64,000 nt of DNA, taken from the NCBI RefSeq assembly GCF_003316695.1, contig NZ_PDKB01000009.1:1-64000 (forward strand), in the 5' to 3' direction. Source of the DNA: Aliarcobacter vitoriensis (GTDB lineage: Bacteria > Campylobacterota > Campylobacteria > Campylobacterales > Arcobacteraceae). Positions 1 through 64,000 of the stretch are shown here, in pieces. The position numbers and the translations under genes were made by a program. The notes under the pieces are model-generated. The model had not been told where the DNA came from and did not search any database. It saw nothing but the letters and a program-made list of their open reading frames with translations. Every line of letters starts with the position of its first letter. The first letter of the stretch is position 1.

Positions 1-2171
1 GGGGGGGTACGGTATTAGATAGTTTAAATAGTGTACTAAATCCAAATGAATTAAAAGCTATTCAAGAAGATGGTGTAATATATATAATAGAAAAACCAAA
101 ATATCAAAACTTTGGTAATACTACTGTTTTAGATGAAATTTCTGTCTCTAGTTCTAATTATAAAAATGGAAGTGCTGAATCAGGATACCTTGTAGAAGAA
201 ACATCAGCAATTGGTATTTGGAATGAAAGAAAACTACAAGACACTCCATACTCAATGAGTATAATCTCAAAAGACTTAATTGAAAATGTTCAAGCTAAAG
301 ATATGAATCAGATTTTTAAGATGAATCCTACTACGCAAGAAACAAAAAATTCACTTGTTGGTTGGGGAGATAATGAATGGGCTACTATGCGTGGTTTTAA
401 AGTTAAGACACCTATTGTAAATGGTATTCCATATTCAAGTAATCATGCTAGTAGTATTATGATGCAAGATATAGAAAGAGTTGAAATCATTAGTGGGGCA
501 ACTGGGTTTTTATATGGTGGTGGAAGAGTTGGCGGAGCAGTTAATTATATAACTAAAAAATCAACAACAGAAGACTTAAAAAATATCTCAATAGGTACTT
601 ATGGTAATAAATCATACTATGGAACTATAGATTTAGGTGGACAATTTGATGAAGATAATACTTTTGGATATAGAATAAATGCTTTATATCAAAATGGAGA
701 GTTACCTGATACTTCTGAAAAAGAGCAAAAAGCTATAAGTTTAGTATTTGATTGGAAACCAACAGATAATTTCTATACTGATTTAAAATATGCGTATAGA
801 GATGTATTTACTAAAGGTACTGGATTTTATGTTGATTCTAGTTCAGATAGAAAAAGTATTAAAAATAATAAAAAATATAGCCCAGATTGGATAGATGGAG
901 AAACAAAATCAAATAAAATTGAAAATAATATAAATTGGAATATCAATGATATTTTTACTTTAAGAACAAATCTATTTTATGAAAAGATGGAAGCTAGACA
1001 AGATTGGGCATTAGTTACATATCAAAATAATATTGTTATATCTAATCCTCGAACTTTTTTTTCTAAACAATCTTGGTACGAAACAAAAAATTATGGTGCA
1101 AATATTTACTTAGATGCTAGTTTTGATACTGGAAGTATTAGCCATACATTAACAACTGGATACTCTTTAAGTTCAAGTAAAAATTCTAGACCATCTGATG
1201 CTTGGGCTGATTATATACCGAGTAATAATATGAGTCTAAATGACTTCAAAAATTTATCAGAACCTGATGATTCCCTTTGGACTAATCCAACTGTTGGAAC
1301 ACAACCACTTAAACCGTTTTCAAAAGAACAATATAAGAATATTTTAATCGGTGATGATATAGTTTTCAATGAGCAATGGAGTTCATTAGTAGGAGTAAAC
1401 TATGCAACAGCTATAAATAAAAGCTATACTGCAAATACAAAATATGATGAGTCTGTATTAACTCCTACTTTATCACTTATTTATAAACCATTTGAAAATT
1501 TAACAACTTATATAACATATATAGAAAGCTTGGAAGCTGGAGAGATTGTTGGAAGTTGGTATCAAAATGAAGGAGATATTTTAGATCCATATAAAAGTAA
1601 ACAGTATGAAGTTGGAGCAAAATATAGTATATTAGATGATAAAGCTTTACTTACAGCTTCACTTTTTAGGATAGAAAAAGTAAATAGTTATGAAGATAAT
1701 ACAACACCAAAACGAACTTTAACTCAAGATGGAGAAGCTATTCATCAAGGTTTTGAGCTTGGAATCACTGGAAAAGTAACTGATAATCTGACACTTATTG
1801 CTGGTGGAACTTTAATGGATCTAAGTGTAGAAAAACATAGTAATAAAACTATTGAAGGTAAAAAACCAACAGAAGTTGCTACAAAAATGGCAAAAATATT
1901 TGCAGAGTATCAAATACCATATATAGATGGTTTAGCAATAAGTGGCGGAGCTTACTATACTGGAAAGAGATATTATGATAGTGCAAATACAGCTATTATG
2001 CCATCATATACACTTTATGATGCAGGTTTAAGATATAAAACAAAATTTGGACAATATCCAACAACTTTTAACCTAAATATACAAAATTTAACTGATGAAG
2101 CTTATTGGGCAGAGGGAACTATGCTTGGAGATCCAAGAAGTATTGCATTCTCTATGAAAATGGAGTTTTAA
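1..2171 (+). CDS. TonB-dependent siderophore receptor, 5' end missing
   Basis: The reading frame is open from base 3 and runs into the first ATG at 255 without a stop, so this is the 3' part of a longer gene and 255 is not the true start. Bases 3-105 encode the end of an STN (secretin/TonB short N-terminal) domain (GTVLDSLNSVL, then DGVIYIIEKP). A plug domain follows, with DTPYSMSIISKDLI and RVEIISGATGFLYG, then a beta-barrel ending in the terminal phenylalanine typical of outer-membrane proteins. An STN domain means the receptor probably signals to an anti-sigma factor, whose gene would lie outside the window. The ligand is probably a ferric siderophore, but it cannot be named. Confidence 0.93.
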   Translation, partial: GGTVLDSLNSVLNPNELKAIQEDGVIYIIEKPKYQNFGNTTVLDEISVSSSNYKNGSAESGYLVEETSAIGIWNERKLQDTPYSMSIISKDLIENVQAKDMNQIFKMNPTTQETKNSLVGWGDNEWATMRGFKVKTPIVNGIPYSSNHASSIMMQDIERVEIISGATGFLYGGGRVGGAVNYITKKSTTEDLKNISIGTYGNKSYYGTIDLGGQFDEDNTFGYRINALYQNGELPDTSEKEQKAISLVFDWKPTDNFYTDLKYAYRDVFTKGTGFYVDSSSDRKSIKNNKKYSPDWIDGETKSNKIENNINWNINDIFTLRTNLFYEKMEARQDWALVTYQNNIVISNPRTFFSKQSWYETKNYGANIYLDASFDTGSISHTLTTGYSLSSSKNSRPSDAWADYIPSNNMSLNDFKNLSEPDDSLWTNPTVGTQPLKPFSKEQYKNILIGDDIVFNEQWSSLVGVNYATAINKSYTANTKYDESVLTPTLSLIYKPFENLTTYITYIESLEAGEIVGSWYQNEGDILDPYKSKQYEVGAKYSILDDKALLTASLFRIEKVNSYEDNTTPKRTLTQDGEAIHQGFELGITGKVTDNLTLIAGGTLMDLSVEKHSNKTIEGKKPTEVATKMAKIFAEYQIPYIDGLAISGGAYYTGKRYYDSANTAIMPSYTLYDAGLRYKTKFGQYPTTFNLNIQNLTDEAYWAEGTMLGDPRSIAFSMKMEF

Positions 2172-2185
2172 GAATATTTAAAAAT

Positions 2186-2320
2186 AAAGAGAGTTTTTTA
2201 CTCTCTTTGTGCTTTTAAGCATGGGTTTCAAAGTATTTTTATTTAGTTTTTGATTAAAATTTCGATACAAAAAATATACTTTCCTTTTGTACTTTGGAAC
2301 TCATACTTAAGGGTATAAAT
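2186..2320. repeat. Structured receptor-associated repeat, copy 1
   Basis: Begins 14 bases after the receptor stop codon. It opens with a hairpin (AAAGAGAG, 7-base loop, CTCTCTTT at 2186-2208). A second, larger inverted repeat follows: GCATGGGTTTCAAAGTA at 2219-2235 pairs with GTACTTTGGAACTCATAC near 2289-2306. Exact blocks shared with copy 2 (40599-40729) include GATTAAAATTTCGAT and AACTCATACTTAA. The first hairpin could end receptor transcription. The function of the rest is unknown. Confidence 0.8.
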
Positions 2321-2578
2321 AAAATCTTACAAAATATAAATATTTATTTATATAAGCTCAAATTTCTTACTGATATTTACTTCTCTTGTAATATTCACAA
2401 TTTCAAAAAGGGAACTACTGACATTTTGTTTATTTAATTTTTATATATCTATAGAACTCTTATACCATTTTAAAGAAAGTTTAATAAAATCTTAGATATT
2501 ATTCCCGTTCGAAAAATAGCAAATAGTATGAAAATTATCCCAACTTTGTGCTTATAGAATAAATTAGAGGAAGAAAAG
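2321..2578. other. Intergenic region upstream of rplU
   Basis: No ORF or RNA gene could be supported. The region is AT-rich and should carry the promoter of the rplU-rpmA-obgE-proB-fmt run; a TATTAT-like -10 lies near 2497-2502. A good ribosome binding site (AGAGGAAG) lies just before the rplU ATG. Confidence 0.5.
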
Positions 2579-2896
2579 ATGTACGCAATTATCAAATGTG
2601 GTGGAAAACAGTATAAAGTATCAGAAGGTGATATCTTAGATATTGATTATACTGGTAAAGCTGCACAAGAAACGTTAGAAATCACTGATGTAATCGCTGT
2701 AAATAATGGTGAATTAAAAACTGGTGATGCAGTTGCAAAAGCAAAAGTAGAAGCAGTTGTAGTTTTAGATGGAACAGGTGTAAATAGAGCTAAAAAAGTT
2801 GTAATTTACAAAAAAAGAAGAAGAAAAGATTCTAAATTAAAAAGAGGTTTTAGAAAAAGCTTCACAAAAATTAGAATTACAAAAATAGCTGCGTAA
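2579..2896 (+). CDS. rplU: 50S ribosomal protein L21
   Basis: The protein has 105 residues, the usual size for bacterial L21, which binds 23S rRNA and contacts L20 in the large subunit. It starts MYAIIKCGGKQYKVSEGD, the family signature, and ends in a very basic C-terminal tail (KKRRRKDSKLKRGFRKSF) that contacts rRNA. AGAGGAAG lies 5-12 bases upstream of the ATG. It is followed after 26 bases by rpmA, the standard pairing, so both proteins are made from one transcript. Confidence 0.98.
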   Translation: MYAIIKCGGKQYKVSEGDILDIDYTGKAAQETLEITDVIAVNNGELKTGDAVAKAKVEAVVVLDGTGVNRAKKVVIYKKRRRKDSKLKRGFRKSFTKIRITKIAA

Positions 2897-2922
2897 GCTA
2901 AAATAGATTAAGGAGAAACAAA

Positions 2923-3180
2923 ATGGCTCACAAAAAAGGTCAGGGAAGTACTCAGAATAATAGAGATTCAGCTGGAAGAAGACTTGGTGTTAAAAAATTT
3001 GGTGGTGAAGTTGTAAAAGCTGGAAATATCATCATTAGACAAAGAGGAACAAGAGTTCACTTAGGTAGCAATGTTGGTATGGGAAAAGATCATACAATAT
3101 ACTCTTTAATTGATGGTGTAGTTAAATTTGAAATTAAAGATAAAAATAGAAAAAAAGTTTCAGTTTACGCTGCTTCGTAA
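2923..3180 (+). CDS. rpmA: 50S ribosomal protein L27
   Basis: The protein has 85 residues and begins [16 protein letters not shown], the L27 N-terminus that reaches towards the peptidyl transferase centre. There is no N-terminal extension of the kind that Firmicutes cleave off. A ribosome binding site (AAGGAG) precedes the ATG. A strong terminator follows at 3204-3240, so much transcription of the rplU-rpmA pair should end before obgE. Confidence 0.98.
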
Positions 3181-3203
3181 TTCTGAAATTTAATCTGTTT
3201 ATT

Positions 3204-3240
3204 AAAGGGTGTATGCTTTTTGCATCACCCTTTTTTTATT
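3204..3240 (+). terminator. Rho-independent terminator after rpmA
   Basis: AAAGGGTG-T-ATGC pairs with GCATCACCCTTT around a short T-rich loop, with one bulged T, and runs straight into a T tract. This is the classic shape of an intrinsic terminator for rplU-rpmA. Confidence 0.85.
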
Positions 3241-3307
3241 TGTAAAATATAATAACTATTGAAAAGTTAAAATATTTTAGTTTTTTAATATTTATTTAGG
3301 AAAATGT

Positions 3308-4393
3308 ATGTTTATAGATAGTGCAAAATTTAGTGTAAGTTCTGGAAAAGGTGGGCAAGGATGTGCATCTTTTAGAAGAGAAAAATTTATTGTCCAAGGT
3401 GGACCAGATGGTGGAGATGGTGGAAAAGGTGGAGATGTTTACTTTTTGGTAGATAACAATACAGATACTCTATCTTTCTATAAAGGAAGAAGAGTATTTA
3501 AATCTGATAAAGGGAAACCAGGACTTGGTAGACAAAAAACTGGAAAATCTGGAGAACCTTTAGTTTTGATAGTACCTCCAGGAACACAGGTAATTGATGA
3601 TGATACAGATGAGGTATTATTTGATTTACTTGAGAATGGAGAAAAGATTTTATTCTTAGAAGGTGGAAAAGGTGGGCTTGGAAATGTACACTTTAAAAAC
3701 TCAAGAAATCAACGACCAACATATTTTCAACCAGGACTTCCAGGAATTACAAAAAATATTAGGTTAGAGCTAAAGCTTATTGCTGATGTTGGGCTTGTTG
3801 GTTATCCTAATGTTGGAAAATCTACTTTAATATCAGTAACATCAAATGCAACTCCTGAAATAGCAAACTATGAATTTACAACACTTACTCCAAAATTAGG
3901 AGTTGTAAGTGTTGGTGATTATAATTCTTTTGTTATGGCAGATATTCCTGGAATTATTGATGGTGCTAGTGATGGTAAAGGACTTGGATTAGAATTTTTA
4001 AGACATATAGAAAGAACAAAAACTTTACTTTTTGTAATTGATGTTGCAAATTATAGAACAATGATTGATCAATATAATGTTTTAAAAGAAGAGCTTGTGA
4101 AATTTTCTGATGAGTTATCAAAAAGAAATTTTGCAATTGTTTTAAGTAAAATTGATGGGTACTATGGTGAAGATTTAGCTAAAGATGTTGAAGATTTTAT
4201 GAAAGCTATAAATTTAGAAAAATCTGATAAAAATGAGTTTAAATTTGATGATAATCTACCATATTTTGTACAAGATTTAGTTTATTCAAAATTTGATGAT
4301 AGTAAACCATATTTTGTATTACCAATTTCATCATTAAACAAAACAAATATAAGCTCACTTAAATATGCACTTTATGGTATGCTAGGAAAATAG
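3308..4393 (+). CDS. obgE: GTPase Obg/CgtA
   Basis: The protein has 361 residues. It is an essential ribosome-associated GTPase that acts in late 50S assembly and the stringent response. The N-terminal Obg fold (about 1-155) is glycine-rich, with repeated GGxGGxGG motifs such as [12 protein letters not shown]. The G domain follows, with a P-loop GYPNVGKST, a [10 protein letters not shown]3 motif and a G4 motif of SKID in place of the usual NKxD. There is no C-terminal OCT extension. It sits between rpmA and proB, as in Campylobacter jejuni, and the stop lies 2 bases before the proB ATG. Confidence 0.97.
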
Positions 4394-4395
4394 AA

Positions 4396-5160
4396 ATGAA
4401 GAGATTAGTTATTAAAGTTGGGACTGCTGTTTTAACTCAAGATGGTGAACTAGCTTATGATAGAATGAAAAATCTTGTAAAGTTAATAGCAAAGCTTAAA
4501 AACGAAAAAAAATTAGAAGTTATTTTGGTTTCTTCTGGGGCTGTTGGCGCTGGATATACTTCTTTAAAATTAGAAAAAACTATTTTGAATAAGCAAGTAC
4601 TGGCATCTATTGGGCAACCAAAGTTGATGAAAACTTACCAAGAAATGTTTGAAGAATATGATATTACAATTGCTCAAATGCTTTTTGTTGCAAATGATTT
4701 TGATTCAAGAAAAAGTTCAAAAAATTTAAAAATAGTTGCAAGTACACTTTTAGAGAATGATATTTTACCAATAGTAAATGAAAATGATATTTTATCTCCA
4801 GAAATTTTAATAGGGGATAATGACCAAATGGCTGCTTATGTAGCATATTATTTTAAAGCTGATATGTTAGCTATTTTAACAGATATTGATGGATATTATG
4901 ATAAAAATCCAAGAGAATTTAGTGATGCAAAACTTCAAAAAGTGGTTACTGAAATTTCTATAGCTGAATTAGAAAAAACTCCTAGTGCAAACTCAAAATT
5001 TGCAACAGGTGGGATTGTTACGAAACTAAAAGCTGCTGATTTTTTAATGCAAAAAAATATTCCTATGTATTTAACTAGTGGTTTTGATTTGACAAATGCT
5101 TATGATTTTTTAGTTGATGGAAATCATAAAAGTGGAACAATTTTTAAAAACAAAAATTAA
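4396..5160 (+). CDS. proB: Glutamate 5-kinase
   Basis: The protein has 254 residues. It phosphorylates glutamate in the first step of proline synthesis. The amino-acid-kinase fold is complete: KVGTAVLT near the N-terminus, VSSGAVGAG, NENDILS and GGIVTKLKAAD. The PUA domain present in E. coli ProB (367 residues) is absent; this short form is normal in Campylobacterota. It starts 2 bases after the obgE stop, indicating translational coupling. No proA gene is visible in the window. Confidence 0.95.
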   Translation: MKRLVIKVGTAVLTQDGELAYDRMKNLVKLIAKLKNEKKLEVILVSSGAVGAGYTSLKLEKTILNKQVLASIGQPKLMKTYQEMFEEYDITIAQMLFVANDFDSRKSSKNLKIVASTLLENDILPIVNENDILSPEILIGDNDQMAAYVAYYFKADMLAILTDIDGYYDKNPREFSDAKLQKVVTEISIAELEKTPSANSKFATGGIVTKLKAADFLMQKNIPMYLTSGFDLTNAYDFLVDGNHKSGTIFKNKN

Positions 5161-5169
5161 GGATTTTCA

Positions 5170-6087
5170 GTGAAAAAGATTTTATTTATGGGAACGCCAG
5201 AATACGCAACGACAATTTTGAAAGAACTTTTAGATAGTTCTTATGAAGTTGTAGGACTTTTCACTCAACCTGATAAACCAGTAGGTAGAAAACAACTCTT
5301 AACACCACCACATATAAAACAATTTTGTATTGAAAATAGTATAAATATTCCTATTTTTCAACCAAATAAATTAAAAGATAATCTTGCAGCTTATATTGCT
5401 ATAAAGGAGTTAAATCCTGATTTTATAGTAGTTGCTGCATATGGTCAAATATTACCTAAAGAGATTTTAAATTTAGCTCCTTGTATAAATTTACATGCTT
5501 CACTTTTACCAAAATATAGAGGTGCAAGTCCTATTCAAGAATCACTTTTAAATGATGATTATTTTACAGGTGTTACCTCTATGCTTATGGAAGAGGGACT
5601 TGATAGTGGAGATATCTTAGCTTTACAATATCTAAAAATTACTCCTACTATGGAAGTAACTGAAGCTTTTGATAAATTATCTTTAATAGCAGCAAAACTT
5701 ACAATTACAACTTTAGATAATTTTGAAAAGATTAAACCAATAAAACAAAATGAAAGTGAAGTGAGTTTTTGTAGAAAAATCAAAAAAGATGATGGCTTAG
5801 TTGATTTTAGCGATGCAAAAAAACTATTTTTTAAATATAAAGCTTATTCTTTTTGGCCTGGTATTTTTTTAGAATCTGAATTAAAATTAAAAGATATTGA
5901 ACTTATTGAAGAAAATTCACAAAATCAATCAGGAAAAATTTTAGAAATTTCAAAAGACTTTATTGTTATAGCTTGTATAAATGGTAGTTTAAAAATAAAA
6001 ACTTTACAAGCTCCATCAAAAAAAGCTATATGTTCAGCTGATTTTGTAAGAGGACAAAGACTTGAGATTGGAGATATTTTAGCGTAA
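5170..6087 (+). CDS. fmt: Methionyl-tRNA formyltransferase
   Basis: The protein has 305 residues. It formylates initiator Met-tRNA using 10-formyl-tetrahydrofolate. The start is GTG at 5170, preceded by AAGGA; the first residues KKILFMGTPEYA are the family N-terminus, so no later start fits. The catalytic segment HASLLPKYRGASPIQ matches the family motif. A C-terminal tRNA-binding domain follows. It ends in a palindrome shared with the convergent transporter gene. In C. jejuni the next gene is birA; here birA lies about 7.4 kb away. Confidence 0.97.
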   Translation: MKKILFMGTPEYATTILKELLDSSYEVVGLFTQPDKPVGRKQLLTPPHIKQFCIENSINIPIFQPNKLKDNLAAYIAIKELNPDFIVVAAYGQILPKEILNLAPCINLHASLLPKYRGASPIQESLLNDDYFTGVTSMLMEEGLDSGDILALQYLKITPTMEVTEAFDKLSLIAAKLTITTLDNFEKIKPIKQNESEVSFCRKIKKDDGLVDFSDAKKLFFKYKAYSFWPGIFLESELKLKDIELIEENSQNQSGKILEISKDFIVIACINGSLKIKTLQAPSKKAICSADFVRGQRLEIGDILA

Positions 6088-6100
6088 ATTTTACGCTAAA
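6078..6100. terminator. Bidirectional terminator of two convergent genes
   Basis: TTTAGCGTAAA and TTTACGCTAAA form an almost loop-free palindrome that contains the stop codons of both fmt (6085-6087) and the AEC transporter (6091-6093 on the other strand). Both proteins end Leu-Ala-stop because they read the same arm. Confidence 0.7.
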
Positions 6101-6984
6101 TATTGGACAAATAATGTAATTGTAAATAAGCTTACAATTACTCCTAATACTAAAGAATTAATAGCAATTTTTTCATCTAACCCGCCTTTTATAGCTAAAA
6201 CAGCAGCCATTGTCATAGGTGGCATGGCAACTTCTATTATTGTAACTTTTACCCAAGTATCATCAACTCCATAAAAATATTTAAAAGTAAAAAGTACTAT
6301 GATAGGTACAAGTACCATTTTTAAAATAACAGCTGTTGTCACAATATGAAATTTTGAAAATATATATTTTAATTCTAATTTCATTCCAATAGCAATCATA
6401 GCAATAGGAACTAACGTTGAACCTAAATTTTCTGCTGTATATATTAAAAATTTTGGAACTTCAAAATTTTTTGAAAATATTGTTAAAAAAAACATTATCA
6501 TTGGTGGAAATAAAAATATTGATTTTGATATATCTATAACAGAGTTTCTTCTTCCACTTCCCCAAGTAATTATAAATACACCGACAGATACTAATAATAA
6601 AAATGAACCAAAAATATCATAAATTAATCCATATATTATGAAATCTTGCCCATAAAAAGCATCAATATATGATAAACCAATAAATGAAGTATTCCCAAAT
6701 GTTGCCATAATCATAAAAGTAGCAAGATGTATTCTATTTAATCTTAAAAGTTTTCCTATTAAATATGAAAGTAAAAGGTTAAATAAGATAATTCCTATAA
6801 ACATAAAAATCAAAGCTATAATTTTAGAATCTATATTTAACGGGTATATTTTTGAAAATACTATTGCTGGTAATGAAAAATATATAATAAAGTCTACAAG
6901 TTGTTTTGAGTTGTCTTGAAAAATTATTTTGAATAAATAGCCTATTAATAGAAATATTGCTATTGGTAAAACAGGATCTAACAT
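6091..6984 (-). CDS. AEC-family (auxin efflux carrier type) transporter
   Basis: The protein has 297 residues and is almost wholly hydrophobic, with about ten predicted membrane segments in two halves around the motif NTSFIGLSY. The second half holds AMIAIGMKLE and EVAMPPMTMA, both typical of the AEC (auxin efflux carrier) permease family. Bacterial members move malate, malonate or other organic acids; the substrate here cannot be told from sequence. It runs convergent to fmt and is separated from the downstream iron operon by a hairpin, so it is probably transcribed alone. Confidence 0.88.
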   Translation of the reverse strand: MLDPVLPIAIFLLIGYLFKIIFQDNSKQLVDFIIYFSLPAIVFSKIYPLNIDSKIIALIFMFIGIILFNLLLSYLIGKLLRLNRIHLATFMIMATFGNTSFIGLSYIDAFYGQDFIIYGLIYDIFGSFLLLVSVGVFIITWGSGRRNSVIDISKSIFLFPPMIMFFLTIFSKNFEVPKFLIYTAENLGSTLVPIAMIAIGMKLELKYIFSKFHIVTTAVILKMVLVPIIVLFTFKYFYGVDDTWVKVTIIEVAMPPMTMAAVLAIKGGLDEKIAINSLVLGVIVSLFTITLFVQYLA

Positions 6985-7006
6985 ACTTTAAGCCTTTTTT
7001 TAATAA

Positions 7007-7037
7007 AGCTAAGATTATAATTAATATAATCTTAGCT
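7007..7037 (-). terminator. Terminator of the iron operon
   Basis: A perfect 13-base-pair stem (AGCTAAGATTATA with TATAATCTTAGCT) and a 5-base loop lie just after the stop of the cytochrome c peroxidase gene, the last gene of the minus-strand operon. It also insulates the operon from the AEC transporter gene. Confidence 0.75.
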
Positions 7038-7058
7038 AAAGCTTGAAATTAGTTAAAT

Positions 7059-8186
7059 TTATTTTTCATTCTCTTCTAAAAGATGTTCATATTTTTTATC
7101 TGTAAGAAGTTTCATAAATGCAACCAAAGCATCAACTTTTCTATCTGTGAGTTTTATTGCTTTTAGTTCGTTTAAAGATATTGTATCTTTCACTTCTGGT
7201 TCATCCCAATTTTTACCTGTTTCTTTATTTATAGTTCTATCTTTATTGTTGTATTTATCATAGAACTCAACAACAGTTTTTAAATCTTTAAAAATACCGT
7301 TATGCATATATGGAGCAGTTATTGCTACGTTTCTTAATGTTGGAGTTTTATGTTTACCTTTTTGATTTATATCATCTATTTGTGGATGAGCTAAAAGTCC
7401 ATCATCTATTGCAGTAACACCATTTTTAGCTCTCAACTCATAATTTATTGGAGTTCCAATATTATGATATTCATAGTTTGTAAAAGTTTCACCTGCTTTA
7501 TCCTCACCCTTTAAAACATGGCAATTTGCACAAGAGTTATTATTATTTGAGAAGAATATAGATTTTCCTAAATCTTCAAGTGGAGTTAAATCATATTCTC
7601 CTTTTAAATATCTATCATATTTTGAATCAAAAGGCGAAAATTCTTCTGTTCTTTCATAACTTGCAATTGCAATTGTCATAGCTTCATAAGCTTTATCATT
7701 ATCTTTGAAAATTTCATTTCCAAATAAATTTTTGAAAGTATCAATATAAAAACTATTTTCTTTGATTCTATCTACTACTTCTTTTTTGCTAGACATTCCC
7801 ATTTCTATCGGGTTTAGAGGTGGTCCTCCAGCTTGTCCTTCTAGGTCTGTTTCTCTTCCATCCCAAAATTGTCCACCTGTATAAAAACCTTTTTTCTCAT
7901 TTAAGTGAAATTTTGGAGAAAATTTAGCATACATAGCTGTTGGTGCTTGTCTATCTCCTAAAGATTTCCCATCATCTCCTAAAGAAGCCATTTTTGAAAT
8001 ACCGTTATCTCTGTTATCTGTAAAAGCATATTCTGGATTATGACAGGTAGCACAACTTTGTGTTCTGTTTTTTGATAAATTTGTATCAAAGAATAGTGCT
8101 CTTCCTAATTCATCTTTTGATAAATTAGAAGCACTAAGATTTGTTAATATTAAGCTTATTGGTAAAATTAGTTTTAATATTTTCAT
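7059..8186 (-). CDS. Di-haem cytochrome c peroxidase (CCP/MauG family)
   Basis: The protein has 375 residues with a Sec signal peptide (hydrophobic residues 4-18), so it is periplasmic. Two c-type haem sites are visible: CATCH at 45-49 and CANCH at 220-224. Further family motifs are FWDGRETDLEGQAGGPP and a haem-ligand region near TPTLRNVAITAPYMHNG. Classical CCPs reduce hydrogen peroxide with cytochrome c electrons; MauG-like relatives oxidise other proteins. The gene overlaps the upstream sterol-desaturase-like gene by 53 bases and is last in the iron operon, so it may protect Fe(II) handling from peroxide or oxidise a partner (inference). Confidence 0.92.
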   Translation of the reverse strand: MKILKLILPISLILTNLSASNLSKDELGRALFFDTNLSKNRTQSCATCHNPEYAFTDNRDNGISKMASLGDDGKSLGDRQAPTAMYAKFSPKFHLNEKKGFYTGGQFWDGRETDLEGQAGGPPLNPIEMGMSSKKEVVDRIKENSFYIDTFKNLFGNEIFKDNDKAYEAMTIAIASYERTEEFSPFDSKYDRYLKGEYDLTPLEDLGKSIFFSNNNNSCANCHVLKGEDKAGETFTNYEYHNIGTPINYELRAKNGVTAIDDGLLAHPQIDDINQKGKHKTPTLRNVAITAPYMHNGIFKDLKTVVEFYDKYNNKDRTINKETGKNWDEPEVKDTISLNELKAIKLTDRKVDALVAFMKLLTDKKYEHLLEENEK

Positions 8187-9087
8187 AAAATTTCCCTTTT
8201 TTTATTAAATTTACAAATGGTCGGAAATATAAATCTTTTATAGTTAAATATTCGCTCATTTGATTTTTCCTTATACCAAATTTTAAGACTTTGACATCTT
8301 TTGAAATTTTAAGTGTACCAAATATTCTATCCCAAATTGCTATATATCCACCATAATTTTTATCAAAATGTTTTTTGTCATGGTGAATTTGGTGTTGTTT
8401 TGGAGATAAAAACCATTTTTCCACAAAAGAGAAATATGCAAAAGGAACATGAGAATGTCTTAAATTTGATCCAAATATTGAAAATATAAATAGAAATATG
8501 TTTACACCAAAAATCATATAAAGATTTATTTTTGCACCAAAAAAATAGATAAAAATACCAGTTATAAAACCAACACTCAGTGAATATCTAAGTCCAAACA
8601 AAAAATTTTCAACAAAATGTACTCTATAAAATGTTATTGGAGTTAAAACTCTTGCACTATGATGTACTTTGTGAAATTCCCATAAAAAAGGAATAGTATG
8701 TAAGAATCTATGTAACCAATATCTTGTAAAATCACTGAAAACAAAAATAGATATTGTATATAGAAGTACAATATGTGAGTATGAGAATATAGCATTTTCA
8801 AAATACCCAAAATTTTGATATAAAAATTTATTAGTACTTAGTGCAACACTTTTTGCACTAAATACTAATGGAACAACAAGTAAAATATTTACAATATTTG
8901 CTAATATAAAATAGTAATAATCAAGTCTTGCACTTGGATGTAGCCATAATTTTGAAGATAATATTAGTTTACTACTTTTTTTTGTATAGTAAAAATATAC
9001 TATTGCTAAAATAATAGAGCTAACAATATACAACCAAAAGACTCTTTTATTTGGATTTATCACAAAATCTAATGCAAGATATTCCAA
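8134..9087 (-). CDS. Sterol desaturase / fatty acid hydroxylase family protein
   Basis: The protein has 317 residues and is an integral membrane di-iron enzyme with about five membrane segments. The three histidine clusters of the family are present: HRFLH, HKVHH and HQIHH. The family hydroxylates or desaturates lipids using iron and oxygen; the bacterial substrate is unknown here and need not be a sterol. The start lies 3 bases after the second imelysin gene and the 3' end overlaps the peroxidase gene by 53 bases, so it belongs firmly to the iron operon. That is an unexpected place for a lipid-modifying enzyme. Confidence 0.88.
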   Translation of the reverse strand: MEYLALDFVINPNKRVFWLYIVSSIILAIVYFYYTKKSSKLILSSKLWLHPSARLDYYYFILANIVNILLVVPLVFSAKSVALSTNKFLYQNFGYFENAIFSYSHIVLLYTISIFVFSDFTRYWLHRFLHTIPFLWEFHKVHHSARVLTPITFYRVHFVENFLFGLRYSLSVGFITGIFIYFFGAKINLYMIFGVNIFLFIFSIFGSNLRHSHVPFAYFSFVEKWFLSPKQHQIHHDKKHFDKNYGGYIAIWDRIFGTLKISKDVKVLKFGIRKNQMSEYLTIKDLYFRPFVNLIKKGKFYENIKTNFTNKLNINKS

Positions 9088-9090
9088 TTT

Positions 9091-10041
9091 TTAATCTCCA
9101 TCAGCATCTAAAATATTTGGTTTAAGACCTAGTTTTTCTATAATTGTAACATAGTATAAATCGTGAATTTGTGAGGCTAAATCAAAAAGTTTTTTTGAAT
9201 TAGAAAAATCATCTGATTTTAAGTTTTTTAACTCTTTTTTTGCTTCATCAATTTTAGAAGAAACAAGTTCTAATTCAGTTGAAGCATTTTTATTTTTTGC
9301 TAAATTCACTAAATTTGAATATTTTTGATTGGAAACTAACTCTTTTTGTGCATCAAGTATTGCATCTATTGCATCAAACGAACTTTGACTTAAAAAATAT
9401 TCTGCTCTATTATTTTTAGGATCATTTTTATATTTTACTGAAAATCCTCCTGAATTTCCTATTCTCCACTCTTTTAATCTATAAGTCGAAGCAATTAAAG
9501 TATTTATTAATTTTGCATTGTATTCAATTTGATCTTCTTCTCCATCACTATTATTTAGGTAGTTTTCATAAACTTTTTTTATCTCTTCAAGTTTTGAAAT
9601 AATAGAAGTTAAAATCTCTTTTGAAATATCTATTTGTCTATCATTTAATTTCTGTGAAGAGTATAAAACATACTCTAAAGCATTTACTGTTTTAAATGAA
9701 TTTTTAAATAAAGCGGTCTTAACATCTGATTTGCTTTCTATTACCCTTTGCATTTGAGAGTTTAAATCTTCTTTTAAATTGTTAAAAACGTCAATATATC
9801 TTGGGGTATCTAAATAATCACTATCTATTTCTCCTGCTAAATATATAGCTTCTACTTTTTTCCATGATTTTATAAACTCTTTAAAGTTACTATCAGTAAA
9901 TTTATTTTGTAATTTCTTAGCATCATCTATTGCTTTTTGTGTATCTGGAATAGATACATTTTTTATAACACTATTAAAAACTGATTCACTTGCAAAAACA
10001 TATGAAACTAAAACTAAAAATATTAAAAATATTTTTTTCAT
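9091..10041 (-). CDS. Imelysin-like periplasmic protein, second copy
   Basis: The protein has 316 residues with a signal peptide ending near VFASES. It is helix-rich, with the imelysin-type core FIKSWKKVEAIYLAGEID and NALEYVLYSS. The GxHxxE motif of the family is degenerate: the equivalent stretch reads TVNALE, with Asn for His, although the following YVLY matches the FLLW of copy 1. It overlaps the upstream di-haem gene as TAATG (stop and start share one base). Imelysin family (peptidase M75, IrpA/EfeO-like) proteins act in iron uptake rather than proteolysis. The degenerate copy may be a structural or partner subunit. Confidence 0.8.
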   Translation of the reverse strand: MKKIFLIFLVLVSYVFASESVFNSVIKNVSIPDTQKAIDDAKKLQNKFTDSNFKEFIKSWKKVEAIYLAGEIDSDYLDTPRYIDVFNNLKEDLNSQMQRVIESKSDVKTALFKNSFKTVNALEYVLYSSQKLNDRQIDISKEILTSIISKLEEIKKVYENYLNNSDGEEDQIEYNAKLINTLIASTYRLKEWRIGNSGGFSVKYKNDPKNNRAEYFLSQSSFDAIDAILDAQKELVSNQKYSNLVNLAKNKNASTELELVSSKIDEAKKELKNLKSDDFSNSKKLFDLASQIHDLYYVTIIEKLGLKPNILDADGD

Positions 10042-11441
10042 TATAACTCCTCTAAAAATTTAATTAATTTTTCTCTTTGTTCTTTTGGAAGATTCATATA
10101 TGCTTTTTTTGCATTTTCTGCCTCTCCACCATGCCATAAAATTGCTTCTTGAAAACTTCTTGCTCTTCCATCATGAAGTAGCCTTGGTTTTTCTTTATTT
10201 ATTTTTTCATGTAAAGCTAAACCCCAAAGTGGAGCCGTTCTCCATTCTCTTTCATTTGCCAAAAACTCAACTCTACCATCTGATAGTTCTTCTCCCATAT
10301 CATGTAGTAAAAAATCAGAAAATGGATATATTTCAAATCCTAAATTAGTTTTAAAACTACTTATATGACATTTTGAACATGAAATACTTTCAAATAAAGT
10401 AAAACCATCTTTATACTCTTTAGTTTTTACTGGACTATAACTTTTTATATTTTTTAAATAATATGTTATTGCATCCAATCTATTATCTGGTAAATCTATA
10501 TCTTTTGCTTTAGGAGCTTCATTACATGTTTTTTGGAATTTTGTACAATTCTCATCTTGAAAAATAGTTGTAGTTAGACCAATATCATTTGATGCTGCAA
10601 ATGCAACTTGTTCTTTTAGAAATGCAACACTAGCTTTCCATGTATATTTACCTAATTCTATTTTCTTTGTAATATTTGAATACACCCAATTTGCTTTTCC
10701 ACTGATTCCATCACCGTTTTTGTCATCTATATCTTCATTAGCTATAATATCTTCATCTGAAATTAAATCTATTAATCCCATTCCATTCAAAGTTTGGGCT
10801 ATTCTGTATGATACGATTCCATTTTTATGAAAGTCTCCATAATTCAACTCTTTTAAACTATATTTTGGTTTTAGTAATATTTGTTTTTCACCATCAGGAA
10901 ATAGTATCTCTTTCTCTTCAAAATCAATGTTTACTTTTCCTTCAAAATCAACTCCAAATATACTATTTATTGCTAATTGATTTCCATAAACAGGTTCTGG
11001 TATATAGCCTTTTTTATTTAAAACTTCTTTATGCTCCAAGCTATTATCTGATGTTATTGATAATCTAGCAACAATTGCTCTCGAAGCTATATTTTCAGAA
11101 GAAAAAAGTAATCCTCTTCCATTGTTTGGATGACAACTTATACAGGAATTGGCATTAAATAGTGGTCCTAGACCATCTCTTGCTGTTGTGATACTAGGAG
11201 CTTTTACCCAAGGAACTGTAAAAAAACTTCTTCCTAGCATAAATTTATCATATTCTTCATCATTTAAATCATTAATAGGTTTTAACAAAAGTTTACTATT
11301 TTTTGTATTTGAGATATATTTATCTTGAACGTTAAATGCAAAAAGCCCTGTGCAAAATATTGCAACAAGGCTATTTAATAAAATAATTCTTTTCAAAGTA
11401 TTATTTTTATAATTTAGTTTCTTCTGGATCTGTAACATCAT
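10041..11441 (-). CDS. Di-haem oxidoreductase (DUF1111 family)
   Basis: The protein has 466 residues. A hydrophobic stretch at 18-35 serves as signal peptide or anchor. Two c-type haem sites are visible, CISCH at 100-104 and CSKCH at 355-359. Between them lies DKNGDGISGKANWV, and LPDNRLDAITYYLKN follows, both typical of the DUF1111 family sometimes labelled thiol oxidoreductase. The family often sits between two imelysin genes, exactly as here. The first ATG lies inside the preceding imelysin gene (35-base overlap). A redox role in ferrous/ferric cycling is inferred from context. Confidence 0.9.
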   Translation of the reverse strand: MMLQIQKKLNYKNNTLKRIILLNSLVAIFCTGLFAFNVQDKYISNTKNSKLLLKPINDLNDEEYDKFMLGRSFFTVPWVKAPSITTARDGLGPLFNANSCISCHPNNGRGLLFSSENIASRAIVARLSITSDNSLEHKEVLNKKGYIPEPVYGNQLAINSIFGVDFEGKVNIDFEEKEILFPDGEKQILLKPKYSLKELNYGDFHKNGIVSYRIAQTLNGMGLIDLISDEDIIANEDIDDKNGDGISGKANWVYSNITKKIELGKYTWKASVAFLKEQVAFAASNDIGLTTTIFQDENCTKFQKTCNEAPKAKDIDLPDNRLDAITYYLKNIKSYSPVKTKEYKDGFTLFESISCSKCHISSFKTNLGFEIYPFSDFLLHDMGEELSDGRVEFLANEREWRTAPLWGLALHEKINKEKPRLLHDGRARSFQEAILWHGGEAENAKKAYMNLPKEQREKLIKFLEEL

Positions 11442-12756
11442 CTTCAGTTAATTTAATATTGTTTGCTTTTGCAACAGATATCATTTCATCTCCAAGTTTT
11501 CTTAACTCATTTTTTAGCTTCACTAAAACTTTTGATTGTGGATGTTCTGGACGTATTTGATAATCGAAGTGTGCTTCAGTTTTTGCAATTCTATCAACAC
11601 TTTCAATTTTATCTTCAATATCAGACATAAGCTTTAAAATTCTATCTTTATCGTCTTTGTTCAAAGAGTCAAGTAAAGCACTACCATATCTCTTTCCATT
11701 ATATGTAGAAGTTAAAATGTTTTTGAATCCTTCATAATTTTTTACTAAATCTCTATGAGTGTTATCTGAGAAACAAGAGTGTTCATCTTCTTCACTTGGA
11801 GTTAAAACTGCAACAGCAATCCTTTCATTTGCTAATTCAGATTTTATAAATACACCCATTCCTGATATGATTTGTTGTAAAGCTTCTTTTTTAGAAATAT
11901 TTCTATCTTTGTTTTTACCTTTGATTTTTCCTAAAAGTGCTGCTCTGTAAAGTCCAGAATCACCTTTAATATCTTTTTCCCAAGCACTTTTAACTGTTTC
12001 TAAATCTTGTACCAATTTTTCTGTCACAACACTTAAATATTCTAATCTTCTTTTTGAATTTTTATCAGTTGTAAAATCAGAAAGTGGTCTAAGACCAGCA
12101 ACCATAGCACCTTTTGTAATATTATCTTCCATAAAATTTGCATAATCTTGATCTTGCCCCCATAGTAAAAACTCAATAGCATGGTATCCAGTTGAAACAT
12201 TTGCTTCTCCACCATTTTCGTTAAGTTCTGTTAAAGCTTCCACTGTAATTTTTGTTACATCTACTTCAGTTGAATCTTCTCCTCCAGGATTAAATTTTCC
12301 AATAGTATCAATTATATTTCCAGAAGTTAGTTTTCCATCTGCATCAATTGTGTAATCAATCATATTTTCATCAAGTGGCCAAGCATTTATTTGCCCTTCT
12401 AAAGCTCCATAAGCTTTCTCAATCCACCCATCTTCTGCATCAATTGGACCATTTGAAAGCCTAAAAATTTCAGTTGAACCATAAGATTCTCTTGATTCTA
12501 GCCAAGCTTTTTTAGAATTATCAAAATTCTCTTGTGTAGGGTTTGCTACAAATTTATCAATAGCAACTTTTAAATCTTTTGCATCTTTTACAGCATCATT
12601 ATAATTGTCAAGTGCTATATTAGCATAAGCTTCTAAGATAGGAGCATTTGCTGAAATAAAAGTTTTTGTTGTGTCTTTTTGTGAATTTGCACTTACGCTT
12701 ATAGCTAAAGCAGCTGTTACAGATAAACTCAGTAAAAATTTTTTCCCAATTTTCAT
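11407..12756 (-). CDS. Imelysin family iron-regulated protein (IrpA-like)
   Basis: The protein has 449 residues with a clear signal peptide (KFLLSLSVTAALAISVSA), so it is periplasmic or surface-attached. The imelysin signature GxHxxE is present as GYHAIEFLLWGQD at 190-202. Family members take part in iron uptake. First gene of a five-gene minus-strand operon running to 7059. A matching Fur box at 12824-12838 lies about 70 bases upstream of the start, so expression should rise when iron is scarce. Confidence 0.93.
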   Translation of the reverse strand: MKIGKKFLLSLSVTAALAISVSANSQKDTTKTFISANAPILEAYANIALDNYNDAVKDAKDLKVAIDKFVANPTQENFDNSKKAWLESRESYGSTEIFRLSNGPIDAEDGWIEKAYGALEGQINAWPLDENMIDYTIDADGKLTSGNIIDTIGKFNPGGEDSTEVDVTKITVEALTELNENGGEANVSTGYHAIEFLLWGQDQDYANFMEDNITKGAMVAGLRPLSDFTTDKNSKRRLEYLSVVTEKLVQDLETVKSAWEKDIKGDSGLYRAALLGKIKGKNKDRNISKKEALQQIISGMGVFIKSELANERIAVAVLTPSEEDEHSCFSDNTHRDLVKNYEGFKNILTSTYNGKRYGSALLDSLNKDDKDRILKLMSDIEDKIESVDRIAKTEAHFDYQIRPEHPQSKVLVKLKNELRKLGDEMISVAKANNIKLTEDDVTDPEETKL

Positions 12757-12823
12757 TTTGATTTCCTTTTTTATAGATATTGAGGTAAAATTAAAGCAGA
12801 ATAAAGCTTTAATTTTGCTTTAT

Positions 12824-12838
12824 TAATAATTATTATTA
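12824..12838. promoter_or_regulatory. Fur box upstream of the iron operon
   Basis: TAATAATTATTATTA is an exact match to the Helicobacter pylori iron-bound Fur consensus TAATAATnATTATTA. It lies between the divergent imelysin operon and atpE, 68 bases from the imelysin start and 210 bases from atpE, so it most likely represses the iron operon. Confidence 0.75.
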
Positions 12839-12976
12839 AAATACCGTTCTTGATTGAATTAATATACTTTTTATTGTTGAATTATAAAAAGAAAAAATGA
12901 TTATGAAATATTGATTTAACTTTCAACTTCGTTAATTTTATCTTATTTTTAGTTTATTTAAAATAGAATTTCAACC

Positions 12977-13019
12977 GCTAAAGTTTTAAGTAGGGATACG
13001 CAAGCCGAACTAACTTTGC
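12977..13019 (+). promoter_or_regulatory. Candidate structured 5' leader of atpE
   Basis: GCTAAAGTT and AACTTTGC close a stem of eight pairs with one bulged T around a 26-base loop. The loop contains AGGGATACGCAAGCC, which is much richer in G+C than the surrounding intergenic DNA. The element ends 28 bases before the atpE ATG. Its role is not known; it could set the high translation rate that c-subunit needs. Confidence 0.4.
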
Positions 13020-13047
13020 AAATAATATTTTATAAAAGGAAAATAGA

Positions 13048-13359
13048 ATGAAAAAAATCGTTCTTTTAATGCTAGCATTCGCTGGTTTTGCATTTGCTGC
13101 TGATGCTGCTGTTGCAAATGAGACTTTAAAAGCTTACTCTGTAGTTGCTGCAGGTATTGGATTAGGTTTAGCTGCTCTTGGTGGAGCTATTGGTATGGGT
13201 AACACTGCTGCTGCAACTATTGCTGGAACAGCTAGAAATCCAGGTCTTGGTGGAAAATTAATGACAACAATGTTCATTGCTTTAGCTATGATTGAAGCTC
13301 AAGTTATTTATGCACTTGTTATCGCTATGATTGCACTATACGCAAATCCATTCCTATAA
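13048..13359 (+). CDS. atpE: ATP synthase F0 subunit c
   Basis: The protein has 103 residues, longer than the 79 of E. coli because of an N-terminal signal-like segment (KKIVLLMLAFAGFAFA), as in other Campylobacterota. Two membrane helices follow: glycine-rich GLGLAALGGAIGMGNTAAA and a second helix with the proton-carrying Glu in IEAQVIYALV. The Arg of ARNPG lies in the connecting loop. It is about 2.5 kb from the main atp operon and has its own terminator at 13379-13411, so it is expressed as a single gene. Confidence 0.97.
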   Translation: MKKIVLLMLAFAGFAFAADAAVANETLKAYSVVAAGIGLGLAALGGAIGMGNTAAATIAGTARNPGLGGKLMTTMFIALAMIEAQVIYALVIAMIALYANPFL

Positions 13360-13378
13360 GAAATACAGATTTATAATT

Positions 13379-13411
13379 AAAAGCTAAGAAGTTTTCTTCT
13401 TAGCTTTTTTT
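13379..13411 (+). terminator. Rho-independent terminator of atpE
   Basis: AAAAGCTAAGAAG pairs perfectly with CTTCTTAGCTTTT around TTTT and is followed by more T residues. This 13-base-pair stem is one of the strongest terminators in the window. Confidence 0.9.
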
Positions 13412-13477
13412 ATTTTTATTCTTTACAAAACTCATATTAATTTCAAGTTTTAATATAATATTATATATAATTTTCAA

Positions 13478-14113
13478 ATGGAAATTATCAAATTAAAAGA
13501 AGTTGATTCAACACAAAATTATATTAAAGAGTACATAAAAGTAAATGGATACAAAAATCCTTTGTGTGTAGTTACAACTATACAGACAAATGGAATTGGA
13601 AGCCGTGGAAATTCTTGGACTGGTAGTCAAGGAAATCTTTTTTTTTCTTTTGTTATAAAAAAATCAGATTTATCAAATGATTTACCATTGCAAAGTTCTT
13701 CTATATATTTTACATATATTTTAAAAACTATTTTAAATGATCTTGGTTCAACTGTTTATATAAAATGGCCAAATGATTTTTATATTGATGATAGAAAAAT
13801 TGGTGGTGCTATTACTACAACTACAAATGAATTATTATATTGTGGAATAGGATTAAATTTAGTTGAAGTTTCGAGTGATTATGGAAGTTTAGATATAAAC
13901 GTTGATATAGATGAACTTTTAAAAATATATTTTGATAAATTGGATAAAAAAATTTTATGGAAGCAAATTTTTAGTCAATTTAAGTTAGAATTTACAAAAT
14001 CTAAAAAATTTCAAGCAACTATTGATGATAAAAAGATATCGCTTGAGAAAGCTATTTTAAATAGCGATGGATCTATACAAATTGAAGATAAAAAGGTATT
14101 TAGTTTAAGATGA
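13478..14113 (+). CDS. birA: Biotin--protein ligase
   Basis: The protein has 211 residues. It attaches biotin to the carboxyl carrier protein of acetyl-CoA carboxylase. The catalytic motif is GIGSRGNSWTGSQGNLFFS, followed by KWPNDFYIDDRKIGG with the family lysine. The N-terminal helix-turn-helix of E. coli BirA is absent, so this is a ligase only and not a repressor. The last four bases overlap the parA start (ATGA), so translation is coupled. Confidence 0.95.
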   Translation: MEIIKLKEVDSTQNYIKEYIKVNGYKNPLCVVTTIQTNGIGSRGNSWTGSQGNLFFSFVIKKSDLSNDLPLQSSSIYFTYILKTILNDLGSTVYIKWPNDFYIDDRKIGGAITTTTNELLYCGIGLNLVEVSSDYGSLDINVDIDELLKIYFDKLDKKILWKQIFSQFKLEFTKSKKFQATIDDKKISLEKAILNSDGSIQIEDKKVFSLR

Positions 14114-14886
14114 CTGAGATTATTTCAATAGCAAATCAAAAAGGTGGAGTAGGTAAAACTACAACAGCCGTTAATTTAAGTGCAGCTTTAGCACTTGATG
14201 GTAAAAAAGTTTTATTAATAGATGCAGATCCACAAGCAAATGCTACAACATCATTAGGATTTCATAGAGATACTTACGAGTACAATATTTATCATGTAAT
14301 GCTTGGAACAAAAGAGTTATCAGAGATTATTTTAGACTCTGAAATTGATAATTTAAAAGTTGCTCCATCAAATATTGGACTTGTTGGAATAGAAAAAGAG
14401 TTCTATAAAAATACAAAAGAGAGAGAACTTGTATTAAAAAGGAAAATTGATACAGTGAAAGCTGATTATGATTATATAATTATAGATTCTCCACCAGCAC
14501 TTGGACCAATTACTATTAACACTTTGGGTGCTTCAACTTCTGTTTTGATACCAATTCAGTGTGAGTTTTTTGCACTTGAAGGGCTTGCTCAATTGTTAAA
14601 TACAATAAAACTTGTAAAACAAACAATAAATAAAAGTTTACAAATAAAAGGATTTTTACCAACTATGTATAGCTCTCAAAATAACTTATCTAAACAAGTT
14701 TTTGCAGACTTAGCACAACATTTTGAAAATAAGCTTTTCAAAATTGATGATGACTCATATGTTGTTATTCCAAGAAATATTAAACTTGCAGAAAGTCCAA
14801 GTTTTGGAAAGCCAATTATGCTTTATGATACTACTTCTATTGGTACAAAAGCATATACTAACTTAGCAAAAGCAATTATAGGTTAA
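14110..14886 (+). CDS. parA: Chromosome partitioning ATPase ParA/Soj
   Basis: The protein has 258 residues and is a small chromosomal ParA (Soj type) without the N-terminal repressor domain of plasmid ParAs. The deviant Walker A motif KGGVGKTT follows IISIANQ, and IDADPQANATTS and IIIDSPPALG form the A' and B motifs. It makes a dynamic gradient on the nucleoid that pulls ParB-parS complexes apart. It sits between birA (4-base overlap) and parB (20-base gap). Confidence 0.97.
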   Translation: MTEIISIANQKGGVGKTTTAVNLSAALALDGKKVLLIDADPQANATTSLGFHRDTYEYNIYHVMLGTKELSEIILDSEIDNLKVAPSNIGLVGIEKEFYKNTKERELVLKRKIDTVKADYDYIIIDSPPALGPITINTLGASTSVLIPIQCEFFALEGLAQLLNTIKLVKQTINKSLQIKGFLPTMYSSQNNLSKQVFADLAQHFENKLFKIDDDSYVVIPRNIKLAESPSFGKPIMLYDTTSIGTKAYTNLAKAIIG

Positions 14887-14906
14887 ATTTTTAAATAGGA
14901 ATATAT

Positions 14907-15761
14907 ATGGCACTAGGACGAGGATTAGGTGAATTATTAGGTGAAGTTGAAACAGCTTATGGAAATTCAAGTGGAAATTTGAATACAGGAATTATAAAAA
15001 TAGATGTTTCTTTAATAAAACCAAATCCACATCAGCCAAGAAAAATATTTGATGAAGAAAAACTTCAAGAGTTAAGTGATTCTATAAAAGAGCATGGATT
15101 ACTTCAACCAGTGGTTGTTGTTGAAGATGGCGATGGGAGTTATACTTTAATAGCTGGTGAAAGAAGACTAAGAGCTCATAAACTTGCACAACTTGAAGAG
15201 ATTAAGGCTATTGTAGTAAATGAAGATGAATTAAAATTAAGAGAATTAGCTTTAATAGAAAATATTCAAAGAGATGACTTGAATATAATAGAGTTAGCTT
15301 TTTGCTATGCACAACTTTTAAATGAACATAATATTACACATGAAGAATTATCAAAGAAAGTTTTTAAAAGTAGAACTTCCATTACTAATACTTTAAGATT
15401 ATTACAATTAAGTTCTTATGTACAGCAATTTTTGGCAACAGATAAACTAACAGCAGGTCATGCTAAAATCATGTTAGGTTTAAGTAATGATGAGCAAAAA
15501 GTAGTTTGCGATACAATTATTGGTCAAAAATTATCAGTTAGAGAAACCGAAAAATTAATTAAAGATTTAAAAGAAAAAAATGATCCGAAACCTAAAAAAG
15601 ATATTAAAATAAATGTTTATAATACAGAATTATTAAAATCTTTTACAAATATACTCAAAAACGATAAAATAAAAGCTAAAGTAGATAAAAATTATATCAA
15701 GATTGAATTTAACTCTCAAGAAGATATAGATAGATTAGCTCGTTACTTTAATCTACAATAA
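14907..15761 (+). CDS. parB: Chromosome partitioning protein ParB/Spo0J
   Basis: The protein has 284 residues. It begins with ALGRGLGELLG, the ParA-stimulating N-terminus. The CTPase/ParB-N domain carries NPHQPRKIF and the motif GERRLRAHKLAQL. The central helix-turn-helix (SKKVFKSRTSITNTLRLLQL) binds parS, and a C-terminal dimer domain follows. I found no exact parS palindrome in the window. Confidence 0.97.
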   Translation: MALGRGLGELLGEVETAYGNSSGNLNTGIIKIDVSLIKPNPHQPRKIFDEEKLQELSDSIKEHGLLQPVVVVEDGDGSYTLIAGERRLRAHKLAQLEEIKAIVVNEDELKLRELALIENIQRDDLNIIELAFCYAQLLNEHNITHEELSKKVFKSRTSITNTLRLLQLSSYVQQFLATDKLTAGHAKIMLGLSNDEQKVVCDTIIGQKLSVRETEKLIKDLKEKNDPKPKKDIKINVYNTELLKSFTNILKNDKIKAKVDKNYIKIEFNSQEDIDRLARYFNLQ

Positions 15762-15867
15762 AATTAAAAAAATATTTTATTTTTTCATTTTAATATTTTT
15801 TTATAGATATTTTTGCTAAAATTTATACGTTTTAGTTAAACTAAACTGTAAAAATATGGAGGAATGA

Positions 15868-16290
15868 ATGTTAGACATAAGTCCTGTACTATTGCTTAGC
15901 TCTGGTATCATCTTTCTTTTAGTTGTTGCTAGACTAAACAGTTGCTTGTTTAAACCATTATTAAAGCATATGGATGATAGAGCTACTTCTATAAAAAAAG
16001 ATTTAGAAGATGCAAAGTCAAATAGTGCTGATGTTGATGGACTTTTGGTTGAAGCAAATGATTTAATTGCCAAAGCTAAAAGAGAAGCTGCTGCTATTAG
16101 AGAGCAAGCCTATAAGGAAGCAAAAGATAGTGCTGATGTTAAACTTGCAAGTGCTAAATTAAATTTAGAAGCAAAATCTGCTGAATTTGCTAAAAGCTTA
16201 CAAGAAGAAACAAGTGCACTTAAAGCCTCTTTATTATCATCAATGCCTCAATTTAACGAAAGCTTAAAAGCTAAGCTTAGTTCAATTTAG
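15868..16290 (+). CDS. atpF': ATP synthase F0 subunit b'
   Basis: The protein has 140 residues: one N-terminal membrane helix (LLLSSGIIFLLVVARLNSCL) followed by a long charged alpha-helix rich in Ala, Glu and Lys. The pair b'/b replaces the b homodimer in Campylobacterota, forming the peripheral stalk. AGGA lies before the ATG. First gene of the eight-gene atp operon that ends at atpC. Confidence 0.93.
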   Translation: MLDISPVLLLSSGIIFLLVVARLNSCLFKPLLKHMDDRATSIKKDLEDAKSNSADVDGLLVEANDLIAKAKREAAAIREQAYKEAKDSADVKLASAKLNLEAKSAEFAKSLQEETSALKASLLSSMPQFNESLKAKLSSI

Positions 16291-16301
16291 GAGAGAATGA
16301 A

Positions 16302-16817
16302 ATGAAAAGAGTATTATTACTATTAGCTATGGCTATGGTTCCTGTTGCATTGTTTGCAAGTAATGGTGAGGTTGAAACAGATATTGTTCAAAGAACCTTT
16401 AACTTCGTAATATTTGCTGCAATTTTATGGTATTTACTTGCCGATAAAATTAAAGCATATTTCGCTAATAGAACTTTGGGAATTCAAGCTGAACTTGATA
16501 AGGTTCAGGAGAGTTTAAAAGCCTCTAAAGATAGAGTTACTGAAGCTCAAAAAAAATTAGATGATGCAAAAAAAATTGCTACTGAAATTATTGAAAGTGC
16601 AAAAGCTGATGTAGATTCTATTAAACAAAAAGTTACAACAGCTATTGATTCTGATATTGCCAATCTAAACAAAAATTTAGATGAGATGATAAAAGTTGAA
16701 ATTTCTAAAGCTAAAAAAGAAGTTGTTGCTGAAATACTTGATGAGTTATTAAAATCAGATAATATTAAACTTTCTCAAGATGAGTTAGTAAATATTGTTC
16801 TTAAAAAGGTAGCATAA
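16302..16817 (+). CDS. atpF: ATP synthase F0 subunit b
   Basis: The protein has 171 residues. An N-terminal hydrophobic signal-like segment (VLLLLAMAMVPVALFAS) is followed by a membrane helix (FVIFAAILWYLLADKI), then a long coiled stalk helix. The extra N-terminal segment is typical of Campylobacterota subunit b. Its stop overlaps the atpH start by one base (TAATG), so the stalk subunits are translated together. Confidence 0.94.
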   Translation: MKRVLLLLAMAMVPVALFASNGEVETDIVQRTFNFVIFAAILWYLLADKIKAYFANRTLGIQAELDKVQESLKASKDRVTEAQKKLDDAKKIATEIIESAKADVDSIKQKVTTAIDSDIANLNKNLDEMIKVEISKAKKEVVAEILDELLKSDNIKLSQDELVNIVLKKVA

Positions 16818-17347
16818 TGAAAGATTTGGTAGCAAAAAGATACGTAAAAGCTTTAATAGAAGGAAGAGACCTTAAAGCTATTACAGATATTAGTGATAAA
16901 TTAAATGAAATCTCTTCAGCGTTTAATAGCGATAAATTCAAATCAATTATCACTTCGCCAGAAGTTAATGAAAATGATAAAATAAGTTTAATCATATCTT
17001 TAGTTAACGGTGCTGATAATTCTTTGAATAATTTTATTAAACTACTTGGTGAAAAAAGAAGATTAGAATTATTACCTTTAATTTCAAGTGATTTAAAAAT
17101 TGAAATTGCAAAAATGAATAATAGTTATATCGGAATAGTATATACTAATGAAGAATTACCAAGTAATTATATATCTTCAATAGAAGAACAATTTAGCAAA
17201 AAATTTAATGTAAAACTTTCATTATCACAAAATGTAGGTGATTATGATGGTATTAAAGTTGATATTGATGGACTTGGTGTTGAAATATCTTTTTCTAAAG
17301 ATAGATTAAAATCACAGTTGATCGATCATATTTTAAAAGCAGTTTAG
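16817..17347 (+). CDS. atpH: ATP synthase F1 subunit delta
   Basis: The protein has 176 residues. It joins the top of the F1 head to the b/b' stalk. The N-terminal helical domain starts KDLVAKRYVKALIEG, the family pattern, and the C-terminal part contains GIKVDIDGLGVEISFS, as in other delta subunits. It is translationally coupled to atpF by a one-base overlap and lies 21 bases before atpA. Confidence 0.95.
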   Translation: MKDLVAKRYVKALIEGRDLKAITDISDKLNEISSAFNSDKFKSIITSPEVNENDKISLIISLVNGADNSLNNFIKLLGEKRRLELLPLISSDLKIEIAKMNNSYIGIVYTNEELPSNYISSIEEQFSKKFNVKLSLSQNVGDYDGIKVDIDGLGVEISFSKDRLKSQLIDHILKAV

Positions 17348-17368
17348 AACTTATAAAGGAGAAATTGA

Positions 17369-18886
17369 ATGGGTGCAAAAATTCAAGCTGATGAAATCAG
17401 TTCTATTATTAAAGAGAGAATTGATAATTTTGAATTAAATGTAGATGTAAATGAAACTGGTAAAATTATCTCTTATGCAGATGGTATTGCTCAAGTTTAT
17501 GGTCTTAAAAATGTTATGGCTGGTGAGCTTGTAGAGTTTGAAAATGGTGAAAAAGGTCTTGCTTCTAACTTAGAAGAATCTTCTGCTGGTATTGTTATCC
17601 TTGGAAAAGGAACTGGATTAAGAGAAGGTACATCTTGTAAAAGACTTGGAAAATTATTAGAAGTTCCAGTTGGAGAGGCTTTAGTTGGAAGAGTTGTAAA
17701 TGCTTTAGGTGAACCACTTGATGGTAAAGGTGCTATTGCAGCAACTGAAACAAGATTTGTTGAAGAAAAAGCTCCTGGAATTATGTCAAGAAAATCAGTT
17801 CATGAGCCATTACAAACTGGTATTAAAGCTATTGATGCTTTAGTTCCAATTGGAAGAGGACAAAGAGAGTTAATTATTGGTGATAGACAAACTGGTAAAA
17901 CAACAGTTGCTATTGATACAATTCTTAATCAAAAAGGTGAAAATGTAGTTTGTATTTATGTTGCTATTGGTCAAAAAGCATCTTCTGTTGCTTCTGTTGT
18001 TAGAACATTGGAAGATGCGGGTGCTATGGATTATACAATTGTTGTAAATGCATCAGCAGCTGATTCTGCTACACTTCAGTTTTTAGCACCATATACAGGT
18101 GTTACAATGGGTGAATACTTTAGAGATAATGGAAAACACGCATTAATTATTTATGATGATTTATCAAAACATGCAGTTGCATATAGAGAAATGTCATTAA
18201 TTTTAAGAAGACCTCCAGGAAGAGAAGCATATCCAGGAGATGTATTCTATTTACACTCAAGATTACTTGAAAGAGCTGCAAAAATGAGTGATGAAAAAGG
18301 TGCTGGTTCAATGACAGCTCTACCTATTATTGAGACTCAAGCAGGTGATGTTGCTGCTTATATTCCAACAAACGTGATTTCTATTACAGATGGACAAATT
18401 TTCTTAGAAACAAATCTATTTAACTCAGGAATTAGACCTGCAATTAATGTTGGTTTATCGGTATCAAGAGTTGGTGGAGCTGCACAAATTAAAGCTACAA
18501 AACAAGTTGCTGGTACTTTAAAATTATCACTTGCTCAATATAGAGAACTTGAAGCGTTTGCACAATTTGCATCTGATTTAGATGAAGCAACAAGAAGAGA
18601 GTTAGAACTTGGACAAAGAATGGTTGAAGTACTAAAACAAGGTGTTAATAAACCACTTGTGATTGAAAAACAAATTGTAATTATTTATGCTGGTACAAAA
18701 GGTTACTTAAATGATATTGCAGTTAAAGATGTTGTTAGATTTGAAACTGAATTACATGCATTTATTGAACAAAAATATTCAAATATCTTAGATGCAATTA
18801 AATCAAGTCAAAAAATAGATGATAATACGGAAGCACAATTAAAAGCTGCATTAGAAGAGTTTAAAACTGTATTTAATGCAAATTAA
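17369..18886 (+). CDS. atpA: ATP synthase F1 subunit alpha
   Basis: The protein has 505 residues, full length. The P-loop is GDRQTGKT, with [18 protein letters not shown] downstream and the alpha signature [17 protein letters not shown]. It provides the non-catalytic nucleotide sites of the F1 hexamer. AAAGGAG lies before the ATG. Confidence 0.99.
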
Positions 18887-18896
18887 GGATTAGTCT

Positions 18897-19781
18897 ATGG
18901 CTAACTTAAAAGAGATAAAATTAAAAATTAATAGTGTTAAAAATACTCAGAAGACTACAAAAGCTATGAAGCTTGTATCTTCAGCTAAACTTACTAGAAC
19001 AAGACAGTTATCTGAACAATCTAGAAGTTATGCTGCTAAGATAAATGAAGTTCTTTCTGATATTGCAACACGGGTTAGCAAAGTTCAAGATGAAGGAAAT
19101 ATTGGTAGAGCATTTGTACAAAATGAAAATCCAAAAACAGTTGATATTGTTTTTGTAACTGCTGATAAAGGACTTTGCGGTGGTTTTAATATGTCTACAA
19201 TTAAGACTGTTAGTAAATTGATTTCAGAGTACGAATCAAAAGGTGTAAAAGTTAGATTAAGAGCTGCTGGAAGAAAAGGAGTTGATTTCTTCTCTTTCCA
19301 AGGTCAAGCTATAGAGCAAAAAGCTATTGAACTATCTTCTGCTCCAGATTATGATAAGGCTGCAAGTTTTATTCATGATGTTGTTGAAGACTTTAAAAAT
19401 GAAGTTACTGATAAAGTGATAATTGTTTATAATGGTTTCTTAAATATGTTATCTCAAGAGATAAGAGTAAAAGAACTATTGCCAATTGGTTTAGAAAAAG
19501 TTGAAATTTCTGAAACTACTTCTATGCTAAATATTGAGCCAGACGATGATGATGAAGTATTAAAAGAATTAACTGATAAATATATTGATTTCAATATGTA
19601 TTATGCATTAATTGATTCTTTAGCTGCTGAGCATAGTGCTAGAATGCAAGCTATGGAATCTGCAAGTAAAAATGCAAAAGAAAAAGTTAATAGTTTAACA
19701 GTTGAATACAATAAAGCAAGACAAGCTGCAATTACAACAGAGCTGATAGAAATTATCAGTGGTGTTGAAGCATTAAAATAA
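18897..19781 (+). CDS. atpG: ATP synthase F1 subunit gamma
   Basis: The protein has 294 residues and forms the rotating central shaft. N-terminal helix: LKEIKLKINSVKNTQKTTKA. Middle: FVTADKGLCGGFN. C-terminal helix: SARMQAMESASKNAKE, both typical of the family. The start is 10 bases after the atpA stop. Confidence 0.98.
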   Translation: MANLKEIKLKINSVKNTQKTTKAMKLVSSAKLTRTRQLSEQSRSYAAKINEVLSDIATRVSKVQDEGNIGRAFVQNENPKTVDIVFVTADKGLCGGFNMSTIKTVSKLISEYESKGVKVRLRAAGRKGVDFFSFQGQAIEQKAIELSSAPDYDKAASFIHDVVEDFKNEVTDKVIIVYNGFLNMLSQEIRVKELLPIGLEKVEISETTSMLNIEPDDDDEVLKELTDKYIDFNMYYALIDSLAAEHSARMQAMESASKNAKEKVNSLTVEYNKARQAAITTELIEIISGVEALK

Positions 19782-19789
19782 TTTAATAA

Positions 19790-21196
<1,407 letters not shown>

Positions 21197-21220
21197 TAAA
21201 AACCATTAAGGAAAAAACTT

Positions 21221-21598
21221 ATGGATACAATTAAATTATCAATCATTACTCCGACAGGAATGATTTTTAATGATAGTGTTAAAAGTGTAACTCTCCCTGG
21301 AAAAGAGGGAGAGTTTGGAGTTCTTCCAGGACACTCATCATTAGTATCAACTTTAAATGTTGGTGTGATTGTTATTGAAAAGATTGATTCTATTGAAGCT
21401 GTTGCCATCAATTGGGGACATGTTAAGGTAGATGAAAAATCAGTTGATGTATTAGTTGATGGAGCTATTGCATTAACTTCTGGAAAAGATTCAGAAATAG
21501 CAAAAAATATTGAAGCAGCAAAAGAATTAGTTAATTCTGTAAAAGATTCTAATATATCTTTAGCTGCAGTTGAAGCAAAAATCAACTCATTTGCATAA
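21221..21598 (+). CDS. atpC: ATP synthase F1 subunit epsilon
   Basis: The protein has 125 residues. The beta-sandwich domain shows LPGKEGEFGVLPGHSSLVST, the best-conserved part of the family, followed by a short C-terminal helical hairpin. It links the rotor to the c-ring and inhibits ATP hydrolysis. The tolQ-like gene starts only 5 bases after the stop, so ATP synthase and Tol genes may share transcripts, as in C. jejuni. Confidence 0.96.
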   Translation: MDTIKLSIITPTGMIFNDSVKSVTLPGKEGEFGVLPGHSSLVSTLNVGVIVIEKIDSIEAVAINWGHVKVDEKSVDVLVDGAIALTSGKDSEIAKNIEAAKELVNSVKDSNISLAAVEAKINSFA

Positions 21599-21603
21599 AA
21601 AAT

Positions 21604-22164
21604 ATGATTTCTACATTACTAAATTATTTGGCAAATAGTAGCGCTATAACTTATATAGTTTTAGCGCTATTGTCAGCGTATACAGTAGCTGTTTTTTGGA
21701 TATTTTTGTATAGAAATAGTGCAATAAATAGATTATTGTCAAATGAGAAGAGATCTTTAGAAATGCTAACATCAGGACAAGGAAGATTTTCTCCATTATC
21801 ACTACTTAACCAGTGTTCAAATGGCTCTACATCTAAAGAAATTTTGCATGCATGTGAGATTAGTATTATCAAAGATGCAAGTGTTGGTTTATCTTGGCTT
21901 GCTATAATATCTTCGACATCTCCATTTATTGGTCTTTTTGGAACGGTTGTTGGAATATTGGAATCATTTGCTGTGTTTGCAAATGAATCTAAAGTTTCAT
22001 TTTCTGTTATAGCTCCTGCTATTAGTGAAGCTTTAGTTGCAACTGCTGCAGGTATTTTTGTTGCAATTTTTGCTTATACATTCCATCAAATTCTTTCAAG
22101 AAAAATTTATGAATTAAATATTTTTTTAAAAGCACAATCAGAAATTTTAGTGGCTAAAGGGTAA
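21604..22164 (+). CDS. tolQ: TolQ/ExbB-type proton channel protein
   Basis: The protein has 186 residues with three membrane segments (about 15-35, 98-120 and 140-165). The conserved region is SSTSPFIGLFGTVVGILESF with AISEALVATAAGIFVAI. It forms the proton-powered motor with the next gene product. Because tolA-, tolB-, pal- and ybgF-like genes follow, the Tol assignment is preferred over ExbB, though sequence alone does not separate them. Confidence 0.9.
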   Translation: MISTLLNYLANSSAITYIVLALLSAYTVAVFWIFLYRNSAINRLLSNEKRSLEMLTSGQGRFSPLSLLNQCSNGSTSKEILHACEISIIKDASVGLSWLAIISSTSPFIGLFGTVVGILESFAVFANESKVSFSVIAPAISEALVATAAGIFVAIFAYTFHQILSRKIYELNIFLKAQSEILVAKG

Positions 22165-22167
22165 ATA

Positions 22168-22557
22168 GTGTTTGATTTTAATCAAAAACCAGATTTAAAT
22201 ATCACTCCTTTAGTTGATATAATGCTAGTTTTATTAGCAATATTAATGGTTACAGCTCCTGTTATTGAGTTTGAAGAACCTATTAACCTTCCAACGGGAA
22301 GTAGATCACAACAAGTTCAAGATGTTCAAAAAATAGATATTATTATTACAAAAGATAGAATAGTTACATTAAATAAAAATAAAGTTGAAATATCTAATTT
22401 TGCAGATAGTTTTTTACTATTTTCAAGAGGAAAAGATCAAAATACACCTATTCATATTAGGGCTGATAAAGGTTTGAAGTATGATGATATTATTTATGTA
22501 TTAAAATCAGTTAAAGAAGCAGGTTTTTTTAAAGTTGCTTTAGTTACAGATGGGTAA
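22168..22557 (+). CDS. tolR: TolR/ExbD-type proton channel protein
   Basis: The protein has 129 residues: a short cytoplasmic start, one membrane segment with the proton-binding Asp in NITPLVDIMLVLLAILMV, and a periplasmic domain ending FFKVALVTDG. The start codon is GTG at 22168, 3 bases after the tolQ stop; no ATG lies upstream of the conserved N-terminus. Confidence 0.91.
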   Translation: MFDFNQKPDLNITPLVDIMLVLLAILMVTAPVIEFEEPINLPTGSRSQQVQDVQKIDIIITKDRIVTLNKNKVEISNFADSFLLFSRGKDQNTPIHIRADKGLKYDDIIYVLKSVKEAGFFKVALVTDG

Positions 22558-22559
22558 AG

Positions 22560-23291
22560 ATGCAAAATAATTCTTATTTTATTTTTTCTGGTATTATTGC
22601 TTTTACAATATATTTTTTAATATGTTTTCTTGTAATGTTTTATATATTTACTCCAAATAAAGATGCTATAAATATTACTCCTAGTTCTACTACTATTGAA
22701 TTGGATATGATTGAAGAAATAGCAGAAAAGAAAATGGTAGAAAGAAAAGTAGAAAAAATTATTAAGCAAGAAGAGGTAGTTGAAAAATCTACTTCAGCTT
22801 CAAATGAAAAAAAACCAGATTTAAAATCTTTATTTGCAAATGTTAAGGAAACAGCTCCAAAAGTTGTAAAAGAAGAGGTTAATAATGTTGAAAAATCTAT
22901 TGATCCAAAAAGATTTAAGTCTAAGTTTGAAAAAGAGAAAAAATCATCAAATATTAAAATAGACAAATTATTGGAAGATGAGAAAACTGCAACAGATTCT
23001 AAAGTTAAAAGTTCTGCTAAAGGTGATGCAAATGATGATTATGGTAGTAAACTTTATGAAATACTACAAGCAGGAGCTCCAATTTCACAAGATACAAAAA
23101 TTGTGGTAAGAGTAATTGTAATGGTTGATGAAAATGGAAAGTTTGATTATAAGTTCCAAAAAAAATCAACAGATGAAGCTTATAATGAAGCTTTAAGAAC
23201 GTATTTAGATACTCAAACAGGAGTAATGTATCCTATTCCACCTAATGGAAAAGGTGTAAGATATTCAGTTGATTTTAAATTTGAAGGATAA
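22560..23291 (+). CDS. TolA/TonB-like energy-transducing protein
   Basis: The protein has 243 residues: an N-terminal membrane anchor (IAFTIYFLICFLVMFYIF), a long Lys/Glu-rich periplasmic linker (about 45-155), and a C-terminal TonB/TolA-like domain with KIVVRVIVMVDENGKFDYKF and GVRYSVDFKF. By position between tolR and tolB it is the TolA equivalent. It starts 2 bases after the tolR stop. Confidence 0.85.
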   Translation: MQNNSYFIFSGIIAFTIYFLICFLVMFYIFTPNKDAINITPSSTTIELDMIEEIAEKKMVERKVEKIIKQEEVVEKSTSASNEKKPDLKSLFANVKETAPKVVKEEVNNVEKSIDPKRFKSKFEKEKKSSNIKIDKLLEDEKTATDSKVKSSAKGDANDDYGSKLYEILQAGAPISQDTKIVVRVIVMVDENGKFDYKFQKKSTDEAYNEALRTYLDTQTGVMYPIPPNGKGVRYSVDFKFEG

Positions 23292-23295
23292 AATT

Positions 23296-24561
23296 ATGTT
23301 AAAAATATTTTTAGTTATATCTTTAATGCTAAGTTCACTTTTTGCAGAGGTTGATGGGCATTTAGATATTGTAAAAAAAGGTATGACTTTACCAAAAGTT
23401 GTGGTTTCAATTGCACCTGATTCGCTAGAAAAAAATACTTTAAGTAAAATTAAAAAAGCTTTATCAGATGATTTCAATGTTAGTGGGCATTTTGAAGTAT
23501 CAAATGTTTCTAGTATAACAGCATATGATAGTTTACCAGATATATTAGGCTTATCTAATCAAGGAGTAAACCTATATGTTAATTTATCTGCTAAAAAAGA
23601 GACAAATGGAAATTATACTTTAATGACGAAGCTTTATGATATAAATTCAAGAGCTTTAATTTTAGAGAAAAATTATACAACATCGTTAGAAGAAAGATTT
23701 GTATTTTTAGCACATAAAACAGCAATTTCAATAAATGACCATTTTAAAGCTCCTAGTATTGCTTGGATGGATAAATTTGTAGTTTTTTCAGTTTATGATG
23801 GAGCTAATAAAGCTGATATTATGATTGGAGATTATACTTTAACTTATAAAAAAAGAGTTGTAACTGGTGGTTTGAATATATTCCCTAAATGGGCTGATAA
23901 AGAGCAAAAAACAATTTATTATACTTCTTACAATTATAAAAAACCAACTTTAGTTAAGTTAAATATTTATAATAGAAGTAAAGAAGTTATTATGGATTCT
24001 GATGGGATGCTTGCTTGTTCAGATGTAAATGCTGATGGTTCTAAACTTTTAGTAACTGCATCTCCAAATGGACAACCAGATATTTTCTTATACAATACAA
24101 AAACAAAATCAAAAACTCAAATCACAAAATATAGTGGAATTGATGTTGGAGGACAATTTGTTGAAAATGACTCAAAAATTGTTTTTGTTTCTGATAGATT
24201 AGGAAACCCAAATATTTTTGCACAATCTATTGGTTCTAATGCTGTTGAAAGAATGGTTTTCCATAGTAATAATAACTCTTCTGTTACATCTCATGGGAAT
24301 AATGTTATTTTTAGTAGTAGAGATGCTAATAATGAATTAGGTAAAAGTTTTAATTTATATTTGATATCTACAAGATCGGATAGTTTAAAAAGATTAACTT
24401 CTAGTGGAGTAAATCAATTCCCAAAATTTTCTGCTGATGGAGAAAGTGTATTGTTCATAAAAACAGAAGGAACAAGTTCTATTGGAATTATTAGATTAGA
24501 ACACAATAAATCGTTTTTATTTCCCCTTTCTGGAAAAAGAATTCAATCTATAGACTGGTAA
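23296..24561 (+). CDS. tolB: Tol-Pal system beta-propeller protein TolB
   Basis: The protein has 421 residues from the ATG at 23296. This start is chosen because it follows the upstream stop by 4 bases and gives a clean signal peptide (MLKIFLVISLMLSSLFAEV); an in-frame ATG at 23269 would add a hydrophilic stretch inside the previous gene. The C-terminal half is a six-bladed propeller with repeats such as SPNGQPDIFLYN and VFVSDRLGNPNIF. Periplasmic; binds Pal and TolA. Confidence 0.95.
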   Translation: MLKIFLVISLMLSSLFAEVDGHLDIVKKGMTLPKVVVSIAPDSLEKNTLSKIKKALSDDFNVSGHFEVSNVSSITAYDSLPDILGLSNQGVNLYVNLSAKKETNGNYTLMTKLYDINSRALILEKNYTTSLEERFVFLAHKTAISINDHFKAPSIAWMDKFVVFSVYDGANKADIMIGDYTLTYKKRVVTGGLNIFPKWADKEQKTIYYTSYNYKKPTLVKLNIYNRSKEVIMDSDGMLACSDVNADGSKLLVTASPNGQPDIFLYNTKTKSKTQITKYSGIDVGGQFVENDSKIVFVSDRLGNPNIFAQSIGSNAVERMVFHSNNNSSVTSHGNNVIFSSRDANNELGKSFNLYLISTRSDSLKRLTSSGVNQFPKFSADGESVLFIKTEGTSSIGIIRLEHNKSFLFPLSGKRIQSIDW

Positions 24562-24567
24562 AAAATT

Positions 24568-24592
24568 AGGAAGATTAATACTTAATCTTCCT
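24568..24592 (+). terminator. Hairpin after tolB
   Basis: AGGAAGATTA pairs with TAATCTTCCT around a 5-base loop and is followed by TTCCCCTC rather than a T run. It probably attenuates or processes the transcript between tolB and pal. Confidence 0.6.
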
Positions 24593-24697
24593 TTCCCCTC
24601 TAAACCCTCATTATTATTTAAAAATATAAAAAAACTAAACAATAATTAAGTTTTACTTTAGTAATATTTCTTGAAAATTTTATTTTAAGGAAAAATA

Positions 24698-25222
24698 ATG
24701 AAAAAGTTAGGTCTTTATTCAGTTTTAGTTTCAGCTCTATTATTTACTACTGGTTGTAGTGAAAAAAATGCTGATGTAAATGATGTAGTTGCTCCATCTG
24801 AGTCTGTAGCTACTGAGGCACCAATTCAAGATGGTACTTTGTTAGAGAGAGCAGGAAATGGTAACTATTATATGATTAATGGTCAAAAAGTTTTAATTGA
24901 GCATGTTTATTTTGATTTTGATAAATATAATTTAACTTCATCAAATAAAGAAAAAGCTGTAAACAACGCTTCTAAATTATCTCAAGTTTCTTCAGATACT
25001 ACAATTAAAGTATTTGGAAACACAGATGAGTGGGGAAGTGATGAATATAACTATGCTTTAGGTTTAAAAAGAGCTAATGCTGTAAAAGATGTTTTAGTAT
25101 CAAATGGTGTTTCAACTAACATTACTATGGTTTCTTTAGGTGAGAGTAATCCAGTTTGTACTGAAAAAACTAAAGAGTGTTGGGCAGAAAACAGAAGAGT
25201 TGAGCACGAATTAGAAAAATAA
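24698..25222 (+). CDS. pal: Peptidoglycan-associated lipoprotein Pal
   Basis: The protein has 174 residues. A lipoprotein signal ends in FTTGC with the lipidated Cys at 20. The OmpA-like peptidoglycan-binding domain follows: HVYFDFDKYNLTSSN, then NTDEWGSDEYNYALGLKRA. It anchors the outer membrane to the wall and to TolB. This is the counterpart of Omp18 of Campylobacter. AAGGA lies before the ATG. Confidence 0.95.
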   Translation: MKKLGLYSVLVSALLFTTGCSEKNADVNDVVAPSESVATEAPIQDGTLLERAGNGNYYMINGQKVLIEHVYFDFDKYNLTSSNKEKAVNNASKLSQVSSDTTIKVFGNTDEWGSDEYNYALGLKRANAVKDVLVSNGVSTNITMVSLGESNPVCTEKTKECWAENRRVEHELEK

Positions 25223-25226
25223 TTTG

Positions 25227-26165
25227 ATGAAAAAAATTCTACCATTACTATTAGTAATATCTTCATTAACCGTAGCCGAAGAGGTTTCGGTTTATGGAGG
25301 AGCAAAGTCAAACAGTTCTTATGGACTAACATCTACTGAGAAACATATCTTAAAAAATCAATCAAATATAAGTGATTTATCTTCTAAACTTGACGAAGTT
25401 AATGGATTAGTTAGATCTATTAATCTAAGATTAGAGGGCTTAGAGTCTACATATGAAGGTGATTCCAAAAAATTAAATGATTTATCTTTAAAATTAAATC
25501 AATCTTCAGATTTAGCTTCTAACGAGTCAGCTTCAAATTTAAATCAATCAGATTTAGACAATTTGAAAACTGCTATTACAAAATTGACAACATTAGTTAA
25601 TAAAATAAATGCAGAATATGTTTCATCTAATGAATTAGAGAAAAATATGCAGCAATTTGTTACTCGTGAAGAGTTTGAGGCCGTAAAAAAAGCTATGGGG
25701 ATTAAAACACCGCAAACTACACCTACAAATGTTAAAGAAACTAAAAATAGCAATGTTACAACAGATACAACATCTTCAGGATTTGGTGACTTAAAAACTG
25801 CTGAATCTAGAGCAAGCCTTATGGCAGAAGCTAAAAAAGAATATGATTCTAAATTATACACAAATGCTATACCTAAGTTTGAAAAACTTGTAGAGTTAAA
25901 TTATAAACCAGCTGAGAATAACTATTATTTAGGTGAAATGTGGTTTAAAAGAAAAAAATATGATCAAGCGATAACATATTATAAGAAATCAGCTATGTTA
26001 AATGATAAAGCTTCTTATATGCCATCGCTATTATTAAATAGTGGAATATCATTTGAAAATGCAAAAGATAAAGAAAATGCTAAAAATTTTTATAGTACAT
26101 TAATAGAACTTTATCCAAACAGTTCAGAAGCTAAAACTGCGAAAACAAATTTATCAAAATTATAA
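25227..26165 (+). CDS. cpoB: Cell division coordinator CpoB / YbgF
   Basis: The protein has 312 residues from the ATG at 25227; a TTG three bases upstream would add one residue only and is less likely. Signal peptide KKILPLLLVISSLTVAEE. An N-terminal coiled coil (about 40-140) is followed by a low-complexity Thr/Ser linker and C-terminal tetratricopeptide repeats (AKKEYDSKLYTNAIPKFEKL and YYLGEMWFKRKKYDQAITYY). It couples wall synthesis with outer-membrane constriction. It starts 4 bases after pal. Confidence 0.9.
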   Translation: MKKILPLLLVISSLTVAEEVSVYGGAKSNSSYGLTSTEKHILKNQSNISDLSSKLDEVNGLVRSINLRLEGLESTYEGDSKKLNDLSLKLNQSSDLASNESASNLNQSDLDNLKTAITKLTTLVNKINAEYVSSNELEKNMQQFVTREEFEAVKKAMGIKTPQTTPTNVKETKNSNVTTDTTSSGFGDLKTAESRASLMAEAKKEYDSKLYTNAIPKFEKLVELNYKPAENNYYLGEMWFKRKKYDQAITYYKKSAMLNDKASYMPSLLLNSGISFENAKDKENAKNFYSTLIELYPNSSEAKTAKTNLSKL

Positions 26166-26177
26166 AAGGATTAAAAT

Positions 26178-26762
26178 ATGTCAAATAAAGTAATAGGTAT
26201 AGAATATACATTAAAAGATGCAAAAACTGGTGAACAATTAGATACTAACGTAGGTCAAGCACCTTTAGAATTTATTTCTGGAAAAGGTCAAATTATCCCT
26301 GGATTAGAAAATAAGTTAGTTGATATGTCAGCAAATGAAGAAGCAGATGTTTTAGTTGAAGCAAAAGATGCTTATGGAGAGTATAACGAAGAGGCTGTGC
26401 AAACTTTACCAAAAGAACAATTTGCTGGAATAGAATTAGTTGAAGGAATGAGCTTATATGGAACAGGTGAACATGGAGAAACTGTTCAAGTTGTAGTTAA
26501 ATCATTTGATGATAACGAAGTTACTATTGATTACAATCACCCAATGGCTGGAAGAACTTTAATGTTTAGTGTTGCTATATTAAGTTTAAGAGATGCAACA
26601 GATGAAGAGATTCAAACTGGTGTTGTAGGTGGAATGGCTGCAATGGCAGGTGGTTGTTGTGGAGGAGGAAGTTGTGGAACTGGAGATGACCATGGACACT
26701 CACACGGTGGTGGTTGTGGAACTGGTCATGGACACTCTCATGGTGGATGTGGTTGCCACTAA
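26178..26762 (+). CDS. slyD: FKBP-type peptidyl-prolyl isomerase SlyD
   Basis: The protein has 194 residues. The FKBP domain is split by an insert-in-flap chaperone domain, the SlyD pattern (GLENKLVDMSANEEADV, NHPMAGRTLMFSV). The C-terminus from about 160 is a Gly/Cys/His-rich metal-binding tail (GGCCGGGSCGTG, then GHSHGG repeats) that in relatives binds Ni(II) and feeds hydrogenase or urease maturation. It follows ybgF as in C. jejuni. Confidence 0.95.
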   Translation: MSNKVIGIEYTLKDAKTGEQLDTNVGQAPLEFISGKGQIIPGLENKLVDMSANEEADVLVEAKDAYGEYNEEAVQTLPKEQFAGIELVEGMSLYGTGEHGETVQVVVKSFDDNEVTIDYNHPMAGRTLMFSVAILSLRDATDEEIQTGVVGGMAAMAGGCCGGGSCGTGDDHGHSHGGGCGTGHGHSHGGCGCH

Positions 26763-26771
26763 TTTTTAGAT

Positions 26772-26827
26772 AAAAATAGTTTAGAATTTGCCCAAGTGTA
26801 GTTTTACATTTGGGCAAAACTATTTTT
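26772..26827 (+). terminator. Long terminator after slyD
   Basis: An outer stem AAAAATAGTTT/AAACTATTTTT encloses an inner stem TTGCCCAA/TTGGGCAA. The structure ends in a T-rich arm. It closes the long atp-tol-slyD gene run. Confidence 0.75.
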
Positions 26828-26889
26828 AAGGGCTTAATTTCGAGTCTTTAAAGATGGTTTTTAATCAAAATTAAAAAAAAGGTTTTATT

Positions 26890-27819
26890 ATGAAAAAAGT
26901 TGCTTTTATTTTCCCTGGACAAGGTAGTCAAACTATTGGAATGGGTAAAGATTTTTTTGAAAATAGTGAAATTGCAAAAGAGATGATAAAAAAAGCAAGT
27001 CAAAGATTGAATATTGATTTTGAAAAACTTTTATTTGAAGAAAATAATAATTTAGGAAAAACTGAATTTACTCAACCAGCTATTTTACTTGTAAGTGCTA
27101 TTGCATTAGCAGTTTTTAAAGAAAAGTGTGAGATTGAACCAGAATTTGTTTTAGGGCATTCATTAGGAGAATTTACTGCACTAGTTGCTGCTGGAGGGAT
27201 CGATTATTTAGATGCAATTGAGCTTGTAAATAAAAGAGGAACTTTTATGAATGAAGCTTGTAGTGGTGGTGGTGCTGGTATGATGGCTTTAGTTGGAATT
27301 GATGATGAGATAGTTGAAAACATATGTAAAGAGCAAAGAGAGAATGGAAAAAAAGTTTGGCCAGCAAACTATAATATGGATGGGCAATTGGTTCTTGCAG
27401 GAGTTAAAGCTGATTTAGAAAGTTTAGTTGATACTTTTAAAGCTGCAGGAGCTAAAAGAGCATTGGTTCTTGATATGAGCGTTGCATCACATTGCGAACT
27501 TTTACAAAGTGCAGTTGAAAACTTAAAACCATATTTACAAGAGTATTTACAAGATGAATTTTCTCCTGTTATTGCAAATGTAAGTGCTGAATCTTATACA
27601 ACAAAAGATGAAGCTATAGAACTTTTATCTTCTCAACTTGTAAGTCCAGTAAAATATAAGCAATCAATAAAAGCTAATAGTGATAAAGTTGATTTATTTA
27701 TTGAATTTGGAAATGGAGCAGTTTTAAAAGGTTTAAATAGAAAAATTACGGATAAACCAACTTTAAATGTTTCTGATATGGCAACGCTTGAAGCAGTAAT
27801 AGGTGAATTAAATGACTAA
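26890..27819 (+). CDS. fabD: Malonyl-CoA:ACP transacylase
   Basis: The protein has 309 residues. It loads malonate on acyl carrier protein for fatty acid synthesis. It starts KKVAFIFPGQGSQTIGMG, and the nucleophile is Ser91 in GHSLGEFTAL, followed by KRGTFMNEA. The catalytic His lies in SVASHCEL. The 3' end overlaps the next gene by 8 bases. Confidence 0.97.
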   Translation: MKKVAFIFPGQGSQTIGMGKDFFENSEIAKEMIKKASQRLNIDFEKLLFEENNNLGKTEFTQPAILLVSAIALAVFKEKCEIEPEFVLGHSLGEFTALVAAGGIDYLDAIELVNKRGTFMNEACSGGGAGMMALVGIDDEIVENICKEQRENGKKVWPANYNMDGQLVLAGVKADLESLVDTFKAAGAKRALVLDMSVASHCELLQSAVENLKPYLQEYLQDEFSPVIANVSAESYTTKDEAIELLSSQLVSPVKYKQSIKANSDKVDLFIEFGNGAVLKGLNRKITDKPTLNVSDMATLEAVIGELND

Positions 27820-28510
27820 ATTAGCAATTATGGGAGCTATGGAAGAAGAAATAGAACCTCTTTTAGCTTATTTTAATAAAGTAAATATTGTAGAGTTTGC
27901 AAATAATAAATATTATGAAGTAAATTATAAAGGTCTTAATATTGTAATAGCTTATTCAAAAATTGGAAAAGTACATGCAAGTTTAACTGCTTTAACTATG
28001 ATAGAAAAATTCTCTTGTGATACTTTACTTTTTTCAGGAGTTGCAGGAGCTGTTAATCCAAATTTGAAAGTTGGTGATCTAATAATTGCTGATAGACTTT
28101 GCCAACATGATTTGGATATTACTGCTTTTGGGCATCCTAATGGTTATGTTCCAGGTGGAAAAGTTTTTGTTGAAACTACAAAAAATTTAAGAGAAGTTGC
28201 AAAAAAAGTAGCAGTTCAAAATAATCTAAAAGTAATTGAGGGTACTATTGCAACTGGTGACCAGTTTGTTCACTCAATTGAACGAAAAGATTTTATACAA
28301 AACACTTTTAAAGCTGATGCGTTAGAGATGGAAGGTGCAAGTGTTGCTGTTGTTTGTGATGCTTTAAATGTCCCTTTTTTTATTTTAAGAGCAATCTCTG
28401 ATAGTGCTGATATGGATGCTGGATTTGATTTTGATGAGTTTTTAAAATCAAGTGCAAAAAATTCTGCTGATTATCTAATCAAAATTGTAGAAGAACTTAT
28501 TAGAAAATAA
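27812..28510 (+). CDS. mtn: MTA/SAH nucleosidase (possibly aminofutalosine nucleosidase)
   Basis: The protein has 232 residues. It cleaves 5'-methylthioadenosine and S-adenosylhomocysteine; in Campylobacter and Helicobacter the same enzyme also cleaves aminodeoxyfutalosine for menaquinone synthesis. The family motifs are AIMGAMEEEIEPLL, FSGVAGAVN and ALEMEGASVA. It overlaps fabD by 8 bases, so it is coupled to it, an order also found in C. jejuni (fabD-pfs). Confidence 0.95.
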   Translation: MTKLAIMGAMEEEIEPLLAYFNKVNIVEFANNKYYEVNYKGLNIVIAYSKIGKVHASLTALTMIEKFSCDTLLFSGVAGAVNPNLKVGDLIIADRLCQHDLDITAFGHPNGYVPGGKVFVETTKNLREVAKKVAVQNNLKVIEGTIATGDQFVHSIERKDFIQNTFKADALEMEGASVAVVCDALNVPFFILRAISDSADMDAGFDFDEFLKSSAKNSADYLIKIVEELIRK

Positions 28511-28577
28511 TTCTCAATAAAGCTTTTTTTGTGTAGGTTTATTCTATACTTTGTTTAAAATATTTTAAAGGCAAAGT

Positions 28578-29984
28578 ATGGAAAATTTACATAGAATAGA
28601 AAAAGATTTCTTAGGTGAAAAAGAGATTGAAATTGATAAATATTATGGTGTTCAAACTTTAAGAGCAAAAGAAAATTTTGATATAACTACTCTTGGGATA
28701 TCAATATTTCCAAATTTTATCATATCTTTAGCAAAGGTAAAAAAAGCTTGTGCTTTAACAAATCATGAATTAGGTGATTTAACTGATACTCAAAAAAATG
28801 CTATTGTTCAAGCTTGTGATAGAATTATTGCAGGAGAATTTCATGATCAGTTTATAGTTGATCCAATTCAAGGTGGAGCTGGAACTTCTACAAATATGAA
28901 TGCAAATGAAGTAATAGCAAATATTGCTTTAGAAATTTTAGGGCATCCAAAAAGTTCTTATGACATCATTCATCCAAATAACCACATAAATATGAGCCAA
29001 TCAACAAATGATGTATATCCAACAGCTATAAAAATCACTCTATATGAATTGATTTTTAAACTTCAAGATAGTCTTAAATTTTTAAGAGATTGTTTTCACG
29101 ATAAAGCAGTAGAATTTAAAGATATATTAAAAATGGGAAGAACACAGCTTCAAGATGCAGTTCCTATGACTTTAGGACAAGAGTTTAAAACTTATTCAAC
29201 AATGATAGATGATGATATTTTTAGACTTACAACGGCTCAAAATACTCTAAAAGCAGTAAACTTAGGAGCAACAGCAATAGGTACAGGGATAAATACAAAG
29301 CCTGAATATCAAGAATTGGTGATAAAACATTTAAGAATGGTTACTGGAACAGAGTATTATAAAGCAAATGATATGATAGAGGCTACACAAGATACTGGTT
29401 CTTTTGTACAAATTTCTGGAAGATTTAAATCTATTGCCATAAAAGTTTCAAAAATTTGTAATGACTTAAGACTTTTGAGTTCAGGTCCACGTGCTGGGCT
29501 AAATGAGATAAATCTTCCACCACTTCAACCCGGAAGTTCTATCATGCCAGGTAAAGTAAATCCAGTAATGCCAGAAGTTGTAAATCAAGTTGCTTTTGAT
29601 GTAATAGGTGCTGATGTTACTATTTCTCTTGCAAGTGAGCATGGTCAATTGCAATTAAATGTGTTTGAACCAATTATTGCTTTTAGATTATTTATCTCTA
29701 TAAATATGATGAGAAGAGCTTTTGAAAGTTTAGGTGAAAAATGTATAAAAGGAATTACTGCAAATCCTGAAGTTTGTATGAATAATGTTTTAAATTCAGC
29801 AACACTTGTAACTTGTTTAAATCCAATTTTAGGATATGAAAAAAGTTCAGCTATTGCAAAAGAAGCTTTAAAAACGGGAAAAAGAGTTTATGATATTTTA
29901 TTGGAGCAAAAACTATTTACACAAGAAGAGCTAGAAGAGTTACTACAACCAAGAAATATGGTTCACAATTATGACAAAATCTAA
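28578..29984 (+). CDS. aspA: Aspartate ammonia-lyase
   Basis: The protein has 468 residues. It deaminates aspartate to fumarate, feeding fumarate respiration and amino-acid catabolism in this group. The signature GSSIMPGKVNPVMPE is exact, with GGAGTSTNMNANEV and NHINMSQSTNDVYPT before it. The last 14 bases overlap the asparaginase-like gene, so the two are co-translated, which makes sense as consecutive steps from asparagine to fumarate. Confidence 0.97.
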   Translation: MENLHRIEKDFLGEKEIEIDKYYGVQTLRAKENFDITTLGISIFPNFIISLAKVKKACALTNHELGDLTDTQKNAIVQACDRIIAGEFHDQFIVDPIQGGAGTSTNMNANEVIANIALEILGHPKSSYDIIHPNNHINMSQSTNDVYPTAIKITLYELIFKLQDSLKFLRDCFHDKAVEFKDILKMGRTQLQDAVPMTLGQEFKTYSTMIDDDIFRLTTAQNTLKAVNLGATAIGTGINTKPEYQELVIKHLRMVTGTEYYKANDMIEATQDTGSFVQISGRFKSIAIKVSKICNDLRLLSSGPRAGLNEINLPPLQPGSSIMPGKVNPVMPEVVNQVAFDVIGADVTISLASEHGQLQLNVFEPIIAFRLFISINMMRRAFESLGEKCIKGITANPEVCMNNVLNSATLVTCLNPILGYEKSSAIAKEALKTGKRVYDILLEQKLFTQEELEELLQPRNMVHNYDKI

Positions 29985-30471
29985 AATCGTAGTTATAAAC
30001 ACTGGAGGAACTTTCAATAAAATATACAATCCTCTAACTGGTGAACTTGAAGTGTCAAAAGAGAGTTTGGCACTTCAAGAAATAATACAGTATTCATATA
30101 ATATCGATTTTGAAGTTTTAAATATAATCTCAAAAGATAGTTTGGATATGGATGATTTTGACAGAGAAAAGATTGTAACAACAATAAAAGAGTCTAAAAA
30201 TGACCATTTTATTGTTATTCATGGAACTGATACTATGCACTTAAGTGCAAAATATGTAGATGAAAAAGTAAAAGATAAAACTATAATTTTTACTGGTGCT
30301 ATGCTACCTATGTCTATAAATAAAGTTGAAGCAACACTAAACTTTGCACAAGCTATTGGATTTTTAAATTCAACAATAAAAAATGGTGTTTATGTATCTA
30401 TGCACGGAAGTGTAAAAAACTATAAAAATCTTATAAAAAATAGAGAACTTGGGCAGTTTTTAAACTCTTAA
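29971..30471 (+). CDS. Half-size asparaginase-like protein
   Basis: The protein has 166 residues, about half of a normal bacterial L-asparaginase (about 330). The N-terminal alpha/beta domain is intact: VVINTGGTFNKIYNP carries the nucleophile Thr region and FIVIHGTDTMHLSAKYV the second catalytic Thr-Asp. The C-terminal domain is missing; only 75 bases separate the stop from the next gene, so it has not been split off by a frameshift. Overlap with aspA points to asparagine catabolism, but activity of a lone domain is uncertain. Confidence 0.8.
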   Translation: MTKSKIVVINTGGTFNKIYNPLTGELEVSKESLALQEIIQYSYNIDFEVLNIISKDSLDMDDFDREKIVTTIKESKNDHFIVIHGTDTMHLSAKYVDEKVKDKTIIFTGAMLPMSINKVEATLNFAQAIGFLNSTIKNGVYVSMHGSVKNYKNLIKNRELGQFLNS

Positions 30472-30501
30472 ATTTTTTTATATTAAATATTATTAAAATA
30501 T

Positions 30502-30555
30502 CAAAGCTATGATAAAATAAATTGATATTTTTCTAAAGGAAAACTTATGCAAAAG
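30502..30555 (+). promoter_or_regulatory. Promoter/leader segment also present at 48262-48315
   Basis: The stretch TATGATAAAATAA and the bases up to and just past the start codon of the DJ-1-like gene match the upstream region of the AlkC-like gene at 46 of 54 positions without gaps, by hand count. It carries an extended -10 type promoter (TATGATAAAAT). Confidence 0.6.
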
Positions 30556-31164
30556 ATTGTTGGTATTTTTATTTTTGATAACATAGAAGTTTTAGATTTT
30601 TCTGGTCCATTTGAGGTTTTAAGTGTAACTAGACTAGATGAAGATAGGAGATTAGAAACTCTTTCTCCTTTTGATGTTAAGTTGATATCTATTACAAAAG
30701 AAGTTGTTTTTACAAAAGGAAATATGAAGATAATACCAGATTTTGATTTTGAAACTTGTCCAAATCTTGATATTTTGATAGTTCCAGGTGGAATGGGTAC
30801 AAGAAAACTTATGTATGATGAAAAAGTGTTAAATTTTATAAAACAAAAAGCAAAAGAGGCAGAACTTCTAAGTTCTGTTTGTACAGGTTCTCTTATTTTG
30901 GCAAGTGCAAAATTACTCGATGGAGTTAATGCTACAACTCATTGGAAAAGCTTAGATAGAATGGAAGAAGAGTTTAAAAATGTAAAAGTTTGTAGAGATA
31001 AACATTTTGTTGAAGATGGAAATATTATATCTAGTGCAGGAATTTCAGCTGGTATTGATATGGCACTTTATATTGTGAAGAAATATTTCGGTGAAGAAGT
31101 TTCACGATCAACAGCAAAACATATGGAATATCCATATTTAGAGAAAAATGTAAGAAGAATTTAG
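30547..31164 (+). CDS. DJ-1/PfpI family protein
   Basis: The protein has 205 residues. The glutamine-amidotransferase-like fold shows VLDFSGPFEVLS, IVPGGMGTRKL, the nucleophile elbow with Cys112 in SSVCTGSLILASA, and TTHWKSLDRM. The TTHW motif is typical of the isonitrile hydratase/AraC-associated branch rather than of stress chaperone DJ-1. There is no C-terminal AraC domain. Substrate not known. AAAGGA lies before the ATG. Confidence 0.85.
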   Translation: MQKIVGIFIFDNIEVLDFSGPFEVLSVTRLDEDRRLETLSPFDVKLISITKEVVFTKGNMKIIPDFDFETCPNLDILIVPGGMGTRKLMYDEKVLNFIKQKAKEAELLSSVCTGSLILASAKLLDGVNATTHWKSLDRMEEEFKNVKVCRDKHFVEDGNIISSAGISAGIDMALYIVKKYFGEEVSRSTAKHMEYPYLEKNVRRI

Positions 31165-31333
31165 AATAATATTATTTTAAATTTTTCTAAATATCAATAA
31201 ATCAAAAACTGATAAATAAAAAAACATATTTTATTTAAAATATTTAGCTCTTACAACATATTCAAAAATACTTTAAAAGAAAAATTACCAACTTTTAGCT
31301 AAAATCCATAAAATTTTAAATTAGGACTTAATA

Positions 31334-32254
31334 ATGGCATTATATACATGTGGGCATATTATCCCAGATTCAGATTCGATTTGTTCGGCTATTGCACTAT
31401 CTCATTTACTAAATGAGATAGGAAGACCAGCAATTCCTGCACGTCAAGGAGAAGCGAATCCAGAAACAAAATTTATCTTAGAAAAATTTGGTTTTGAACT
31501 TCCAGAAATAAAAACTTCTTTTGCTGGTCATGAACTTTTTATAACTGATTATTCAGATATTGCACAAGCTCCACAAGAACTTGATAAAACAACTATTGTA
31601 GGAATTGTAGATCATCACAAATTAGGAGATATTACAACTTCAGCTCCACTAGAGTGTTGGATAAGACCAGTTGGTTGTACAAATACAATAGTAAAAGAGA
31701 TGTATGATTATCATAAAGTTGAAATACCAAAAAATATTGCAGGTATTATGATGTGTGCTATATTATCTGATACGGTTGTTTTCAAATCTCCTACATGTAC
31801 ACCGATTGATATTCAAGTAGTTCGTGAACTATCAAAAATTTGTGGAATTGAAGATTTTGGTGCTTTAGGTATGGAGATGTTTAAAGTAAAATCTCAAGTT
31901 GAAGGAACTCCAGTTCGAGAGCTTGTTATGAGAGATTATAAAAACTTTGATATGCATGGAAATAAAGTTGGAGTAGGGCAACTTGAAGTTGTAGATGGAA
32001 GTGTATTTGACTCTATAAAAGATGAGCTTATGGCTGATATTAAAAAAGTTAAAGAGGAGCAAAACTTACATACAGTTGCACTACTTTTAACAGATATTAT
32101 GAAAGAGGGAAGTGAAGTACTTGTAACAAGTGAAGATACTTCTATTTTTGAAAAAGCATTTAACTGTAAACTTGTAGATAATAAAGTTTGGTTAGATGGA
32201 TGTTTGAGTAGAAAAAAACAGATTATTCCTTTTTTAGAACCTGCATTCGCATAA
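31334..32254 (+). CDS. ppaC: Manganese-dependent inorganic pyrophosphatase (family II)
   Basis: The protein has 306 residues. It hydrolyses pyrophosphate in the cytoplasm with Mn(II) or Co(II). DHH-family motifs: CGHIIPDSDSICSAIALS, ITDYSD, IVDHHKLGD; the C-terminal DHHA2 part ends with SRKKQIIPFLE, which binds the phosphate. AATTAGGA lies before the ATG. The stop codon is part of a 13-base-pair terminator. The preceding 169 bases (31165-31333) hold only AT-rich promoter-like sequence. Confidence 0.95.
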   Translation: MALYTCGHIIPDSDSICSAIALSHLLNEIGRPAIPARQGEANPETKFILEKFGFELPEIKTSFAGHELFITDYSDIAQAPQELDKTTIVGIVDHHKLGDITTSAPLECWIRPVGCTNTIVKEMYDYHKVEIPKNIAGIMMCAILSDTVVFKSPTCTPIDIQVVRELSKICGIEDFGALGMEMFKVKSQVEGTPVRELVMRDYKNFDMHGNKVGVGQLEVVDGSVFDSIKDELMADIKKVKEEQNLHTVALLLTDIMKEGSEVLVTSEDTSIFEKAFNCKLVDNKVWLDGCLSRKKQIIPFLEPAFA

Positions 32255-32282
32255 AATACAAAGCCTAGAGGCTTTGTATTTT
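32253..32282 (+). terminator. Rho-independent terminator of ppaC
   Basis: AAAATACAAAGCC pairs perfectly with GGCTTTGTATTTT around TAGA. It starts within the ppaC stop codon. Confidence 0.88.
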
Positions 32283-32307
32283 ACTGAAATTACCTTTAGG
32301 AGATTAT

Positions 32308-33513
32308 ATGAAAAAATATTTAATTGAATTCTTGCATAGTATAGGCATAGAGCCATCATTTTTAGCCATGAGTATATCTATTTTACTAATTATCATTTTA
32401 ACAGCAGTTACTATTCATATTGTACTACATAAAGTTATTTTAAAAAGCATAAAAAAGATTGATGAAAAAAAGAAAAACTTGATAACTTCAGCTTTATTGG
32501 AAGAAAATCTTTTTGAAAGACTTGCTTTAGTTTTTCAAGGTTTAGTCGTATATTGGCAAACAAATATTTGGATAGAAAAGGGTTATATATATGAAACTTT
32601 ACTTACTATTTCTCTTGTTTGGATAGTTATTTTTGGACTTTTAGCTACATATTCATTGATTGATAAGATATTTAAAACTCTTTACAATAAAACAAAAATA
32701 CCATTTTTTGATATGCAAACTGTTATTCAAAGTATAAAATTAATCTTTGGAATAATTTGCTTTATATATATTATTTCTATTTTGATGGATAAATCACCAG
32801 TTGCTATTTTAAGTGGACTTGGAGCGATGTCAGCAGTTTTGATGTTGGTTTTTAAAGATACTATTTTAGGTTTCACTGCTGGACTTCAATTAAGCACAAA
32901 TAAAATGGTTCAAGTTGGAGATTGGATAGAAATGCCAAAATATGGAGCAGATGGAGATATTATAGATATTGGATTAAATGTTGTAAAGGTGAGAAACTTC
33001 GATAAAACTATCACAACAATTCCTACTTATGCACTTGTATCAGACTCTTTTAAAAACTGGCAAGGTATGAGAGAAAGTGGTGGAAGAAGAATAAAAAGAG
33101 CAATAAAAATAGATATAAATAGTATAAAATTTTTAAATGAAGAAGATATACAAAAACTTAAAAAAGCAAATCTTTTAGCTCCATATCTACAAAAAAAAGA
33201 AGATGAAATTAAAGATTACAATGAAAAAAATCACTTTGATTTAAGCGTTAGTGTAAATGGAAGAAGACTTACAAATATTGGAACTTTAAGAGCATATATT
33301 GAAACATATTTAAAAAATCATCCAAATATAAATAAAAATATGACAATTATGGTTCGACAATTAGCTCCTAATGAATATGGAATTCCAATAGAAATATATT
33401 GTTTTACAGCAACAACAGTTTGGATAGATTATGAGAATATTCAATCAGATATTTTTGACCATATTTACTCTGTTTTAGGTGATTTTGGAATAAAGGCTTA
33501 TCAATATAATTAA
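32308..33513 (+). CDS. MscS-family mechanosensitive channel (YbdG-like)
   Basis: The protein has 401 residues with about five membrane helices in the first 210 residues. The pore-lining helix is in AILSGLGAMSAVLMLVFKDT, followed by ILGFTAGLQLSTNKMVQVGDWI, the start of the MscS beta domain. The extra helices and the long C-terminal domain resemble E. coli YbdG more than the minimal MscS. Role: relief of osmotic downshock. It ends in a 14-base-pair hairpin. Confidence 0.9.
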   Translation: MKKYLIEFLHSIGIEPSFLAMSISILLIIILTAVTIHIVLHKVILKSIKKIDEKKKNLITSALLEENLFERLALVFQGLVVYWQTNIWIEKGYIYETLLTISLVWIVIFGLLATYSLIDKIFKTLYNKTKIPFFDMQTVIQSIKLIFGIICFIYIISILMDKSPVAILSGLGAMSAVLMLVFKDTILGFTAGLQLSTNKMVQVGDWIEMPKYGADGDIIDIGLNVVKVRNFDKTITTIPTYALVSDSFKNWQGMRESGGRRIKRAIKIDINSIKFLNEEDIQKLKKANLLAPYLQKKEDEIKDYNEKNHFDLSVSVNGRRLTNIGTLRAYIETYLKNHPNINKNMTIMVRQLAPNEYGIPIEIYCFTATTVWIDYENIQSDIFDHIYSVLGDFGIKAYQYN

Positions 33514-33546
33514 AGTAGAATTGGAACTATATTTCCAATTCTACTT
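33513..33546. terminator. Perfect 14-bp hairpin between mscS and araC-type gene
   Basis: AAGTAGAATTGGAA and TTCCAATTCTACTT form a perfect stem with a 6-base loop. It covers the mscS 3' end. A TTG inside the right place for a longer AraC-type protein lies within this stem, which argues against that start. Confidence 0.7.
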
Positions 33547-33559
33547 AAAAGCTAAAAAT

Positions 33560-34345
33560 ATGAAAAATGCAATATTTAAAAACTCAAAACTAAACTTTAT
33601 AGAGTTGCGATATGTAAAAGATATTGAAAACTGTATAAAGATGCATTTACACGAAGAACTTACAATCACTGCAATAAAAAAAGGTTCACTAAACCTTATC
33701 TTCAACGATACTTCTTGTGAACTAAAATCAAATGAAATAGCCATTATAAATAGTCAAATTCCTCATTGTGCAACATTAAACCAAGAATCGAAAGATGGAT
33801 ATGTTTTATATTTGGATAAAGAGTATTTAAAAAAAATAGATTTTGATTTTTCTTCTACTTTTGAGTTAATCAAACAAAAAAACATCTATAAAAGTTTTAT
33901 AAAATTATGTGATTGTTTACTTGATAGTAAAATATCTTTGATAGAAAAAGAAGAAAAATTTTATCTATTTTGTTTATTGTTTTTTTCTTTTGAACAGAAA
34001 GAAAATATTTACAAAGAAGAGTCTGTTTTGGCTTTAAATATCAAAAAATATTTAGATGAAAATTATCTTGAAGAGTTTATTTTAGATGACTTAGCTTTTA
34101 GCTTTAATTTAACGGTTGTTCATCTAATACGAGTATTTAAAAAAGAGTTTGGACTTCCAATTCATTCATATATTTTAAATAAAAAAGTGCATCTTGCAAA
34201 AGAGTTATTGTCTTCAAATATCTCTATTTCTCAAGTATCACAAAATAGTGGTTTTTTTGACCAAAGCCACCTAAATAGAAGTTTTAAAAGAATCTTCCAA
34301 ATTACACCAAAAGAGTATCAAAAAAATATATTTTCTAAATGTTAA
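33560..34345 (+). CDS. AraC-family transcription regulator
   Basis: The protein has 261 residues from the ATG at 33560. An alternative TTG at 33521 would place the start in a terminator hairpin and is rejected. The N-terminal cupin (about 10-95; MHLEHEEL-like metal-site region seen as MHLHEELTITAIKKG) is followed by two C-terminal helix-turn-helix units (LDDLAFSFNLTVVHLIRVFK and ISQVSQNSGFFDQSHLNRSF). The ligand and target are unknown; next to mscS and leuA no target can be inferred. Confidence 0.85.
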   Translation: MKNAIFKNSKLNFIELRYVKDIENCIKMHLHEELTITAIKKGSLNLIFNDTSCELKSNEIAIINSQIPHCATLNQESKDGYVLYLDKEYLKKIDFDFSSTFELIKQKNIYKSFIKLCDCLLDSKISLIEKEEKFYLFCLLFFSFEQKENIYKEESVLALNIKKYLDENYLEEFILDDLAFSFNLTVVHLIRVFKKEFGLPIHSYILNKKVHLAKELLSSNISISQVSQNSGFFDQSHLNRSFKRIFQITPKEYQKNIFSKC

Positions 34346-34409
34346 TTTTGTACAAGATTTAATTTTTTTTTAAAGTTATAATTTACAAAATTAAAAATAG
34401 GAGTTTATT

Positions 34410-34472
34410 ATGAGTGTAAATAATATAAAACAAATTATCTCTTTTCCTTTCCTCTTCCTCAAAACTTTTTAA
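34410..34472 (+). CDS. Putative 20-residue leader peptide of leuA
   Basis: ATG at 34410 is preceded by a good ribosome binding site, AGGAG at 34399-34403, 6 bases upstream. It encodes MSVNNIKQIISFPFLFLKTF. Leucine is encoded twice by CTC, a codon rare in this AT-rich sequence, in the alternation TTC CTC TTC CTC. It ends 52 bases before leuA. The arrangement suggests leucine-sensing attenuation. The RNA from the CTC codons is pyrimidine-rich and could pair with the leuA ribosome binding site (GGAG at 34516-34519). Confidence 0.55.
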   Translation: MSVNNIKQIISFPFLFLKTF

Positions 34473-34524
34473 TAATCAAATCATATAAATAAATCAAAAA
34501 ACAAAAATCATATCGGAGTAAATA

Positions 34525-35835
34525 ATGAATTTTAAAAAATATCAACAATACCCAACTATTCAAAATTTTAAAAGAGAATGGGCAGATAAAACTATTACAA
34601 AAGCACCAATTTATTGTAGTGTAGATTTAAGAGATGGAAATCAAGCTTTAGAAAATCCTTTGACAATTGAACAAAAATTGGAATATTTCAAAAGTTTAGT
34701 AAGATTAGGATTTAAACAAATAGAGGTGAGTTATCCAAGTGCAAGTGATACGGATTTTAACTTTACTAGAAAATTAATCGAAGAAGATTTAATTCCAGAT
34801 GATGTTGCAATTCAGATTTTAATTCCTGCAAAAAAAGAGTGGATTAAAAAAAGTGTTGAAGCTATGAAAGATGTTAAAAATGGGATTTTTCATCTATACA
34901 ATCCAACAAATGAGTTTCAAAGAAGAGTTGTTTTTCAAAAAAGTGATGATGAAATAGTTCAAATGGCAGTTGAAAGTATGCAATATTTGGTAGAACTTAC
35001 AAAAGATTTTAAAGGAAATGTAATTTATCAATATTCACCAGAAAGTTTTTCTCAAACAAATTTAGATTTTGCTATAAAAATATGTAACGAAGTTATAAAT
35101 ATAGTAAAACCAACGGTTGAAAATAAGATGATTATCAATTTACCAAATACTTTAGAATCTTGTACACCAAATATTTATGCAGATAGAATAGAGTATATGT
35201 GCAAGAATTTACATCATCGTGAAGCTTTAATCATAAGTGTTCATCCACACAATGACAGAGGAACTTCGGTTGCTTCTTCTGAATTGGCAGTTCTTGCAGG
35301 AGCAGACAAAGTAGAAGGAACTTTATTTGGAAATGGTGAAAGAGCAGGGAATTTAGACATAATAAATTTCGCTTTTAATATATATTCAAGTGGAATTGAC
35401 CCAAAACTTGATTTATCAATAATAGATGAAGTAAAAAATATGTATGAAGAAAAAACGCAACTTTTTGTGCATCCAAGACATCCATTTGTCGGAAATATGA
35501 TCTTTACAGCTTTTAGTGGTGGACATCAAGATGCTATAAAAAAAGGAATAGATTTTTATAGACAAAGTGAAAGCAAGATTTGGAATGTGCCATATTTGCC
35601 AATTGACCCAAAAGATATAAATAGAGGTTATGAAAATGTTATACGAGTAAATTCTCAATCAGGAAAAGGTGGAGCAAGTTTTATAATAAGTGAATTTTTT
35701 GGAGTAAATCTAAGTAAAGATGAAGCTATAAAATTTGGAGATATTATAAAAAAAGAATCAGATAAATTGCAAAGAGAGTTGAAAAAAGAAGAGATAATAA
35801 ATCTTTATGAGAAGTATATAAAAAAGGGAATTTGA
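34525..35835 (+). CDS. leuA: 2-isopropylmalate synthase lacking the regulatory domain
   Basis: The protein has 436 residues. It condenses acetyl-CoA with 2-oxoisovalerate in the first step of leucine synthesis. The type-2 (fungal-like) N-terminus ITKAPIYCSVDLRDGNQAL is clear, with VHPHNDRGTSVASSEL and GNGERAGNLD. Family members of this type are about 550 residues with a C-terminal leucine-binding domain; here the protein stops after a helical linker. Only 89 bases follow before sodB, so the domain was lost, not frameshifted. Enzyme feedback by leucine is therefore unlikely. Confidence 0.88.
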   Translation: MNFKKYQQYPTIQNFKREWADKTITKAPIYCSVDLRDGNQALENPLTIEQKLEYFKSLVRLGFKQIEVSYPSASDTDFNFTRKLIEEDLIPDDVAIQILIPAKKEWIKKSVEAMKDVKNGIFHLYNPTNEFQRRVVFQKSDDEIVQMAVESMQYLVELTKDFKGNVIYQYSPESFSQTNLDFAIKICNEVINIVKPTVENKMIINLPNTLESCTPNIYADRIEYMCKNLHHREALIISVHPHNDRGTSVASSELAVLAGADKVEGTLFGNGERAGNLDIINFAFNIYSSGIDPKLDLSIIDEVKNMYEEKTQLFVHPRHPFVGNMIFTAFSGGHQDAIKKGIDFYRQSESKIWNVPYLPIDPKDINRGYENVIRVNSQSGKGGASFIISEFFGVNLSKDEAIKFGDIIKKESDKLQRELKKEEIINLYEKYIKKGI

Positions 35836-35924
35836 ACTTTTTAGAAGCGATATTCTTAAGTCAAAGCAAATTAAAAAAATTGTATTCTATATAGTTTTAA
35901 AATTTTTATAAAAAAGGATAATAT

Positions 35925-36494
35925 ATGAAACACGAATTAATGAAATTACCATATACAAGCTTGGCACCACTTATGTCTGATGAAACTTTAGAGTATCACC
36001 ATGGGAAACACCACAATACTTATGTTACAAATTTAAACAATCTTATTGCTGGTACAAAATATGAAGATATGAGTTTAGAAGAGATTGTAAAAAGTTCTGA
36101 AGGTGGATTATTTAATAACTCTGCACAAGTATTTAATCATGACTTTTTCTTCAATGGTTTAACTCCTACTCAAGGTGATATTCCAGCTTCTGTTGAAAAA
36201 GCTTTAACTGATACTTTTGGAAGTGTTGATAAATTTAAAGAAGAGTTTACAGCTAAAGCTATTGGACAATTTGGTTCAGGTTGGGCTTGGTTAGTAAAAG
36301 ATAGTGCCTGTAAACTTCAAATTGTTACAACTTCAAATGCAGGTTGTCCAATAACTGATGGTTTAACACCAGTTTTAACATGTGATGTATGGGAACATGC
36401 TTACTATATCGATACAAGAAATGCAAGACCAAAATTCTTAGAAAACTTCTGGAAACTTGTAAATTGGGATGTTGTAGCTAGTAAATTAGCATAA
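35925..36494 (+). CDS. sodB: Superoxide dismutase [Fe]
   Basis: The protein has 189 residues and is cytoplasmic. Metal ligands are visible in YHHGKHHNTYV, FNHDFFF and VLTCDVWEHAYYID. The motif FGSGWAWLV with the adjacent Gln of AIGQFG indicates the iron rather than the manganese form. AAAAAGGA lies before the ATG. No clear Fur box is seen upstream. Confidence 0.95.
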   Translation: MKHELMKLPYTSLAPLMSDETLEYHHGKHHNTYVTNLNNLIAGTKYEDMSLEEIVKSSEGGLFNNSAQVFNHDFFFNGLTPTQGDIPASVEKALTDTFGSVDKFKEEFTAKAIGQFGSGWAWLVKDSACKLQIVTTSNAGCPITDGLTPVLTCDVWEHAYYIDTRNARPKFLENFWKLVNWDVVASKLA

Positions 36495-36514
36495 TATCTT
36501 TATAATAAAATATA

Positions 36515-36551
36515 AACTCTTATTTAAATCTTTTAAGATTTAATAAGAGTT
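36515..36551 (+). terminator. Terminator of sodB
   Basis: AACTCTTATTTAAATCTT pairs with AAGATTTAATAAGAGTT with one unpaired base; followed by TCCTCTTCT. It separates sodB from the sigma factor gene. Confidence 0.75.
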
Positions 36552-36670
36552 CCTCTTCTAAACTTTTAATATAAATTTAAAAAATCAAAAATTCTAATAA
36601 AAAGTAATATATTTATAAAGAAAGATAGAGTATAGTTATCAAAATTAAACTTTAGGGCTAGATATTTGAA

Positions 36671-37138
36671 ATGCTTGAACACTACAAAGAGATAAATCTT
36701 TATATATATAGACTTACTGGAGATAAAAACTTAGCACAAGATTTGACACAAGAAACTTATGCAAAATTTTTAGAAACAAATAAAGATTCAGATACTGTTG
36801 CAAAATCTTATCTTTATCAAATTGCAAAACATTTGGTTATAGATAAGGTAAGAAAAGACAATCTGGTTTTGCAAACTACTTATAATGAAGAAGAACATTC
36901 TATCGAAATAGAAAAATATACAGAAGAGATATTATTTGAAGAGATAAGAAAACGAGAACTAAAAGAGTCTATAAAAAATCTTCCACCACAACAAAAGAGA
37001 GTTTTTATAATGTTTTATTATAAGAATTTAACTAGAAAAGAGATAGCTAAAACTTTAAATATAACTACAAATGCTGTTGAAAAAAACATAACTAGAGCTA
37101 TTGCTAAGATAAAAGAAGATATTACGAAAGATGATTAA
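36671..37138 (+). CDS. FecI-like ECF sigma factor
   Basis: The protein has 155 residues with only sigma regions 2 and 4. Region 2 contains RLTGDKNLAQDLTQETYAKF, region 4 LPPQQKRVFIMFYYKNLTRK followed by a helix-turn-helix. It should direct RNA polymerase to the receptor gene at 38265 when a siderophore is bound outside. It overlaps the anti-sigma gene by one base (TAATG). Confidence 0.92.
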   Translation: MLEHYKEINLYIYRLTGDKNLAQDLTQETYAKFLETNKDSDTVAKSYLYQIAKHLVIDKVRKDNLVLQTTYNEEEHSIEIEKYTEEILFEEIRKRELKESIKNLPPQQKRVFIMFYYKNLTRKEIAKTLNITTNAVEKNITRAIAKIKEDITKDD

Positions 37139-38103
37139 TGAAATTAAGTGAAATAGAACAACAAGCAAACTTTTATCTTATAAGACAAAAAGAAGGATTG
37201 TCTGTAAAAGAACAAAAAGAGTTTGAAACTTGGATGAAAGATGAAAACAATAAAAAAATTTATGATGATAATAAAATATTGATAGATGATATTTTGTCTT
37301 TGGATGAAGAATTTATAAAAGAGTTGGAAGATGAAATATCTCAAGATATAAAAACAAAATATACTTTTAATTTTAAATATCTTGCAGCTTCTGTTGTTTT
37401 TGTCTGTATTATCGCCTTTGGCGGATATCAAGTAAATAGAAATTTTATACCAAATTTTTCTCAAAATTTTGTAAGTGTTGATGAAAAGATTTTAAATGTA
37501 TCACTTCCAGATAGTTCTATGATAGATTTAGATAAAAATTCGCAAATAAAAATAAGTTACTATGATACAAAAAGAGTTATAACTTTAGAAGATGGAAATG
37601 CTATGTTTTCAGTATCAAAAGATGAAAATAGACCATTTATAATAAAAACAAAAGATACTTTGATCGAAGTTTTAGGTACAAAATTTGAAGTTATAAATTA
37701 TGATGATAATACAATGATAAATGTTTTAGAAGGAGTTGTTCAAGTAAGTTATATATCAAATTTTTTTACAACTCAAACTTTGGCAAAATTGAAAAAATCA
37801 CAATCCCTTACTTTGAATAATCACGAAAAGAGATTTACACAAAATGAAGTAAATATAAAAGAGATAGCTTCTTGGAAAAATGATGAGATATATTTTAATA
37901 AAACAAGTTTAAAAGATGCAAGTTTGATGTTTGGAAGGTATTCAAACAATAAAATGCTATTTGATGATGAAAAATCAGCAAATCTAAAAATATCTGGAAA
38001 ATTCTCAACTTTGCACTATGATAATTTTTTAAAATCAATACAGATGATATATCCTGTTAAAATAAAAAAAGACGGAAATATTGTAAAAGTTGGTAAGAAG
38101 TAA
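37138..38103 (+). CDS. FecR-like anti-sigma factor / signal transducer
   Basis: The protein has 321 residues. The cytoplasmic N-terminus carries the FecR motif (QQANFYLIRQKEGLSVKEQK ... FETWMKDENNKKIYD), then one membrane helix (about 80-100), then a periplasmic FecR domain (VSLPDSSMIDLDKNSQIKIS, LEDGNAMFSVSKDENRPFII) and a C-terminal STN-like segment that meets the receptor STN domain. It holds the sigma factor inactive until the receptor signals. Confidence 0.92.
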   Translation: MKLSEIEQQANFYLIRQKEGLSVKEQKEFETWMKDENNKKIYDDNKILIDDILSLDEEFIKELEDEISQDIKTKYTFNFKYLAASVVFVCIIAFGGYQVNRNFIPNFSQNFVSVDEKILNVSLPDSSMIDLDKNSQIKISYYDTKRVITLEDGNAMFSVSKDENRPFIIKTKDTLIEVLGTKFEVINYDDNTMINVLEGVVQVSYISNFFTTQTLAKLKKSQSLTLNNHEKRFTQNEVNIKEIASWKNDEIYFNKTSLKDASLMFGRYSNNKMLFDDEKSANLKISGKFSTLHYDNFLKSIQMIYPVKIKKDGNIVKVGKK

Positions 38104-38264
38104 AACTAAATAATCATATACTCTAAACCTAACTAAAACTATTAAAATCAGCAAATTTCAAAATTTCTTTAAATTTGATGTCCGTTTTTTCATTTTCATT
38201 CGTTTAATATACAGAGATACCAATTCTCACAACTTAAATTATGTAAAAGGAAAGGAAAAGAGAG

Positions 38265-40595
38265 ATGAATTTTTCAAAACATTCATTAGTTGCCTCAAGT
38301 TTATTGTTACTTTTGGGTATGAACTCATTTGCCGATGAAGTATATACTATCCAAAATAAAACTTTGAAAGAGGCATTGGAGATTATATCTAAAAAATCAA
38401 ACTTATCATATATTGCAAATGATGAGGTACTAGATAGAAAAAGTACAAATAATATAGAAGATATTGAAGGTACTCAACAAGCTTTAGATAAACTTTTAGA
38501 AGGTTCAGGACTAAAAGCTATAATTGATGATAAATCAATAGTTATAGTAAAAGAACAAGGTGTTGTAAAAGTTATAAATGGAACTTATGTATTGGATGAT
38601 GTTTCTGTAAAAAGTGGAAATTATCTAGGAAGTACAACAGAGAACTCAAACTCGTATACAACTGGAAGTATGAGTACAGCTACAAAACTTGATTTATCTA
38701 TAAGAGAAACTCCACAATCAGTTAAAGTTATAACACAAGAATATCTCCAAGATGCAAATATTGATTCTTCTCACAAATTGTTTGATAATATCACAGGTTT
38801 ATCTCCTTATAGAACACATGAAACATATACTGTTTATGGAAGAGGATTTGTAGTTGATTATTACCTTTTTGATGGTTTACCAACTACAGATTTAGTTAGT
38901 GATTATGATTTAAGTATTTATGATAGGGTAGAGATTGTAAAAGGTGCAAATGGACTTATGACAGGTGCGGGAGATCCTTCAATGGGAATGAACTTTATAC
39001 GAAAATTTGCAAATTCAAAAGAATTTAAAGGTAATATTGATTTATCTGCTGGTTCTTGGGATGATTATAAAGTATCAACAGATATTCAAACACCATTAAA
39101 TACTGATGGAACTATAAGAGCTAGATTGGTAGCAAAACATCAAGATAAAAAATCTTTTATGGATGGATATAAAGAAAAAAGAGATACATTTTATGGTGTA
39201 GTTGATATGGATTTAACAGATACTTCATATCTATCTTTAGGTGCTAGTTATGAAAAAAAAGATATTGATGGTGCAAGAGCAGGTGGTTTGCCAGCTTTTT
39301 ATAATGGACAAAGAGTAAATCTTGATAGGTCAAAAATTATAAATGCTGATTGGACATATGATAATAATGAGATTAAAACAATCTATGCAAAAGCAACGCA
39401 ATATTTATATGAAGATATATCTTTAAATTTGAATTATTCACATAAAATAGTAAATAATGAGCAAGCTCTTTATCAAATATGGGGAGCAAGTCCAACATAT
39501 AATGGATACTATTGGAGTTATGCAGGTGATAGTGAACATAAAGAAGACAATTTTGATATTTATGCTTCTATTCCTTTTAAGTTAGGTGGATTAGAGCATG
39601 AAATCGTTACTGGTTTTATGTATAACAAAAATGAATTAACTAAAAGTAATAATAAATATGGATTAGATTTAGATACATCTATGTATGATATAGACTTAGA
39701 TAAAAAAGTTTCTCTTATTTCACCATATAAATTAACTAAAGGTAATTTAGAACAAACGACACAAACAGGAACTTATCTTGCTGGAAAATTCTCTTTAATG
39801 GAAGATTTAAAACTTATTACTGGACTTAGAGTTTCAAATTGGGAGTATAAAAATAAAACAACTGGTTCAGGAAATAGAGAGTTTGAAAATGAACTAACAC
39901 CTTATGCAGGAGTAATCTATGATATAGATGAGAATCACTCAGTTTATGCAAGTTATACAGATATTTTTAAACCACAAAATGCTAAAGATAAAAATGATAA
40001 TTATCTTGACCCAATAGTTGGAAAAAACTATGAAACTGGTATCAAAGGAGAGTATTTTGATAAAAGGCTAAATACAGCAATTTCTATTTTTAGAATAGAA
40101 CAAGATGGGGTATCCGAAATTGATAAAAGTGGTAAAAATATAATAACAGGTGGAACAGCATATAAAGCAGTAAAAGGAGTTGTAAGTAAAGGAGTAGAGT
40201 TTGAAGTTGATGGAGAAATAACTGATAATTGGAACTTATCTTTTGGTATAGCAAACTTTGAAGCAAAAAATGCTCAAGGTGAAAAATTCACTACAACTTC
40301 ATCAAGAACAACAGCAAATTTATTTACAAAATATAAAATCAATAAAGATTTTGCTATTGGTGGAGGATTAAACTATAAAAGTAAATTTTATGATATGGAT
40401 AGTGGAGAAAAAATCCAACAAGATGCTTATATCATAGCAAATGTTATGGCTTCTTATGATGTAACAAAAGATTTAAAACTTCAATTAAATATTAATAATT
40501 TATTTGATGAAAAATATTATGAAGGAATAGCTTTCTATGGTATGCATTATGGGGAACCTAGAAGTTTTGCTTTAAATATGAGATATTCATTTTAA
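38265..40595 (+). CDS. TonB-dependent siderophore receptor with STN domain
   Basis: The protein has 776 residues. Signal peptide 1-23. The STN domain is at about 26-95 (YTIQNKTLKEALEIISKKS, LLEGSGLKAIIDDKSIVIVK). The plug follows (IRETPQSVKVITQEYLQD; GVRVEIV-like segment YDRVEIVKGANGLMTGAGDP), then a 22-strand type barrel ending in Phe. With the two genes upstream it makes a FecIRA-type surface-signalling unit for a ferric siderophore. The 161-base gap before it may hold the ECF promoter. The repeat at 40599 begins 3 bases after the stop. Confidence 0.95.
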   Translation: MNFSKHSLVASSLLLLLGMNSFADEVYTIQNKTLKEALEIISKKSNLSYIANDEVLDRKSTNNIEDIEGTQQALDKLLEGSGLKAIIDDKSIVIVKEQGVVKVINGTYVLDDVSVKSGNYLGSTTENSNSYTTGSMSTATKLDLSIRETPQSVKVITQEYLQDANIDSSHKLFDNITGLSPYRTHETYTVYGRGFVVDYYLFDGLPTTDLVSDYDLSIYDRVEIVKGANGLMTGAGDPSMGMNFIRKFANSKEFKGNIDLSAGSWDDYKVSTDIQTPLNTDGTIRARLVAKHQDKKSFMDGYKEKRDTFYGVVDMDLTDTSYLSLGASYEKKDIDGARAGGLPAFYNGQRVNLDRSKIINADWTYDNNEIKTIYAKATQYLYEDISLNLNYSHKIVNNEQALYQIWGASPTYNGYYWSYAGDSEHKEDNFDIYASIPFKLGGLEHEIVTGFMYNKNELTKSNNKYGLDLDTSMYDIDLDKKVSLISPYKLTKGNLEQTTQTGTYLAGKFSLMEDLKLITGLRVSNWEYKNKTTGSGNREFENELTPYAGVIYDIDENHSVYASYTDIFKPQNAKDKNDNYLDPIVGKNYETGIKGEYFDKRLNTAISIFRIEQDGVSEIDKSGKNIITGGTAYKAVKGVVSKGVEFEVDGEITDNWNLSFGIANFEAKNAQGEKFTTTSSRTTANLFTKYKINKDFAIGGGLNYKSKFYDMDSGEKIQQDAYIIANVMASYDVTKDLKLQLNINNLFDEKYYEGIAFYGMHYGEPRSFALNMRYSF

Positions 40596-40598
40596 TAT

Positions 40599-40729
40599 AA
40601 AGAGAGTTTTGCTCTCTTTGTACTTTTAGGCATGAGTTTCAAAGTATTTATTTAATTTTGAGATTAAAATTTCGATTATAAAATATACTTTCCTTGTATG
40701 CTTTGAAACTCATACTTAATGGTATAAAT
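40599..40729. repeat. Structured receptor-associated repeat, copy 2
   Basis: AAAGAGAG/CTCTCTTT hairpin at 40599-40619, then an inverted repeat between CATGAGTTTCAAAG (40631-40644) and CTTTGAAACTCAT (40701-40713). It is over 80% identical by eye to 2186-2320. Where the two copies differ within the inverted-repeat arms, at two positions the change turns an A-U pair into a G-U pair, so pairing is kept. This supports a functional RNA or DNA hairpin. Confidence 0.8.
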
Positions 40730-40798
40730 CTACATTATGATATTATATATATGTGTAGGAGTTAGTTATTTTAATTTATAGATTTATATATAAAAATT

Positions 40799-41641
40799 TT
40801 AATATTTAATACTCCAATATTCATCTAAAGTATATTTTTCTTTATTCTTTACTGTATAAAAAATCAAATCTGTTTTTTTGTTAAAAAACTTATATAATTC
40901 ATCTTTTAAAAACCCTATTTTTTCAAGATAATACCCTGCAAGTTGATAGTAAGGATATACAAAATCAAATTTTTCAATTATGTTAAATATTTCGTTGATA
41001 TCTAAGTTATCTTTTAAGTTCTTAAATTCATAGATAACATCATCAGGAGTTTTTGAATATTGTATATTACTTATAATTTCAATAAATGCTCTATTTATTG
41101 ATGAAATCTTGTACCCATTATAATTAATTATTCCTATTTCTTGAGTGTTATTTGACTCTAACATCACTATATTGTAATTGTATATAGTATTATGAGCTTT
41201 AGTTCTTCTTGGCTTATTTTTAAAAGCTTTATCGATAGCTTCTTGTGTGATATCTTTTGAATTAAAATTTACTCTTTTCATTCTCTCTTTTGAAATAAAA
41301 ATAAAATTATCTCTAAAGTTTGTTAAACCTTGAATATTAAGAGATGTAAACATAGGAAAAAAACCATTTTTTTCAAGAGAATATACAAAATCATAAATAT
41401 TAAACTCTTTGTTTAGAGTATATCTTATTTTTTCTATATCTCTTATGCTTATTGTGTGTGCTACTAGTCCATCATTTAAAAGTTTTAAATAAAAATCATT
41501 TTGAGTTAAGCTATTTGATACTAGATTCTCTTCTTTTAATTCATCTAGAATGATTGATATATCATCAATTGATAAAAAGCCTTTACTTTTTACAATGCTA
41601 ATAATTTTTTCTCTATTTAGAGTATAATAATCTTTCTTCAA
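40799..41641 (-). CDS. AbiEi-like antitoxin/regulator
   Basis: The protein has 280 residues without signal or membrane segments. An N-terminal winged-helix-like segment (NREKIISIVKSKGFLSIDDI) is followed by AbiEi-type features: FFPMFTSLNIQGLT, a basic patch NKPRRTKAHNT, YKISSINRAFIEIISNIQYS and YPYYQLAGYYLEKIGF. AbiEi proteins are antitoxins that also repress their own promoter through inverted repeats. It is divergent from the HipA-family kinase gene, and its promoter overlaps a palindrome identical to that beside the kinase gene. The family call rests on motif resemblance only. Confidence 0.65.
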   Translation of the reverse strand: MKKDYYTLNREKIISIVKSKGFLSIDDISIILDELKEENLVSNSLTQNDFYLKLLNDGLVAHTISIRDIEKIRYTLNKEFNIYDFVYSLEKNGFFPMFTSLNIQGLTNFRDNFIFISKERMKRVNFNSKDITQEAIDKAFKNKPRRTKAHNTIYNYNIVMLESNNTQEIGIINYNGYKISSINRAFIEIISNIQYSKTPDDVIYEFKNLKDNLDINEIFNIIEKFDFVYPYYQLAGYYLEKIGFLKDELYKFFNKKTDLIFYTVKNKEKYTLDEYWSIKY

Positions 41642-41651
41642 AACCTTACCT

Positions 41652-41675
41652 TAATTAAGTAAATTTACTTAATTA
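41652..41675. promoter_or_regulatory. Operator palindrome O1 (regulator side)
   Basis: A 24-base perfect palindrome, core AAGTAAATTTACTT, overlapping the -10 element of the minus-strand promoter by four bases. The 22-base core sequence is identical to that at 41745-41766. Confidence 0.8.
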
Positions 41676-41700
41676 TATATAAAATACAGTATTTTGTCAA
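41672..41700 (-). promoter_or_regulatory. Consensus sigma-70 promoter for the AbiEi-like gene
   Basis: On the minus strand TTGACA (41700-41695) and TATAAT (41677-41672) are separated by exactly 17 bases: a perfect consensus promoter, notable in a group where -35 boxes are usually weak. Confidence 0.8.
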
Positions 41701-41713
41701 ATTAATATTTGAC

Positions 41714-41742
41714 TTGACAAATTTAAAACAAATATGTATAAT
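41714..41742 (+). promoter_or_regulatory. Consensus sigma-70 promoter for the HipA-family gene
   Basis: TTGACA at 41714-41719 and TATAAT at 41737-41742 with a 17-base spacer, again a perfect consensus. Its predicted transcription start falls within the operator palindrome O2. Confidence 0.8.
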
Positions 41743-41744
41743 AA

Positions 41745-41766
41745 AATTAAGTAAATTTACTTAATT
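41745..41766. promoter_or_regulatory. Operator palindrome O2 (kinase side)
   Basis: A 22-base perfect palindrome with core AAGTAAATTTACTT starting 2 bases after the -10 element and ending just before the ribosome binding site AGGAAG. Binding here would block transcription initiation of the kinase gene. Confidence 0.8.
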
Positions 41767-41776
41767 AGGAAGATGT

Positions 41777-43147
41777 ATGATATACGTTGTAAAGAATAAT
41801 AAACTTTTTGGAATATTAACTCAAGCAGATAATGGTAATATCACTTTTGAATATGATGATTCTATCAAAAAAGAGCATTATTTACGAGGATTACAAGAGA
41901 AAATTAATAGTTCAAGAGTTTTATTTCCTGTATTTGAGAATATGCTTCCTGAACATGAACAAAAGAATCTTTTATTAGAAAAATATAATATTACTAATGA
42001 CATTGATATTCTTGCTTATTTGGACAATATACATGGTACATTTGAGTTTTATACTAAAGATAGCTATAAAACATTTATAGCAAAAGAGTATGAAGAGTTC
42101 ATTTTTAATGAAAAAATTGATGAAATTTTAAGTAATGATTATATATTTCCAAATATATTAAGTGATTATTCTTTAGATATAAATACAAATATTTTATATC
42201 CAACTAAATTAGTAAATAGCAAAGTAATAGGATTATCTGGGTTTCAATATAAGTTTTCAGTAATAATTGATGAAACTACTAAAACAATCACCCATGATTC
42301 TTCAAAATCTAGTAATTATTTTATGAAACCTTATAGTAAGTATCAATCAACTTATAATTTTAAAGATAAAGATAAAAACTATATTCCATATCTTTTGATA
42401 AATGAACATTTGTTTATGACTCTTGCAAGAGATTTTGGTTTTAAAGTTCCTTATAATGCTATTATAAAACACGATACAGATTACCACTATATCATCAAAA
42501 GATATGATAGATACAATGATAATAAGATTGACCATACAGAAATATTGACACTTATGGAAAAAGTAAGCACTGAAAAATATAATGTTACTATGCAAGAACT
42601 ATTTGAAATAACAAAAGAGTATATTGATAAAGAAGAGCAATTAATCCTTTTTAAATTTATCATTTTTTCAATAGTAATATCTCATGGGGATTTACATGCA
42701 AAAAATTTGTCATTAATTAATAAAAGTAATAACAGTGAAGAAGAATTTAAACAGCTATCGCCATTTTATGATATATCTACTACAAAAATCTATAAAGATA
42801 CAAAAGAAAATGATATTGGATTAAAAATCATAAATAAAAAGAAAAATATTAATAGAGCTATTTTACTAAAATTTGCCAAAGTTATTGGAATTGAAAAAAG
42901 TTGTGCTGAAACTTATATTGATGAAATTTGTATAAAATTTATAGATACATTCTTAGATTATATAGATAAATTTCCAAATGAGATAAAAGGTTTGCCTTTT
43001 AATACTAGCAAACATTATAAAACTACCCTTGAAAATGTATTTAAAAAATATTATGATCAAAGAGTTTCTTATATCAAAGATAAATTAATTAATAATGAAA
43101 TTGTTACAGAGAAATCTGAAGTTGAAGAAAATTTCTGGGAACAATAA
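41777..43147 (+). CDS. HipA-family serine/threonine kinase (putative toxin)
   Basis: The protein has 456 residues. A HipA N-terminal domain (about 1-110; FENMLPEHEQKNLLLEKY) is followed by the kinase domain: glycine-loop-like LSGFQYKF (153-160), KP at 184-185, YIIKRYDR (238-245), catalytic-loop HGDLHAKNLSL (303-313) with Asp305, and metal-site SPFYD (328-332) with Asp332. These are the key HipA positions, so it should be an active kinase. HipA targets glutamyl-tRNA synthetase; other relatives target other synthetases. No HipB-type helix-turn-helix gene is adjacent; the divergent AbiEi-like gene takes its place. Confidence 0.88.
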   Translation: MIYVVKNNKLFGILTQADNGNITFEYDDSIKKEHYLRGLQEKINSSRVLFPVFENMLPEHEQKNLLLEKYNITNDIDILAYLDNIHGTFEFYTKDSYKTFIAKEYEEFIFNEKIDEILSNDYIFPNILSDYSLDINTNILYPTKLVNSKVIGLSGFQYKFSVIIDETTKTITHDSSKSSNYFMKPYSKYQSTYNFKDKDKNYIPYLLINEHLFMTLARDFGFKVPYNAIIKHDTDYHYIIKRYDRYNDNKIDHTEILTLMEKVSTEKYNVTMQELFEITKEYIDKEEQLILFKFIIFSIVISHGDLHAKNLSLINKSNNSEEEFKQLSPFYDISTTKIYKDTKENDIGLKIINKKKNINRAILLKFAKVIGIEKSCAETYIDEICIKFIDTFLDYIDKFPNEIKGLPFNTSKHYKTTLENVFKKYYDQRVSYIKDKLINNEIVTEKSEVEENFWEQ

Positions 43148-43212
43148 AAATATATGTCCTTTTTTTGATTTAGTTTGTTTAATAAGTAAAAATATATTCA
43201 TTCATGAAATGT

Positions 43213-43512
43213 TTATATTTTTATGGGTTGATTAATAGGTTTATTTCTATTAAAAATTGTTAAAATTTCTATTGTATTATTATCTAGGTTTACTTCATAA
43301 GTTATAGTATATTTTTTATATGTCATATCTCTGATATTTTTATTATTAAAATAAAATGATTGTCTATATTTAAATGGAAAATTTGGTATTTCTAAAATTG
43401 ATTTTTCCAACTTTATTGCAAACTCAACCCCAGCACTTGTTTTATCAAGTGCTATATGATTTATTATATTTATAAGTTGATTTTCAAATTCAGGGTTGTA
43501 AATTATTTGCAT
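43213..43512 (-). CDS. ParE/RelE-superfamily toxin
   Basis: The protein has 99 residues with the small alpha/beta RelE/ParE fold: IIYNPEFENQLINIINHIAL, then FPFKYRQSFYF and DMTYKKYTITYEVN. ParE toxins poison gyrase, RelE toxins cleave mRNA; these cannot be separated from sequence here. It starts at the stop of its partner antitoxin gene with a one-base overlap (TAATG), the normal antitoxin-toxin order. Confidence 0.85.
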   Translation of the reverse strand: MQIIYNPEFENQLINIINHIALDKTSAGVEFAIKLEKSILEIPNFPFKYRQSFYFNNKNIRDMTYKKYTITYEVNLDNNTIEILTIFNRNKPINQPIKI

Positions 43513-43760
43513 TATTTATTTTCAAGAGTTTGTAAATGTTGTTTTATATTTGACCAAACATCTTTATGAGAAGACATCTTGATTGTACCATTTTTTATAT
43601 CAGCTCTCATATTATGCAATTCTTTTTGTCTTTCATAAAAGTATGGGTCGTAATCCAAATTCTCATCTTGTTTAATTTGAATTTTATCTTTATAAGGTTC
43701 AATAATATTTATAAAATCTTTTACAAAACTATCTTTAATTTGCAATGTCAAAGTTTGCAT
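43512..43760 (-). CDS. Antitoxin of the ParE/RelE-like toxin
   Basis: The protein has 82 residues, starts MQTLTLQIKDSFVKDFINII and has a charged C-terminus (YDPYFYERQKELHNMRADIK) that would wrap the toxin. No known antitoxin family is recognised with certainty; the call rests on size, gene order and overlap with the toxin gene. Confidence 0.75.
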   Translation of the reverse strand: MQTLTLQIKDSFVKDFINIIEPYKDKIQIKQDENLDYDPYFYERQKELHNMRADIKNGTIKMSSHKDVWSNIKQHLQTLENK

Positions 43761-43825
43761 TATATAGTCCTTTTTATATATTTCTATAATTGTATCAAAA
43801 AATAAATAGCTTTATCATAATAAAT

Positions 43826-44887
43826 TTATCTAAATTCTATTTTCCCTTGACTAGCCAATAATGCTCCACAAAGTTGATAAAGTACACGAGAACCAACATT
43901 TGCATCCCATCCATTTTCACTATCCCCAACTTCACATAAATCAAAACCTATGATATTTCTTCCACTCTTAACAACCATAAATATCAAGTGTTCTAGTTCA
44001 CCATATCTTAGTCCACCTGGAACTGGTGTTCCTGTATTTGGACAGTTTAGTGGTTCTAAACCATCTATATCAATAGATAGATAAACGTTTTGTGGAAGTT
44101 TTTCAATATATGGTGCAAAAACTTCTTCCAATGATTTTCCACTTGCTAGTTCACTTTGCATAGCTGTATCATACAGACATGCTCCTTTAGTTCCTAAATC
44201 TAGCATTCTATTAGCTTCTTCTTTACTATAATCTCTAATACCTATTTGTACAAATTTTGAAACTTTCTCACATTCATTTAAAACGTTGTAAAATATTGAA
44301 GCATGAGAGTAAGTAAATCCTTCATAAGCTTCTCTTAAATCGTGATGAGCATCTACATGTAAAATCCCAAAATCTTGATTTGTTGTGTCATTTATAGCTT
44401 TTATAAGACCAAGTGGACAAGAGTGATCTCCTCCAACAACAGCTACAAATTTACCTTTATTTAATCTTTTTAAAGATTTTTCATATACTTCATTGTTTAT
44501 AACTCTTGATAATTCATTTACATATTTTAAATCTTTTTTACAGTTCTCTCCACACTCTAAAGCATCTATAACTTTTAAAGCTTTTTTTCTAGTTTTGTTA
44601 CTAAGTTTTAATACATATTTATCTGTTTCAAGCATAGCAATTCCTGCTGTATAAGGCTTGATATAGTGATAATTTTCCAAATCCAATTGATGACTAGCAA
44701 GTTTGATATTATCAGGTGCTTTTGCTGTTCCCTCTCCAAATGAAACTGTTGCTTCCCATGGAACTGGTATCAAAATCAAACTAGCTTCTTTTGGATCTAA
44801 TCTTCCACCTAAAAATCCATCAGTCTTTTGTGGTGGAAGTCCAAGTTCCAATATCTTTATCTCTTCTTCTAAACTTCTATATTTCAT
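43826..44887 (-). CDS. Agmatinase/arginase-family ureohydrolase
   Basis: The protein has 353 residues. Manganese-binding motifs GGDHSCPLG, HVDAHHDLRE and SIDIDGLEP are all intact, followed by GTPVPGGLRYGEL. The extended N-terminus (about 60 residues before the ureohydrolase core) is unusual for SpeB. It probably releases urea from agmatine or a related guanidino compound; the substrate is not determinable by sequence. Confidence 0.88.
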   Translation of the reverse strand: MKYRSLEEEIKILELGLPPQKTDGFLGGRLDPKEASLILIPVPWEATVSFGEGTAKAPDNIKLASHQLDLENYHYIKPYTAGIAMLETDKYVLKLSNKTRKKALKVIDALECGENCKKDLKYVNELSRVINNEVYEKSLKRLNKGKFVAVVGGDHSCPLGLIKAINDTTNQDFGILHVDAHHDLREAYEGFTYSHASIFYNVLNECEKVSKFVQIGIRDYSKEEANRMLDLGTKGACLYDTAMQSELASGKSLEEVFAPYIEKLPQNVYLSIDIDGLEPLNCPNTGTPVPGGLRYGELEHLIFMVVKSGRNIIGFDLCEVGDSENGWDANVGSRVLYQLCGALLASQGKIEFR

Positions 44888-44955
44888 AATTTTCCCTAAT
44901 AATTAATATTTTATGTTGTGATTATATGATAAATAAGGAAATAGTCAAATTAAAA

Positions 44956-45636
44956 CTATTTTATCTCTACAACAAAATCTGCAACTTTTAAAACTTGAGA
45001 TTTGAAATGAGAAATCATCATAATTGAACACTCTTTTTTTAATTCAATTAGTAAATTTTCTATTTTTAAAGCTAATTCTTCATTTAGCGAGGATGTTGGT
45101 TCATCAAGAAGTAAAATTTTTGGTTTTAACACCAAAGCACGAGCTAAAATAAGTCTTTGTTGTTGCCCTCCTGAAAGTAAATATGCACTATCATTTAGTC
45201 TATCTTTTATCTCATCATATAAAAATACTCTTTTTAAAGCTTCTATAATTTGTTTCTTTGCTTGTTCTTTGTTTATTTTTTGAATTTTTAAAGGAAAGTA
45301 CATATTTTCAAAAATAGAAAAAGGTAAGATATCAGGATGTTGGCTTACATATACTATTTTTCTTCGTAAAGTTGGTAAATCTTTATTTTGTATATTTAAG
45401 ATATCTAACTCTTTTCCTTCATCATAAAATATAATATTTCCTGAAAAATTACTATTTTCAAACTCTTTAATTAATTGATTTACTGTAAGAAGTAATGAAC
45501 TTTTACCAATCCCTGATGGACCTGAAATTGCTAAGATAGAGTTTTTTTCTAAAGTTAAATTAAAATCTTTTAAGATTTGTCTTTTATCATAAAAAAGGTT
45601 TAGATTTTCAATTTTTAAAATAGTATTATTAGGCAA
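44956..45636 (-). CDS. pstB: Phosphate ABC transporter ATP-binding protein (PstB-like)
   Basis: The protein has 226 residues. Walker A is SGPSGIGKSSLL, the signature is LSGGQQQRLILARAL, Walker B is ILLLDEPTSSLN. It is shorter than typical PstB (about 250), but gene order behind two PstC/PstA permeases and a PstS protein supports the assignment. It overlaps pstA by 8 bases. No phoU follows. Confidence 0.85.
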   Translation of the reverse strand: MPNNTILKIENLNLFYDKRQILKDFNLTLEKNSILAISGPSGIGKSSLLLTVNQLIKEFENSNFSGNIIFYDEGKELDILNIQNKDLPTLRRKIVYVSQHPDILPFSIFENMYFPLKIQKINKEQAKKQIIEALKRVFLYDEIKDRLNDSAYLLSGGQQQRLILARALVLKPKILLLDEPTSSLNEELALKIENLLIELKKECSIMMISHFKSQVLKVADFVVEIK

Positions 45637-46498
45637 CTTTTATTCTCCTTTTTAAAGTTATTTTTTGTATCAAAAAAGCTATTATAAATAGGGATAATGA
45701 GCTAAAAAGAAGTATCATAGCCGCTACATAACCTTTATTTAGTTCATCTATATCTTGGTAAGCTGATGAAATGTAGTATATAAAAAATGGTATTGCTTCA
45801 TATTTTTCCAAAATTGAGTTTGGAATACCAGCCATAGCAACAGCTCCTGTCATCATAATAACAGCTGTATCTTCAATAGCCCTTCCAATAGATAAAATAA
45901 TCCCACTTAAAAGTTCTTTACTGATATAAGGAAGTTGTACAAAAAATAAATTCTGATATTTTGTAGCACCAAGATTTAAAGCACTTAATTTTATATTATT
46001 TGGTATTTGATATATTGCATTTTCACTCATTTTGACAATATAAGGAATAACTAAAATAGCCAAACTTAAAGCAGAAATTAATAAACAAGTGTATAAATTT
46101 TCAAAATATTTGTGCAAAAATATAGTAATAGATAGACCAAATAGACCAATAACAATAGATGGAGTAAAAGCTAGTAATTCATAAGAGAAGCTAAGAGTAT
46201 TTTTTAATTCTTTTGAAGCAAAAATAGATATAAAAACACCACTTAAAAAACCTATTGGTAGAGCTATTAAAACTGCTAATAGTGATACTAAAATAGAGCC
46301 AATAATAGCAGGGAAAATACCATCAAAAACTCTTTTATTTCCTAAAATTGCATCAATAAAACTCACATTATCAAATATTATATTTAATGAAAAGGCACTA
46401 AAACCTTTATAAAAAACAAAAACAAAAAATATTGCTAAAATAATAAGTGAAATAATAGCGATAAAGTAAAATACAGATATTAAAAATTTTTTATTCAT
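45629..46498 (-). CDS. pstA: Phosphate ABC transporter permease (PstA-like)
   Basis: The protein has 289 residues with six membrane helices and the permease loop ALNLGATKYQNLFFVQLPYI. The motif SIGRAIEDTAVIMMTGA resembles the PstA signature. It overlaps both neighbours by 8 bases. Confidence 0.88.
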   Translation of the reverse strand: MNKKFLISVFYFIAIISLIILAIFFVFVFYKGFSAFSLNIIFDNVSFIDAILGNKRVFDGIFPAIIGSILVSLLAVLIALPIGFLSGVFISIFASKELKNTLSFSYELLAFTPSIVIGLFGLSITIFLHKYFENLYTCLLISALSLAILVIPYIVKMSENAIYQIPNNIKLSALNLGATKYQNLFFVQLPYISKELLSGIILSIGRAIEDTAVIMMTGAVAMAGIPNSILEKYEAIPFFIYYISSAYQDIDELNKGYVAAMILLFSSLSLFIIAFLIQKITLKRRIKVA

Positions 46499-47333
46499 AT
46501 ATTTTCTCTTTATTTAAGATTTTTAGGCTACCAACAAGTAAAAATGAAAATAAAAAAAGTAATAAACCACAAATAAATATAGCTTTAAAAGCTATTGACT
46601 CATAATCACTTGCATTTATAAGTGCAATATGTGCTGTTAATGTTCTTGCACTATCTAAAATTGAATGAGGTATTTTTAGAGTGTTTCCTGCTATCATCAA
46701 AGCTATCATTGTATCTCCAACTGCTCTTGCAAAACCGAATATGATCGCACTTAATATACCTTTTTTTGCATTTTTTAAAACTAAATCAAAAAAAATATCT
46801 TCTTTTGTTGCTCCTAAAGATTTTGCAGCTAAAATAGTTTTTTTTGGGATTGAATTAAATGTATTAAATAAAATTATAGTCATAGTTGGAAGTACCACAA
46901 AACTAAGCACAAACGAAGCCGTTAAGATACTAAATCCTCTTCCATCTAAAATATCATTCAACCAAGGAACTAACAAAAATATAGCTATAAAAGCGTATAA
47001 AACAGTAGGGACTCCTGATAAAAATAGTATAAATTTATTCAATATATTTGTTAAACTTTTTGGTAAAAAAAATGCCATAAGTGAAGCAAAAGAAAAACTC
47101 ATAATAGCTGCAAAAAATGTAGCTAAAATACTTATATAAATTGTTCCTAATATCATTGGAAGTAATCCATAAAAGTTATTTATTTCATCCCATTTTAAAG
47201 AAAAAAATTGTAGAAAATTTCCAGAAATTATTAAAGGAAAAGAGAAATAAATTAAAAATATTAGTATAAAAAGAATTAATGAACTTGTTATAAAAACTGA
47301 TATAACAAGTCCAAAATTAAATAAAAAATGCAT
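46491..47333 (-). CDS. pstC: Phosphate ABC transporter permease (PstC-like)
   Basis: The protein has 280 residues, six membrane helices, with AAKSLGATKEDIFFDLVLK as the coupling loop and FGFARAVGDTMIALMIAG. It starts 3 bases after pstS. Somewhat shorter than E. coli PstC (319). Confidence 0.88.
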   Translation of the reverse strand: MHFLFNFGLVISVFITSSLILFILIFLIYFSFPLIISGNFLQFFSLKWDEINNFYGLLPMILGTIYISILATFFAAIMSFSFASLMAFFLPKSLTNILNKFILFLSGVPTVLYAFIAIFLLVPWLNDILDGRGFSILTASFVLSFVVLPTMTIILFNTFNSIPKKTILAAKSLGATKEDIFFDLVLKNAKKGILSAIIFGFARAVGDTMIALMIAGNTLKIPHSILDSARTLTAHIALINASDYESIAFKAIFICGLLLFLFSFLLVGSLKILNKEKIYE

Positions 47334-47336
47334 AAA

Positions 47337-48152
47337 TTACTTTTGATAAGGAATTAATCCTAGTTTACTTGTAATTTCTGCTCCACTATTGCTTTTCATA
47401 TATTCAATAAATGCTTTAGCTAAAGGTTTTGGTTCACCTTTTGTAACCATATATAAACCTCTTGAGATATGATAATCACCATTTAAAATAGTTTCTGTTG
47501 AAGGGCATTTGTCATCTATACAAATAGCTTTTACACTATCATCAACTGTTCCAAAAGAGATAAAACCAATACCATTTTTATCAGATAAAACAGCAGTTTT
47601 CATAGCAGCATTTGAAGATACAACTTTTGCATCTTGAGAAATTTGTGCTTTTTTGATACCTTCATTTGTAAATACTTCCATCGTTCCACTTGAAGCATCT
47701 CTTACATAAAGATTTATTTTACCACCATTTAACCCTAATTCATTAAAAGATTTTACCTTACCAGTAAAAATATCAACTAATTGTTCTGTTGTTAGATTTT
47801 TTGTATTTAAATCATTGTTTACAATAACTGCTATTCCATCCATTGCAAAAACAAAACTTTGTAGATTCCCTCTTTCAATTTCATCTTTTTTAGGAGCTCT
47901 TCCTGCATTTGCAATATCAACTAAACCTTCAGTAACTTGTTTTATACCAACACCAGTTCCACCACCTGCAATTGTCATATTAATTTGAGGGTATTTTTCC
48001 ATAATATTTTTCATAGCTTCTTTTTCTGAAGCAATGTGGGCAGTTCCACCAGCAATATTTAAAGTACCTTTTAAATTCTCAAATGGTTTTAAATCATCAT
48101 TTGCATTTGAAAAACAAAATAGTGTGAATATTGATAAAATCAATTTTTTCAT
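47337..48152 (-). CDS. pstS: Phosphate-binding periplasmic protein (PstS-like)
   Basis: The protein has 271 residues from the ATG at 48152, which opens a signal peptide (MKKLILSIFTLFCFSNAN) and follows AAAAGGAA; a longer in-frame start at 48191 adds 13 hydrophilic residues and is less likely. Phosphate-binding segments: LNIAGGTAHI, IAGGGTGVGIKQ and RDASSGTMEVF. First gene of the pst run. The 176 bases upstream hold the divergent promoters for pst and the AlkC-like gene. Confidence 0.9.
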   Translation of the reverse strand: MKKLILSIFTLFCFSNANDDLKPFENLKGTLNIAGGTAHIASEKEAMKNIMEKYPQINMTIAGGGTGVGIKQVTEGLVDIANAGRAPKKDEIERGNLQSFVFAMDGIAVIVNNDLNTKNLTTEQLVDIFTGKVKSFNELGLNGGKINLYVRDASSGTMEVFTNEGIKKAQISQDAKVVSSNAAMKTAVLSDKNGIGFISFGTVDDSVKAICIDDKCPSTETILNGDYHISRGLYMVTKGEPKPLAKAFIEYMKSNSGAEITSKLGLIPYQK

Positions 48153-48261
48153 TTCAATTCCTTTTAAATTAGAAATTGGATAAAAAGACAAAGAAGAGAT
48201 TTTGAAAATATCTTTGTTGCTTAAAACTTAAGCCTGTATCCAAAATAATAATAGAGTATAG

Positions 48262-48315
48262 CAAAAGTATGATAAAATAATTTGATATATTTTTAAAGAA
48301 AAACTTATACAAAGG
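48262..48315 (+). promoter_or_regulatory. Copy of the DJ-1-gene promoter segment
   Basis: Matches 30502-30555 at 46 of 54 positions without gaps, by hand count. The position equal to the DJ-1 ATG reads ATA here, so the ancestral start has gone and only the promoter remains, 14-20 bases before the AlkC-like start. Confidence 0.6.
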
Positions 48316-48328
48316 AATATTATATAAA

Positions 48329-49402
48329 ATGGCAGAACTTCTAAAAGATCTATATTCAAAAGAGTTTATTGAAAAATTGACAGATAAATTTTTAAATGTT
48401 TATCCAAAATTTGAAAAAGAAAAATTTATAAATACTATTTTTGATTCTTCTTGGGCAAATTTAGAGTTAAAGGCTAGAATGAGATATATAGCTATAACTT
48501 TAGATAAATTTTTACCCTTTTCATATAAAGAGCAAATTGATATTTTAAAAGAGGTTAAAAAAGATTTCTTTGGACTTGAAGCTATGATTTTTCAAGATTT
48601 TGTTGAAATTTTTGGGCTTGATGATTTTGAAACTTCTATAAAAGCTTTAGAAGCTTTTACTATAAAATCAAGTAGTGAATTTGCTATAAGGCAATTTATA
48701 CTTAAATATGAAGATGAAACTATGACTCAAATGAAGCTTTGGGCAAAATCACAAGATGAAGATATACGACGATTGTCAAGTGAAGGATGTCGTCCTAGAC
48801 TTCCATGGGCTATTGCTTTACCAAAATTTAAAAAAAATCCTAAAAAAGTATTTGAAATAATAGAACTTCTAAAAAATGATTCTTCAAAATATGTTCAAAA
48901 AAGTGTAGCAAATAATTTAAATGATATATCAAAAGATAATCCATCTTTAGTTATAGAATTTTTGCAGAAAAATCTTGGAATTTCAAAAGATTTAGATTGG
49001 ATTTGTAAACATGGAAGTAGAACAATGCTAAAAAATGGTAATAAAGAAGTATTGAAACTTTTTGGTTTTGATAAAGTAAAAAATATAGAAATTTCAAATT
49101 TATATTGTGAAGAAAGTGTAAAAATAGGAGATTATCTAAATTTTTCATTTGAACTTATATCAAAAGAGAAATTGGAAAATGTAAGAGTAGAATATATAAT
49201 AGACTATTTAAAACAAAACAACAAATACAGTAAAAAAATATTTATGATATCTCAAATTAATTTTTCTGATAAATCAAAAAAATTTATAAAAAAGCATAGT
49301 TTTAAAGATATGACTACACGAAAACATATAAAAGGAATTCATAGTTTAAGTATAGTCATAAATGGAGAAAAACTTATCGAAAAATCTTTTTTAGTAAATT
49401 AA
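48329..49402 (+). CDS. AlkC-like DNA alkylation repair protein
   Basis: The protein has 357 residues. HEAT-like helical repeats (about 1-230) include the diagnostic SSEGCRPRLPWAIALP and SVANNLNDISKDNPSLVIEF. The C-terminal 110 residues are beta-rich with the look of the Ig-like domain found in AlkC. AlkC/AlkD glycosylases excise 3-methyladenine and related cationic lesions. Divergent from pst. Confidence 0.85.
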   Translation: MAELLKDLYSKEFIEKLTDKFLNVYPKFEKEKFINTIFDSSWANLELKARMRYIAITLDKFLPFSYKEQIDILKEVKKDFFGLEAMIFQDFVEIFGLDDFETSIKALEAFTIKSSSEFAIRQFILKYEDETMTQMKLWAKSQDEDIRRLSSEGCRPRLPWAIALPKFKKNPKKVFEIIELLKNDSSKYVQKSVANNLNDISKDNPSLVIEFLQKNLGISKDLDWICKHGSRTMLKNGNKEVLKLFGFDKVKNIEISNLYCEESVKIGDYLNFSFELISKEKLENVRVEYIIDYLKQNNKYSKKIFMISQINFSDKSKKFIKKHSFKDMTTRKHIKGIHSLSIVINGEKLIEKSFLVN

Positions 49403-49990
49403 TTATTTACAACTAGCTGGAACTTGGAAGTTTACATCAATTTCACTCCAAGATTTACCATGGTGAAAACTTTTTGCAATAGCACTAAGTTGTTTCCAAG
49501 CTTTATCAACACCAAAAGCTAAAATATCTAATTTACCAGTAGCTTTGATAGTATCACCTTCAGTTTTATATGAGAAAGGAATAACTTTTGATACGCCATT
49601 CATAGTAAATTCAACATCCATAGAAGAAGCTTCTACTTTTACGATTTTAACATCAACTTTCCCTGCATCTTTTTCAAATAGTTTAAAGAAACTATTTTTT
49701 ATATTGTTATCTCGAACTGTCGCCATAGCTGCTGGCCATTGTGCTTTAAGATTGCTCATATCTGCATGAGTATCAATAGACATAGCATCTATATTTAATG
49801 TTGCATTTAGTAATTTCTCACTTGGAAAATTGCTAGTAGCAGTTTTAAAAGTATTTTTAGTAACTACATAAGATTTATCTTCTGCACCATAAAAAGTAAA
49901 GTCATATTTAAGTTTGTCAGAGCAAACACCAGCATATAATGAACTTGTCATTAACATAAGACCTAAAGTTGAAACAACTGTTTTTTTCAT
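49403..49990 (-). CDS. YceI-family periplasmic protein
   Basis: The protein has 195 residues with a signal peptide (KKTVVSTLGLMLMTSSLYAG). The lipocalin-like YceI core is seen in LNIDAMSIDTHADMSNLKA, SSMDVEFTMNGVSKVIPFSY and TGKLDILAFG. Members bind isoprenoid-type lipids or quinones. It meets the AlkC-like gene tail to tail (stops abut). Confidence 0.85.
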   Translation of the reverse strand: MKKTVVSTLGLMLMTSSLYAGVCSDKLKYDFTFYGAEDKSYVVTKNTFKTATSNFPSEKLLNATLNIDAMSIDTHADMSNLKAQWPAAMATVRDNNIKNSFFKLFEKDAGKVDVKIVKVEASSMDVEFTMNGVSKVIPFSYKTEGDTIKATGKLDILAFGVDKAWKQLSAIAKSFHHGKSWSEIDVNFQVPASCK

Positions 49991-50124
49991 TTAATATCCT
50001 TATTTAAAATAATTTTCAATTTTAGCAAATGAAAAATAATAATAACATTAATCAGTATTGTAGAATTTTATGAATTTATTAAGTTTTTTATATAATTCTA
50101 TAAATTTAATGATAAAGGGATGTT

Positions 50125-50592
50125 TTGACACCAGCAATTAATCTTTTAAAAAAACATAAATATGATTTTAAAATACATAAATACGACCATGATCCAGCTT
50201 GTACAAATTTTGGTGATGAAGCTGTAGAAAAATTGGGTTTAGATTCAAAACAAGTATATAAAACTTTACTTGTTGAATTAAGCCCAAAAGAGTTAGTTGT
50301 TTGTGTATTACCTGTTTGTAATCAATTGAGTCTTAAAGAAGTTGCTACAATATTTGGAGCTAAGAAATCTTCTATGGCTTCAAGAGATGAAGCACAAAAA
50401 GTAACTGGATATTTACTAGGAGGTATTTCTCCTTTGGGTCAAAAAAAACTTTTAAGAACAGTTTTAGATGAGACAGTAAAGAATTTTTCAACAATTTTTA
50501 TAAGTGGTGGAAAAAGAGGACTTGATATAGAAGTTAAACCAAAAGATTTAGAAGTTCTTTTAAAAGCAAAAATAGGTAAAATTACTGCATAA
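50125..50592 (+). CDS. ybaK: Cys-tRNA(Pro) deacylase (YbaK/EbsC family)
   Basis: The protein has 155 residues. It removes cysteine wrongly attached to tRNA(Pro). The start is TTG at 50125, with AAGGG five bases upstream; the ATG at 50120 is out of frame. Family motifs: VYKTLLVEL, GAKKSSMAS and TGYLLGGISPLGQKK. Confidence 0.92.
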   Translation: MTPAINLLKKHKYDFKIHKYDHDPACTNFGDEAVEKLGLDSKQVYKTLLVELSPKELVVCVLPVCNQLSLKEVATIFGAKKSSMASRDEAQKVTGYLLGGISPLGQKKLLRTVLDETVKNFSTIFISGGKRGLDIEVKPKDLEVLLKAKIGKITA

Positions 50593-50610
50593 CGATAAAA
50601 GGAGTATATT

Positions 50611-50808
50611 ATGTCAAAAAACAAAGGTGAACCAACTTTAGAAAAAATAGATGATTATAATGGAAATGAATCAAAACAAAAAAGAAATACTGTAAGATTG
50701 ATTGTTATATTACTTGTATTATTTGGAGCAGCTTTATATTATTTAAAACAACCAGTTCTTGATCAAGCTGTTGAAATTCAAGAAAAAACACAAATACCAT
50801 CAAAATAA
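50611..50808 (+). CDS. Small single-pass membrane protein
   Basis: The protein has 65 residues: a charged N-terminus, one membrane helix (LIVILLVLFGAALYYL, about 33-48) and a short tail. It has a good ribosome binding site (AAAGGAG) and lies 18 bases after ybaK. No known family recognised. Confidence 0.7.
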   Translation: MSKNKGEPTLEKIDDYNGNESKQKRNTVRLIVILLVLFGAALYYLKQPVLDQAVEIQEKTQIPSK

Positions 50809-50828
50809 AAAGCTAGAATTAGCTTTTT
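50807..50828. terminator. Bidirectional terminator
   Basis: AAAAAGCTA pairs with TAGCTTTTT around GAAT, with A and T tracts on both sides, so it can serve the small membrane protein gene and the convergent EamA gene. Confidence 0.8.
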
Positions 50829-50831
50829 ATT

Positions 50832-51728
50832 TTATATTTTTTTTATTTTAAACTTTCTCTCAATTAAATCTTTTGCTATTATTAAAGTAACTCCAAATAA
50901 AATTAAAACTATTCCTATACTTAAATATATTGTTAGTTGTTCATTAAATATCGTAACACCTATTACAACAGCAGTTAGTGGTTCTAATGCTCCCAAAATT
51001 GAAGCAGGAGTTGAACCTATATAATTTATAGCTTTTATTAAAAAAATCAAAGATATTATAGTTGGAACGATAGCTAAGAATATAGAAAAAAACCACATAT
51101 TGATTGTTGTTAAACTTTGTATTGAATATTTTTCATCAAAAAATGAATATGCAAGAATTGTCAATGTACAAAATAGCATAGAGTAAAATGTAAGTTTCAT
51201 AGCAGGAATTTTTAATGCTTTATTTACAATAACTATATAAATTGCATAGCATAAAGATGAAATAGCTACCAAACCAATACCTACAAAATCTAAATTATCT
51301 CCGCTTGATTCACATAGCATTACAACTCCTAAAAATGCAATAAATATCGATAAAATAGTAATTATTGAGATTTTTTCTTTAAACATTATACTCATAATAA
51401 TAGCTACGAAAATAGGGTAAATAAATAAGATAGTTGAAGCAAGCCCAGCATCCATATATAAAAAACTTCCAAATAAACATAGAGCTGAAACACCAAAAAG
51501 TGATCCAATAAGAGCTAAAAAATATAACTCCTTTTTTGTAATATAAAATGATTTTTTTTGGAAAATCATCAAAATTCCTAAGATGATAACTGCAAATAAA
51601 AATCTATAAAAAACAACAGAACTTACATTTAAGCCCTCTTGATATAAATATAAAGCACCTAAGGGATTCATACCATAAGCAATAGCTGAGATAATCGCGA
51701 AAATTACACCTTGAAATTGAATACTCAT
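50832..51728 (-). CDS. EamA/DMT-family transporter
   Basis: The protein has 298 residues from the ATG at 51728, ten membrane helices in two EamA repeats (SAIAYGMNPLGALYLYQEG; the second half with LGALEPLTAVVIGVTIFNE). A start at 51764 would add 12 polar residues and cannot be excluded. Substrate unknown; relatives export amino acids or metabolites. Confidence 0.88.
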   Translation of the reverse strand: MSIQFQGVIFAIISAIAYGMNPLGALYLYQEGLNVSSVVFYRFLFAVIILGILMIFQKKSFYITKKELYFLALIGSLFGVSALCLFGSFLYMDAGLASTILFIYPIFVAIIMSIMFKEKISIITILSIFIAFLGVVMLCESSGDNLDFVGIGLVAISSLCYAIYIVIVNKALKIPAMKLTFYSMLFCTLTILAYSFFDEKYSIQSLTTINMWFFSIFLAIVPTIISLIFLIKAINYIGSTPASILGALEPLTAVVIGVTIFNEQLTIYLSIGIVLILFGVTLIIAKDLIERKFKIKKI

Positions 51729-51783
51729 TTTAAACATCCATAATTTTTCGCGATTGTATCTCAAATTGCCTTATTTTGGCTTG

Positions 51784-52218
51784 TTAATCCTGAGGAGTAT
51801 TTATCATCCAAATTGAGAAAACATCTATATAGTTCCAAAAAGATTGTTTCAATTCATCTTCAAGTTCAAGATTTTCTAAAACTTGTTTATAACTATCTAA
51901 CCAAACAAGTCTAGCTTTTGGTGTTATTTTAAATGGTTGATGTCGTCCAACCATCATTGGGGCACCTCTATTTTGATTAAAATAATCAGGTCCTCCACAG
52001 ATTTGTATAAAAAAATCAGCAGAGTGTTGTTTTGCTAATGCAAAAGCTTCATCATCTTGAGGAAACATATCTTTTATTTGGCTTGTTCTTAAAATATCAT
52101 AGTGATTTGATACAAGTTGTCTTAAACCATCTTCTTGTAAAACTTCTAAAAATCTTGGACTTGGTTTTGTAACTGGTGGTCTTACACCAAACTGTGCTTG
52201 AGTTATATTGTAATTCAT
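51784..52218 (-). CDS. Truncated haemoglobin
   Basis: The protein has 144 residues. The 2-on-2 globin pattern is visible: LVSNHYDILRTSQIKDMFP (helices B-E), ICGGPDYFNQNRG and MMVGRHQPFKI with the proximal His. The segment GGPDYF resembles group II. Probable role in NO or oxygen handling; Campylobacter has a group III (Ctb) and a single-domain (Cgb) globin, so this is a different type. Confidence 0.85.
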   Translation of the reverse strand: MNYNITQAQFGVRPPVTKPSPRFLEVLQEDGLRQLVSNHYDILRTSQIKDMFPQDDEAFALAKQHSADFFIQICGGPDYFNQNRGAPMMVGRHQPFKITPKARLVWLDSYKQVLENLELEDELKQSFWNYIDVFSIWMINTPQD

Positions 52219-52325
52219 TTTTTAACCTTTATAATATATAAAATTTTGGTTCCTATAATACTTACATTATAGTTAAAAAATGTTTACTATGTTAAAATAA
52301 TGGCGATTTTTATTTTAGGATTTTT

Positions 52326-52922
52326 ATGGATAAAAGATTGGATAGCATTGAAGAGTGTTATAGTTGTGGCTTATTTATTAAAAAAGAAAACAAAACAAAC
52401 TTAAATCAAAGATGCCCTAGATGTAATACTAAATTATCAGTAGATAAAGAGATATCTTATGACTCTTTGTATTATGCTATTAGTGCTTTATTGTTATTTA
52501 TTATTTTAAATATTTATCCGATAATTACTTTGGATATTGCACAAAAAGAACTTGAAACAACTCTGATTGGAGCTGTAATTACTTTGATAGAACAAGAGTT
52601 TTTACTTATTGGTTTGGTTGTTTTTTTTACTATTTTATTTGCACCTGTTTTAAACTCTTTTATCATCATTTTTGTATATGTTCAACAAAAATTAAAACTA
52701 AATATTGTTTCTAAAACTATACTGTATGATAGTTTTTATTTTTTTAAGCATTGGGGATTTATTGAAGTTTTTATTATAAGTATTATTGTAACTTATATAA
52801 AACTAATAGGAATGGTATCAACAACAAAATTTGATATAGGATTTTATGTTATGTTGGTATATATTTTTTGTTTTTATATGTCAAATAAAAAATTTAATGC
52901 AAAAAATATTTTTGGAGATTAG
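52326..52922 (+). CDS. LetA/PqiA-like protein, first half
   Basis: The protein has 198 residues. A zinc-ribbon start (CYSCGLFIKK ... CPRCNTKL) precedes four membrane helices. It matches one of the two PqiA domains that are fused in E. coli LetA (about 427 residues). The TAG stop is followed directly by the ATG of the next gene, which encodes the other half. Confidence 0.88.
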   Translation: MDKRLDSIEECYSCGLFIKKENKTNLNQRCPRCNTKLSVDKEISYDSLYYAISALLLFIILNIYPIITLDIAQKELETTLIGAVITLIEQEFLLIGLVVFFTILFAPVLNSFIIIFVYVQQKLKLNIVSKTILYDSFYFFKHWGFIEVFIISIIVTYIKLIGMVSTTKFDIGFYVMLVYIFCFYMSNKKFNAKNIFGD

Positions 52923-53507
52923 ATGGTTTTAATTTCATGTAAAAACTGTCATAAAATTTATGAAAAAGAAAATTACAAAGAGTTTACTTGTAATAGATGC
53001 AATCATAAAGTTACAAAAAGAGTGCCAAACTCTTTTCAAATATCTTTTGCTTTACTTATTTGTGCAATGCTTTTATATATTCCAGCTATGATTTATCCTA
53101 TGATGGAAATAACTCAACTAGGAGTTAATGTTCAAAGTACAATTTTAGAAGGGGTTATTAGCTTTTTAGAAATGAAGAGTTATTTTATAGCTATTGTAAT
53201 ATTTACTGCGAGTGTTGTAATACCTTTGATAAAACTTGTTGGATTATTTGTAATTTTTATATCTTTAAAAATAAACATAAAAATGGAAAATAAAACAAAA
53301 ATTATAATGTATAAGTTTATAGAAGCAATTGGAAAATGGTCAATGATAGATATTTATGTAGTTGCTATTTTATCTTCTATTGTTCAACTTGATGAAATTT
53401 TTAATATAAAAGGTGGTTTAGCTGCAACATCTTTTGGATTGATGGTTATTTTAACAATGATAGCAGCAAATAAATTTGATACAAGGATAATTTGGGATGG
53501 AAAATGA
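52923..53507 (+). CDS. LetA/PqiA-like protein, second half
   Basis: The protein has 194 residues with CKNCHKIYEK ... CNRCNHK as zinc ribbon and four membrane helices (IGKWSMIDIYVVAILSSIVQ is a family motif). The start abuts the previous stop and the end overlaps the MCE gene by 11 bases, so the three are one operon. Together the halves should form the inner-membrane partner of the MCE protein. Confidence 0.88.
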   Translation: MVLISCKNCHKIYEKENYKEFTCNRCNHKVTKRVPNSFQISFALLICAMLLYIPAMIYPMMEITQLGVNVQSTILEGVISFLEMKSYFIAIVIFTASVVIPLIKLVGLFVIFISLKINIKMENKTKIIMYKFIEAIGKWSMIDIYVVAILSSIVQLDEIFNIKGGLAATSFGLMVILTMIAANKFDTRIIWDGK

Positions 53508-56142
53508 TTTAGAAAAAGTAGTAGTTTATCAGCCAAAATTAGATAAAAAGAATAGGGCTTCATTTATATGGGTTTTACCTTTAATAGTTCTTGGTATTTT
53601 AGTTTGGATTGCTTATGAATCTTACTCTAAAAAAGGAACAAATATAGTTGTTTATTTCAAAAGTGCAGAAGGTTTAAAAGAGAATGTTACACCTTTAGAA
53701 TATAAAGGTTTACAACTTGGAAAAGTTACAAAGATAACTATGCATGATGATTTAAAAAGTGTAAGTGTTAATATATTGGTAAATAGTGATGCTGAAAAAT
53801 ATGTGGCAAATGAAGGTTCAAAATTTTGGATAAAAAAACCAACAGTATCTTTAACAAAAATTTCTGGATTAAGTACACTAATAAGTGGTTATAAAATAGA
53901 GTTAGCACCAACATTTACAACTCCTGAAGAGTTATCAAAAGTTAAACCAAAATGGTATTTTGAAGGTTTAGATTTTCAGCCCGATGATGAGTTTGATGAA
54001 AATGGTTACTATATAACACTTCTTTCAAATGACAAAGATAATGTAGATATAGGAACACCAATTTTTTATAATAAATACCAAATTGGGGAAATAGTAGCAA
54101 AAGAGTTTAAAGATGAACAACTTTTTGTAGTTTCACATATTTATGATAAATATAGATATTTAGTAAATAAAAGCTCAAAATTTGTTATGAATGAAGCTTT
54201 AAAAGTAAATTATGGAGCTGGAGGTTTAAATATTGAAGTTGGCTCTTTTTATTCAGCACTAATTGGTGGGATTACAGTTATAACATCACAAAAGCAGGGT
54301 GATGAAATATCAAAAGATGAGGTTCAAATTTTATATGCTCAAAAAGACGATTTAAAAGATAAACACTATTTTAATATAGACTTTTATGAAGCAACAATAG
54401 ACAATCACACTCCTATTTTATTTAAAGGAATTGAGATAGGAAAAATAACTTCTATCAAATTAAATAAAGATATTTTAGAAACGAAGGCTTTTGTTTATGA
54501 AAATTATAAATATCTTTTAACTAAAAATAGCAGATTTTTTGTCGAAGAACCTACAATCTCTTTTGGAGGTATAAAAAATCTTGGAAATATTATAAAAGGA
54601 AATTTTATATCTTTAGATTATAAAGAGGGAGAATTTAGTGATAAATTTATGGCAGTAAATAAAAAAGAGTTGAACAAAAGTCTTAGTACAATAAAAATTG
54701 ATTTAATTGTAGATAGTCTTAACTCAATTACTGAAAGATCAAAAATATATTATAAGAGTATTGAAGTTGGAAGAGTGGATAGTTACTCTTTAACAAACGA
54801 TTATAAAAATGTAAAAATATCTATTTTAATAGATGAAAAATATAAAAACTTGATACATGATAAAACACTATTTTATGATATGAGTTCAAAACTTGTACAG
54901 ATGAAAAACTTAAATTTAGATATAAATTATAGTGGAATGGAAGGAATATTCAATGGTTCTATTGGGATTTTATCAACAACTAATGATAAAAATAAACTAA
55001 CAAAAAAAGAGTTCAAACTATATAGTAAATATGAAGATGTTGTAAGATTAAAAAGGATGGAAAATAGTGGTTTTACAGTTTTCACAGAGTTTGATAATAG
55101 TTTTAAATTGGCTAAAGATATGGCAGTTATTTATAAAAATCAAGAGATAGGATTTGTAAAAGATATAAAATTTGATGATAGATTATCAAAAGTAGAACTA
55201 TTTATATATGAAGATTATAGAAAATTTATCATAAATAGCAGTAGATTTTATAAAAAAAGTGCAATTGATGTAAAAGCAAGTTTAAGTGGAGTGGATTTGT
55301 CTATTGATACTTTTAGCTCCTTGATAGATGGCTCTATTTATCTTGATAATAGTTCAAAAACTCCTTTAGGAAATCATGAAATTTATGCAAGTGAAGATGA
55401 TATGAATAGTACTACAAATAGTGTTTTAATAATATTTGATGATGTTGAAGGTATTCAAGAAAATTTTTCAAAACTTACATATAAAGGTGTAAATATTGGA
55501 AAAGTTAAAAAAGTATCTTTAAATAAAAACAGACAAGTTGAAGTTGAAGCTATAATCTATAATGATTTTTCAAGTTTTGCTAAAAAAGGAACAATGTTTT
55601 ATCTTAAAAAACCACGAATTTCATTTCAAGAAATATCAAATGTTGGTGCAACTATAATGGGTGTAAATATTGGAGTTATAAAAGGTGAAGGTGACTTTAA
55701 AAGAGTATTTACAGGCTTTGATAAAGAACCATCAATAAGGCATTCTCATCTTGGAACAGTTTTTAAAGTAGAAGATTTAACAGCATCTAGTGTAAGTGTT
55801 GATTCTCCAGTTTATTATAAAAATGTACAAATTGGAAAGGTTTTAAAAGTAGATTTAAGTACAGATGGTTCAAGAGTTGTAATAGATTGTTTAATAGACA
55901 ATAAATATACAAAATTAATAAGAAAGAACTCACAATTTTATGACATAAGTGGTTTTGAAATGGAGTTTTCTATATTTAGTGGTGCAAAAGTAGAATCAAA
56001 TACTTTTACAAGTATTATAAAAGGTGGTTTAGTTGTTGTAACTCCTTATGAATATAACGAAATTGCACAAGAAAATGATATATTTATTTTAAATAAAACT
56101 TTAAGAGAAGATTGGAAAACTATAAGTCCAAGTATAAAATAA
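53497..56142 (+). CDS. LetB/YebT-like protein with seven MCE domains
   Basis: The protein has 881 residues. One membrane helix (about 24-41) is followed by seven tandem MCE domains of about 95-110 residues each, recognised by repeated signatures of the form YKGLQLGKV, FYNKYQIGEI, FKGIEIGKI, YKSIEVGRV, YKNQEIGFV, YKGVNIGKV and YKNVQIGKV. Seven is the number in E. coli LetB (YebT); PqiB has three. Such proteins stack into a tube that carries lipids across the periplasm between inner and outer membrane. Confidence 0.92.
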   Translation: MENDLEKVVVYQPKLDKKNRASFIWVLPLIVLGILVWIAYESYSKKGTNIVVYFKSAEGLKENVTPLEYKGLQLGKVTKITMHDDLKSVSVNILVNSDAEKYVANEGSKFWIKKPTVSLTKISGLSTLISGYKIELAPTFTTPEELSKVKPKWYFEGLDFQPDDEFDENGYYITLLSNDKDNVDIGTPIFYNKYQIGEIVAKEFKDEQLFVVSHIYDKYRYLVNKSSKFVMNEALKVNYGAGGLNIEVGSFYSALIGGITVITSQKQGDEISKDEVQILYAQKDDLKDKHYFNIDFYEATIDNHTPILFKGIEIGKITSIKLNKDILETKAFVYENYKYLLTKNSRFFVEEPTISFGGIKNLGNIIKGNFISLDYKEGEFSDKFMAVNKKELNKSLSTIKIDLIVDSLNSITERSKIYYKSIEVGRVDSYSLTNDYKNVKISILIDEKYKNLIHDKTLFYDMSSKLVQMKNLNLDINYSGMEGIFNGSIGILSTTNDKNKLTKKEFKLYSKYEDVVRLKRMENSGFTVFTEFDNSFKLAKDMAVIYKNQEIGFVKDIKFDDRLSKVELFIYEDYRKFIINSSRFYKKSAIDVKASLSGVDLSIDTFSSLIDGSIYLDNSSKTPLGNHEIYASEDDMNSTTNSVLIIFDDVEGIQENFSKLTYKGVNIGKVKKVSLNKNRQVEVEAIIYNDFSSFAKKGTMFYLKKPRISFQEISNVGATIMGVNIGVIKGEGDFKRVFTGFDKEPSIRHSHLGTVFKVEDLTASSVSVDSPVYYKNVQIGKVLKVDLSTDGSRVVIDCLIDNKYTKLIRKNSQFYDISGFEMEFSIFSGAKVESNTFTSIIKGGLVVVTPYEYNEIAQENDIFILNKTLREDWKTISPSIK

Positions 56143-56186
56143 TTTTAAGCAAAAATTAATATTTAAACATATACAATACTTTTATC

Positions 56187-56221
56187 AAAGGATAATTTTT
56201 ATCCTTTAAATAAAGGAGGAT
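56187..56221 (+). promoter_or_regulatory. Palindrome and alternative hairpins before katA
   Basis: AAAGGATAA (56187-56195) pairs with TTATCCTTT (56199-56207); alternatively TCCTTT (56202-56207) pairs with AAAGGA (56212-56217), which is part of the katA ribosome binding site. As DNA the first palindrome resembles a PerR/Fur-type operator. A -10-like TATACAAT lies near 56170. Confidence 0.45.
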
Positions 56222-56224
56222 AGA

Positions 56225-57652
56225 TTGAAAAAAATAATGACAACAACAGCTGGAAATCCAATTTCGGATAATCAAAACTCACTAACAGCAGGTGAAAGAG
56301 GACCAGTTTTATTACAAGATTATCAACTAATTCAGAAATTAGCTCATCAAAATAGAGAGAGAATTCCTGAAAGAGTTGTTCATGCAAAGGGAAGTGGAGC
56401 TTTTGGAGAGCTTGAAATAACTGAAGATATATCAAAATATACAAAAGCAAAAGTTTTACAAAAAGGTGAAAAAACAAAACTTCTTTTAAGATTTTCAACA
56501 GTTGCAGGAGAAAAAGGTGCTGCTGATGCTGAAAGAGATGTAAGAGGATTTGCACTTAAGTTTTATACAAGAGAAGGAAATTGGGATTTAGTTGGAAATA
56601 ATACACCAGTATTTTTTGTAAGAGATGCTTATAAATTTCCTGATTTTATCCATACACAAAAAAGAGATCCACAAACAAACTTAAGAAGTAATACCGCAAT
56701 GTGGGATTTTTGGAGTTTAAGTCCTGAAAGTTTACATCAAGTAACGATTTTGATGTCAGATAGAGGACTACCAAAATCATATAGAAATGTAAATGGATAT
56801 GGTTCACACACATATAGTTTAATAAATTCTAGGAATGAGAGATTCTGGGTTAAATTCCACTTTAAAACTCTTCAAGGAATAGAAACTATTACAAATAAAG
56901 AAGCAGCACAAATTGTTGGTCAAGATAGAGAGTCAAATCAGAGAGATTTATTTGAAAATATCGAAAAAGGAAATTTCCCAAAATGGAGTTTTGAAATTCA
57001 AATAATGAGTGAAGAACAAGCAAAAGCCTGTAATTTTAATCCATTTGATTTAACAAAAGTTTGGCCACATGCTGATTATCCGATGATAAAAGTTGGAACT
57101 ATGACTTTAAATGAAAATCCACAAAACTATTTTGCACAAGTTGAACAAGCTTCATTTAGCCCATCAAATATAGTTCCAGGAATTGGTTTTTCTCCTGATA
57201 AAATGTTACAAGCTAGGATTTTCTCATATCCAGATGCACAAAGATATAGAGTTGGGACACATTATGAAATGTTGCCTGTAAATAGACCAATAGTTGAAGT
57301 AAATACATATAATCTTGATGGAAGTATGAATTTTCAAGTAAAAGAGCCAACAAAAGCATTTTATGAACCAAATAGTTTTGATGGAGCAGTTGAAGATAGT
57401 AGCTTCTTAGAGCCTGATTTAGAAGTTGGAGATATAGCTAAAAGATATAATCATAGAGATGGAAATGATGATTTTTCACAACCAAGAGCTCTGTTTTTGC
57501 TTATGAGTGATAATCAAAAAGAACAACTATTTAGCAATATTAAAGATGCAATGGATGGAGTTCCTAGAAATATTGTTGATAGACAAATTGCACTTTTTGA
57601 ACAAATTCATAGCGATTATGCAAGCGGTGTTAAAAAAGCTTTAGGAATATAA
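56225..57652 (+). CDS. katA: Catalase (clade 3, small subunit)
   Basis: The protein has 475 residues. The distal His is in [17 protein letters not shown], the haem-ligand Tyr in [14 protein letters not shown]. The start is TTG at 56225, 4 bases after AAAGGAGGA; an ATG at 56237 is 16 bases away and less well placed. No signal peptide, so it is cytoplasmic. The neighbour is an ankyrin-repeat gene, the standard partner of katA in Campylobacter. Confidence 0.96.
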
Positions 57653-57661
57653 GGAAAAATA

Positions 57662-58153
57662 ATGGAAGTTTCACAAGAAGAGCAAAAACGATATGAAGAG
57701 TTACAAATTTTGGCACTTGATTTTGCAAGACAAGGTAAAACTCAAGATTTAGAACTTATGTTAGAGTCTGGAATGGCAGTGAATCTAACTGATCATAAAG
57801 GAAATACTCTTTTAATGTTAGCTTCTTATAATGGAAACTTTGACACAGTACAAATGCTTTTAGATTTTAAAGCAGACGTAGATAGAAAAAATGATAAAGG
57901 ACAAACTCCACTTGCTGGTGTTTGTTTCAAAGGGTATTTAGATATTGTAAAATTACTTGTAAATGCTGGAGCAAATATGCATGAAAATAATGGAATGGGT
58001 ACAACTCCACTGATGTTTGCTAGTATGTTTGGAAATACACAAATTGTAGTGTATTTAAATGAACAAGACAAATCTAAAAGCTTTAAATCATATTTATATT
58101 TTGTTTTTGCAAAGTTTATTGGAATATTTAAAAAAAAAGAGTTAAGAAATTAA
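57662..58153 (+). CDS. Ankyrin-repeat protein, catalase partner
   Basis: The protein has 163 residues with about four ankyrin repeats (DHKGNTLLMLASYNGNFDTV, NDKGQTPLAGVCFKGYLDIV, NGMGTTPLMFASMFGNTQIV) and a basic C-terminus. In C. jejuni the ankyrin gene next to katA (Cj1386) helps give catalase its haem. It lies 9 bases after katA, in one operon. Confidence 0.9.
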   Translation: MEVSQEEQKRYEELQILALDFARQGKTQDLELMLESGMAVNLTDHKGNTLLMLASYNGNFDTVQMLLDFKADVDRKNDKGQTPLAGVCFKGYLDIVKLLVNAGANMHENNGMGTTPLMFASMFGNTQIVVYLNEQDKSKSFKSYLYFVFAKFIGIFKKKELRN

Positions 58154-58161
58154 CTCTTTTT
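58134..58161 (+). terminator. Terminator of the katA operon
   Basis: AAAAAGAGTTAA and TTAACTCTTTTT form a 12-base-pair stem closed by a GAAA tetraloop, overlapping the stop codon of the ankyrin gene. Confidence 0.85.
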
Positions 58162-58173
58162 AATTTATAAAAT

Positions 58174-58539
58174 TTATTTTTTTACAACACTATCAACATC
58201 TATTTCAAGTGAGTTCCAATCTTTATCAACTTCACCATAGATTGTAACACTATCTTTTGGAGATACTTGAACACCTTTCCAATCATCATGGTCTATTTCT
58301 ATTGTAATATCGCCTGTTTGGTCACGAAATAGATATTTATCTTTTCCTAAATGTTCTACAATATTTCCTTCTAGTACAACAGGCATATCATCTTTAAATG
58401 TTTTTGCTTCTTCTACTGTTGTTTTTGAAATACTAGGACCAGTAAATCCACCTTGTTGATTTTGTGTTGTGCTTACAAATTCAGCAAAAACTGTTGTTGA
58501 AGCCAACAATAAACTTGATAATATAAAACTTTTTTTCAT
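58174..58539 (-). CDS. YgiW/YdeI-family OB-fold stress protein
   Basis: The protein has 121 residues from the ATG at 58539, chosen for its ribosome binding site (AAAGGATT) and signal peptide (KKSFILSSLLLASTTVFA). The BOF domain shows VVLEGNIVEHLGKDKYLFRD, DHDDWKGV and YGEVDKDW. Periplasmic; relatives respond to peroxide, acid or cationic peptides. It lies 65 bases after the sensor kinase gene on the same strand, the common ygiW-qseBC neighbourhood. Confidence 0.88.
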   Translation of the reverse strand: MKKSFILSSLLLASTTVFAEFVSTTQNQQGGFTGPSISKTTVEEAKTFKDDMPVVLEGNIVEHLGKDKYLFRDQTGDITIEIDHDDWKGVQVSPKDSVTIYGEVDKDWNSLEIDVDSVVKK

Positions 58540-58604
58540 TTTGTTAATCCTTTTTATTTTAATATTGTAATTAAAACAAATAACTATTAGTAAAATATTA
58601 ATTT

Positions 58605-59939
58605 TTACCAAGAAATAATAGATTTAAATCCATTTGGAGATATATTTTCAAATTTTAAGTGTAAGTTATGAATTTTGGCAATTTGTGTAACAATAGAAAA
58701 TCCAAGACCACTTCCTAGTTGTTTTTCTTGAATATCTCTTACAAATCTTTCTCCAATATTTTTTAAAATTTCTTCTTTTACTCCTTTACCATTATCTGAG
58801 ATATAGATTTTATTTTTTTGTAGATTTATATCTATTTTTGTACCAATATCATTATACTTTATAGCATTATCGAGTAAATTTATAATAAGTAAAGATAATA
58901 CAAACGACTCACCTTTTAGATCCTTTATATTTTTTTCATAAGTAAAATTAATCTCTATATTTTTATCTTTTGCTTTATGTTCAAGTTCATTTATACTTGA
59001 GTTTATAATCTCAATCCAATTTATATAAGAGATATTTTCTAGCTCTTTTATAGACTCAATTTTTGAAAGTGCTAAAAGTTGCTCAATCATTCTTGTAGCA
59101 CGATTTACACCAATATCTATATTATTTAGTGATTTTAAAAGTTGTTCTTTATCATCAAAAGATAGTTTTGCAACTTCTGTTTGGATTTTAATAGCACTAA
59201 GTGGAGTTTTAAGTTCATGAGATGCATTTGAAGTAAATCGTCTCTCTTTTTCTATCATATTGCTTGTTTTTAAAAATAGTGAATTTAGAGCTTTTACAAC
59301 TGGTTTTAACTCTTTTGTAGTATTTTCATCTAACAAAGAGCTATCATTTGGATTTCTTAATCTTAAATTTTTTGATATATTGTTTAAAGGTTTTAGCTCT
59401 TTTGTTATTAAAAATATGATAAAAATAGCTAAAAAAGGTAGTATAAAAAGCCAAGGATAAATCAAATCTTCAACTATATCGAATATCAAATCATCAACAA
59501 ACTCTTTTTCTTGGGCAACTACAACTACAAATTTTTTATCACTACTCAACATCCAAATAGTTCTAAATTTTTTATTCTTTTCAATAAATATTCCATCTGA
59601 ATTATTTAAAACTTCACTATTAAATTTGAAATCTTTACTATCTTCCCCATCTGTATATATCATAGTTCCATTTAATGAAAATATTGAAAAAGTTAAAGCA
59701 TCATCATCAACAGAGATAAATTTTTCTACATTATCAATATCGTGATTTAAATAGTTTTGAAAAATATCTATGTTTGAGTTTGAAATTTTTTTTGCAAAAT
59801 GAAAAAGTTCTGTGTTAAAGAATTCAATTAAAGTTTTTTTTGTTTGATAAATTGTTATAGAACTTACAACAAAAGATGTAACTGCAAATAAAAAAAGTAG
59901 AATAATGGCAAGTCGTAATCTTAAACTTAAATTCTTCAT
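58605..59939 (-). CDS. Sensor histidine kinase (QseC/PmrB-like)
   Basis: The protein has 444 residues: membrane helices at about 10-30 and 160-180 around a periplasmic sensor region, a HAMP-like linker, the H-box SNASHELKTPLSAIKI, the N-box LLDNAIKYN and DNGKGVKEE, ending at FSIVTQIAKIHN. It overlaps the response regulator gene by 4 bases. Confidence 0.93.
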   Translation of the reverse strand: MKNLSLRLRLAIILLFLFAVTSFVVSSITIYQTKKTLIEFFNTELFHFAKKISNSNIDIFQNYLNHDIDNVEKFISVDDDALTFSIFSLNGTMIYTDGEDSKDFKFNSEVLNNSDGIFIEKNKKFRTIWMLSSDKKFVVVVAQEKEFVDDLIFDIVEDLIYPWLFILPFLAIFIIFLITKELKPLNNISKNLRLRNPNDSSLLDENTTKELKPVVKALNSLFLKTSNMIEKERRFTSNASHELKTPLSAIKIQTEVAKLSFDDKEQLLKSLNNIDIGVNRATRMIEQLLALSKIESIKELENISYINWIEIINSSINELEHKAKDKNIEINFTYEKNIKDLKGESFVLSLLIINLLDNAIKYNDIGTKIDINLQKNKIYISDNGKGVKEEILKNIGERFVRDIQEKQLGSGLGFSIVTQIAKIHNLHLKFENISPNGFKSIISW

Positions 59940-60598
59940 TTTGGCTCTTCTAGTTTATATCCAGTACCATAAACTGTTTTTATATATTCATTACCAACTT
60001 TTTTTCTAATAGAGTGTATAAAAACATCAAGTGTATTAGAGTTTATCTCTTTGTCAAAATCATAAAGCTTTTCAGAAATTATTTCTCTACTTAAAACCAC
60101 TCCTTTGTTTAGCATAAATAGTTCAAGAATTTTTATCTCTTTTATTGTAAGTTCGACTTCTATATCATCCTTTAACACTTTTTGTTCTGCTATATAAAGT
60201 TTTATATCTCCAACTTCTATAAATTGTGAAACTTCTTTATAATTTCTTCTTATCAAAGCACTAACTCTTGCATGTAATTCAGCTAAAGAAAAAGGCTTAC
60301 ACAAATAGTCATCTGCTCCTTTGTTTAGCCCTTCAACTCTTTGATTTATTGCATCTCTTGCTGTTAATATAATCACGGGAGTTTTTATCTTATTCTCTCT
60401 CCAAAACTTTAAAATATCAAGCCCATCAATATTTGGAAGAGTTAAATCTAGTATTACAGCATCATAATTTGCCATCATTAAAGCATCTTTTCCATCAAAT
60501 CCATCTTCAAACCAATCTATGATAAAGCCAAATTTTTTGAAACCAGTAACAATTCCATCACCAATTAAATAATCATCTTCAATAAGTAAAATTTTCAT
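59936..60598 (-). CDS. OmpR-family response regulator (QseB-like)
   Basis: The protein has 220 residues. Receiver domain with phosphorylation site Asp in YDAVILDLTLPNIDG and KTPVIILTAR; then a winged helix (LTIKEIKILELFMLNKGVVL; NTLDVFIHSIRKKVG). It should control the ygiW-like gene and its own operon. Confidence 0.95.
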   Translation of the reverse strand: MKILLIEDDYLIGDGIVTGFKKFGFIIDWFEDGFDGKDALMMANYDAVILDLTLPNIDGLDILKFWRENKIKTPVIILTARDAINQRVEGLNKGADDYLCKPFSLAELHARVSALIRRNYKEVSQFIEVGDIKLYIAEQKVLKDDIEVELTIKEIKILELFMLNKGVVLSREIISEKLYDFDKEINSNTLDVFIHSIRKKVGNEYIKTVYGTGYKLEEPK

Positions 60599-60683
60599 AA
60601 GAAATCTTTTTAGTAGTTTTGAAATTTATAGCAAAAAAATATTAGTAAAAGATTAAGAGTTTGTTAAAAATAAAGATTGTTCT

Positions 60684-60714
60684 AAATTATGGGCTTTAAA
60701 ATAGCCCATAATTT
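60684..60714 (-). terminator. Terminator of the receptor gene
   Basis: AAATTATGGGCT pairs perfectly with AGCCCATAATTT around seven bases. It lies directly after the receptor stop on the minus strand. Confidence 0.75.
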
Positions 60715-60720
60715 ATATCT

Positions 60721-62808
60721 TTAGAATGAGTATTTTACTCCAATACCTGTAAATCTTCCTTCACCAAATGTTATTAAATTTCCAGTAGGCATTTGAGTTG
60801 ATGTTGTTAAATAACTTTCATCAGTTATATTCTTCATATAAGCATAAACATCCAAATCATCAAACATATAACCTATTTTTATATTAGCTGTTGTATATGA
60901 ATTTTCTTTTAAAGTATTTGCAGCATCAAAATATTTTCTACCTTGATTAAAAATATCAAATCTCCCATAAATGCCATTTTGATTTTGATATGATATTCCT
61001 AAATTAAAATTATGAGAAGGAGTATTTTCTATAGTATTATCTTTATTATTTGAGTTAATATATTCATCATATTCCGCTTTAACTAGTCCTAAAGAAGAAT
61101 CTATTGACCAGTTGTCATTAAATAAATATTTTGTTTCTAATTCTAAACCTTGTGAAGTTGCTTTTCCACCATTTGACGTTGTCATTCTCATCCCATCAAA
61201 ATTAAAAATATGAATATCATCAATGTCCATATAAAAAATTGAAGCAGATAAATTTAACTTATTATCCAACAAATAACTTTTTAATCCTAACTCATAATTA
61301 ATAGATTCTTGAGCATCAAATTTATTATTATCTATTGTTCCACTATCTGCATAATAATTAAATCCTCCAGGTAAATAACCTTTTGATATACTTAAAAAAG
61401 AAGTTAAATTATCATTTATTTTATAAGATAATGCAAATTTTGGTAAAAAAGTTTTCCATGTATTTTCAGCATCAAGTTCATAAACTGGTGCAACATTTGA
61501 GCCTATTGGATTAAAAAAATAGTTTAAGTCTATATCTTTTTTAATTCTTTGATATCTAGCTCCTAAAGTTAAATCAATATCTTCTACAATAGGAATTATC
61601 ATTTGACCAAAAGCTGCTAATGTTTGACTAGAAGTTTGTGAAACATAATTTGTATAAATATTATCTGTTCCAAAAATATTTCCATATAAATAAGCTGGAT
61701 ATTCAGAACCATATTTTTTATTATTAAACTTGTCTTTTTCATAATATAATCCAGTTAGCCATTTGATATTAGAATTATCTTTATTTTGTAGTCTTAATTC
61801 TTGTGTAAAGTTTTTTAGTTGTGTATCTGCAAAAATATTTAGATTATCATTTGCTCCATTATTTGACCAATCAAAATCGTAGTTAAAATTAATGTCTGTT
61901 TTTGAATTAGTTGTTGTAGAAGATAAAATATAATTGTCAAAATCATATGTTAAATTTAATGCTTGTGAATTGTTTTTTGTATCATTATAAGAATCTGTTT
62001 CAAAATTTGTATTTTTAAAATCTTTTCTTTTATAGTCATTTATGTTAGTTGAAGGGATTATTCCACCTTCAATAAAATATTTTTTATCTTTACTATTAAA
62101 AATACTAATTTTTGAAGATAACCTATCAGTTGGTTTATATATAACATTAAAGTTTAATTTATGTATTTTTTCATCATTTGCATCATTGTCCTGTGCCGAG
62201 TTATGATTTGTTATCCAACCATCATCTTTTGAAACTAAACCATTTGTATTTATATATAATTTATCTTTTATTATTGGTACATTTACATTAAATTTACCTT
62301 CCATATAGTCATTTGAACCATACTCAGTAGAGACAAATCCTTCTAAATTGTCTGATTGTTTAGTTACTATATTTATAACTCCACCAATACTATCTTTTCC
62401 ATATATAGTTCCTTGTGGTCCTCTTAAAACTTCTATTCTTTCAACGTTTGTTAGTGAAGTATCATAACCAAAACGATTACTATGAGGAATACCATCTATA
62501 TAAATAACTACAGGATTTGTTGCTGTGAACAATGATGTATTTATACCCCTAAAATTAACTTGTTCATAATATAAATTTGAAGATGATAAATTTGGAATCT
62601 CTTTTATTACATCTGAGATTCTTTTTATTCCTTTTAATTCTATTTCTTCTTCGTCAATTACAGTAATACTTTGAGGAACATTTTTTATATTCTCTTCCAT
62701 TTTATTTGCACTAACTGTAATATCTTCAAGCACTGTTGTTTCATTTGCGAATAGTATTGAGCTTGCAAATATTGAACAAAAAATTACTTTATTTGTTTTA
62801 TTTTTCAT
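60721..62808 (-). CDS. TonB-dependent outer-membrane receptor
   Basis: The protein has 695 residues: signal peptide 1-22, TonB box region TVLEDITVSANKMEENI, plug (VPQSITVIDEEEIELKGI; VERIEVLRGPQGTIYGKDSI), and a barrel ending GVKYSF. It has no STN domain, so it is probably controlled by the divergent AraC-type gene rather than by surface signalling. It resembles siderophore (FyuA/FptA-like) receptors; ligand unknown. Confidence 0.94.
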   Translation of the reverse strand: MKNKTNKVIFCSIFASSILFANETTVLEDITVSANKMEENIKNVPQSITVIDEEEIELKGIKRISDVIKEIPNLSSSNLYYEQVNFRGINTSLFTATNPVVIYIDGIPHSNRFGYDTSLTNVERIEVLRGPQGTIYGKDSIGGVINIVTKQSDNLEGFVSTEYGSNDYMEGKFNVNVPIIKDKLYINTNGLVSKDDGWITNHNSAQDNDANDEKIHKLNFNVIYKPTDRLSSKISIFNSKDKKYFIEGGIIPSTNINDYKRKDFKNTNFETDSYNDTKNNSQALNLTYDFDNYILSSTTTNSKTDINFNYDFDWSNNGANDNLNIFADTQLKNFTQELRLQNKDNSNIKWLTGLYYEKDKFNNKKYGSEYPAYLYGNIFGTDNIYTNYVSQTSSQTLAAFGQMIIPIVEDIDLTLGARYQRIKKDIDLNYFFNPIGSNVAPVYELDAENTWKTFLPKFALSYKINDNLTSFLSISKGYLPGGFNYYADSGTIDNNKFDAQESINYELGLKSYLLDNKLNLSASIFYMDIDDIHIFNFDGMRMTTSNGGKATSQGLELETKYLFNDNWSIDSSLGLVKAEYDEYINSNNKDNTIENTPSHNFNLGISYQNQNGIYGRFDIFNQGRKYFDAANTLKENSYTTANIKIGYMFDDLDVYAYMKNITDESYLTTSTQMPTGNLITFGEGRFTGIGVKYSF

Positions 62809-62844
62809 TTCTTTTCCTTTAACAAGTTTTTAATAAGCTTGTAT

Positions 62845-62863
62845 TATAATGATAAGAAATATT
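62845..62863. promoter_or_regulatory. Fur-box-like site upstream of the receptor
   Basis: TATAATGATAAGAAATATT matches 13 of 19 positions of the classical Fur consensus (GATAATGATAATCATTATC). It overlaps a TATAAT for the minus-strand receptor gene (62848-62843). Much weaker than the site at 12824. Confidence 0.4.
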
Positions 62864-62864
62864 G

Positions 62865-62899
62865 ACTTCAAGAAGTAATTTATTATTTTAGAATTACTT
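62865..62899. promoter_or_regulatory. Palindromes between receptor and AraC-type gene
   Basis: ACTTCAAGAAGT (62865-62876) is a palindrome; AAGTAATT (62873-62880) and AATTACTT (62892-62899) form an inverted repeat with an 11-base spacer. A likely binding site for the AraC-type regulator or for Fur. Confidence 0.45.
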
Positions 62900-62918
62900 T
62901 TTATTAATAAGGAATTAA

Positions 62919-63866
62919 ATGTCTTATAATTTTACATTAAATGATATGGAAGCTTATAAATTTTCTTCAAATAAAAATGATATTATAGTTACTTTTCCAA
63001 AAGAGATAGGTTTTATATCTACTTTAAAATATAAAATTACAGAGGATATTTTATTATTAAAAACAAAAATTCTAACTAGTGAAAAAATACTGTTACATGC
63101 TAATTCAAAAATTAAAGGATTAGTTATAAATATTGTACTTGATGGAGAGAACAATATAATAGATAATAACTTTAAAAGGGAAGAAAATTTTAAAAAAAAC
63201 AGTTCTTGTATAAAATATATGAATGAGTATGATACAACAACAATTTTAGATAAAAATTCAAATTCTTTGGGAATAATAATAGAAGATAAGTTTTTAGAAA
63301 AGAATTTTAATGATATTTTTGATTTAAACTCTTTTGAAAATTTTCCAAGTGTAACTTTAAAAAATCAAATTTCAAAAAATATAAATCTAGCAAAAGAGCT
63401 TTTTAATTCTCCTTTTGAAGGTAAGTTACATGATATTTATCTTCAAAGTAAAGTCTTTGAGATAATTTATAATGAATTTAGTGAAATTATGAATCATAAA
63501 ATTTACAATGATGATAAAAAAGTAAAACTAAATCAAGATGATATTGAAGCTTTGTACAAAGCAAAAGATATTATTTTAACAAGTCAAGAGTTTCCTGATT
63601 TAGTAACTTTATCTAAAAAAGTTGCTTTAAATCAGTTTAAACTTAAATATGGATTTAGACAACTTTTTAATACAAGTCCTGGAAATATGATACTTGAGCA
63701 AAAAATGATTTATGCAAAACAGTTACTTGAAACAAGCGAATTTTCTATTTCTGAGATTTCAAACTTTGTAGGATACAAATATCAATCTAATTTTACAAAT
63801 GCTTTTATTAAGTTTTTTGGCGTTTTACCAAAAGATATTATGGTACAAAGAAAGTATTACTATTAA
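62919..63866 (+). CDS. AraC-family regulator (PchR-like)
   Basis: The protein has 315 residues. The N-terminal 200 residues are not a typical cupin by eye; the C-terminal pair of helix-turn-helix units is clear (FPDLVTLSKKVALNQFKLKY, ISEISNFVGYKYQSNFTNAF) with FGVLPKDIM. PchR-like regulators activate siderophore receptor genes in response to the intracellular siderophore. Divergent from the receptor with 110 bases between. Confidence 0.9.
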   Translation: MSYNFTLNDMEAYKFSSNKNDIIVTFPKEIGFISTLKYKITEDILLLKTKILTSEKILLHANSKIKGLVINIVLDGENNIIDNNFKREENFKKNSSCIKYMNEYDTTTILDKNSNSLGIIIEDKFLEKNFNDIFDLNSFENFPSVTLKNQISKNINLAKELFNSPFEGKLHDIYLQSKVFEIIYNEFSEIMNHKIYNDDKKVKLNQDDIEALYKAKDIILTSQEFPDLVTLSKKVALNQFKLKYGFRQLFNTSPGNMILEQKMIYAKQLLETSEFSISEISNFVGYKYQSNFTNAFIKFFGVLPKDIMVQRKYYY

Positions 63867-63878
63867 GTAATACTTTTT
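63851..63878. terminator. Bidirectional terminator
   Basis: AAAGTATTAC and GTAATACTTT form a perfect 10-base-pair stem around TATTAA, which contains the AraC-type stop. The minus-strand partial gene ends 1 base beyond it. Confidence 0.8.
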
Positions 63879-64000
63879 ATTTTATATAGTTTTCTTTTTT
63901 ATCAACACTATCTAACTCTTGTCCTATTTCTTGATATCTTTTAAAGTAGTATGTTACAAATAAGTTTATGTTTTCATCATTTGGCATAAAGTATTTTTCT
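63877..64000 (-). CDS. 3' end of an unrecognised gene
   Basis: The minus strand is open from the window edge to a TAA at 63877-63879 and encodes about 40 C-terminal residues including YFMPNDENINLFVTYYFKR and QELDSVDKKENYIK. No family recognised. The codon use looks like the neighbours. The start lies outside the window. Confidence 0.7.
   Translation of the reverse strand, partial: EKYFMPNDENINLFVTYYFKRYQEIGQELDSVDKKENYIK

Follow-up and report, generated by a model that had tools for sequence, protein, structure and literature searches.

A dispersed RNA hairpin behind TonB-dependent receptor genes of Aliarcobacter vitoriensis with a loop complementary to the leaders of other receptors

Introduction

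The 14 paralogous FopS small RNAs (sRNAs) of Bacteroides thetaiotaomicron repress SusC-like TonB-dependent transporters at the start codon (PMC11697453). A different arrangement is represented by 3'-UTR-derived sRNAs and sponges such as SroC, SkatA, MalH and OppZ (PMC9438474; for MalH, PMC8081044), where the 3' portion of an mRNA, from a transporter gene or another gene, supplies an RNA with related mRNAs or sRNAs as its targets. In neither case is the RNA a repeat scattered over the 3' UTRs of the gene family that it regulates. Dispersed palindromic repeats at the 3' ends of genes do occur, as intergenic REP/MITE-type sequences. How bacteria that have dozens of TonB receptors settle on those they display is an open question, and little is known about RNA regulation in Arcobacteraceae.

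Here we analyze a repeated element found in a 64,000-nucleotide stretch of the Aliarcobacter vitoriensis genome (positions 1 to 64,000 of contig NZ_PDKB01000009.1; hereafter, the window). Functionally, FopS is the nearest case that we found, being likewise a multicopy RNA family; its members pair with the translation start regions of TonB-dependent transporter mRNAs. However, FopS RNAs have stand-alone genes, their own promoters and a 5' seed, whereas copies of the element lie in the receptors' own 3' UTRs, and their putative pairing sequence is located in the long loop of a hairpin; we claim no sequence relationship. Mechanistically, SroC, SkatA and other RNAs of the second kind are nearest, but as described these are single loci, while the element resides behind some twenty paralogous genes and has several antisense segments. 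It differs from REP/MITE-type repeats in its fixed orientation, its association with one gene family, RNA-strand-specific pairing and a loop complementary to leaders.

Results

Two copies of the element in the window

A repeat of two hairpins directly follows the stop codons of two genes for TonB-dependent receptors (TBDRs), exactly where the earlier note had placed it (Table 1). The two copies are 86% (BLAST) or 82% (global alignment) identical, in keeping with the figure of over 80% given there. The receptors had also been said to be clearly diverged, and indeed the last 150 nt of the two genes are only 51% identical compared with 82% for the repeats; the 150 nt downstream of the copies are 43% identical. 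Both copies fold far better than dinucleotide shuffles (z-scores of -6.7 and -7.3; none of 200 shuffles equalled them). For each copy, the mRNA strand also gives a better fold than the reverse strand does. Hairpin 2 is the larger unit, with a stem of about 23–27 bp and a loop of 50–55 nt. The true 5' end of the copy 1 receptor is off the contig, which begins within a poly-G tract (GGGGGGG). The closest named relatives found for the copy 2 receptor are from Acinetobacter (46%).

Table 1. Positions of the two element copies, their parts and the receptor genes upstream of them in the window
Feature	Position	Strand	Remarks
TonB-dependent receptor, plug and beta-barrel, upstream of copy 1	255..2171	+	Pfam PF00593/PF07715
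Copy 1 hairpin 1, AAAGAGAG/CTCTCTTT	2186..2208	+	14 bases after stop at 2171
Copy 1 hairpin 2 (element proper)	2212..2316	+	Covariance model R1 match, 94.4 bits; fold
Copy 1 loop segment B, GATTAAAATTTCGATA, antisense to Fur-type TBDR leaders	2252..2267	+	
Copy 1 loop segment C, ATATACTTTCCTTTT, complementary to the Shine-Dalgarno/start region in two TBDR genes	2274..2288	+	
TonB-dependent receptor, STN, plug and barrel, upstream of copy 2	38265..40595	+	Pfam
Copy 2 hairpin 1	40599..40619	+	3 bases after stop at 40595
Copy 2 hairpin 2 (element proper)	40623..40725	+	Covariance model R1 match, 109.2 bits
Copy 2 loop segment A, TTAATTTTGAGA, complementary to poly-G TBDR leaders of the ECF type (TCTCAAAATTAA)	40652..40663	+	
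Copy 2 loop segment B	40662..40677	+	1 mismatch to the 16-mer
Copy 2 loop segment C	40683..40697	+	1 mismatch to the 15-mer

Distribution of the element

We searched the whole source genome (G000; L numbers denote loci) at the DNA level and counted 17 full-length copies as well as several diverged or partial ones. Thus, the two copies behind two receptors that the earlier note reported are both present, but represent a large undercount. A covariance model (R1) built from 15 of the own-genome copies likewise detected 17 copies, each scoring at least 92 bits. Examination of the flanks showed that all 17 full copies are located directly behind TBDR stop codons in the mRNA sense. Among the diverged or truncated copies, that at L019 comes after a TBDR-DUF4198 pair and those at L063, L103 and L073 after a TBDR; one more (L336) follows a gene with a C-terminus resembling those that precede the elements of relatives. 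As the genome has 67 TBDR barrel matches, about one third of the TBDR genes bear the element. Most other TBDR genes are without it, and behind many of the other receptors only hairpin 1 is found. In addition, there are three cases in which a different hairpin takes the place of hairpin 1 while hairpin 2 is retained. Taken together, the receptors with hairpin 1 only and the retention of hairpin 2 next to another upstream hairpin identify hairpin 2 as the unit. The median identity is 91% for element copies, 54% for the adjoining receptor 3' ends and 37% for the sequence beyond; hence, the element is not a remnant of gene duplication, as had been argued from the two window copies.

The earlier note had proposed a search of related genomes, and R1 revealed 20 further copies in 8 of 103 other Arcobacteraceae genomes: six in G012, eight in G014 and one each in G027, G029, G030, G006, G010 and G085 (in G029, there is an additional reverse-strand match at the same place as the copy). 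All are downstream of same-strand genes: some directly follow a TBDR, others a run of genes, for example TBDR-hypothetical-PepSY-hypothetical. The copies are diverged between species. A search of Rfam release 15, at both gathering and permissive settings, produced only chance-level matches with no family's gathering threshold reached, in agreement with the view that no named family fits. The element was not described in the literature searched, a set that most subscription papers fall outside of. With the hairpin repeated behind iron/nutrient receptor genes and its loop complementary to the leaders of other receptors, this looks like a network undescribed until now, through which receptor mRNAs could damp one another's translation.

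Hairpin 2 is an RNA structure

Since copies from the own genome alone displayed no double changes, sequences of relatives were needed to assess covariation. In an alignment of 23 sequences across genomes (most rows from other genomes), 95.5% of the cells of a 23-pair stem are standard pairs, a figure favoured in the own-genome rows by the derivation of the consensus structure from these copies. Changes on both sides are present in 10 of the 23 pairs, so the covariation check suggested earlier yielded compensatory changes across genomes. None of 500 shuffles paired as well, and no slid register came close. The non-Watson-Crick mismatches in the stem are strongly biased on the mRNA strand, with 72 G.U compared to 4 A.C. 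The ratio is 61:4 without the three own-genome rows heading the alignment, and 15:4 if distinct position/type states are counted (p = 0.019). Such a strand bias is not expected for a DNA palindrome or a transposon end, and so argues against both. Hairpin 2 is therefore an RNA structure. Within G000 the loop is conserved to the same extent as the stem.

Hairpin 1 and possible transcription into hairpin 2

Hairpin 1 is the common terminator-like hairpin of TBDR genes in this genome and is also present behind receptors without the element. Hairpin 2 resembles these intrinsic terminators in its position just after the stop codon, adjacent to hairpin 1, but differs from them in its 50-nt loop and lack of a U-tract, and hairpin 1 also occurs without it. 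Hairpin 2 itself does not qualify as an intrinsic terminator, having a loop of ~50 nt and no U-run after CTTAAGGGTATAAAT. In the element-bearing copies, hairpin 1 is followed by GTACTTTT or a similar sequence instead of a clean U-run, and a consensus scan predicted a terminator solely on the reverse strand in the case of copy 1 and none on either strand in the case of copy 2. Because there is neither a clean U-run nor a predicted mRNA-strand terminator, read-through past hairpin 1 into hairpin 2 seems plausible. Hairpin 2 is placed beyond the terminator-like hairpin 1, and most transcripts may end at the latter. The same type of scan, based on consensus sequences only, detected no promoter-like site on the mRNA strand, either within the window copies or beside them. 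A stand-alone gene with its own promoter, as in FopS, was accordingly not found with the consensus promoter scan, and the copies sit behind TBDR genes; we therefore do not count the element as a member of FopS.

Three loop segments fit three classes of receptor leaders

The loop is nearly invariant and comprises three segments (A, B and C) that fit three classes of TBDR leaders. This complementarity is new here and was absent from the earlier note. Segment B (GAUUAAAAUUUCGAUA) has an exact complement over 18 nt in the leaders of L061, L064 and L072, and several other leaders match it over 11–13 nt. Apart from the element copies, its 16-mer has four exact matches in the genome, all of them in TBDR leaders. 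For segment C (AUAUACUUUCCUUUU), the complement is the Shine-Dalgarno/start region, over 15 nt in L087 and 14 nt in L121, and takes in both the Shine-Dalgarno site and the start codon. The order of segments B and C is wrong for one continuous duplex with a single leader. Segment A (UUAAUUUUGAGA) fits UCUCAAAAUUAA of the poly-G receptor leaders, which lie downstream of GTCC..CGTC-type promoters that we take to be ECF-type. Its 12-mer has 49 genomic occurrences compared with 3 for the reversed control; sites outside the elements are nearly all in poly-G leaders, the others being the start of a porin gene and three unrelated genes.

An exact complement of at least 12 nt to the loop is present in 27 of 52 TBDR leaders and in none of 62 control leaders (Fisher, 4e-12), with the controls coming from one window only, with starts chosen automatically throughout, and with 18–20 of the target leaders being related members of one paralogous ECF-type group. 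The loops are very A+U-rich; at the same length there was 1 same-sense match, and shuffles gave a mean of 0.42. To account for relatedness, leaders were collapsed into families; since a loose BLAST collapse merged nearly all of them, we used a stricter one resulting in 27 families, 7 of which have the complement versus 0 of 62 controls (p = 1.3e-4). Duplex energies point in the same direction, with a median of -14.1 kcal/mol for TBDR leaders and -10.5 kcal/mol for controls (p = 1.1e-5). Neither the reverse strand nor the reversed loop gave a duplex-energy signal.

The relatives follow the same trend more weakly. In G014, a 12-nt complement is found in 9 of 31 TBDR leaders as against 4 of 59 controls (p = 0.009), while in G012 the numbers (2 of 14 and 0 of 26) go in the same direction without being significant (p = 0.12). 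For most single elements of G012 and G014 there is no significant energy difference. Still, the three best TBDR targets of one G014 element are all leaders of the segment-B class (-30.2, -26.0 and -25.7 kcal/mol). When loops of G000 were compared with the leaders of each genome, they fitted 28 of 52 in G000 but only 1 of 14 in G012 and 4 of 31 in G014, the far better fit to their own leaders being what co-adaptation predicts. Overall, the element has three of the features looked for in a 3'-UTR-derived base-pairing sRNA: a 3'-UTR location in the mRNA sense, conserved RNA secondary structure and, in G000 and G014 although not significantly in G012, complementarity above chance.

A leader motif and the putative major porin

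Leaders of the segment-B class have a 5' hairpin of their own, with a variable stem and the loop (Y)UCCUAAA; next to it comes GAAAUUUUAAUC. No consensus pairs were obtained for this leader motif with RNAalifold; therefore, the model for it (R2) is based on sequence only, and covariation in the stem was judged by eye. The motif occurs mainly in genomes that also bear elements (G000, G012, G014 and G029) and in addition in G025. Weak R2 matches in other genomes are mostly within coding regions or on the antisense strand of the porin gene. G025 also has a standalone candidate with a Fur-box-like upstream sequence (by eye), a hairpin and a terminator. At the DNA level (loop YTCCTAAA, then GAAATTTTAATC) the motif was seen at L061, L064, L071, L072, L084 and L099 of G000, L240, L242 and L300 of G014, L244 of G012, L177 of G029 and L249/L289/L304 of G025.

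The motif is complementary to the ribosome-binding region GATTAAAATTTC-GAAA-TTTTAGGAG of a porin gene, which we read as that of the major porin from its conserved N-terminus and context. The predicted duplexes (-23.6 and -23.8 kcal/mol) are more stable than the control minima (-16.7 and -15.2 kcal/mol). The G000 loop is itself predicted to pair with the porin mRNA at -31.6 kcal/mol, via large internal loops. The porin leader GATTAAAATTTCGAAATTTTAGGAG, a self-complementary stretch adjoining the Shine-Dalgarno site, is kept beyond the genus (L171 of G000, L250, L251, L258, L290 and L291).

Possible role of the element and alternatives

The earlier note had offered a 3'-UTR-derived sRNA, a stability element and a mobile repeat as possible identities, and a 3'-UTR RNA with a base-pairing function is now the best supported of them. 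The best explanation, to which we assign moderate confidence, is a dispersed 3'-UTR base-pairing element of TBDR units that mediates crosstalk among receptor mRNAs. The long stem would display the ~50-nt loop, whose antisense segments, three at most, correspond to separate classes of TBDR mRNAs; every segment is the complement of the leader or of the ribosome-binding region in its class. We infer that the element is transcribed together with its receptor and acts either in situ, within the mRNA, or after release, as a stable RNA cut back to the stem. It would then pair in trans with the leaders of other receptors, and possibly with the major porin mRNA. By covering the leader, the Shine-Dalgarno site or the start codon, such pairing would presumably lower translation, and a receptor that is expressed would in this way hold down its competitors.

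The main rival is a sponge or decoy, in which the 3' elements mimic the porin site and soak up leader RNA of the segment-B class (Fur-type). The two ideas are not mutually exclusive, and we regard the sponge as rather unlikely. It would make sense of the complementarity between the porin leader and the TBDR leader motif beyond the control minima, of segment B having the same sense as the porin site, of the standalone leader motif candidate in G025 and of the presence of the motif mainly in element-bearing genomes. However, segments A and C, which fit other leaders, are left unexplained, a standalone candidate was not found in the own genome, and no element was detected in G025. The hairpin might otherwise act in cis, protecting the mRNA from 3' exonucleases or aiding termination, with an incidental loop. 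Although the two hairpins fold very stably (-40 to -44 kcal/mol) right behind the stop codons and pairing is conserved, as such a role would require, a passive protector would not be expected to have a loop conserved like its stem within the genome, nor one complementary to leaders, and most other TBDR genes lack the element; we consider this explanation improbable.

Two further alternatives concern DNA. Copies that are ~91% alike within the genome and diverged between species, together with the many TBDR genes at contig ends, could be reconciled with a recombination module, that is, a 3' sequence for gene conversion or cassette exchange among receptors that keeps the copies alike. Yet the flanking coding sequence is not homogenised (54%), and compensatory changes along with strand-specific G.U pairs indicate selection at the RNA level, making this reading quite improbable. 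Even less credence can be given to a non-autonomous mobile repeat (MITE/REP-like) with stem arms as terminal inverted repeats, inserting at receptor 3' ends. The palindromic arms do end in TTAAG/CTTAA, identity within the genome is high and hairpin 2 can be preceded by either of two distinct hairpins, but every copy examined has the same orientation behind a TBDR unit, with none found elsewhere, and strand-specific G.U mismatches are unexpected for a DNA palindrome. The mobile repeat of the earlier note was thus not borne out. The two orientations and varied gene contexts of MITE/REP sequences were looked for and not observed, and in the plasmids and phages searched there were only short chance-level matches to the element.

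If base pairing between receptor mRNAs is accepted as the working explanation, it may be extended, tentatively, to a genome-wide RNA crosstalk network. Here, a common multi-seed antisense hairpin directed against the leaders of paralogues and the major porin would co-evolve with them and help to set which receptors are made. The network would then help to choose among about 65 receptors, partly phase-variable, much like a surface-protein hierarchy or exclusion system, and 3' UTRs would be evolving in concert as a family rather than singly. The shared element complementary to leaders makes this a concrete, testable circuit, for which pairs, segments and mutations can be named.

Other observations at the receptor loci

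About 27 TBDR genes (in the range L061-L126, e.g. L070, L077, L082 and L112) have a poly-G tract in the signal peptide/STN region. The tracts are nearly all exactly G9, and the window begins inside one of them. By our reading, G9 leaves most of these receptors out of frame and G8 would restore it; in L063 and L071, the frame is kept by G9. The set is thus either a large phase-variable receptor repertoire that is almost all off, or one subject to transcriptional slippage.

A second class of element loop (AACATCAATTTAGATTAGGAGCTAAAGTT), in which TTAGGAG is the complement of the loop CTCCTAA of the leader hairpin, is located behind other TBDR operons (L019, L157, L163 and L027). Behind some receptors (L016, L017, L018 and L073), the AAAGAGAG hairpin is preceded by another repeated hairpin (CTGGGACT..AGTCCCAG) or gives way to it. 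Contigs of G000 end inside TBDR genes or leaders in many instances (C7, C9, C12, C15, C16, C18, C20, C26, C44, C65 and C66), which suggests long near-identical stretches among the paralogues. Finally, five element copies (L002, L005, L006, L008 and L009) have RhuM-family and similar proteins encoded downstream; these differ in their N-terminal parts and have a common C-terminus (YDSYxFINDLLKL...KDLGKKWFAFSK).
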